Position numbers and translations under genes: made by a program
Notes under the pieces: generated by a model
The model's input: the letters and a program-made list of their open reading frames with translations, nothing else
What the model was told of the DNA's origin: nothing
Database searches by the model: none
Shown: one piece after another, positions 1-32,779 of the stretch
Layout: every line of letters begins with the position of its first letter
Numbering within the stretch: the first letter of the stretch is position 1
Source of the DNA: an uncultured Verrucomicrobia subdivision 3 bacterium
Lineage (GTDB): Bacteria; Verrucomicrobiota; Verrucomicrobiae; Limisphaerales; UBA11358
NCBI GenBank assembly: GCA_903847285.1
Contig: CAINDH010000218.1
Location: 1-32,779 of the forward strand
Length of the DNA: 32,779 bases
Reading direction: 5' to 3'

Positions 1-2
1 AA

Positions 3-152
3 GATGGTTTTCTCGCCGAGTTCGGGCCGAACACCATTCTGGAAACCTCCCCAAAAATCGCGCAACTCATCCGCGATGCCGGCCTCGAAGCGCGCAAGCT
101 CGCCACTAAATTCATCCGCGTCTTCTGGGCTGATTCTGAGGAGAAACGCTAA
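3..152 (+). pseudogene. Truncated protoporphyrinogen oxidase-like fragment (3' end of frame; 5' end outside window)
   Basis: The open frame entering from the left edge encodes 49 residues and stops at TAA 150-152. Its first part (AEFGPNTILETSPKIAQLIR and the following DAGLEAR) resembles the N-terminal FAD-domain region of protoporphyrinogen oxidase (HemG/HemY type), where a GPN...ETSP...LI..LGLE pattern lies roughly 40-75 residues into a protein of about 450. Here the similarity breaks after GLEARKL and the frame ends 17 codons later. The remaining frames of 90-300 show no continuation of the enzyme. I infer a remnant or truncated copy whose start lies upstream of the window. The family assignment is from memory of the motif, not an alignment. 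Another FAD amine oxidase is possible. Confidence 0.5.
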
Positions 153-304
153 GGTTTAGTAAATACGCTCACGCATCGTGCAAGACGGCAAGGCATGTCT
201 TTATTCAGTCAAAATATGGCTCGCAATTGGCAATTGAAGGGAAGTCGTCAATGCCAGTGATTGCGATTTTATGGGTGTGATCTGAATTTTCACACACGCA
301 TACT

Positions 305-3061
305 ATGAGCAAAATTTCCCCGCCGCCCACCGGCATTGAAGCCGCCCACGATATTCTTCACCAGTCCCGCCGCCGTTCCCTAACCTCGCTCCTCAACCCG
401 AAAGTCATCGCTGTCATTGGCGCGACTGAACGCAAGCGCAGCGTCGGGCGCACGTTGATGAACAACCTGTTGGAAGGTGGCTTCCCTGGAAAAATTTATC
501 CGGTCAATCCCATCCAGGAAACCATTCTCGGCCTGCACGCGTTTCCCAATGTCGCCGCGCTGCCGGAAGTTCCCGATCTCGCTGTCATCATAACGCCACC
601 GAAAACCGTTCCCGGCATCATCAAGGAATGCGCCGCAGCTGGCATCCAAGGCGTCATCATTATCTCCGCAGGCTTCAAGGAAACGGGTGCGGATGGCGCG
701 GCGCTGGAGCAACAAGTTTTGACAGAAGCGCGGCGGGGTAACATCCGCATCGTCGGCCCTAACTGTCTCGGTGTCATGGTGCCGGGACATAAATTCAACG
801 CCACCTTCGCCGCTGACACGGCGAAGCCCGGCAGCGTGGGTTTCATCAGTCAGAGCGGCGCGCTTTGCACGGCAATTTTGGATTGGAGCTTGAAGGAGAA
901 CGTCGGCTTCAGCGCGTTCGTCTCCCTCGGCTCCATGCTCGACGTCGGCTGGGGCGATTTGATTTACCACCTTGGCGACGATCCGAACACCAAGAGCATC
1001 GTCATCTACATGGAATCCATCGGCGATGCGCGCGGGTTTCTCTCCGCTGCGCGCGAAGTAGCGCTCACCAAGCCGATTATCGTCATCAAACCCGGCCGCA
1101 CCGAAGCCGCAGCGAAAGCCGCCGCGTCGCACACCGGTTCGCTCACGGGCAGCGACGAAGTTTTGCAGGCTGCGTTTCAACGCGTTGGCGTTTTGCGCGT
1201 AGATACGATTTCAGAATTGTTTGACATGGCGGAAGTTCTCGCCAAGCAACCGCGTCCGAAAGGCCCGCGTCTCACCATCGTCACCAACGCCGGCGGCCCC
1301 GGCGTGCTCGCGACGGACATGCTTATCACTAGCGGCGCGCAACTGGCCGAACTTGCGCCGGAGACAATGGCGTCGCTCAACCAAATCTTGCCAGCGACGT
1401 GGAGCCACAACAATCCCGTGGACATCATCGGTGACGCTGGTCCGGAGCTATACGCAAAGGCCGTGGACATCGTCGCCAAAGATCCGAACACCGACGGTTT
1501 GCTCGTCATTCTTACCCCGCAGGCGATGACCGATCCGACGGCGACGGCAGAAGAGCTCACACCCTTCGCGCACATCGAAGGCAAGCCGATCATCGCGAGC
1601 TGGATGGGAGTTGGCCAGGTAGAGAAAGGCGAGGACATTCTCAACGCAGCAAAAATCCCAACCTTCAAATATCCCGACCGCGCGGCGAAAGCATTCCATT
1701 ACATGTGGGCTTATAGCGAAAATCTCCGCTCGCTCTACGAGACGCCATCCACGCCCGTGCAAAACGACCATGGTTATGTCGACCGCAGCCTCGCCGAGAA
1801 AATCATCGCGGATGTGCGTGCCACCGGGCGGACGATTCTTACAGAATTTGAATCTAAACAACTGCTCGCGACTTACGGCATCCCCACTGTCGAGACGCAC
1901 ATCGCATTGACCGAAGGCGATGCTGTTAAGCAAGCCGCGCGGCTAGGCTTCCCCGTCGTCCTGAAACTTTATTCCGAAACCATCACGCACAAGACGGACG
2001 TCGGCGGTGTGCAATTGAATCTGCGCACGGCCTCCGCCGTCCGTCAGGCGTGGAAGGCGATTGAAGCTTCCTGCACCAAAAAAGTCGGCAGGGAACATTT
2101 TCTCGGGGTCACGGTGCAACTGATGATAAAGCTCGAAGGCTACGAACTCATCATCGGCAGCAGCATTGACCCACAGTTTGGGCCGGTGCTGCTCTTCGGC
2201 ACTGGCGGCCAACTCGTGGAAGTTTACAAAGATCGTTCACTCGGCCTGCCGCCGCTTAACGCGACGCTTGCGCGCCGGATGATGGAAAAGACAAAAATTT
2301 TCACCGCCTTGAAAGGCGTTCGTGGACGCAAGGCCGCGGACATTGCCGCGCTTGAACAGTTGATGGTTCGTTTCAGCCAGCTCGTCGTTGAGCAGCCGTG
2401 GATCGCGGAGATTGACATCAATCCCCTGCTCGTCTCGTCCGAAAGAATCTTTGCGCTCGATGCGCGCGTGGTGCTGCACGATCCGAAGACGCCTGAAAAC
2501 AAATTGCCGCACCCGGCTATCCGTCCATATCCGGTGCAATACGTCACGCCGTGGAAATTAAAAAACAAATCTCCAGTGACCATCCGCCCCATCCGCCCCG
2601 AAGACGAGCCGCTGCTGGTGACATTCCATGAGACCTTGTCCGAGGAAAGCGTGTATCACCGCTACTTTAGCGCGCTGAATCTGTCCCAACGCATAACCCA
2701 TGAACGGCTCACACGCATCTGCTTCAATGACTACGACCGCGAGATCGCACTCGTCGCGGAATTCAAACCGGTGAAGGACGACGAAGAAAAGAAAATTCTC
2801 GGCGTCGGGCGACTGAGCAAATTGCACGGTGCGAACGAAGCAGAGTTCGCCATTCTCGTGAACGACCACTGGCAAAACCTCGGCCTCGGCTTTGAGCTGC
2901 TCAAGCAGCTCATCGAAGTCGGCCGCGCGGAAAAACTCGACCGCCTCTCCGGCCAGATTCTCGCCGAGAATCACGCCATGCGGCACATCTGCAAAAAACT
3001 CGGATTCAAGATCACGACCGACGACGACCAACGCACCTGTAACGCCGTATTCAAATACTGA
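305..3061 (+). CDS. ADP-forming acyl-CoA (acetyl-CoA) synthetase with C-terminal GNAT acetyltransferase domain
   Basis: This 918-aa protein has, in order, a CoA-binding Rossmann domain (about 25-150), succinyl-CoA-ligase-like flavodoxin domains (about 165-460), an ATP-grasp domain (about 510-745) and a GNAT N-acetyltransferase domain (about 755-918). The phosphohistidine motif SHTGSLTG is intact (His276), as is the ATP-grasp [10 protein letters not shown] motif (His562). The GNAT part has an EAEFAI strand and an acetyl-CoA loop around NLGLG. The family either makes acetate plus ATP from acetyl-CoA, ADP and phosphate, or acts as a Pat-type protein lysine acetyltransferase. The preserved histidines favour a working synthetase. 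The stop lies 4 nt before nifJ, so the two are probably co-transcribed. No Shine-Dalgarno is visible before this ATG. Location is cytoplasmic. Confidence 0.9.
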
Positions 3062-3065
3062 TGCC

Positions 3066-6000
3066 ATGAAAAATTCGCGTGTCTTCAAAACCATTGATGG
3101 CTGCGAGGCGGCGGCCCACGTCGCTTTCAAGCTCAACGAAGCGATGGCGATCTATCCCATCACGCCGTCATCGCCCATCGCCGAGTGGTGCGACCAGTGG
3201 GCGTCCGAGGATAAAAAAAATCTCTGGGGCACCACGCCCGCCATCGTGGAGATGCAGAGCGAAGGCGGCGCGGTCGGTGCGGTGCACGGGATGTTGCAGA
3301 CCGGCACGCTGGCGACGACGTTCACTGCGTCGCAAGGTTTGCTGCTGATGATCCCGAACATGTTCAAGTTCGCGGGCGAACTGCTGCCGACGGTCTTCCA
3401 CGTCACGGCGAGAACGGTCGCGACCCACGCGCTCTCCATCTTCGGCGACCACAGCGACATCATGGCGGTGCGTTCCGCCGGCTGGGCTATGCTCGGCGCG
3501 GCCTCGGTGCAGGAGACGATGGATTTCGCCCTCATCGCGCACGCGGCGACGCTGCGCACACGGCTTCCATTCGTGCATTTCTTCGACGGCTTCCGCACGT
3601 CGCACGAAGTCTCCAAGATCGAGATGCTGGATGAATCGGTCTTGCGCGCGCTGATCGATGAAAAACTGATCGCTGAATTCCGTTCGCGCGCGATGACGCC
3701 GGATAAACCGGTCTTGCGCGGCACGGCGCAGAATCCTGACGCTTTTTTCCAGGGCCGCGAGGCGGCGAACGGGTTTTATTCCGCCTGCCCGGACATCGTC
3801 CAGAAAGTCATGGACGAATTCGCGGAGGAAACCGGTCGGCAATACAAACTCTTTGAATACATCGGCGAGCCGGATGCGGAGAACATCATCGTGCTGATGG
3901 GTTCGGGCTGCGACGCGGCGCACGAGACGGTCGAGTATCTGAACAACCACGGCGAGAACGTGGGCGTGCTCAAGGTGCGGCTGTATCGCCCGTTCGACGG
4001 CAAACGGTTTGTGGAAGCGCTGCCGCCGTTCGTCCGCAAAATCGCGGTGCTGGATCGCACAAAAGAGCCGGGGGCGATGGGCGAACCCCTGTATCAAGAT
4101 TGTCTCACGGCCATCATGGAAGAAATGGCGGAAGGCCGCGCACCGTTCGAGACCGTGCCGAAAATCCTGACCGGTCGCTACGGCCTGTCCTCAAAAGAAT
4201 TCACGCCGGCGATGATCAAGGCGGTGTTCGATAATCTCAAATCTGCGACGCCCAAAAATCATTTCACCATCGGCATCAACGACGACGTCTCGCACACGAG
4301 CTTGCCGTTCGACCCGGAATTTTCCACGGAGCCGGCCAACGTGGTGCGCGCGCTCTTCTACGGGCTCGGCGCGGACGGCACGGTGGGTGCCAACAAGAAT
4401 TCCATCAAGATCATCGGCGAGGAGACGGAAAATTTTGCGCAAGGCTACTTCGTCTATGACTCGAAAAAATCTGGCTCCATCACGACATCGCATCTGCGCT
4501 TCGGGCCGAAGCCGATCCGTTCGTCGTATCTCGTGACGCAGGCGAACTTTGTCGCGTGTCATCAACCGGGCTTTCTGGAGCGCTACGAAATGCTCCGCAG
4601 CCTGGTTCCCGGCGGGACGTTTCTGTTGAACACGCCGTATGCGCCGGAAGCCGTGTGGAGCCGCTTGCCCACGCCGGTGCAGGAAACTTTGCTCGCGAAG
4701 AAGGCGCGGTTATTTGTCATCAATGCCACGCGCGTCGCCAAGGAAAGCGGCATGGGCGGACGCATCAACACCATCATGCAGGTCTGTTTCTTCGCGCTCT
4801 CCGGCGTGCTGCCGAAAGACGAGGCGATTGATGCGATCAAAAATTCCATCAAGAAAACCTACGGCAAGAAGGGCGAGGAGATCGTGAAGATGAACTTGCA
4901 GGCCGTGGACAAAACGCTGGCGCATCTGCACGAGGTGAAGGTGACAGACAACAAGTTGAACGGTGCCGGACCGCTGCTCCCGCCGATTTCGCCGGACGCG
5001 CCGGCGTTCGTGAAGAATGTTCTCGGAAAACTCGCCGCCGGTTTTGGTGATGAACTGCCGGTGAGTGCTTTTCCGAACGACGGAACCTTTCCCACGGCCA
5101 CGGCGCAATATGAAAAGCGCAATCTCGCGCTGGAGATTCCCGTGTGGGACGAGAAGACGTGCATCCAATGTCTGAAGTGCGTGGCCATCTGTCCGCACGC
5201 CACCATCCGCGCGAAGGTTTATGAGACGGCAGAATTGAAGAATGCACCGGCGACGTTCAAAGTCACCGACGCGCGCGTGCCGGAGTTCAAGGGCATGAAG
5301 TTCTCACTGCAAGTCGCGGCGGAAGATTGCACCGGCTGCCGGCTTTGCGTGGAAGTCTGTCCGGCCAAGAATAAATCTGAGGCCCGGCTCAAGGCCATCA
5401 ACATGCAGCCACAGGCGCCGCTGCGCGCCGCCGAGCGCGACAACTGGAATTATTTTCTCGGCCTGCCGGAATTCGACCGGCGCAAGCTCAAGACCACGAC
5501 GCTGCGGCAACAACAATTGCTGCAACCGCTGTTTGAGTTCAGCGGCGCGTGCGCGGGCTGCGGCGAGACGCCGTATATCAAGCTGCTCACGCAACTGTTC
5601 GGCGACCGCGCGGTCATCGCCAACGCCACGGGCTGCTCCTCCATCTACGGCGGCAACCTGCCGACGACGCCTTACACGAAGGACGGCTGCGGTCGCGGGC
5701 CGACGTGGTGCAATTCGCTCTTCGAGGACAACGCGGAGTTCGGCCTGGGCTTCCGCGTCTCGATTGACAAACAAAAAGAATTTGCCGAAGAGCTGGTGAA
5801 AAAACTCGCGCCGATACTGGGCGATGAATTTGCGAAGCAACTGCTGCTCGCCGACCAGAGCGATGAGGCGGGCATCCAGGAACAACGTGTGCGCGTGGCG
5901 GCGTTGAAGGAAAAAATCAAAGACCTGATTTCTGTCGAGGCGAAGTTGTTGCTCGGCCTGGCCGACCAGCTCGTGAAGAAAAGCGTCTGGATTCTCGGCG

Positions 6001-6677
6001 GCGACGGCTGGGCTTACGACATCGGCTACGGCGGACTGGATCACGTCCTCGCCAGTGGCCGCAAGGTCAATGTGCTCGTGATGGACACGGAAGTTTATTC
6101 TAACACCGGCGGGCAGATGAGCAAATCCACTCCGCGCGGAGCCATCGCAAAATTCGCCGCTGGGGGCAAACCGGCGGGCAAAAAAGATCTCGGCCTCATC
6201 GCGATGAGCTACGGCAACATCTACGTCGCCAGCGTGGCGATGGGCGCGAAGGACGAGCACACGCTCAAGGCGTTCGTCGAGGCGGAATCGTTTCCCGGCC
6301 CGTCGCTCATCATCGCTTACAGCCATTGCATCGCACACGGCATCGCACTCGACACGGGCATCGGCGCGCGGCAGCAGAAGCTCGCGGTCGAATCCGGCCA
6401 ATGGCTGCTTTATCGCTACGACCCACGGCGGGCGGCGAACGGCGAGAATCCGCTGCAACTCGATTCTGGCGCGGCGAAACACAAAGTGAAAGATTTCATG
6501 CTTTCGGAAAACCGGTTCAAGATGCTGACGAAGAGCAAACCGGATGACGCGAAGAAATTTTTTGAGCAATCGCAGACCGATGCCGACCGGCGCTGGAAAT
6601 TTTATCAATTTCTCGCCGCGCGGGATTCGGGAACCGAACCAGCAAAACAACCACCGACAACGCCAGCGACCGTTTAA
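3066..6677 (+). CDS. nifJ: Pyruvate:ferredoxin (flavodoxin) oxidoreductase, single-chain
   Basis: This 1203-aa cytoplasmic enzyme oxidises pyruvate with CoA to acetyl-CoA and CO2, reducing ferredoxin or flavodoxin. It has the full single-chain layout at the usual length. The N-terminal domain carries YPITPSSPIAE (about 30-40). The gamma domain is near 435. An 8Fe-4S ferredoxin domain has two CxxCxxCxxxC sets (C699/702/705/709 and C755/758/761/765). The C-terminal TPP domain has C829, C832, C857 and C1088, the expected ligands of the proximal 4Fe-4S cluster, and GDGWAYDIGYGG near 978 for TPP-Mg. The frame is open further upstream, but ATG 3066 gives the conserved N-terminus and avoids a long overlap with the synthetase gene. 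It lies between an ADP-forming acyl-CoA synthetase and a DHOD-like gene, which suggests fermentative or low-oxygen pyruvate use. Confidence 0.97.
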   Translation: MKNSRVFKTIDGCEAAAHVAFKLNEAMAIYPITPSSPIAEWCDQWASEDKKNLWGTTPAIVEMQSEGGAVGAVHGMLQTGTLATTFTASQGLLLMIPNMFKFAGELLPTVFHVTARTVATHALSIFGDHSDIMAVRSAGWAMLGAASVQETMDFALIAHAATLRTRLPFVHFFDGFRTSHEVSKIEMLDESVLRALIDEKLIAEFRSRAMTPDKPVLRGTAQNPDAFFQGREAANGFYSACPDIVQKVMDEFAEETGRQYKLFEYIGEPDAENIIVLMGSGCDAAHETVEYLNNHGENVGVLKVRLYRPFDGKRFVEALPPFVRKIAVLDRTKEPGAMGEPLYQDCLTAIMEEMAEGRAPFETVPKILTGRYGLSSKEFTPAMIKAVFDNLKSATPKNHFTIGINDDVSHTSLPFDPEFSTEPANVVRALFYGLGADGTVGANKNSIKIIGEETENFAQGYFVYDSKKSGSITTSHLRFGPKPIRSSYLVTQANFVACHQPGFLERYEMLRSLVPGGTFLLNTPYAPEAVWSRLPTPVQETLLAKKARLFVINATRVAKESGMGGRINTIMQVCFFALSGVLPKDEAIDAIKNSIKKTYGKKGEEIVKMNLQAVDKTLAHLHEVKVTDNKLNGAGPLLPPISPDAPAFVKNVLGKLAAGFGDELPVSAFPNDGTFPTATAQYEKRNLALEIPVWDEKTCIQCLKCVAICPHATIRAKVYETAELKNAPATFKVTDARVPEFKGMKFSLQVAAEDCTGCRLCVEVCPAKNKSEARLKAINMQPQAPLRAAERDNWNYFLGLPEFDRRKLKTTTLRQQQLLQPLFEFSGACAGCGETPYIKLLTQLFGDRAVIANATGCSSIYGGNLPTTPYTKDGCGRGPTWCNSLFEDNAEFGLGFRVSIDKQKEFAEELVKKLAPILGDEFAKQLLLADQSDEAGIQEQRVRVAALKEKIKDLISVEAKLLLGLADQLVKKSVWILGGDGWAYDIGYGGLDHVLASGRKVNVLVMDTEVYSNTGGQMSKSTPRGAIAKFAAGGKPAGKKDLGLIAMSYGNIYVASVAMGAKDEHTLKAFVEAESFPGPSLIIAYSHCIAHGIALDTGIGARQQKLAVESGQWLLYRYDPRRAANGENPLQLDSGAAKHKVKDFMLSENRFKMLTKSKPDDAKKFFEQSQTDADRRWKFYQFLAARDSGTEPAKQPPTTPATV

Positions 6678-6697
6678 CCCAAAACCCAAGGCACGTT

Positions 6698-7690
6698 ATG
6701 GATCTCTCGACCAATTATCTCGGCCTGAAATTGCGCACGCCACTGGTCATCGGCGCGTCGCCGTTGTCTGAGGACATTGACAACATCAAGCGCATGGAAG
6801 ATGCCGGCGCGAGCGCGATCGTGTTGCATTCACTGTTCGAGGAACAATTGCGGCAGGACCGGCTGGAACTGAACCGCAATTTAGAACAGGGCACGGAAAG
6901 TTTTGCGGAGGCGTTGAACTATTTCCCCGAGGCCGGCGAATATCGTCTTGGCCCCGAGGAATACCTGCGCCACATCTGGCGGGCCAAAACGACCACCAAG
7001 GTTCCTATCATCGCGAGCCTCAACGGTTCGTCGAAAGGCGGCTGGACGGATTTTGCCCGGCAAATCCAGCGCGCCGGCGCGGATGCGTTGGAGCTGAACA
7101 TTTATCACATCCCCACCGATTTAGATCAGTCCGGCGCAATGGTAGAGGAAATGTATCTGGAAATTTTACGGGAGGTGAAGGCGGCGGTGAAGATTCCCGT
7201 AGCGGTTAAATTAAGTCCGTTCTTCAGCAACTTCGCAAACATGGCCAAGCGGTTCGACGAAGCCGGGGCGAACGGACTGGTGCTATTCAACCGGTTTTAT
7301 CAGCCAGACATTGATCTGGAAACGTTGGAAGTAAAGCCGAACATTCTTTTGAGCACGCCGATGGCGATGCGATTGCCATTGCGATGGATTGCGATTCTTT
7401 ACGGGAAGCTCGCGGCCAACCTGGCGGCGACCAGCGGCATTCATCGCGCCAGCGACGTGCTCAAGATGTTGCTGGCGGGCGCGGATGTGACAATGCTCTG
7501 CTCCACGGTGCTCCGCCACGGTTTTCCGCAGATCGCTTTGATCGAGTCGGAGTTGAACCAATGGATGGAAGACCACGATTACGTGTCTGTCGCTCAGATT
7601 AAAGGCAGCTTGAGCCAGAAGAATTGTTCCGAACCGGCTGCGTTTGAACGTGCGCAATACATGAAAGCTCTCTGCACCTACAATACTTAA
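6698..7690 (+). CDS. Dihydroorotate dehydrogenase-like FMN TIM-barrel protein
   Basis: This 330-aa predicted FMN-binding beta/alpha-barrel is related to dihydroorotate dehydrogenase. Visible family features are the N-terminal LGLKLRTPLVIGASPL segment, IIASLNGSSKGGW (about 104-116), VAVKLSP with a likely FMN-contacting Lys171, and a C-terminal AGADVTMLCSTVL phosphate-binding stretch. The class 1 DHOD signature with the catalytic cysteine (N-x-SCPN type) is replaced by ELNIYHIP at 132-139, so it is probably not the pyrimidine enzyme. It starts 20 nt after nifJ with a weak AAGG ribosome site 6 nt before ATG, so it looks like the third gene of the synthetase-nifJ unit. DHOD-like genes beside nifJ occur in other bacteria, but I know of no settled function. 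A redox role linked to ferredoxin metabolism is an inference. Confidence 0.85.
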   Translation: MDLSTNYLGLKLRTPLVIGASPLSEDIDNIKRMEDAGASAIVLHSLFEEQLRQDRLELNRNLEQGTESFAEALNYFPEAGEYRLGPEEYLRHIWRAKTTTKVPIIASLNGSSKGGWTDFARQIQRAGADALELNIYHIPTDLDQSGAMVEEMYLEILREVKAAVKIPVAVKLSPFFSNFANMAKRFDEAGANGLVLFNRFYQPDIDLETLEVKPNILLSTPMAMRLPLRWIAILYGKLAANLAATSGIHRASDVLKMLLAGADVTMLCSTVLRHGFPQIALIESELNQWMEDHDYVSVAQIKGSLSQKNCSEPAAFERAQYMKALCTYNT

Positions 7691-7715
7691 TCAACCCGAG
7701 GAAAATATTCCACAG

Positions 7716-8624
7716 TCAGAACACTTCCGCATTCAGCCCGGCAATCTGTCGGACGGCCCGGGCTATTTGAGAAAGCGCCTGCAACGGCAAATGTCCCCAT
7801 TCGGATTGAATGCTTGGTCTGGCTGCCGAATATATTTGCACTTGTGAAATCTGTGCGCCGGCATCCTTCAATTCCTTCAGCCTTTGCGCATATTGTTTGA
7901 TTTCTTCGAACGGCGGCTCTTCGCCTTGGATGGCTGGGAATAAACTTTGTATGATGACCGGACGTCGGTTTCCGATGAGCCGAATATTGGCGAGGATTTT
8001 TTCAAGCGGCACGTCCGGGCGGTTAACCTTGTCGAGGAAAGGCTGGGTGCCGCCGTCAAGCTTGATCCAGACCTCGTCGGACATGGTGAGAGATTCTAAG
8101 CCGCGCAGGACGAGCGGTCGATCCAGGCCGGTGCCGTTAGTGATCAAGACGATTTTAAAAAAATTACCGAGGGCGCGCACGCGAGCGACCGCTTGCATTG
8201 CCTCGATAAAATTCGGTGCCAGGGTCGGTTCACCGTCGCCACTCAATGCGATGTGGCGCAGATTAAAGAGTTCTTCCGGTAACGACTGATACCAAGGATG
8301 TCGGCGGAGTTGCCCCTGCTGCACGAAATCGATTGTCCGGCGCAGTTCCGTCGCCATCACATCTACGAGCAGCTCGCTTTCAGATGCTGGCAGGCGTCGG
8401 TCCACTTCGCAGTAGGAACAGTCGAAGTTGCAATGCCGGTCAGGATTCATATTCACGCCGAGCGAAAGGCCGCGCGCTCGTGCGGAAATCACCGCATAGA
8501 CAAACCGGTTCCCAAGAAAATCCCGGGGGCGGTCAAAGGCGGTCGCGCGCGGCGGCACGTGATGAACCGGTGACGGCTTCCGGCTCAACGGCAAGGCGAT
8601 GGTTGTAGTTTTTAATTCTGCCAC
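7716..8624 (-). CDS. Radical SAM protein, COG0731-type Fe-S oxidoreductase
   Basis: This 302-aa cytoplasmic protein has the radical SAM CxxxCxxC cluster (C65, C69, C72 in DRHCNFDCSYCEVDRR), followed by a SAM-binding ALSGDGEPTL segment and a partial TIM barrel. The SGDGEPTL sequence and early cluster position match the COG0731 group, which includes wyosine-type tRNA-modification homologues and many uncharacterised members. The substrate cannot be read from the sequence. The N-terminal 45 residues (MAELKTTTIALPLSRK...) lie before the conserved core, so a slightly later start is possible. It is convergent with the DHOD-like gene, with only 25 nt between the stops, and has no evident operon partner. 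Confidence 0.85.
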   Translation of the reverse strand: MAELKTTTIALPLSRKPSPVHHVPPRATAFDRPRDFLGNRFVYAVISARARGLSLGVNMNPDRHCNFDCSYCEVDRRLPASESELLVDVMATELRRTIDFVQQGQLRRHPWYQSLPEELFNLRHIALSGDGEPTLAPNFIEAMQAVARVRALGNFFKIVLITNGTGLDRPLVLRGLESLTMSDEVWIKLDGGTQPFLDKVNRPDVPLEKILANIRLIGNRRPVIIQSLFPAIQGEEPPFEEIKQYAQRLKELKDAGAQISQVQIYSAARPSIQSEWGHLPLQALSQIARAVRQIAGLNAEVF

Positions 8625-8916
8625 AAATTCTGGATTGATTTTATAATCCAGTTTAAGGCGTTCTCCCTAATGCAACCACACACCCGTTGCTTAAATTCAA
8701 TCAGTTTTTGCGCGCCGCCGTGCGCCAAGGCGACTTCATTTTTTCTGGCCGCATAATTTGGCGTCAGGTCTTTACCTCGTTGGACCATGACTAAAACTTC
8801 ACCGGTTCGGAAAAGTCGAGTCGCGTCAACTGGTGCCTGGTGCCGAATGTTGAACGTCCCAGCGTAATGCATTTATTTCGGTCAACGCTGGAATTGCGGT
8901 TCAATTTTAAAACTTC

Positions 8917-11241
8917 CTACGGTTTGTCGCCGACATGGATGCGGTAATCCTTAATCCGCCCGCCCGCCTTTTCGTCGCCTTGCCGCGGGGTGAAGCGGAA
9001 GCCGCCAATGATTCGCGTGGCGCCCAAATCTAGAATCAGCCAATGCGGATGATCTGGTTTTTCCGCGCCCCATTGCGTGTGCCAGAAGTTAGCGGTCTGG
9101 CCGTCAATCGCGTTCTCGGCCGTGCCGTCTTCCTTCTCGCGCTCCTCGCTGTCCACGCCCGCAATGGTCCAGCCTTCCGCGCTCAACGCTTTGCCCGTCG
9201 CGTCGAACAACGCGATCTCAGCGATGGCGGCATATGGATGGTTATCATGCGCGTTCAAGGATTCGATGGCGAAGTAACGGCCACGCGCTGGCTGGGCAAA
9301 CTTGATCTCCTGCAACGCCGTTCCGGGCGCGAATGAGGCCGTGTGAACTACCGGTAGGACTTCCAGTTGCACTTTTGCCTTGCCGCGACTGCTGCGCGAG
9401 AAATCAAGCTTGGGCCGCAATTCATTCAATCCCGGCGCATCGAGCGCGGCGATAGCGGGCTGTTCCGGTCCGAGCAAATCCAGAATCACAATTTCGTTCG
9501 CACCGGCTTTCAACCACGGGCCGGGCACATACATCGTCTGCTGCGGGCCGATGTTCCAATAGCGGCCGAGGTTGTGTCCGTTGACCCATGCGAAGCCTTT
9601 GCCCCACGGATGCATGTCGAGGAAGCAGTCGCCTGGCTTCGTCACGTTCACCGTCGCGCGATAGAACGCGGGGCCATTTGGCTTCGCGTCCGAGTATTTC
9701 AAACCCGCGAGCATCTTGTCATCGAGTGGAAGATTAAAAATTTCCCAACCGGTCAATGTCTCGCCGCCCAACGTCACCGGGCCGTGAATGCCTTTGCGGT
9801 CGTGGACTTCCGGACCGAAATTCACGCGGCCCATCGCTTCCACCAAAATATCGAGCGTCGCCGCTTCCGGACGCGCGGGCACTTTTACTTCAAAAGTCTG
9901 CGAGCGCCGATCTGTAAAGCCAATCCGAGCGCCGTTAACAAACACCTGGCCGATGTCGTTGATGGCTTTCGCTGCCAACGTCGTTGACGGGCCGGCGGGA
10001 ATTGTTTTGCGATACACGATGCAGCCGAACTTCTGGTCATACGCCTCAAAGTTACGCGGCTGCTCATCAGCGCGCGATGCGGGCAGGTTGGAGAAGAGTG
10101 GCGCAAATTCCGTCACCGTGGTTTGGGGAATGCTGATGAGCGCATTCTTCACGGGCGGCTCGGGAATGGTTTCGCCGGGCAGCAAATATTTTTGGAAGAG
10201 CGCGCGCGTCTTGAAAAACTTCTCCGTCGGCCAGCCCGCTTCGCTGATGGGCGCATCGTAATCGTAGCTCGAAGTATCCGGTTTGAACGGACGATCCGCG
10301 CCCGTTCCAAAGCCAAAAGTCGTTCCACCGTGCGCCATATAAATGCTGAACGATGCGCCAATCTTAAGCATGTATTCTAGGTCGGTGAGATATTTTTGTT
10401 CATTGCCTAGGTGATGCGGCGCGCCCCAGGTGTCGAACCAGCCGGGATAAAATTCGCCGCACATCAGCGGGCCTTGCGGGAGAATTTTTCGCAACATCTT
10501 GAACGCGCCCTCGGGATCGCTGCCGAAGTTCACCACGGGAAACAAGTCGGCGCGATTACCGTCCTTCAAATGATCTTTGGGGTTACATGAGAACAGTGGC
10601 ACGTCGAAGCCAGAATCCTTCAGCACCGTGCGCAGTTCGCCCATGTATTCCGCGTCCTTGCCGTAGAAGCCGTATTCGTTTTCCACCTGCACCATGAGGA
10701 TCGGGCCGCCGTGAGTGATCTGTTGCGGGCCGAGCACGCGGCCGACTTCGCGCATATAATTTTTCACCGCGTCGAGATAGCGTGGATCACGCGTGCGAAG
10801 TTGAATGTCGTTATGCTTGAGCAGCCACGACGGGAAGCCGCCCATCTCCCATTCGGCGCAGGCATACGGGCCGGGCCGAAGAATCACCCACAAGCCTTCC
10901 TCTTGCGCGATGCGGCAAAACTGCGCTGCGTCCGCCGCACCCGACCAGTTGAATTCGCCGGGTGTCGGCTCGTGCATGTTCCAGAATAGATACGCGCAGA
11001 CGGTATTCAGGCCCATCGCTTTGGCCATCTGCAAGCGATGTCGCCAATATTCCGGCGCAACGCGTGGCGCGTGGATTTCGCCACAGCGGATTTGGAACCG
11101 CTTACCGTCGAGCAGAAAATCGTTCGTGCCGATAGCAAAGGTATGTTTGGGAGCGCTGAATTTTTTGTCCACGCTGGCGCAACTGGAAATTAAACCGGCA
11201 ACGCTGACAGCCAACATGAGAAAGGTGAGAAATCGTTTCAT
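8917..11241 (-). CDS. Glycoside hydrolase family 35 beta-galactosidase, lipoprotein with C-terminal F5/8-type domain
   Basis: This 774-aa predicted lipoprotein removes terminal beta-linked galactose. It begins with a signal peptide and lipobox LISSC (Cys21). The GH35 barrel covers about 35-345. The acid/base Glu189 sits in VQVENEYG, and the nucleophile Glu263 in CGEFYPGWFDTWG, both at standard positions. Jelly-roll domains follow (about 400-620, with GKGFAWVNGHNLGRYW). The last 130 residues resemble an F5/8 type C (discoidin) carbohydrate-binding domain, with WHTQWG and HWLILDLG. The protein is probably membrane-anchored facing the periplasm or surface. It is monocistronic here, with 292 nt of unassigned sequence downstream. 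Galactan side chains of pectin are plausible substrates given the pectin locus at 22556-28071, but that link is inferred. Confidence 0.93.
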   Translation of the reverse strand: MKRFLTFLMLAVSVAGLISSCASVDKKFSAPKHTFAIGTNDFLLDGKRFQIRCGEIHAPRVAPEYWRHRLQMAKAMGLNTVCAYLFWNMHEPTPGEFNWSGAADAAQFCRIAQEEGLWVILRPGPYACAEWEMGGFPSWLLKHNDIQLRTRDPRYLDAVKNYMREVGRVLGPQQITHGGPILMVQVENEYGFYGKDAEYMGELRTVLKDSGFDVPLFSCNPKDHLKDGNRADLFPVVNFGSDPEGAFKMLRKILPQGPLMCGEFYPGWFDTWGAPHHLGNEQKYLTDLEYMLKIGASFSIYMAHGGTTFGFGTGADRPFKPDTSSYDYDAPISEAGWPTEKFFKTRALFQKYLLPGETIPEPPVKNALISIPQTTVTEFAPLFSNLPASRADEQPRNFEAYDQKFGCIVYRKTIPAGPSTTLAAKAINDIGQVFVNGARIGFTDRRSQTFEVKVPARPEAATLDILVEAMGRVNFGPEVHDRKGIHGPVTLGGETLTGWEIFNLPLDDKMLAGLKYSDAKPNGPAFYRATVNVTKPGDCFLDMHPWGKGFAWVNGHNLGRYWNIGPQQTMYVPGPWLKAGANEIVILDLLGPEQPAIAALDAPGLNELRPKLDFSRSSRGKAKVQLEVLPVVHTASFAPGTALQEIKFAQPARGRYFAIESLNAHDNHPYAAIAEIALFDATGKALSAEGWTIAGVDSEEREKEDGTAENAIDGQTANFWHTQWGAEKPDHPHWLILDLGATRIIGGFRFTPRQGDEKAGGRIKDYRIHVGDKP

Positions 11242-11550
11242 AAAATTGTTTAGTTCCCGGAATGCGGGCGGTTTTAATTGGCCGGTTTCCGATTGGGTGC
11301 AGTCACGTTGGTGTAATATTCCGAGTGCGTGGCCCGATTGTAATTAAACCGATGCCCGTCCGTCGCGAACATTTTTAGTTTGGTTCACACAAAATGGACA
11401 TGGCATTCTTCGCGAGCTGAATCAAATTTTCCTCCCAGATTCACTACGGAGTCAATCGTGTGCGCCAGCCGTGAAAAGCGTTTTGGTAAATACTGCCTGA
11501 CTGCGGCAATCCTTGACGCAAATATCCGACCGGTTAATTATCTGCCAAAT
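11242..11550. other. Intergenic region between divergent genes
   Basis: This stretch of 309 nt separates the start of the GH35 gene (-) from the cupin gene (+). It is richer in A and T than its surroundings and must contain the promoters for both. The frame of the cupin gene is open back to 11380, but that extension lacks family similarity. A possible sigma-70-like pair for the cupin is TTGACG at 11512-11517 with TAATTA 16 nt later, but this would put the transcript start almost at the ATG. No hairpin, repeat or RNA gene is convincing. Confidence 0.4.
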
Positions 11551-11880
11551 ATGTTTCCCTATCTCGCGCTTGCGAAAGATAAACCATGGCAGCCCGGCCC
11601 CTACGCCGGCGTTGAATTGAAGGTGATGCATAAAAATCCCGACACCGGTGGCGTGGTCGTTCTGCGGAAATTTGCTGCGGGCGCGACGATTCCCGCGCAC
11701 ACACATCCGCTCGCGAACGAATGGGCTTATGTTTTATCCGGTGAATGGGATGAATCCGGGGTGGCCTACACGAACGGAGCATTATTCTACGCACCTAAGG
11801 GAATTCAGCATGGCCCGCACGTCGCAAGGACGGAAGTTGTCAGCCTTACCATTTTCGACGGCCCGCTAACGGTGGCTTGA
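11551..11880 (+). CDS. Small cupin-domain protein (ChrR-like cupin)
   Basis: This 109-aa single-domain cupin, likely cytoplasmic, has an exact first cupin motif, GATIPAHTHPLANEWAYVLSG. The metal ligands are His50, His52 and Glu57. The second motif is GALFYAPKGIQH, with His87. The ATG at 11551 (MFPYLALAKD) was chosen because the family similarity begins there. The upstream 57 codons look non-coding. The fold resembles the C-terminal cupin of the anti-sigma factor ChrR, but no sigma-binding zinc domain is present, so a free-standing metal-binding cupin of unknown substrate is the safe call. The release-factor-like gene starts 18 nt downstream on the same strand. Confidence 0.85.
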   Translation: MFPYLALAKDKPWQPGPYAGVELKVMHKNPDTGGVVVLRKFAAGATIPAHTHPLANEWAYVLSGEWDESGVAYTNGALFYAPKGIQHGPHVARTEVVSLTIFDGPLTVA

Positions 11881-11897
11881 AAAGGTAGCGTCGCTCT

Positions 11898-12356
11898 ATG
11901 AGCGAAGTTGCGAGCACCGCCGAACCGCGTTACGCTTCGCTCATGGGTGCATTCCCCGTAAGTCTTGAAAAAGAAAGCCAGCTCGCGCTGCGCATGACCG
12001 CGCTCGGTGTGTGCGAGGCGGACATCGAGGAATCTTTTGTCCGCTCCGGCGGTCACGGCGGACAGAACGTGAACAAAGTCTCCACCTGCGTCATGCTCGT
12101 TCACGCGCCGACCGGTGTGAAGGTGAAATGCCAGGAGACGCGTCAGCAGGGGATGAACCGTTTCATCGCGCGCCGCTTGCTTCTGGACAAGGTGGAAGAA
12201 AAAAAGAACGGCTTCATCGCCGCGCAGCGCGCCGAGATAGAAAAAATTCGTCGCCAGAAACGCAAGCGCTCCCGCCGCGCCAAAAACAAAATGCTCGCGG
12301 ATAAATCTAAACACGCGGACAAGAAAGCCGCGCGCCGGTCAGTGGGAAGGGATTGA
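11898..12356 (+). CDS. RF-1-domain peptide chain release factor-like protein (ArfB-like)
   Basis: This 152-aa protein consists of one RF-1 catalytic domain with RSGGHGGQNVNK (GGQ at 54-56), followed by a strongly basic tail (about 110-152, rich in K and R). It lacks the codon-recognition domain and the N-terminal domain of RF1/RF2. By analogy to ArfB/YaeJ, the GGQ loop would hydrolyse peptidyl-tRNA and the basic tail could enter the empty mRNA channel of stalled ribosomes. That it acts in ribosome rescue is an inference from this architecture. The first 15-20 residues are not conserved-looking, and Met16 is an alternative start. The gene lies 18 nt after the cupin gene. Confidence 0.85.
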   Translation: MSEVASTAEPRYASLMGAFPVSLEKESQLALRMTALGVCEADIEESFVRSGGHGGQNVNKVSTCVMLVHAPTGVKVKCQETRQQGMNRFIARRLLLDKVEEKKNGFIAAQRAEIEKIRRQKRKRSRRAKNKMLADKSKHADKKAARRSVGRD

Positions 12357-12485
12357 AAAAAGTAGCGGCGTGTCGACAGGTCGCCGCACCAAATTGCCCG
12401 GCCTTTTGCCGAAAGCCGCCACGCGGGAAAGATAATCCTGTTTAGTATGCAAGCAATGCCGCCAGGCCTGTTAGCCTGCCCGCCT

Positions 12486-12716
12486 ATGAACATCATGATT
12501 GAAGACATCGACACCCAAAAATTTTTCATCGGCGACGGCCTGTGGAGCAAGACCGCGTTGGATGGAAAACTTTTCTCCGGCACAGCGGCGGCTTTTAAAG
12601 CGGCGAAACAGGAACCCATCGGCAAGTTCAACATCGTGGGCTACGTCCCGGAAACTCGCCAGTGTATCAATCTGGATCACGGCAAAGGCAAGGGTGTGGC
12701 GGAAACGGCAGCGTAA
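12486..12716 (+). CDS. Hypothetical 76-aa protein
   Basis: I do not recognise this small protein, which begins MNIMIEDIDTQKFFIGDGLW and ends in a Gly/Lys-rich segment (DHGKGKGVAETAA). It has no signal peptide or membrane segment and one cysteine. The frame is open back to 12447, but ATG 12486 gives a compact start. It is supported as a real gene by its position directly before a strong terminator, a balanced residue composition and the absence of any competing gene. It may have its own promoter in 12357-12485, where TTGCCG (12406) and GATAAT (12431) are present with a long 19-nt spacer. Function is unknown. Confidence 0.55.
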   Translation: MNIMIEDIDTQKFFIGDGLWSKTALDGKLFSGTAAAFKAAKQEPIGKFNIVGYVPETRQCINLDHGKGKGVAETAA

Positions 12717-12731
12717 TTTTTCCGATTCAAT

Positions 12732-12768
12732 AAAAAAGCGCGCCATCACTGGCGCGCTTTTGTTTTTT
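12732..12768. terminator. Bidirectional intrinsic terminator
   Basis: A perfect stem AAAAGCGCGCC / GGCGCGCTTTT (12734-12744 with 12751-12761) encloses a 6-nt loop. A T-run follows on the plus strand and an A-run precedes it, so it can stop transcripts from both sides. It lies between the convergent ends of the 76-aa gene (+) and the HpnH-like gene (-). Confidence 0.92.
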
Positions 12769-12789
12769 AGAATGGAATCGCGGATCTTA

Positions 12790-14208
12790 TTACGCTTTCT
12801 TCACGTCTTTGATTTTCGCTAGCAACTCATCGCGTTCGGCGGTGTCGCCGGTTCCGCAATGGCTGCCAACGTGGGCAGTGTGGTCGTGATGCACCTCGTT
12901 GGCGAAAGCACCGCGCGCACCGGCGGCGGGTGAATTGATGATGGCTTGCGCCGTTGCCAGATGGCCTTTGCCGATGGTCGCACCGTTGAAGGCGCGTTTC
13001 GCCAGCTCGGGCGATGCGGGGAAAGGTTTCGGTTTCGCGCCGAAGTTGTATTTGAAATTTTTCCAGTTGTCGCCGGATTGATAGTTGGTGCCCAACGCGC
13101 CGCTCGGGTCGTAGCCACAATGCACCATGCAATGTTCGCAGCGCGGGTCGCGGGCGACGCCATTGACGACGCCGTATTTTTCCCACTGCACTTTCGAGAG
13201 CATTTCCTGATAGCCAGCGTAATGGCCATCGGTCATCAGGTAACAGGGAGCTTTCCAGCCTTTGACGTTGTAGGTCGGAATGGCCCATGCGGTGCAGGTG
13301 AGCTCGCGTTTGCCCGCGAGAAATTCCTGATAAACCGGCGTGCCGAAAATGGTGAATGCCTTGCCCCAGTCCTGGATCTTGGCGAACTTGGCGCGGGTCA
13401 TTTCGCGCGTGAGAAAGAACTGCTTCGGATCTTTGCCGAGGCGGGAAACCATGTCTTTCTTGGCAGCATCGTAATCGTAGCCGGGTGAAATCGTGTGGCC
13501 GTCCACTTCGAGCGAGGAGAGATACTTGAACATGTCCTCGATTTCCGCGACGTCCGTCTCGCGGTAAACCGTGGTGTTGGTGGCAACTTGGTAGCCGCAA
13601 ATCTTCGCCATCTTGATGGCTTCAACGCATTCTTTGAAGACGCCTTCGCGTTCAACGATGAGATCGTGCGTGAATTCCAAACCGTCCACGTGGACGTTCC
13701 AATACATCCATTTGGTCGGGCGGATGACGACTTTCTTTTTTGCCGCGTCGTTGGCATTGCGGATGACTTCCGCTTCCTTGTCCGTAATCAGTTTACCATC
13801 CAGCAATTGCTTGAGCATCGGCTCCAACGTGGGCGAGTAAATGGCGGCGAGGTAATCGCGCATTTTTTTGCGCATGAACATCCCGTTCGTGCAGATGTAA
13901 AGCACGCGGCCCTGTTCGAGCAGGCCGGCTATGAGTTCCTCGATCTTCGGATAAATCAACGGTTCGCCGCCGCAGATGGAAACCATCGGCGCGTCGCATT
14001 CCACGGCGGCTTGGAGACATTGTTCCAGCGGAACCATGTCCTTGAGCGACGTGGAATACTCACGGATGCGCCCGCAACCGGTGCAGGTCAGGTTGCACGT
14101 GTGCAGTGGTTCGAGTTGCAAGACCATGGCGAACTTAGGTGTCTTGCGAACTTTATGTTTGATGATGTGGCTGGCGATTTTCTTCGTCAGCGCGAATGGG
14201 AAACGCAT
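12790..14208 (-). CDS. hpnH: HpnH-like radical SAM protein (adenosylhopene synthesis)
   Basis: This 472-aa radical SAM enzyme has the cluster CNLTCTGC (C38, C42, C45), CGGEPLIYP (79-87), the NVHVDGLEFTHD and ISPGYDYDAAK motifs, and a C-terminal domain with CEHCMVHCGYDP (358-368) as in HpnH/DUF3463. HpnH joins the 5'-deoxyadenosyl group to diploptene in hopanoid synthesis. The protein is longer than the usual 330-390 residues. There is an insertion at about 120-162 between the second strand-helix unit and WNVHVDG, and a tail after 385 that includes a His-rich stretch (NEVHHDHTAHVGSH). No other hopanoid gene is in the window. A small lipoprotein gene ends 6 nt upstream, so the two are probably co-transcribed. 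Substrate identity is inferred from family resemblance. Confidence 0.8.
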   Translation of the reverse strand: MRFPFALTKKIASHIIKHKVRKTPKFAMVLQLEPLHTCNLTCTGCGRIREYSTSLKDMVPLEQCLQAAVECDAPMVSICGGEPLIYPKIEELIAGLLEQGRVLYICTNGMFMRKKMRDYLAAIYSPTLEPMLKQLLDGKLITDKEAEVIRNANDAAKKKVVIRPTKWMYWNVHVDGLEFTHDLIVEREGVFKECVEAIKMAKICGYQVATNTTVYRETDVAEIEDMFKYLSSLEVDGHTISPGYDYDAAKKDMVSRLGKDPKQFFLTREMTRAKFAKIQDWGKAFTIFGTPVYQEFLAGKRELTCTAWAIPTYNVKGWKAPCYLMTDGHYAGYQEMLSKVQWEKYGVVNGVARDPRCEHCMVHCGYDPSGALGTNYQSGDNWKNFKYNFGAKPKPFPASPELAKRAFNGATIGKGHLATAQAIINSPAAGARGAFANEVHHDHTAHVGSHCGTGDTAERDELLAKIKDVKKA

Positions 14209-14214
14209 AAGAAA

Positions 14215-14427
14215 TTAACGGACGGAAGCGAGGTTTGGGGAGAATTCACTGGGAATTTCAATCAGCACGAATGGAGCGTGATTGGTGCAGGCTGCGTCGT
14301 TCTTGATGATTCCCGGCAGAAGAAAACTTGCCGGGGAAACGCTCTGGCTGGCATTGATGCCGCCGCAGCCCGCGCCAAGCAGCGCGATCACCGGTAGCAT
14401 CAACATGAATTTCCAACTTAATCTCAC
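14215..14427 (-). CDS. Small putative lipoprotein upstream of the hpnH-like gene
   Basis: The encoded protein is about 70 aa. From the GTG at 14427 it reads MRLSWKFMLMLPVIALLGAG followed by Cys, a short lipoprotein signal peptide with lipobox LLGAGC. The mature part, about 50 residues, contains SVSPASFLLPG and then a low-complexity end. The start is uncertain: GTG at 14445 and ATG at 14406 are alternatives. The chosen start keeps two positive charges before the hydrophobic core. Its stop is 6 nt before the HpnH-like start, so translation may be coupled. I recall similar short verrucomicrobial lipoproteins but no function. It faces the exported TPR-like gene across 52 nt. Confidence 0.6.
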   Translation of the reverse strand: MRLSWKFMLMLPVIALLGAGCGGINASQSVSPASFLLPGIIKNDAACTNHAPFVLIEIPSEFSPNLASVR

Positions 14428-14479
14428 TTGCCGAGTATAAAACACTTCGTCACGATGGCAACTTCAAATTGCCCGCGCC

Positions 14480-15250
14480 ATGCCTTGGTTTGCCACATAT
14501 AACAAACGTTTTCTGACCTCTCTGGCCATCTTTACGATGGCGGCGGGTCTGCGCGCGGCGGATGCTCCGAACGTTTTTCTTACCCGCGCCGAAGCCGCAC
14601 TGCAAGCGGCGCAAAAAGATTTCTTGGGCGACAGAAATAATTCCACCAACGCCCTACAGTTCGCCCGCGCCTGCTTTGATGTAGGGGAAATTGCCACCAA
14701 CGCCACCCAGCGCGCCGACGTGTCGCGACGCGGCATTGCCGCCTGCCAATCGTTGCTGGTGCGTGAGCCGAAATCCGCGCCCGGCCATTACTGCCTCGCC
14801 CTGAATCTGGGCGAGCTGGCCGACGCCGAGGCCCCGTCGCTTGCCGCCTACAAGCTCGTTCATGAAATTGAACAGGAGTTACTCACAGCGGCGCAGCTCG
14901 ACCAACTATATGACCACGCCGGTGCCGCGCGCTGCCTGGGCCTGCTTTACCGCGATGCTCCCGGCTGGCCGTTAAGCATCGGCAGCAAGCACAAGGCCCG
15001 CGAATGGCTCGCCCGAGCCGCAGCGCTCGCACCGGATTACCCGGAAAATTTTATCAACCTAGCCGAAGCTCATCTTCGCTGGCATCAAGCCGACGAAGCC
15101 GCCGCCACGTTGAAAAAACTGGATGCGCTCTGGCCGATAGCGCGCACCAATCTCGTCGGCGTAGCCTGGGAAAAAAGCTGGAGCGACTGGACGCGCCAGC
15201 GCATGGCTGCGCGCACCGAGTGCCAAAGAGTTTTCAAGCGCGCTCCCTGA
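14480..15250 (+). CDS. Exported TPR-like protein of unknown function
   Basis: This 256-aa protein has an N-terminal signal peptide (MPWFATYNKRFLTSLAIFTM, with likely cleavage after GLRA, about residue 26). The mature part is alpha-helical and Ala-rich. Helix pairs such as NALQFARACFDVGEIA, KAREWLARAAALAPDYPENF and LAEAHLRWHQADEAAATLKK have the spacing of tetratricopeptide repeats. It somewhat resembles the periplasmic T-component (TPR) proteins linked to TRAP transporters, but no transporter genes are nearby. It likely acts as a periplasmic protein-protein scaffold. It is followed 70 nt later by a methyltransferase gene on the same strand. Confidence 0.7.
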   Translation: MPWFATYNKRFLTSLAIFTMAAGLRAADAPNVFLTRAEAALQAAQKDFLGDRNNSTNALQFARACFDVGEIATNATQRADVSRRGIAACQSLLVREPKSAPGHYCLALNLGELADAEAPSLAAYKLVHEIEQELLTAAQLDQLYDHAGAARCLGLLYRDAPGWPLSIGSKHKAREWLARAAALAPDYPENFINLAEAHLRWHQADEAAATLKKLDALWPIARTNLVGVAWEKSWSDWTRQRMAARTECQRVFKRAP

Positions 15251-15320
15251 TTGTAACAATTTTTCGTTGGTGCAAATTGAAACGGATGAATTAGACTCGC
15301 GGCTGATTCAAGACAACGGC

Positions 15321-15905
15321 ATGGCAAAAAAACTCATCGCAGCCTTGACCGACTCCACCGTGTTTCTACGCGAGTGGATTGCCAACCCGCAGCGCGTTGG
15401 CTCCGTGGCCCCAAGTTCGCCGCAACTCGGTGCCGCCATGGCGCGCTGGCTCCCACGCAACCGCGACAGCTACGTTCTCGAACTCGGCCCCGGCACCGGC
15501 GCCGTGACCGATGCCCTCCTAAAACACGGCCTGCGCGAAGACCGCCTCATCGCCATCGAACGCAATCCCAAGATGGCCGAACGACTGCACAAAAAATTTC
15601 CTCGCGCCCGCATCATCACCGGTGACGCCTGGCAGATGGAAGAATTACTCCTTGTCGGCAACGCCCCGATAACAAGCGTCGGCGCGGTGATTTCCAGCCT
15701 GCCCCTGTTGAATTTCCCGCCGGAACAAGCAGAGACCCTCGCGCATAAAATCCGTTCCGTGCTCCTGCCCCAAGGTCATTGGGTGCAATATAGCTATCAT
15801 CTTGGCAAAAAAAAACCGCGCGGCTCACACCACTTTGAGCTGCACAATTCCAAGATCGTCTGGCTGAACTTCCCGCCCGCCCGTGTGAGTGTCTTTCGGA
15901 AGTAG
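15321..15905 (+). CDS. SAM-dependent methyltransferase, PmtA/KsgA-like (putative phospholipid N-methyltransferase)
   Basis: This 194-aa class I methyltransferase has motif I LELGPGTGAVT (53-63), acidic Glu80 after the second strand, GDAW (101-104), and an SSLPLLNFP motif (125-133) in place of the usual NPPY. Residues before motif I (FLREWIANPQRVGSVAPSS) match the N-terminal region of the COG3963 phospholipid N-methyltransferase group, which methylates phosphatidylethanolamine. Similarity to the rRNA dimethylase fold leaves some doubt. The start was placed at ATG 15321 because upstream codons give only TTG/GTG starts and no family similarity. A small hairpin with a short T-run lies after the stop. 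Confidence 0.8.
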   Translation: MAKKLIAALTDSTVFLREWIANPQRVGSVAPSSPQLGAAMARWLPRNRDSYVLELGPGTGAVTDALLKHGLREDRLIAIERNPKMAERLHKKFPRARIITGDAWQMEELLLVGNAPITSVGAVISSLPLLNFPPEQAETLAHKIRSVLLPQGHWVQYSYHLGKKKPRGSHHFELHNSKIVWLNFPPARVSVFRK

Positions 15906-15923
15906 CAGCTAGTGGAATGTGTT

Positions 15924-16038
15924 GCGCTGCGACAACTTTTGCCTGCGAAGCAGGCACTTTTGGGCGTGGTCATGATTTTTGGCGCACGAATAATTCCGTC
16001 GCCTGACGCTGCGCCCGGCGACGGGGTTATCGCAGCGC
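15924..16038. repeat. Nested inverted repeats between convergent genes (three-way-junction-like)
   Basis: An outer pair GCGCTGCGA (15924-15932) and TCGCAGCGC (16030-16038) encloses two further perfect inverted repeats. These are TGCCTGC/GCAGGCA (15940-15956) and CCGTCGCC/GGCGACGG (15996-16003 with 16017-16024). Folded, this gives a closing stem and two hairpins in about 115 nt. The role is unknown. It could be a bidirectional transcription end, a REP-like element or a structured RNA. Confidence 0.5.
15940..15961 (+). terminator. Possible weak intrinsic terminator
   Basis: The stem TGCCTGC (15940-15946) pairs with GCAGGCA (15950-15956) across a GAA loop and is followed by CTTTT. The stem is short and the T-run brief, so termination strength is doubtful. 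It is part of a larger inverted-repeat arrangement between convergent genes. Confidence 0.4.
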
Positions 16039-16064
16039 GAAAACCGCCACCATTGTAGAACTGA

Positions 16065-17030
16065 TTACGCAGAGGTCTTTTTATTTTTCACCCGCAGGGC
16101 TTTCAACGCCTGCTTAAAATCTTTCGGCAGAGGGGCTTCAAATTTCACGGCCTTCTTCGTGCGCGGATGGATGAAGGAAAGTTTGTGCGCGTGCAGCAAG
16201 ACGCGCGGCGCGGCGTAGCCGGTGGTGTCGGCAAATTTTTTGTTCGGCTTCGCGGCGTAGGTCACATCGCCCGCGAGCGGATGGCCGAGGTGCAGGAAGT
16301 GGACGCGGATCTGATGCGTGCGTCCGGTGTGGATCTCCGCCTCCACATGCGTGGCGTGCGCGAGCCGTTCGATGACGCGCCAGCTCGTGTGCGCGGCGCG
16401 GCCATCGCCGTCGTCGCACACGGCCATGCGCTTGCGTTCCGTGTGATGGCGTGCGATGGCGGCGTGGATTTCGCCCGCGTCCTGCTTGAGCGGGCCGATG
16501 ACGATGGCGTCGTAAAATTTCTTCACGGTGCGTCCGGCGAATTGTTCCGAGAGAGCGAGGTGCGCCTCGTCATTTTTCGCCACGACGAGGCAGCCGCTGG
16601 TTTCCTTGTCGAGCCGGTGGACGATGCCCGGTCGCGCCACGCCACCAATGCCGCTCAACGAACCTTTGCAATGATGCAGCAGCGCGTTGACGAGCGTGTG
16701 TTCCTCGTGCCCGGCGGCGGGATGCACGACGAGTCCGGCGGCTTTGTTGACGACGAGGAGCGATTTGTCCTCGAACAAAATATCAAGCGGGATGTTTTCC
16801 GGCTGCGCGGTGGCGGGCGTTGCCTCCGGCCAATGAATTTCAATCTCCTCACCCGCGCGCGGTGAGTGCGTGGTCTTGGTGAGCTGGCCGTTGATGCGGA
16901 GATGACCTTGTTCGATGAGACGTTGCATCGTTCCACGCGAACTGTCGGGAAATTTTTCGCGGAGAAAAATGTCGAGGCGTTCCCCCGGACGGGATTGCTC
17001 GACGATGAATTTTTCTGTGCGCGTGGTCAT
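16065..17030 (-). CDS. rluD: RluA/RluD-family 23S rRNA pseudouridine synthase
   Basis: This 321-aa cytoplasmic enzyme isomerises uridine to pseudouridine in RNA. The N-terminal S4 RNA-binding domain (about 10-75) includes GERLDIFLREKF and SRGTMQRLIEQGHLRING. The catalytic domain has GIVHRLDKETSGCLVVAK, with the catalytic Asp at about 141, and later GRTHQIRVH. Length and S4 domain fit RluD/YlyB; the exact target uridines cannot be read from sequence. ATG 17030 was preferred over a TTG at 17039 that overlaps the lspA stop. It follows lspA by 5 nt, the common lspA-rluD order, so it is almost certainly co-transcribed. The C-terminal tail is Lys-rich. Confidence 0.93.
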   Translation of the reverse strand: MTTRTEKFIVEQSRPGERLDIFLREKFPDSSRGTMQRLIEQGHLRINGQLTKTTHSPRAGEEIEIHWPEATPATAQPENIPLDILFEDKSLLVVNKAAGLVVHPAAGHEEHTLVNALLHHCKGSLSGIGGVARPGIVHRLDKETSGCLVVAKNDEAHLALSEQFAGRTVKKFYDAIVIGPLKQDAGEIHAAIARHHTERKRMAVCDDGDGRAAHTSWRVIERLAHATHVEAEIHTGRTHQIRVHFLHLGHPLAGDVTYAAKPNKKFADTTGYAAPRVLLHAHKLSFIHPRTKKAVKFEAPLPKDFKQALKALRVKNKKTSA

Positions 17031-17035
17031 GGCGC

Positions 17036-17560
17036 TCAATTCGCAGGCGTGGGCGCGGGTTCGTTCTTCCAGTTGAGCAGGAAGATGAGCGCCACGCCGG
17101 TGCAGATGGCGGAGTCAGCGACGTTGAACGCAGGAAAATCCCAGATCTCCATCGTGCCGCGTCGCGCCATGTAAAAATGCAGGAAGTCCACGACGGCGTG
17201 GCGTCCGGGCAGCAGGCGGTCGGTGAGGTTGCCGATGATGCCGCCGAAGATGAGCCCGAACGCGAACTGTCCGAGCAGCCGGTGCGCGCTGAAATGCCGC
17301 CGCGAAAACCACAGCACGACGAGCGCAGCGAGGGCGATGATAGCGAGGAAGAAATTATTGCCGGTGAACAGGCTCCAAGCCGCACCAGTGTTCGCGCGGT
17401 GGGTGAGGTTGAAAAAGCCGGGGATGACGGTGTGTTCTGTGTATGCCGGGATGGTTTTCAACACCAGCCATTTGGTCAACTGGTCGAGCGCAAAAATAAA
17501 CGCCGCCAGCGCAAAGATACGTTGGTTTGGCTTTGTCAAAATGGATTCAGCGGCAGCCAT
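17036..17560 (-). CDS. lspA: Lipoprotein signal peptidase (signal peptidase II)
   Basis: This 174-aa inner-membrane aspartyl protease removes signal peptides from diacylglyceryl-modified prolipoproteins, of which several are encoded in this window. It has four hydrophobic segments (about 15-33, 66-87, 97-112, 148-164). The conserved boxes are ALDQLTKW, FFNLTHRANTGAAWS, GIIGNLTDRLLPGRHAVVDF (Asp125) and FNVADSAICTG (Asp149). Asp125 and Asp149 match the catalytic dyad. The frame is open 19 codons upstream, but ATG 17560 (MAAAESILTK) gives the usual length. It is the first gene of the lspA-rluD pair. The YacP-like gene starts divergently 91 nt away. Confidence 0.95.
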   Translation of the reverse strand: MAAAESILTKPNQRIFALAAFIFALDQLTKWLVLKTIPAYTEHTVIPGFFNLTHRANTGAAWSLFTGNNFFLAIIALAALVVLWFSRRHFSAHRLLGQFAFGLIFGGIIGNLTDRLLPGRHAVVDFLHFYMARRGTMEIWDFPAFNVADSAICTGVALIFLLNWKNEPAPTPAN

Positions 17561-17651
17561 GATAAGTTTTCGGCCGCAAATGTAGCGAAAATGCGGGATT
17601 AAACTATCAAATTCCATTTTCAGTTGTGACGCGAGCCGTTACCTTGCGCGC

Positions 17652-18119
17652 ATGGCGCTCGTGCGAATCTTGATCGATGGCTACTCGCTGCTCCACAACT
17701 GGCCGGAGCTGGCCGAGGGTGCGGCGCGTCATTCTGAGGCCGCGCGTGATGTGCTGGTGGAAATGCTTCAGCAATACCAAGACGCTTGCGGCACGCCTGT
17801 CACCGTTTTCTTCGACGGCTCGGGCAAGCGGCGCAAACCCAAAAATGTTTCAGCAACCTCTGTTGAGGTTTTATTTTCCAGCAGCGGTCAGACGGCAGAT
17901 GATTTGATCGAACGCGCCGCGCATCGTTTTCAAGCCTACGGCGAGGTGCTGGTAGTGACGAATGATTTTGCGGAGCGTGACACAGTGACGGGCTTCGGCG
18001 GCTCGGTGGCGAGTTGCGAAAACTTCATCCGCATGATCCAGAATGCGCTGGCGGACTTGGAGGAAAACCTAAACAATCACAATCGCAAAGAGCGCAACCG
18101 TTTTTCCCGCGCGCGCTGA
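17652..18119 (+). CDS. NYN-domain ribonuclease-like protein (YacP family)
   Basis: This 155-aa cytoplasmic protein has the PIN-like NYN fold. Acidic residues expected at the metal site are visible: Asp9 in ILIDGYSLLH, Asp55 in VTVFFDGSG, Asp83/Asp84 in GQTADDLIE and Asp105 in VVTNDFAERD. YacP (Rae1) of Bacillus is a ribosome-associated endonuclease of this family, so RNA cleavage is likely, but the target is unknown. The C-terminal 30 residues are rich in Asn, Lys and Arg. The stop TGA at 18117-18119 directly abuts the ATG of the next gene, which suggests translational coupling. Confidence 0.88.
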   Translation: MALVRILIDGYSLLHNWPELAEGAARHSEAARDVLVEMLQQYQDACGTPVTVFFDGSGKRRKPKNVSATSVEVLFSSSGQTADDLIERAAHRFQAYGEVLVVTNDFAERDTVTGFGGSVASCENFIRMIQNALADLEENLNNHNRKERNRFSRAR

Positions 18120-19118
18120 ATGTTCATGAATGTTCCGATGACAAAATTTTTCTTCCGCGCCCTCCTCCTGTTTTCGTTTTTCTGCGCGACGCTGGCACAC
18201 GCGGCGGATGAGCAGCGCTGGCTGCTCATCTTTGATACTTCATCCGCGATGAAGAAGCGGCTCCCGGCAGTCGAGGCGGAAATCAAATCCCTGTTCCTCT
18301 CCTCAATTGATGGGAAACTCCGCACCAACGACAGCATCGGCGTGTGGACTTTTGACAGCCAGTTGCATGCCGGCCAGTTTCCGTTGATGTGGTGGCAGCC
18401 GGAGCGCGCGGCGTTGGAGGCGACCAATCTGGCGATGTTCCTGCGCGGGCAGAAATTCTCCGGCAATACCAAATTCGATGCGTTGCAGCCGACGCTCAAT
18501 CGAGTCATCGCGGATTCCGAGCGGCTGACGGTGCTGATTTTTTGCAGCGGCGCGGATGAAATCCATTGGACGCCTTACGACGAAAGTTTGAATGCCATGC
18601 TGGCGCAGACCGCCGCCGAACGTAAAAAATCTTTGCAGCCGGTGGTTGTTTTATTGCGCACGCAAGTAGGCAAATATATTGGCGCGACGGTAAACTTTCC
18701 GCCGCAGCCGGTGACCTCGCCGTCGTTCCCTCTGTTGCCGTGCGAAATAAAAACCATTCCCAGCAATCCACCGCCGGTGGCTATCGTGGTTCCCGCAACA
18801 AAACCGATTGTGCCTGTAGCGCCGTCACTTGTCATCGTTGGCACACACGTCAGCAGTAATACCAATGACATCGTGAAGTATGCCGCTGCCGTGGCTAGCA
18901 ACGCCGTCGCGTTGGCAAAATCAAATCCGCCAGTCATCGTGTCAAAGCCGGTTGCATCCACGGGGTCTTTCGACAAGGCGCTGGTTTATGTTGGCGCCGC
19001 CTTGCTGACGGTGGCGGTGGGGTTGGTGTTTTTTATGCTGGGTCGGCGGCGCGAACCTCGCAGCAGCCTCATCACGAGTTCCATGCAAGATGATTTGCAA
19101 CCGCCGGACCGAAAATAA
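18120..19118 (+). CDS. Membrane-anchored von Willebrand A-like protein
   Basis: This 332-aa protein has a signal peptide (FFRALLLFSFFCATLAHAAD, cleavage about residue 29). A VWA-like domain (about 33-190) starts with the strand WLLIFDTSSAM. A Pro/Val/Ser/Thr-rich linker (about 200-285), a transmembrane helix (about 287-307) and a short basic cytoplasmic tail (GRRREPRSS) follow. The MIDAS-like box DTSSA (39-43) lacks the last Ser of DxSxS, so metal-dependent ligand binding may be lost or altered. Topology puts the VWA domain in the periplasm. The gene starts one base after the YacP-like stop; Met3 and Met7 are alternative starts. Partners and function are unknown. Confidence 0.72.
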   Translation: MFMNVPMTKFFFRALLLFSFFCATLAHAADEQRWLLIFDTSSAMKKRLPAVEAEIKSLFLSSIDGKLRTNDSIGVWTFDSQLHAGQFPLMWWQPERAALEATNLAMFLRGQKFSGNTKFDALQPTLNRVIADSERLTVLIFCSGADEIHWTPYDESLNAMLAQTAAERKKSLQPVVVLLRTQVGKYIGATVNFPPQPVTSPSFPLLPCEIKTIPSNPPPVAIVVPATKPIVPVAPSLVIVGTHVSSNTNDIVKYAAAVASNAVALAKSNPPVIVSKPVASTGSFDKALVYVGAALLTVAVGLVFFMLGRRREPRSSLITSSMQDDLQPPDRK

Positions 19119-19166
19119 TTTCTTTCGCGCGTGACTTTAGGGCGGGGCTTCTGGAAAATTTGGCGT

Positions 19167-19880
19167 ATGAAAATCCAGCCGTTAAATCTATTCTGTGTTG
19201 TCGCCGCGCTGAGTCTCCTCATTGCCGGCTGTTCCAATGAAAAATCCGCCGCGCCCGCTACGCCGGCGATTACGCCTGCCGCCCCTGCCGGTGCCCAAGC
19301 GACTACGCCCGGAGCGAATACTTTTGCCGACCCCGCCAAGCTGACAGAAAAAGCCCCCGAAGTTTTCAGGGCGCAGTTTGAGACGACCAAGGGAAAATTC
19401 ACCATTGAAGTCACCCGCTCGCTTGCTCCGAATGGCGCGGATCGTTTCTACAACCTGGTTCGCTCGGGTTTTTTCACCGACATTGAATTTTTCCGCGTCG
19501 TGCCGGGTTTCATGGCTCAGTTCGGCATTCACGGCGACCCGTCCGTGTCTGCCAAATGGCGTGAAGCCAACCTCTCTGACGACCCGGTCAAGACCAGCAA
19601 TGCGCGCGGCATGGTTACGTTTGCCACCGCTGGTCCGAACACGCGAACCACACAGATGTTCATCAATTACGGCGACAACGGTTTTCTCGACGGTCAAGGC
19701 TTTTCACCGTTCGGCAAAGTCATTGAAGGCATGGATGTCGTAGACAAAATCAATAGCGAGTCCGGCGAACGTCCGAACCAGGGAGCCATTCAACAGGTTG
19801 GTAACGAATACCTGAAAAAGGAATTCCCGAACCTCGACAGTATTAAATCTGCGGCCATCGTCGCGGATGCCACCAAATAA
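19167..19880 (+). CDS. Cyclophilin-type peptidyl-prolyl isomerase, lipoprotein
   Basis: This 237-aa predicted lipoprotein catalyses cis-trans isomerisation of prolyl bonds. Its signal peptide ends in lipobox LIAGC (Cys22). A Pro/Ala/Thr-rich linker (about 25-60) leads to the cyclophilin domain (about 68-225). Core residues are kept in FFRVVPGFMAQFG (Arg110, Phe115, Gln118), and GPNTRTTQMFINYGDN plus GFSPFGKVIEGMDVVD are typical. ATG 19167 was preferred to a GTG at 19131 because it yields a clean lipoprotein signal. It likely assists folding of envelope proteins. A second, cytoplasmic cyclophilin gene follows after 49 nt. Confidence 0.92.
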   Translation: MKIQPLNLFCVVAALSLLIAGCSNEKSAAPATPAITPAAPAGAQATTPGANTFADPAKLTEKAPEVFRAQFETTKGKFTIEVTRSLAPNGADRFYNLVRSGFFTDIEFFRVVPGFMAQFGIHGDPSVSAKWREANLSDDPVKTSNARGMVTFATAGPNTRTTQMFINYGDNGFLDGQGFSPFGKVIEGMDVVDKINSESGERPNQGAIQQVGNEYLKKEFPNLDSIKSAAIVADATK

Positions 19881-19929
19881 TTTGAACACGGAAGTTCACT
19901 ATTACACCACCAACACGGAAGCAATTAAT

Positions 19930-20442
19930 ATGAGCGAAATCGCAATCATCAAAACCACCGAAGGAGAAATGCACTTGGAATTTTGGGCCGATGTCGCGCC
20001 CAAGACCGTTGAGAATTTCAAGACGCTGGCGAAAAAAGGCTACTACGACGGAACCTGTTTTCACCGCATCATCAAGGGCTTCATGATCCAAGGTGGCGAC
20101 CCGCTGACCAAGGACGCGAGTAAAGAACATGCTTGGGGAACCGGCGGTCCGGGCTACCAAATCAAGGCAGAGTTCAACGAACGCAAACACCAGCGCGGCG
20201 TCATTTCCATGGCGCGCAGTTCCAATCCCGATTCCGCCGGCTCACAGTTTTTCATATGCGATGGCGACGCGTCATTCCTCGACCGTCAATACACCGCGTT
20301 CGGCAAGCTCATCAAAGGTGAAGACACACTTGCAAAAATCGCCGGCACCTCCGTTGGCGCCAGTGGCTCAGGCGAACCGAGCAAGCCTCTCAAACGCATC
20401 GGCGTGGTCAGTATCACCATCGCCGCCGCTCCGGCGAAATAA
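19930..20442 (+). CDS. Cyclophilin-type peptidyl-prolyl isomerase, cytoplasmic
   Basis: This 170-aa single-domain cyclophilin has no signal peptide and is similar to PpiB. The active-site segment CFHRIIKGFMIQGGDP holds Arg46, Phe51 and Gln54. GVISMARSSNPDSAGSQFF and AFGKLIKGEDTLAKI complete the fold. The frame is open 21 codons upstream, but ATG 19930 is preceded by GGAAG at good spacing and matches the family N-terminus. It lies downstream of the lipoprotein cyclophilin and is followed by a strong terminator, so the two probably form a bicistron supplying prolyl isomerase on both sides of the membrane. Confidence 0.94.
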   Translation: MSEIAIIKTTEGEMHLEFWADVAPKTVENFKTLAKKGYYDGTCFHRIIKGFMIQGGDPLTKDASKEHAWGTGGPGYQIKAEFNERKHQRGVISMARSSNPDSAGSQFFICDGDASFLDRQYTAFGKLIKGEDTLAKIAGTSVGASGSGEPSKPLKRIGVVSITIAAAPAK

Positions 20443-20466
20443 ATGCCAGCGGTAGCACGCACTTTC

Positions 20467-20496
20467 AAGGCGCGGAATTTTTTCCGCGCCTTTTTT
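20467..20496 (+). terminator. Intrinsic terminator after the cyclophilin pair
   Basis: A perfect 11-bp stem AAGGCGCGGAA / TTCCGCGCCTT (20467-20477 with 20482-20492) has a TTTT loop and runs into a TTTTTT tract, 24 nt after the cyclophilin stop. Confidence 0.93.
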
Positions 20497-20788
20497 ATTG
20501 TGGCATTGAAAGCGGCAGGCATGGTTGACAGCGGGCATCGCCGCACCGCCCTCCACGAAGAAGTAGGATAGCGACGCGACTTGTAAATACCCAGACCAAG
20601 AAAGGCGATCAAGGGTAGCTAGGTATGAAAGTGCACATCGGCGCAAAGAAGCGCGCGCGATCGTGGCGCTGGAATGAAAAATAAACTGACAGATCGCGGG
20701 CAAACGCGGACATATCAACTGCTCCATCGGGAACGGAAAAGCACAGTGGTCTTTCCCCAAAGGCAAACCCGCTTCGGAACAGGGGGAA
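20497..20788. other. Intergenic region without recognised gene
   Basis: About 290 nt lie between the cyclophilin terminator and the 3' end of the pyrophosphatase gene. Open frames here are short or overlap the cyclophilin gene antisense, and their translations resemble no family I know. No clear hairpin or repeat was seen. It might hold a decayed gene, but I cannot name one. Confidence 0.4.
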
Positions 20789-22465
20789 TCAACCCTTCAC
20801 CCCTTTTTCCGTCTCGCGTAGGCAGTGCGTGAGGTAGGGGAGCAGTTGTTTCTTACGCGAGACGACATCGCGCAACTCATAGATGCCCGGTTCGCAGCGC
20901 GGGTAGTCAATCCGCTTAATGAACTTGGTTTCGCCCACTACGAGCAGGAGCGAGCTTTGTGTGGTCACATCCGTCACCAGCAGCGCTGAGAAATAAAACG
21001 CGCGGCTGGCGCGGAAGTTTTCCAGCGCGGTGAGCAACTCATCTTTGCGTTTCCAGAACTGCTCAAAGCCAATCTCCTCAATCTGCGCGACGCTGAACTT
21101 GGTTTTGTTCTCCTCGTATTCCTTGCAGTCGGTGGTGACGGCCTGCGGCGCAGGTTTGAGTGTGAGCAACGAGCCGCTGGCAAAAAGTTTTTCCGTGAAC
21201 TCACGGGCGTTGACTTGCGAGAGCGTTTCCAGCTTTTTTAAAATTTCCACATCGCGCGCAGTCGTGGTGGGCGAGGTCAGGTTCAGCGTGTCGGAAACCA
21301 AACCTGCCAGCATGAGTCCGGCGATGGCGCGGGGCATTTCCACGCCGTGCCGGAAAAAACAATCCGCCACGATCGTGCAGGTGGAGCCGACTGGTTCGTT
21401 GCGGAACAAAATCGGCTGCTGCGTGGCGAGCGCACCGATGCGGTGATGATCAATAATCTCAAGGATCTCCACTTCATCCGCGCCTTGCACGGCTTGGGTA
21501 AGCTCGTTGTGATCCACCAAGATCAGTTTGCGCGTGACTGGTTTCAAAAAATCCGTCTTCGATAAAATGCCGACGGTCTGGCCTTCGCTACCGAGCACAG
21601 GAAAGGCTTGATAGCCGGAGGACATGGCCTCATCGCGCACGGCGGCTAGCGGTGCGTTTTCGCGGAAACAGAGAAATTCCTCGTTCAAGACGTGGCTTAC
21701 GGAAACCGCTGCGCGGCAAAGCGACGCGGTGGTGGCAGTGTCGTGCGGCGAAGTAATGACGCTGACTTTGTTTTTTTGCGCGGCCTCGACGGTCTTTGGT
21801 TCTACCGTGATGCCGCCGGTGACGATGAGCACGCGCACGCCTTCGCGGATGGCGACGTTCTGGATGTCCCAGCGGTCGCCGACCACGACACATAATTTTT
21901 CCGCCGGAAATTTTTCGAGCCGATGGGTGAATGACTCCAAGCCCATCGCGCCGATCATCAGAATCAATTCCTCTTCCCGCTCGCCGTCGAAGCCAACGAG
22001 GAGATTGCCGTCCAAGGTTTTCGCCAGACCAGAAAGCGACGAAACGACTTCGCGGGAATTGTGTTCGCCGTTCAAGCCCCGGTTCACCGCCGGAAATAGA
22101 AATTTACTCAACTTAAATAGCGAGAGCAGGCCGCGACATTTCCGCGCCTCGTCCAGCACCGGCAGCAGGCGGAGATTTTTTTCATCCATCAAACGGAGTG
22201 CGTCCGCCGCCGTGGCTTCCGGGCGCACGCTTAAAATTTTCCGCTGCATCACGTCGGAGATTTTCGGCGAGACGTCGGCGACGAATTTTGGCGCAGCCAC
22301 GCCGAAGGTTTTAAGCACGAAATCAATGCGGTCATTGGTATCGCCGCAGCGGGCGGCCACGGCCTCGCTCATGCCGGTGCGGCGTTTAAATTCTGCGTAG
22401 CCGATGGCTGAGCAGATGGCGTCCGTATCCGGGTTCCGGTGGCCGATGACTAAGATATCACTCAT
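20789..22465 (-). CDS. ppaC: CBS-domain family II (Mn-dependent) inorganic pyrophosphatase
   Basis: This 558-aa cytoplasmic enzyme hydrolyses pyrophosphate to phosphate. The DHH domain is split by a regulatory insert. Residues 1-65 begin MSDILVIGHRNPDTD (ligands His9, Asp13, Asp15). A CBS motif (about 68-125), a DRTGG-like domain (about 130-245) and a second CBS motif (about 255-310) follow. The DHH core resumes with LVDHNE and IIDHHRIG (Asp339, His340, His341), then GLVSDTLNLTSPTTT. DHHA2 (about 425-550) ends with SRKKQLLPYL. CBS pairs in this family bind adenine nucleotides and adjust activity. The SDTL...SPT stretch has Thr where Bacillus PpaC is thought to have a substrate-binding Lys. 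ATG 22465 was chosen because the metal-binding GHRNPDTD must sit near the N-terminus. Confidence 0.9.
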   Translation of the reverse strand: MSDILVIGHRNPDTDAICSAIGYAEFKRRTGMSEAVAARCGDTNDRIDFVLKTFGVAAPKFVADVSPKISDVMQRKILSVRPEATAADALRLMDEKNLRLLPVLDEARKCRGLLSLFKLSKFLFPAVNRGLNGEHNSREVVSSLSGLAKTLDGNLLVGFDGEREEELILMIGAMGLESFTHRLEKFPAEKLCVVVGDRWDIQNVAIREGVRVLIVTGGITVEPKTVEAAQKNKVSVITSPHDTATTASLCRAAVSVSHVLNEEFLCFRENAPLAAVRDEAMSSGYQAFPVLGSEGQTVGILSKTDFLKPVTRKLILVDHNELTQAVQGADEVEILEIIDHHRIGALATQQPILFRNEPVGSTCTIVADCFFRHGVEMPRAIAGLMLAGLVSDTLNLTSPTTTARDVEILKKLETLSQVNAREFTEKLFASGSLLTLKPAPQAVTTDCKEYEENKTKFSVAQIEEIGFEQFWKRKDELLTALENFRASRAFYFSALLVTDVTTQSSLLLVVGETKFIKRIDYPRCEPGIYELRDVVSRKKQLLPYLTHCLRETEKGVKG

Positions 22466-22555
22466 GCAAGTCGCGGAGCCTAGCCAGAATTGGCGATGGC
22501 AGCAAGCGGAAGGCGGATTGACTAGGCTGGCCGCGCATCGCAACATTTTTTCTCC
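22466..22555. promoter_or_regulatory. Divergent promoter region, pyrophosphatase / polygalacturonase
   Basis: These 90 nt separate two divergent starts and must hold both promoters. The frame of the minus-strand gene runs through it to an ATG at 22546, only 9 nt from the GH28 ATG, which argues against that longer start. No clear -35/-10 pair or operator was identified. Confidence 0.35.
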
Positions 22556-23812
22556 ATGAAAAAACTTTTTGCCTTGGCCGTCGCGCTGAACTTGGCTGCC
22601 ACAGTTTTAGCCGCTGAAAAACCTGCGCTCAACGTTCTCGACTTTGGCGCGAAGGGCGATGGCGTGACGAAAGACACCGTCGCGATTCAAAAGGCGCTGG
22701 ACACCTGCGCCGAGTCTGGCGGTGGCACAGTGATGCTGCCCGAAGGCGTGTTTCTGACCGGCAGTCTCGTCATCGGCGCGAACACCACCGTGCAGCTCGC
22801 CCCGCGAGCGAATATTCTTGGCAGCGCGGACATCGCGGACTACCCCGTCATCAACGTCCGCTGGGAAGGCGAGTTTCGCGACGGCCACCGCGCACTGCTC
22901 TCCGCCAGTAACGCTGCGAATGTCACCGTCAGCGGTGGCGCAATTTTTGGCCCGCCGCTGAACCTCGGCAAACTGCGCAATCCTCGCGGCCCCGTGCTGA
23001 TCGAACTCACCAGCTGCACAAATACGCTGCTGGAAAATTTCACCACGCAATATCAGCAGCTCTGGAGCATCCATCCGCTCTACTGCAACAATTTCACCGC
23101 GCGCGGCCTGACCATTCGCTCGGTGAATGCCAACGGCGACGGGATTGACGTGGAATCCTGCGACGGTGTGCTCATTGAGAAATGCGATATCAATACCGGT
23201 GATGATGCCATCGCCCTCAAGTCCGGCCGCGGCCTCGCAGCGCAAAATCTTAACCGGCCCACCCAGAACGTCATCATCCGCGATTCGCGCCTGCAAAGTT
23301 CCATCTACGCGGGCCTCGCCCTCGGCACGGAAATGTCCGGTGGCATCAGCAATGTGCAGGTTTCCGGCTGCGTCATTTCTGGCCGACAAAACGCCATCTT
23401 CATCAAGAGCCGGGATGGTCGTGGCGGCTACATGGAAAACATTTCCTGTGAAAATCTCACCATCCTCAAGTCGCCCACATTCATCGGCATTGACCTGATA
23501 AAAAAAGGCATCCAAGCCACCGACCCTGTGCCCGGCGATGTGGAGAAATGGTCGCGCGTCCAAAATTTCAGCTTCAAAAAAATCCGCGTGCAGGATGTGT
23601 CTGAGCTGATTGCCGGCACGAACATTCCCGCCGCTCGTCCGCTGGATGGCCTGACGCTCTCGGATATTTCCGGCACCTGCGCGCGCGCCATCTCGCTGGC
23701 AAACGTGACGAACGCGAATTTTACAAAAATCCGCGTGACGGGCTACACCGGCGAACTGGTCAGTGCCAGCAACGTTCAAGGTAAAGGCCTCGACGGCACG
23801 GCGGCCAAGTAA
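22556..23812 (+). CDS. Exported glycoside hydrolase family 28 (polygalacturonase-like)
   Basis: This 418-aa right-handed beta-helix enzyme cleaves alpha-1,4-galacturonosyl bonds in pectin. It has a signal peptide (MKKLFALAVALNLAATVLAA) and then NVLDFGAKGDGVTKDTVAIQ, typical of GH28. The catalytic acids are in NGDGID (193-198; Asp195) and GDDAIALKSG (Asp216, Asp217). GTEMSGGISNV replaces the GHG box of endo-enzymes, as in bacterial exo-type members, and IFIKSRDGRGGY carries the substrate-binding Lys. Exo-action on oligogalacturonides is therefore likely, but inferred. It is secreted to the periplasm or beyond. The oligogalacturonate lyase 3 kb downstream suggests joint pectin use. Confidence 0.9.
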   Translation: MKKLFALAVALNLAATVLAAEKPALNVLDFGAKGDGVTKDTVAIQKALDTCAESGGGTVMLPEGVFLTGSLVIGANTTVQLAPRANILGSADIADYPVINVRWEGEFRDGHRALLSASNAANVTVSGGAIFGPPLNLGKLRNPRGPVLIELTSCTNTLLENFTTQYQQLWSIHPLYCNNFTARGLTIRSVNANGDGIDVESCDGVLIEKCDINTGDDAIALKSGRGLAAQNLNRPTQNVIIRDSRLQSSIYAGLALGTEMSGGISNVQVSGCVISGRQNAIFIKSRDGRGGYMENISCENLTILKSPTFIGIDLIKKGIQATDPVPGDVEKWSRVQNFSFKKIRVQDVSELIAGTNIPAARPLDGLTLSDISGTCARAISLANVTNANFTKIRVTGYTGELVSASNVQGKGLDGTAAK

Positions 23813-23895
23813 TTAGGTCCAAGGATAACTGCGGGAATTGTTGGGCGTGTAATAAAGTGTCGCCTATGTCGTGTGTTGCCCGACGGTTGCCATGG

Positions 23896-23921
23896 TAAAA
23901 ACCTGCTTCAGAATTCAGGTT
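23896..23921 (-). terminator. Probable intrinsic terminator of the YncE/phosphoesterase gene
   Basis: Read on the minus strand, AACCTG (ending within the stop region, 23921-23916) pairs with CAGGTT (23905-23900) around a 10-nt loop and continues into TTTTT. The stem is only 6 bp, but placement directly at the end of the gene supports it. Confidence 0.55.
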
Positions 23922-26605
23922 CAATCCAAATCCACCACTTTCACTGCCCATTCAGGATACGGCTTCGCGCCCATTGTCGCGCGCCAGAGGATACGGTTGA
24001 GCACGTCTTCATTGCACTGGTCGGGTTGTGATAGCGGCAGTTTGTCGGAAGCGACCGAGTCCTTGCGGAGTTTTGCGTCGTCGGTTTTCTTCGTCGGTTT
24101 GTTCATCTCATCCAGCGGCACGTTGTTCGTCACCACGTCGTAGGCGGTGAAGTCCGGCGTGTTTGTGAAGCAGTCGAACATCGGCGTGGCGGTCGCGTCG
24201 AACTGGTTCATCGGCGGCAGGCCGAGCATCAGTTCCATCGTGCGCAGCAGGCTGGTGTGGTTGTATTGCGTGCTGACCACGGCGCTACGCTTCGTGAACG
24301 GGCTGATGACATACGCCGTCGTGCGGTAACCGCTGACGTGATCCCAGCCGTTCTGCGGATCGTCCTCGATGACGAAGATGCAGGTGTCCTTCCAGAATTT
24401 GCTGTGGCTCACGGCTTCCACGATCTGGCCGAGCGCGAGATCGTTGTCCGCCACCATCGCGCTGGGCGTGGGCGAACCAGCTTTCGTTCCGCTCGTGTGG
24501 TCGTTCGGCAGCCACAGAATCGTCAGCGCGGGCAGATTGTCGAGTTGCTCAAAATCCTTGAGCCGCTTGACGAAAAGCGCGGCGCGATAAACATCCGGCA
24601 CGTCGAGATCCCAGCTGGCCCAGTTCTTTTCGATGTAGGGACGCAATGACTCAAGGTCCGGCTCGCAGGTGATTTCTATCTTGTCCGCGCCGCTGGTGAA
24701 ATCGCGGTAGGCATCGAGGAAGGTGATTTTCTTTTTCTGCGTCGGATTTTTCCAGCGCTTCGTGGTCGTGGTGAATTCCCCGAAGTCATGCACGGTTCTG
24801 CCGTGTGCAAGCGCGTTGTCCCAGATGAAGCCGGCGGGCGAATACGCGAGCGCATCCGCGCCGTTTTCGCCGAAGCCGCCGCTGGGATAGCTGCGCGCCC
24901 AGCCCGCGAAACCGCGCTCGATGTAATCCGTCGCGATGCCGCTGTCGGCCCAGTTGTGTCCGTCCGCGCTCAGGATGCTGGAGCAATACGTGTTGTCGAG
25001 CAGCGCAAACTCGCGGACGAGCTTGTGCTGATTCGGCGTCACGCGCTCGCCGAAGCTGCACAGCGTCGGGTCGCCGTTGCCCGTCGTCACGTCGCCGAGA
25101 ATCTGGTCGTAGGTGCGGTTCTCCTTGATGATGTAGATGACGTGTTTGAACAAGCTCGCTTCGCCCGCGCGTTCCGGCACCGGCACCGGCGCGCGGTCGG
25201 GGCGCGGCGGCAGTGTGGCTTGCGTGAGCAGGGGATAACGCAGGTTCGCCAGCGCCGTCTGCGTGAACGCCGCGAGCTGGCTCTTCGTCGGAATGGGAAT
25301 CAGCGAGAGCGATCCGTTGTGTTGATGAGTGTTGAAGCCCAGCCCCGCCGCGCCGAGTTTCGCCTTCTCCGTTTTCGTGCCGATGCCTTTCATGTTCGCC
25401 ACGCAGATTTTTTTGCCGCGTGCATCGAACGCCAGTCCGCTCGGAAACCAGCCGGTGGGGATCAGCCCGAGCAACCTTGTTTCGCGCGGCGAGAATTGAA
25501 AAACCGCCACGGCATTCTGCGAACCGTTGGCGCAGTATAGGATTTTGCCCGAGGCATCAAACGTCAACGCGTCCGGCTGCGCGCCAAACAGGTCGCCGGG
25601 ATTTTGCCGCGCGGTGATGCTCTCCACCACTTCATCGCTGCGTGTATCAATGACGCTCAACATGTCGCTGCCCGCGCTGGCGGCCACGAGCCAGCGGCCG
25701 TTCGGCGACAACGCCAGCGCGCCCGCGTGCGGGCCGGTGACGATTTCATGTGGCACGGACGAAATCTGACCCTGCGCCAGATCAATCACACTGACCGAGC
25801 CTTCGCTGGCGATGCTGCGCGCGTCCACGCGCACGCGCGTGCCTTGACCCGCGGGGCCGACTACGCTGCCCGCGACGGGACGTCGCCCGCCCCAGTTGCT
25901 GACATAAATTTTGTGGCCGGTGAGAATCGCATCCAGCGGTGCGACGCCGACATCCCATGACCGCAAAAATTTCCCCGTGGCCGCTTCGAGTTCCAGTAGC
26001 CGGTTGGACAAGTTCAGTGCGACGTAGATTTTTTTGCCGTCCGCCGAGACCGCAATGCCCGTGGGAAGGTCATTCGTGCGCTTGAGGAGATTCACCGGCG
26101 GCAGGGCGATGGAGAAGAGCGGGGAAATCTTCCGGTCCTTCGCCACGTCAAAAACCTTCACGTCGCCGATGACGTTGGCGAGGTAAAGGCGCCTGCCGTC
26201 CGGGGAAAACTTCAGGCCCGCGTAGCTCATCTGCGCCTTTTCGTCCGCTTCGAGGATGGCGTCCACGATGGGTGCGGGCTCCAGGATTTTTCCCGAGGGC
26301 AGGGCGACGTGCTGCAAGACCGTTCCCGTCGCCGGATCCACCGCCACCAGTTCGTGCGTGATGCCGGAAGTGACGAGCAGTTTGCCGTCCGGACTCAACG
26401 CCAACGTCTGCGGCCGGGAGCCGGGCAATTCGATCTGCTGGCCAGCGGGTGTGACGATCTGATTGACGGGCGTGATGAGCGTCGCGCCATCGCGCCCGAC
26501 CGGCGCGGTGGTGGCGGCAAATGTGTCCGCGAAAAGATATTGAAAATGGACCACGGCAAGCGCGAGCGCGGCGGCGGTGGGACGGATGAATGAATTCCTT
26601 TTCAT
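23921..26605 (-). CDS. Exported YncE-type beta-propeller / phosphoesterase fusion protein
   Basis: This 894-aa protein has a signal peptide (MKRNSFIRPTAAALALAVVH, cleavage about residue 27-32). An N-terminal seven-bladed-type propeller with YncE/YVTN-like repeats (about 55-460) includes LALSPDGKLLVTSG, LKFSPDGRRLYLAN and LALSPNGRWLVAAS. A C-terminal phosphoesterase domain (about 485-860) of the alkaline phosphatase/phospholipase C superfamily follows. Likely metal or substrate residues are in IIKENRTYDQ (Glu495, Asn496), LSADGHNWA (Asp548) and VIEDDPQNGWDHVSGY (Asp748, Asp749, Asp755, His756). The substrate is unknown; phospholipid or another phosphate ester is possible. The start is the ATG at 26605, not the TTG three codons before. 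It sits between two pectin genes on the opposite strand. Confidence 0.88.
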   Translation of the reverse strand: MKRNSFIRPTAAALALAVVHFQYLFADTFAATTAPVGRDGATLITPVNQIVTPAGQQIELPGSRPQTLALSPDGKLLVTSGITHELVAVDPATGTVLQHVALPSGKILEPAPIVDAILEADEKAQMSYAGLKFSPDGRRLYLANVIGDVKVFDVAKDRKISPLFSIALPPVNLLKRTNDLPTGIAVSADGKKIYVALNLSNRLLELEAATGKFLRSWDVGVAPLDAILTGHKIYVSNWGGRRPVAGSVVGPAGQGTRVRVDARSIASEGSVSVIDLAQGQISSVPHEIVTGPHAGALALSPNGRWLVAASAGSDMLSVIDTRSDEVVESITARQNPGDLFGAQPDALTFDASGKILYCANGSQNAVAVFQFSPRETRLLGLIPTGWFPSGLAFDARGKKICVANMKGIGTKTEKAKLGAAGLGFNTHQHNGSLSLIPIPTKSQLAAFTQTALANLRYPLLTQATLPPRPDRAPVPVPERAGEASLFKHVIYIIKENRTYDQILGDVTTGNGDPTLCSFGERVTPNQHKLVREFALLDNTYCSSILSADGHNWADSGIATDYIERGFAGWARSYPSGGFGENGADALAYSPAGFIWDNALAHGRTVHDFGEFTTTTKRWKNPTQKKKITFLDAYRDFTSGADKIEITCEPDLESLRPYIEKNWASWDLDVPDVYRAALFVKRLKDFEQLDNLPALTILWLPNDHTSGTKAGSPTPSAMVADNDLALGQIVEAVSHSKFWKDTCIFVIEDDPQNGWDHVSGYRTTAYVISPFTKRSAVVSTQYNHTSLLRTMELMLGLPPMNQFDATATPMFDCFTNTPDFTAYDVVTNNVPLDEMNKPTKKTDDAKLRKDSVASDKLPLSQPDQCNEDVLNRILWRATMGAKPYPEWAVKVVDLD

Positions 26606-26775
26606 TGCGTGCAATAATGACGGTGAGACGCTGGCGGGGGCAAGTCACGTTATAGTGAAAAATGACAGCGCGCGCCACGCATCGCCAGTTGTGACGATTG
26701 CGCCGCCGCGCGGTTCTGCGAAAATCAGAAACCAAACCCGAACCTCCAACGTCTCTTGCCACGAATCCCCACCCC
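26606..26775. promoter_or_regulatory. Divergent promoter region, phosphoesterase / oligogalacturonate lyase
   Basis: About 170 nt lie between two divergent exported-protein genes and must hold both promoters. The lyase frame is open back to 26698, but that part encodes an Arg/Pro-rich stretch before the signal peptide and is probably untranslated. No operator-like palindrome was clear to me. Confidence 0.35.
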
Positions 26776-28071
26776 ATGAAACGATCATTTTTGTTTTTGC
26801 CCGTCATCGCCGCAGTCTGCCTCTTTCGCGCGCCCCTCGTAGCGGCTGATGCCCCGACCGAATGGATCGATCCCGCCACCGGCCATCGCGTCGTGCAGCT
26901 TTCCACCGAGCCGGGCAGCGAGAGCCTTTACTTCAACCTGAATCCGTTCACGCCGGACGGCAAAAGCATGGTCATCACCACGAGCAACGGCATCTCGCTT
27001 GTGAATCTCGAAACCCGCGCGGTCGAACAGATCATCGCTGGCCGCACGCACATCATCATGGTCGGGCACAAGACCGGACAGATTTATTACGCCACGCGCA
27101 AGATCGAGAACGGCGTGACGAACCAGTGGGTTTGCTCGTTCGATCCCAAGACCAAAGCCGTCCGTGACATCCTCAAGCTTGCGCGCGGCCAGCAGGTTTC
27201 CACCGTCAATGCGAATGAGACATTGCTCGGCGGCACATTCCTCGAACGCAATGACTGGGGCACGAATGATTTCTTTAGCGGTGGCGGCCCGAACCGTCGC
27301 GAAAATGACATCGCCTCCGCCAACGCGTATCGCGGCAAGAAAGGCACGATGATGGAGGAACGCCTCGCCAAGCATTATCCGATGGAACTGTTCTTCTATA
27401 ACATCGCGACCGGCGAGACCAAGCGCGTCAACCGCTGCACCGACTGGCTCGGCCATCTGCAATTCTCACCCACCGATCCGACGCTGATGATGTTCTGTCA
27501 CGAAGGACCGTGGCACAAAGTGGATCGCATCTGGACCATCCGTGCCGACGGCTCGGATCTGAAACTCATCCATCAGCGCACGATGATCATGGAGATCGCC
27601 GGGCACGAATTTTTCAGCGCCGACGGCAAGACTCTCTGGTATGACCTGCAAACTCCGCGCGGCGAGGATTTCTGGGTCGCTGGCTACGAAATCTCCAGCG
27701 GCGCGCGCACGTGGTATCATTTGCAGCGCGACGAATGGGGTGTGCATTTCAACGTGTCGCCCGACGGCACTTTATTTTCCAGCGACGGCGGCGATGACAA
27801 GATGGTCGCCCACGCCGACAACGGGAAATGGATGTGGCTTTTCCGCCCCGAACTCATCGAAGACCGCTCCGCCGGAAATGTGGAAACGAAAAATCTCATC
27901 CAGACCGGTGTGTTCCGTTCCGAGAAACTCGTCAATATGGCCAAGCACGATTACGCGCTGGAACCAAACGGAATGTTCTCGCCCGACATGAAGTGGCTCA
28001 TCTTCCGCAGTAACATGAGCGGCGCGAACCAGGCTTACGCGGTGGAATTGAAGCGGGCGGACGGGAAATAA
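26776..28071 (+). CDS. ogl: Oligogalacturonate lyase (PL22 family), predicted exported
   Basis: This 431-aa beta-propeller lyase splits short oligogalacturonides by beta-elimination. ATG 26776 opens a signal peptide (MKRSFLFLPVIAAVCLFRAP, cleavage about residue 24 before DAPTEW). Family features are EWIDPATGHRVVQLS, LGHLQFSPTDPTLMMFCHEG, WHKVDRIW, EIAGHEFFSADGKTLWYD and WGVHFNVSPDG. Enterobacterial Ogl is cytoplasmic, so the signal peptide suggests oligomers are cut in the periplasm here. The His/Gln set that holds Mn2+ in known Ogl cannot be fully placed: the VHFNVS stretch shows only one His. It likely follows the GH28 enzyme in pectin breakdown. Confidence 0.87.
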   Translation: MKRSFLFLPVIAAVCLFRAPLVAADAPTEWIDPATGHRVVQLSTEPGSESLYFNLNPFTPDGKSMVITTSNGISLVNLETRAVEQIIAGRTHIIMVGHKTGQIYYATRKIENGVTNQWVCSFDPKTKAVRDILKLARGQQVSTVNANETLLGGTFLERNDWGTNDFFSGGGPNRRENDIASANAYRGKKGTMMEERLAKHYPMELFFYNIATGETKRVNRCTDWLGHLQFSPTDPTLMMFCHEGPWHKVDRIWTIRADGSDLKLIHQRTMIMEIAGHEFFSADGKTLWYDLQTPRGEDFWVAGYEISSGARTWYHLQRDEWGVHFNVSPDGTLFSSDGGDDKMVAHADNGKWMWLFRPELIEDRSAGNVETKNLIQTGVFRSEKLVNMAKHDYALEPNGMFSPDMKWLIFRSNMSGANQAYAVELKRADGK

Positions 28072-28117
28072 AAAGCCAAGGTGGCAGACCGGCAGAGTGC
28101 CGTTACAAAATTGGATT

Positions 28118-28747
28118 TTAATTTTGCGGCACAACATTAATGCGGAAGGCGCCATTGCGAGGGCCGCCCTGAAAAAATGACCAGCTTCCCTGACCATGCT
28201 TCAAGGCAAAGCCTTTCGCCAAATTCTGATTGTTGTAGCACCAGGAGCAAGTGGTGTCGCTGTCGGCCGGTTCCACGCACAGCCAGTATTTGGTTCCGGC
28301 AGTCAAAACCGGATGGGTTTCGGACACCAGCACCAGATGCCCGCCCTTGCCAAAGTCGGAACTGGAGATTTTCAAAAAACTTTCCAGCGATTTCCCCGGC
28401 AGGCCGTTCTTATCCTCGGCCACGGTGACATTGATGGAACCTTTTCCCATCATGGCCAAATCAACTACATTCAATGGGCCGGAGTCGGTCGGGACAAACC
28501 ATTCCGCCTGTCCACGATATCCGGCTTGGCCGTCACTCATGACCGCCCACGCAACCGCTTTGTCAAACTTGTTGCGCTTGTCAAACGAGTTAAAAACATC
28601 AACTCCCGGTGGCGGCGGCGGTTTCTGCTCCTTGACCGGCGTTTTGGAGTCGGCAGGCGGGGTCAGCTCTTTATGTTTTGAGCAACCGGTGAGGGTCACA
28701 ATTGCAGCCACGGTCAACGCGGCGGGGACAAGGATAAATATCTTCAT
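28118..28747 (-). CDS. Putative lipoprotein downstream of the membrane sigma factor
   Basis: This 209-aa protein has a lipoprotein signal peptide ending in TLTGC (Cys22), then a Lys/Pro-rich linker with five consecutive prolines (about 25-48). A beta-rich domain (about 50-209) follows, with SINVTVAEDKNGLPGKSLES and LTAGTKYWLCVEP. This pattern resembles the choice-of-anchor R type exported domain seen in many verrucomicrobial and planctomycete proteins. The identification is tentative. It starts 27 nt after the stop of the sigma/delta-60 gene on the same strand, so the two are probably one transcript. It could present or bind a ligand for the sigma protein, but that is inference from position only. 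Confidence 0.72.
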   Translation of the reverse strand: MKIFILVPAALTVAAIVTLTGCSKHKELTPPADSKTPVKEQKPPPPPGVDVFNSFDKRNKFDKAVAWAVMSDGQAGYRGQAEWFVPTDSGPLNVVDLAMMGKGSINVTVAEDKNGLPGKSLESFLKISSSDFGKGGHLVLVSETHPVLTAGTKYWLCVEPADSDTTCSWCYNNQNLAKGFALKHGQGSWSFFQGGPRNGAFRINVVPQN

Positions 28748-28774
28748 GTAATTTGGTATGGAATATTTTGCCAG

Positions 28775-31183
28775 TCAAGGCGTGGCAATCCGGTAAAACC
28801 GGGTCGGATGATTTTTCGCGTCAGTGTCACGAAAGCTGCCATTGCCGCTGGCGTCTGACAGATTGGTGCTGATGTTGCTCCAGTCGGCGGCGTCCAAAGT
28901 ATCTTTGGCCTGAAGGATGTAGGCCTGTTTTGGACTGCCAGTAAATTGAATCATGGCAACGCCATCCTTATAATTCATCGCCGTGATCAGAATCGTTTCG
29001 GTTGGCAAAGCGACAGGCGACGGGGCAGTCACATTGGTCGCCGCAGGTGCGGATTTTGCGGTCAGATGATAGACCGGGAAGTGACGATGCGTTTGCAATT
29101 CCTCCAAACTGATAAATGGATTCTTGAATGTTGTGTCCAGCGAACCATCCGGATTGAGCCGCGCGATATGCTGGCAATTGACGCCATTGACGACGGTGAA
29201 CGGCCCACAGATGACAATACGCCCGTCTTCCTGAATCGCGATATCCATGACCAGCCGTCCGTATCGCATGGCCGTCACCTCACAATGAAAACTGTGATCA
29301 ATCTGCCCATCCACATTCAACCGAATCAAGCCGGGGAAATCTTCTCCGTTCATTTTTCCAAAACCACCAGCCACCAGAAACTTTCCGTCCTTTAGCCGTT
29401 TAATGGTGATGCCGCCGCGCCGATCGGTTTCATACTGGTTGGTGAAACTGAAATCTGGCCGCCAGTTTTTATCAAAGCGCATCAACCGGCCGGGAGCTGT
29501 GAGGCTGCCGTTGATGAATTCAACCTGCATGCCGAGAAGCGCGCCGCCATCCGGCAACCGCACCGCGACCCGGCATAGCTCAAACGGAACTTCGGCGAAA
29601 AGTGCTTTGAAAACCACGGCGGCATCGGCAGCGGAAGGTTGTTCGGCGCAATCTTCAAATGGCAACTGTCCGGAAGGCTTGACGAAAGGTCGCCGACTGG
29701 CCGGCGTCGTGCGATTCCAGTCCACGGGCTTGTGCCCCCACCAATTCCCCCAAAATCCAGCGCCTTGGAGCGTCCAGATTAAACCCGTATAAGGCGGGAA
29801 CACAGAAGTCGGATCATTCGTGGCTGTCAGAATTAATTTGCCGGTCGGATCAAGGCGATAAACCGTGAGCGGGTTTTGGGTCATCACGGCCACTGAACCA
29901 TCGCTCAAAGCGGCGGCGGGGTAAGTGCCGCCGGGAAGATAAGTCCGCCCCAAAGCCGGAGCGTTTGAATTGGCCTGGTCTGTCATCGGGACAAACGATT
30001 CGTCCACGCTGCCGTCGGGAAGCAATCTCGCGTAACCGGGACGCGGCTTGCCATTCACGGAATCGAACAGCCCGGACATGAATAATTTTCCGTCCCGTAG
30101 GAGATCAACGTGCGCCCGACTGGAATCATTCCCGGGAAATTCTACGCGACAATAGAAACTGCGATCCAAAGAACCATCGGCATTGAGACGGATTGCGCCT
30201 CGCTCAAAATAGCCAAGCCGTCCCGATTGCGGATCAATGAAATTTCCGAACAAACTGGCAGCAACGACAATTTTCCCATCCGGTTGCACCAATACTCCTC
30301 CCGGCGGAGAATCCAGTGACATAAAAGCCGTATCTGTCATCACCTCGCGCATAACTGCCACCGGTTTGCTGACCGGAACTATTAATTTAGGAGGCTCCTC
30401 GCGTAACACGGCCGTCGCCACCAATGCACCGCCCGTGATTGTCGCGACGATACCCAGATTGATGAGAGGTTTATATTTGGCCCAAGCCAGCGCCTTGAGC
30501 GTTCCCTGCACCAGGCCAGCGGCTGAAATGGCTGCGGTTGCACCTTTCATCGCCGCTGTTGCCACGGTCGTAACCAATCCAACGGGTGCGGCTTGAATTG
30601 CATTTGCCGCAAGCGCGCTCGCAATAACCGTGGCCGTCAGCGTCACGCCGCGTCTGGCAAAGAACGTCCGCAACTTTTCCACCGCCCGGTTCACGCGCAT
30701 CTTGGCGGCGTCTTCGCTGCCGCCCAGCGCCGCGCCGACTTCCTTCAGGCTCTTGCCGTCGAAATATCGCAGCACGACGGCGTGCCGGTCGGTTTCGCTC
30801 AACCCGGCCATCGCATCGTCCAGCAGCGGGGCAATGTGTGGCCACGGATCGGCGGCGGATTCATCGGATGAAGTTTGCATGAGGACCTCCTGTTCGCGCT
30901 GCGCCCGGCGGATGTTCCCGCGGATGAGCGTCACCGCCGTGAGCCGCGCGGTCTGATACAGCCAGCCGGAGAGGATGACATTTTTGCCGAACGTCCCGGC
31001 CTTGCGTGCGAGAATGACGAAGACAGCCTGCGTGATTTCCTCGGCGGAATGGGGATTGCGCCCGTGTCGCAGCGCGACGGAGTAAACCTTGTTGATGTGC
31101 CTCGCAACGAGTTCGGCGAACGCCGATTCGTCGCCGCTTTCGGCAAATTCCCGCAGCAGGGCGTTGTCATCCAGTTCGTGCAT
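28775..31183 (-). CDS. Transmembrane ECF sigma factor fused to delta-60 repeat domain
   Basis: This 802-aa protein has sigma-70 region 2 (about 18-95; EEITQAVFVILARKA, GWLYQTARLTAV), region 4 (about 122-175; GLSETDRHAVVLRYFDGKSL and SEDAAKMRVNRAVEKLR), an Ala-rich segment (180-230) and a transmembrane helix (about 240-260). About five to six delta-60-like repeats follow (295-690; for example VQPDGKIVVAAS...RLNADGSLDRSF and IQEDGRIVICG...RLNPDGSLDTTF). A final domain (about 728-802) ends in TRFYRIATP, like tails of secreted verrucomicrobial proteins. The sigma part would be cytoplasmic and the repeats extracytoplasmic, making a one-piece sensor. ECF sigma factors with long C-terminal extensions are common in this phylum; a delta-60 sensor is unusual. 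A GTTACC box 30 nt upstream (31218-31213) could be an ECF -35. Confidence 0.88.
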   Translation of the reverse strand: MHELDDNALLREFAESGDESAFAELVARHINKVYSVALRHGRNPHSAEEITQAVFVILARKAGTFGKNVILSGWLYQTARLTAVTLIRGNIRRAQREQEVLMQTSSDESAADPWPHIAPLLDDAMAGLSETDRHAVVLRYFDGKSLKEVGAALGGSEDAAKMRVNRAVEKLRTFFARRGVTLTATVIASALAANAIQAAPVGLVTTVATAAMKGATAAISAAGLVQGTLKALAWAKYKPLINLGIVATITGGALVATAVLREEPPKLIVPVSKPVAVMREVMTDTAFMSLDSPPGGVLVQPDGKIVVAASLFGNFIDPQSGRLGYFERGAIRLNADGSLDRSFYCRVEFPGNDSSRAHVDLLRDGKLFMSGLFDSVNGKPRPGYARLLPDGSVDESFVPMTDQANSNAPALGRTYLPGGTYPAAALSDGSVAVMTQNPLTVYRLDPTGKLILTATNDPTSVFPPYTGLIWTLQGAGFWGNWWGHKPVDWNRTTPASRRPFVKPSGQLPFEDCAEQPSAADAAVVFKALFAEVPFELCRVAVRLPDGGALLGMQVEFINGSLTAPGRLMRFDKNWRPDFSFTNQYETDRRGGITIKRLKDGKFLVAGGFGKMNGEDFPGLIRLNVDGQIDHSFHCEVTAMRYGRLVMDIAIQEDGRIVICGPFTVVNGVNCQHIARLNPDGSLDTTFKNPFISLEELQTHRHFPVYHLTAKSAPAATNVTAPSPVALPTETILITAMNYKDGVAMIQFTGSPKQAYILQAKDTLDAADWSNISTNLSDASGNGSFRDTDAKNHPTRFYRIATP

Positions 31184-31276
31184 TCATATAGAAATGCCGC
31201 CAAACGGAGAAAGGTAACAGACTTTTTTCAGCGCCGTAAACATGGCGTGCAGCGATGCGTTGCCGCACGCGGTCGC

Positions 31277-32773
31277 TTAACCTTTCAGCTTACGCTCCAG
31301 AATTTCGCCGACGAGCGCGGGGTTGGCTTTGCCTTTGGAGAGTTTCATCACTTGGCCCTTGAGCGAATTGAGCGCGGCGACTTTGCCGGCTTTGTAATCC
31401 GCCACGGGCGCGGGATTCGCGGCGATGGCGTCGTCGCAGAATTTTTCAATCGCGCCGGTGTCGCTGACTTGCGCGAGACCTTTTTCCTGCACGATGGCGG
31501 CGGGCGCTTTGCCGGACTCGAACATCTCGGCGAACACCTGCTGCGCGGCGGAACTGCTGATGGTCTTGGCTTCGACGAGCGCGACGAGTTCCAGCAAGGC
31601 TTCGGGTTTGAATTTCAAATCCGCGAGCGTGAGCAGTTTCACATCAGCGGAATCCATGCCCATCGCAGCCTGGTCGGCGGCTTCCTTCGCGTTCGCTTCG
31701 GCGAGCTTGGACAGCAGATTATTGATGATCCAGTTAGCGACGGCCTTGGGATTCTTCGACTGTTTGGCGAGACCTTCAAAATAATTTCCCAACTCAACGT
31801 TACTCTTGAACACTTCCGCGTCGCCCGCTGGCAATTGATAATCGCGCATAAAACGCTGCTTGCGCGCGATGGGCAGCTCGATGACTTGCGCCTTCACCTC
31901 GGCGAGCCACGCGTCGGTCGGCGCGAGCGGCATCATGTCCGGTTCGGGGAAATAACGGTAGTCATGCGCGTTTTCCTTCGTCCGCATTTCTTCCGTGACG
32001 CCTGCGACGTCGTCCCAGCGGCGCGTGGACTGAACAAGCTTGCCGCCGCTTTTCACGACTTCAATCTGCCGCGCGATTTCGTATTCCGCCGCGCGACGCA
32101 CGCCGGAAAAGCTGTTCATGTTTTTGATTTCAATCTTCGCACCGAGTTCTTTCGTGCCGACTGGGCGCACGGAAATGTTCACATCGCAGCGCACCATGCC
32201 TTTTTCCATGTCGCAATCGCTCACGCCACCCTGGATCAAGATTTCCTTGAGCGCGTTGAGATATTCATAGGCCATGTCCGCGCTGGTGATGTCCGGCTCG
32301 GAAACGATCTCGAGCAGCGGCACACCGGCGCGATTGAAATCCACGCCGCTGGTGCGGTCAAAGTGCGTGAGCTTGCCGACATCTTCTTCAAGGTGAGCGC
32401 GAGTGATGCGAACTTTGCTCATGCCATTCACGGAACCTGCGCCGGTGAATTCAAAGTCCACAAAGCCATTCGCCGTGCTCGGCTTATCGTATTGCGTGAG
32501 CTGATAATTCTTTGAAGCGTCGGGGTAGAAATAATTTTTACGGTCGAACTTCGCGTAGCGCGGAATCTCGCAGTTCAGCAAATAGCCGGTGAGAACGGTC
32601 TTGCGCAGCGCCTCCTCGTTCGGCACGGGCAGCACGCCGGGCATGCCGAGGCAGACGGGGCAGACGTTGGTGTTCGGCTCGGAACCGTATTGGTTCGCGC
32701 AACCGCACCACATCTTGGATTTGGTTTTGAGCTGGACGTGAGTTTCCAGACCGATGACGGCTTCGTATTCCAT
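31277..32773 (-). CDS. gatB: Asp-tRNA(Asn)/Glu-tRNA(Gln) amidotransferase subunit B
   Basis: This 498-aa cytoplasmic subunit of GatCAB amidates misacylated Glu-tRNA(Gln) (or Asp-tRNA(Asn)) by tRNA binding and transamidation with GatA. It shows the N-terminal YEAVIGLETHVQLKTKSKMW, the zinc cysteines WCGCANQ...CPVCLGMPG (near residues 23-42), DRKNYFYPD, LEEDVGKL, RAGVPLLEIVSEPD and, at the C-terminus, the helical tail domain (about 355-498) ending LVGEILERKLKG. It is full length, with the ATG 6 nt from the window edge. gatA/gatC would be expected upstream, outside the window. The sigma-factor gene follows 93 nt downstream on the same strand, but is likely an independent unit. Confidence 0.97.
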   Translation of the reverse strand: MEYEAVIGLETHVQLKTKSKMWCGCANQYGSEPNTNVCPVCLGMPGVLPVPNEEALRKTVLTGYLLNCEIPRYAKFDRKNYFYPDASKNYQLTQYDKPSTANGFVDFEFTGAGSVNGMSKVRITRAHLEEDVGKLTHFDRTSGVDFNRAGVPLLEIVSEPDITSADMAYEYLNALKEILIQGGVSDCDMEKGMVRCDVNISVRPVGTKELGAKIEIKNMNSFSGVRRAAEYEIARQIEVVKSGGKLVQSTRRWDDVAGVTEEMRTKENAHDYRYFPEPDMMPLAPTDAWLAEVKAQVIELPIARKQRFMRDYQLPAGDAEVFKSNVELGNYFEGLAKQSKNPKAVANWIINNLLSKLAEANAKEAADQAAMGMDSADVKLLTLADLKFKPEALLELVALVEAKTISSSAAQQVFAEMFESGKAPAAIVQEKGLAQVSDTGAIEKFCDDAIAANPAPVADYKAGKVAALNSLKGQVMKLSKGKANPALVGEILERKLKG

Positions 32774-32779
32774 TGCGCG

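Follow-up and report, generated by a model that had tools for sequence, protein, structure and literature searches.

The 32,779-nucleotide stretch of DNA analysed here (the window), from an uncultured Verrucomicrobia subdivision 3 bacterium, encodes an ECF sigma factor, a hinge, a predicted membrane segment, and a delta-60 (DUF5122) beta-propeller in a single polypeptide of 802 amino acids. The protein belongs to a family that keeps the sigma-hinge-membrane module and changes the C-terminal domain, with up to 30 paralogues per genome. The domain order, the varied C-terminal domains, the exchange of sigma domains near the end of sigma4, and an upstream motif co-varying with the adjoining sigma domain were computed. 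The reading that we favour, as a fairly likely one, is that of a membrane-anchored one-component sigma switch, in which the hinge and a single membrane segment would connect a cytoplasmic ECF sigma domain with a periplasmic beta-propeller, and which would activate its own gene. The features of the locus are as follows.

28775..31183, minus strand: single-polypeptide ECF sigma factor carrying a membrane segment and a delta-60 propeller, 802 amino acids (ORF, Pfam, NCBIfam, and AlphaFold2)
30914..31111, minus strand: sigma70 region 2 (PF04542, Sigma70_r2), residues 25–90 (Pfam 2.8e-10, above cut-off)
30668..30814, minus strand: sigma70 region 4 (PF04545, Sigma70_r4), residues 124–172 (Pfam 1.1e-10, above cut-off)
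30464..30643, minus strand: hinge, residues 181–240, carrying a conserved motif of the QAAP type and rich in K at its end
30407..30463, minus strand: predicted membrane segment, residues 241–259 (KD 1.79, best hydrophobic segment)
29114..30325, minus strand: delta-60/DUF5122 beta-propeller, residues 287–690
28781..28996, minus strand: C-terminal beta domain, residues 730–801 (AlphaFold2 strands)
31190..31221, minus strand: bipartite promoter-like motif of the sigma gene, ending 6 nt before the ATG
31221-31210, minus strand: -35-like box TCTGTTACCTTT, followed by an 8-nt spacer
31201-31190, minus strand: -10-like box GGCGGCATTTCT
28118..28747, minus strand: choice-of-anchor R lipoprotein, 209 amino acids, 27 nt downstream (lipobox LTGC by eye)
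28136..28477, minus strand: choice-of-anchor R domain, lipoprotein residues 91–204 (NF041539)

The initial annotation had described a complete ECF sigma factor, a single membrane helix at about residues 240–260, and delta-60 repeats, followed by a lipoprotein gene 27 nt downstream and lacking a separate anti-sigma gene, and these structural claims were borne out. Regions 2 and 4 were placed by Pfam at residues 25–90 and 124–172, TIGR02937 (NCBIfam) matched above its cut-off, as expected of an ECF sigma factor, and the best hydrophobic segment was predicted at 241–259. The propeller was recognized by DUF5122 (Pfam; 8e-39, 132 bits, five stretches) and by the NCBIfam delta_60_rpt model TIGR02608 (4.1e-26, 90.6 bits against a cut-off of 76.5). 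The proposed HMM search therefore found sigma regions 2 and 4 and DUF5122 in one 802-residue protein. The lipoprotein ORF (28118-28747, minus strand) is separated from the sigma gene by the gap 28748-28774, and no anti-sigma family was found in Pfam scans of 17 of the window's ORFs. The AlphaFold2 model (mean pLDDT 82.9) comprised the sigma helices, the hinge helices, a long helix at 219–250, the propeller, and the C-terminal beta domain at 730–801, which is kept in the delta-60 branch; residues 241–273 had a pLDDT below 50. A sequence search against solved structures matched the sigma part alone, and fold searches, in which rows within 1 Z count as tied, were chiefly a test of the propeller. 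Protein searching yielded 3557 proteins at E ≤0.001 among 7994 candidates scored, the best 120 of which were listed. At least 740 residues were present in 67 of the 77 best listed homologues, and most close full-length relatives among the matches listed carried the same four Pfam families as the window protein, indicating that the sigma-membrane-propeller arrangement is not a product of chance.

The identity of the window protein to its relatives switches along the sequence, indicating that the sigma domain and the membrane-sensor part were joined anew. Its sigma part (residues 1–180) is 89%, 86%, and 84% identical to those of P0088, P0083, and P0090, none of which has a propeller, and P0001 is the only equally close delta-60 relative in this part (73 delta-60 relatives among the matches listed). 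Listed proteins with another C-terminal part have a sigma part 66–89% identical to that of the window protein in 36 of 37 cases, the last one being 52% identical. Seven non-delta-60 proteins (P0088, P0083, P0090, P0080, P0094, P0084, and P0079) were compared in 20-residue steps, giving 75–100% identity per step up to residue 180, mixed values at 181–220, and low values from 241. The delta-60 relatives P0002, P0003, P0004, and P0006 were 25–70% identical up to residue 180 and 70–100% identical from 281, and the loci L001 and L002 encode proteins 50% and 49% identical in the sigma part and 77% and 71% identical in the sensor part. As judged from these identities, the new junction lies no earlier than the end of sigma4 and no later than the middle of the hinge, at residues ~180–220. 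A separate proposal, that the delta-60 sigma factors form one clade by their sigma part, was rejected, since the delta-60 label changed four times on a tree of relatives chosen by overall score from those listed and not as a random sample, with at least two changes forced by supported branches.

To describe the family at large, a profile was searched against 320 genomes of the order to which G002 belongs, with three candidates scored per genome, and at least 20 genomes, a lower bound, matched at 1e-120. Sigma part and propeller were both present in four of them (G001 being cut at the very end), contig ends or gaps interrupted the match in three (G008, G042, and G245), two had the propeller without the sigma part (G022 and G037), and eleven matched through the sigma part. 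At least one family member was found at 1e-25 in 11 of 12 genomes searched, which had been picked mostly for having matches; the counts reached 30 in G109, 23 in G028, 13 in G165, and 12 in G069, and G022 had none at this threshold. At 1e-10, G001 had 13 members and G004 had 12. Paralogues may lie close together, with five within 8 kb on contig 113 of G109 and five within 12 kb on contig 12 of G028. The fetched loci contained 116 frames, of which 111 gave proteins sufficiently complete for clustering, and their C-terminal parts fell into 28 single-linkage BLAST groups (53, 16, 5, 5, 4, 3, 2, 2, and 2 members and 19 single proteins), the largest of which coiled coils may inflate. Sigma regions 2 and 4 were present in all 108 proteins scanned (of 112). 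The C-terminal families, tallied for the best 25 of 39, included DUF3738 (15), HEAT (8), carboxypeptidase-regulatory (4), and RCC1 (3) domains, as well as LamG, TPR, PDZ, DUF3466, and LTXXQ. The QAAP-type hinge motif was kept across members with different sensors.

A bipartite motif preceded the gene in all 110 paralogues with enough upstream sequence, reading TGTYNNNTTT, a spacer of 7 or 8 nt (107 of 110), and then GGCGGNNATTTA. It lay 6–10 nt before the start codon in 90 of the 110 genes, and its scores (median 23.0, lowest 9.8) compared with a maximum of 6.9 for shuffled sequence. In the 67 genes whose spacer is 7 nt long, the sequence on either side was nearly uninformative, apart from a run rich in A immediately upstream. 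The site of the window sigma gene itself had a PWM score of 20.9, the best in the window; a second window site, at 7892-7923 on the plus strand, scored 17.1.

The motif bases co-vary with residues of the adjoining sigma domain, as measured by mutual information between protein columns and motif bases in 103 proteins below 85% identity (effective number 33), the window protein included. Residue 162 and base 5 of the -35-like box gave a z of 11.5, compared with at most 7.0 in 100 permutations, and residue 85 and base 5 of the -10-like box gave 9.2, compared with at most 6.2; the twelve flanking bases reached up to 4.1, without domain bias. For the -35-like box, the top residues were 162, 161, 165, and 158, and 11 of the top 15 lay in sigma4 (51 of 204 columns), a number that did not exceed 8 in 100 permutations. 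The -10-like box had 85 and 78 as its top residues, and 7 of the top 15 lay in sigma2 (80 of 204 columns), a count equalled or exceeded by permutations (mean 5.4, maximum 10), so that only the top z values are meaningful for this box. In the window protein, the coupled positions are D158, K161, and M162 in region 4 for the -35-like box and T78 and T85 in region 2 for the -10-like box. In the strongest coupling, base 5 is C in 72 of the 72 proteins with K at residue 162 and in 0 of the 31 proteins with M, V, Q, or T.

This pairing recurs on the tree. On a tree from which these columns had been left out, residue 162 and base 5 each changed 13 times, and all five independent pairs on supported branches agreed (sign test p 0.0625), with 13 pairs available when all branches were used. 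The sign test gave weaker values for the other two residues: on supported branches, 4.5 of 5 pairs agreed for residue 161, and about 3.7 of 5 and 2.8 of 4 for residue 85, the remainder there mostly showing no difference; for residues 85 and 161, agreement was incomplete, with hardly any pair opposed. The window gene fits, with M162 paired to T, K161 to A and C, and T85 to C; in its sensor relatives L001 and L002, K162 goes with C and C85 with A at the corresponding bases. Part of the covariation reflects shared descent, because promoter and sigma domain are contiguous. Shared descent does not explain that each box couples most strongly with a DNA-binding surface of its own, distinct from that of the other box. 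We interpret the motif as the promoter used by the family itself. From the covariation of its bases with sigma4 and sigma2 residues, it is very likely that each member drives transcription of the gene that encodes it; the encoded sigma domain would recognize the motif upstream, and the gene would thereby activate itself.

Next, we looked for further targets of the motif. In 517 kb of loci, 122 sites on both strands scored above 15, 107 of them preceding a sigma paralogue. In a control with random pieces, 144 of 5000 scored above 15, comprising 123 sigma promoters and 21 others, including several pseudopilin promoters. A loose motif pattern found 33 sites in four genomes, compared with 17 for the reversed control, so that about half of the loose-pattern sites may be due to chance. 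A strict pattern, which misses most motif variants, including the window's own promoter, found eight sites in the 320 genomes and none in the control; two lay before sigma genes, three before pseudopilins, and three were ambiguous. The motif preceded 8 of 50 distinct pseudopilin genes with enough upstream sequence (scores 22–31), several of the 50 having been fetched by the motif or lying next to a sigma gene. Among pseudopilins fetched by pilin similarity alone, it was found in 1 of 30, this one being the query gene itself, which indicates that most pseudopilins lack it.

A pilin match lay within 4 kb of 12 of 66 sigma genes, compared with 3.6 expected, a count that used 134 of the 201 pilin matches of four genomes and took tandem genes singly. 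A pseudopilin gene lay within ~1 kb of the sigma gene in 12 of 104 loci, and the next ORF was a pseudopilin in 9 of the 84 sigma genes having a following ORF (from 112 genes, 103 with enough sequence). In G003, a motif-bearing pseudopilin gene ends ~0.8 kb upstream of a delta-60 sigma gene, and TTGTCGGTTTT occurs in the -35-like box of each. The motif search found no pseudopilin in the window. These bacteria are rich in pseudopilins, with at least 89 matches in one genome, and the motif is present before a minority of the pseudopilin genes, for the most part ones close to sigma genes of this family.

As for how such a protein might work, the hinge and the tether would at rest hold the sigma domain away from RNA polymerase, and a ligand or envelope state sensed by the propeller would free it. 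Release would most plausibly proceed via regulated intramembrane proteolysis, as in IutY, and the cleavage near residues 240–260 suggested by the initial annotation is possible; the freed sigma domain might then transcribe its own operon, here including the lipoprotein gene, as well as, in relatives, some pseudopilin genes close by. M50 proteases were present in six of six related genomes and also in 14 of 14 controls, so their presence says little about mechanism. Alternatively, the sigma domain might stay active at the membrane without cleavage, the propeller altering access to RNA polymerase by conformation alone. The QAAP-type hinge motif, being common to members with different sensors, would fit an intramolecular clamp, and ECF41 and ECF238 factors are described as acting by conformation (PMC8999054); however, IutY, the characterised one-piece membrane case, is cut by Prc and RseP (PMC9249621), and we regard purely conformational control as rather unlikely.

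In the favoured reading of a membrane-anchored switch, the lipoprotein would be one product of the operon. The encoded protein matched the choice-of-anchor R model NF041539 (39.7 bits against a cut-off of 30, 4.7e-10), placing it in that family, and it is probably made from the same transcript as the sigma gene. Its position on the same strand, 27 nt downstream, had suggested a dedicated regulatory partner of the propeller, and two metagenomic cases suggest the same neighbourhood elsewhere: P0001 and P0125 seemingly share one contig (both 17673 bases), as do P0032 and P0131 (both 21046 bases), each pair placing a lipoprotein beside a relative, and the sigma parts of P0001 and P0032 differ. By contrast, the lipoprotein gene was absent downstream in all four genome loci with downstream sequence (L002, L061, L064, and L065; in L064 and L065, the sigma part lies off the contig). 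Relatives of the lipoprotein occurred at 1e-25 in 3 of the 320 genomes of the order (42–44% identical), and in G002, the relative and the sigma gene are on different contigs. A conserved partnership was therefore rejected as a general rule. With no case in four genome loci and two suggested by metagenomic contigs, the link exists but is patchy, and a role as dedicated partner is improbable. The initial interpretation thus holds for the one-piece, membrane-anchored ECF sigma factor, with a propeller that is probably extracytoplasmic, and not for the lipoprotein as a linked component. In P0135, a homologue of the window lipoprotein, the choice-of-anchor R domain lies behind a stretch of 136 residues that is 43% identical to a motif-type pseudopilin.

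The predicted topology points to the sigma domain inside and the sensor outside. A hydrophobicity of KD 1.6 at the position of the membrane segment was reached by 87 of 111 paralogues, the other 24 falling below it. Mean net charge over the 35 residues before the segment was +2.85, compared with +0.52 after it (111 paralogues), and the charge before exceeded that after in 88 of the 111; a later segment with KD ≥1.8 occurred in 3 of 111. The same propeller without a sigma domain, in L062 (4555-6273, minus strand), L063 (4578-6380, plus strand), and P0076, begins with a sequence resembling a signal peptide by eye. The charge bias, the rarity of later segments, and these signal-peptide-like free propellers argue for this orientation, and the propeller is thus probably extracytoplasmic. 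The membrane segment of the window protein itself combines moderate hydrophobicity with low model confidence. LTXXQ, LamG, and carboxypeptidase-regulatory domains are mostly extracytoplasmic. The window protein also has a weaker hydrophobic segment at 186–204 (KD 1.68), and KD reaches at least 1.8 there in 14 of 111 paralogues, so that 186–204 and 241–259 might both span the membrane and leave the propeller in the cytoplasm; this is very doubtful, however, given the positively charged stretch between the two segments, the signal-peptide-like starts of the free propellers, and the LTXXQ, LamG, and carboxypeptidase-regulatory types among the family's C-terminal domains. Least probable of all is that a regulator other than the family's sigma domains binds the motif, which does also precede some pseudopilin genes but has two boxes at promoter spacing and its top couplings in the sigma4 helix (-35-like box) and at sigma2 residues 85 and 78 (-10-like box).

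If the switch works as favoured here, Verrucomicrobia subdivision 3 may possess, as a tentative generalization, a plug-in system of up to tens of self-amplifying, partly insulated sigma switches per genome, with recombinable sensor cassettes and a residue-base code, some of which would drive nearby pseudopilins. Each sigma domain would have a matched promoter, cassettes would be exchanged where sigma4 ends or directly behind that point, and the code would consist of residues 158, 161, and 162 with the -35-like box and 78 and 85 with the -10-like box, such residue-base pairs predicting the promoter preference of each member from its sequence. Since the outer domain varies and the sigma, hinge, and membrane parts are kept, natural swaps can reveal which part is responsible for keeping the sigma domain inactive. 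The pseudopilin link offers an initial clue to the processes governed by such switches.

Finally, we compared the window protein with known systems. A literature search found no paper pairing a delta-60 repeat with a sigma factor, and one on membrane extensions of Verrucomicrobia ECF factors found no title describing this family, neither of which proves absence in print. The free delta-60 (DUF5122) proteins of L062 and L063 have the same propeller (41–43% identical over its length) but, unlike the window protein, lack a sigma domain and begin with a signal-peptide-like sequence. ECF57 factors, exemplified by Singulisphaera, are likewise extended at the C terminus, in their case by WD40-like repeats, and are described as having a conserved pair of cysteines through which sigma2 and sigma4 may be connected (PMC8999054), whereas residues 1–180 of the window protein contain no cysteine. 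Similarly, ECF52, ECF48, and ECF53 have a long C-terminal extension, a membrane region, and an outer domain, and positive autoregulation and proteolytic release have been proposed for ECF52 (SCO4117 of Streptomyces; PMC5826349, PMC8999054). The ECF52 group, described as confined to Actinobacteria, has a zinc finger ahead of the membrane region, whereas the window protein has no Pfam match to a zinc finger and no cysteine in residues 181–260. IutY of Pseudomonas putida (ECF243) is a single polypeptide with a sigma domain in the cytoplasm, one membrane domain, and a periplasmic region (PMC9249621, PMC8999054), and is according to a review the only proteolysis-type sigma factor characterised experimentally (PMC8999054). 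Its FecR-like periplasmic domain responds to the receptor IutA, whereas the window protein has a DUF5122 propeller and its paralogues other domains, and no FecR-like domain was among the Pfam matches of the window protein up to E = 1, which sets it apart from the IutY type. IutY is nevertheless the closest system in plan, sharing with the window protein a cytoplasmic ECF sigma domain, a single membrane domain, and a periplasmic regulatory part.

One-piece sigma genes, in which an ECF sigma factor is joined through a hinge and a predicted membrane segment to a C-terminal sensor, were packed five per locus into 8–12 kb at two of the fetched loci (L110 and L136), and each copy was preceded by its own bipartite promoter-like motif. 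Paired one-piece sigma genes were also found enclosed by clusters of pseudopilin genes in two genomes (G028 contig 77, 14875–27036; G009 contig 124, 2–7942). The second-best motif match in the window falls inside ORFs of both strands, and may be a chance match:
7892–7923, + strand, motif match, score 17.1

ORFs built of short degenerate repeats follow the motif at loci L176 and L229, and another such ORF (L062, 4074–4676) adjoins a delta-60 gene free of a sigma domain.

Three proteins of choice-of-anchor R type (P0136, P0149 and P0150) have a zinc-ribbon-like N-terminus, with a membrane segment replacing the lipobox. The window also encodes signal peptidase II, the enzyme type for lipoprotein processing:
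17036–17617, signal peptidase II gene

Three other window genes look like functions for pectin and galactoside breakdown:
22556–23812, GH28
26698–28071, oligogalacturonate-lyase-like protein
8917–11241, GH35

Within the hinge, a motif of the [SA][VI]QAAP type, preceded by a short hydrophobic stretch, was conserved in the window protein and its paralogues (SVQAAP, 35; AVQAAP, 16):
about 30569–30643, residues 181–205 of the window sigma protein, hinge stretch with the QAAP-type motif
To the eye, this motif resembles an internal signal-peptidase site.
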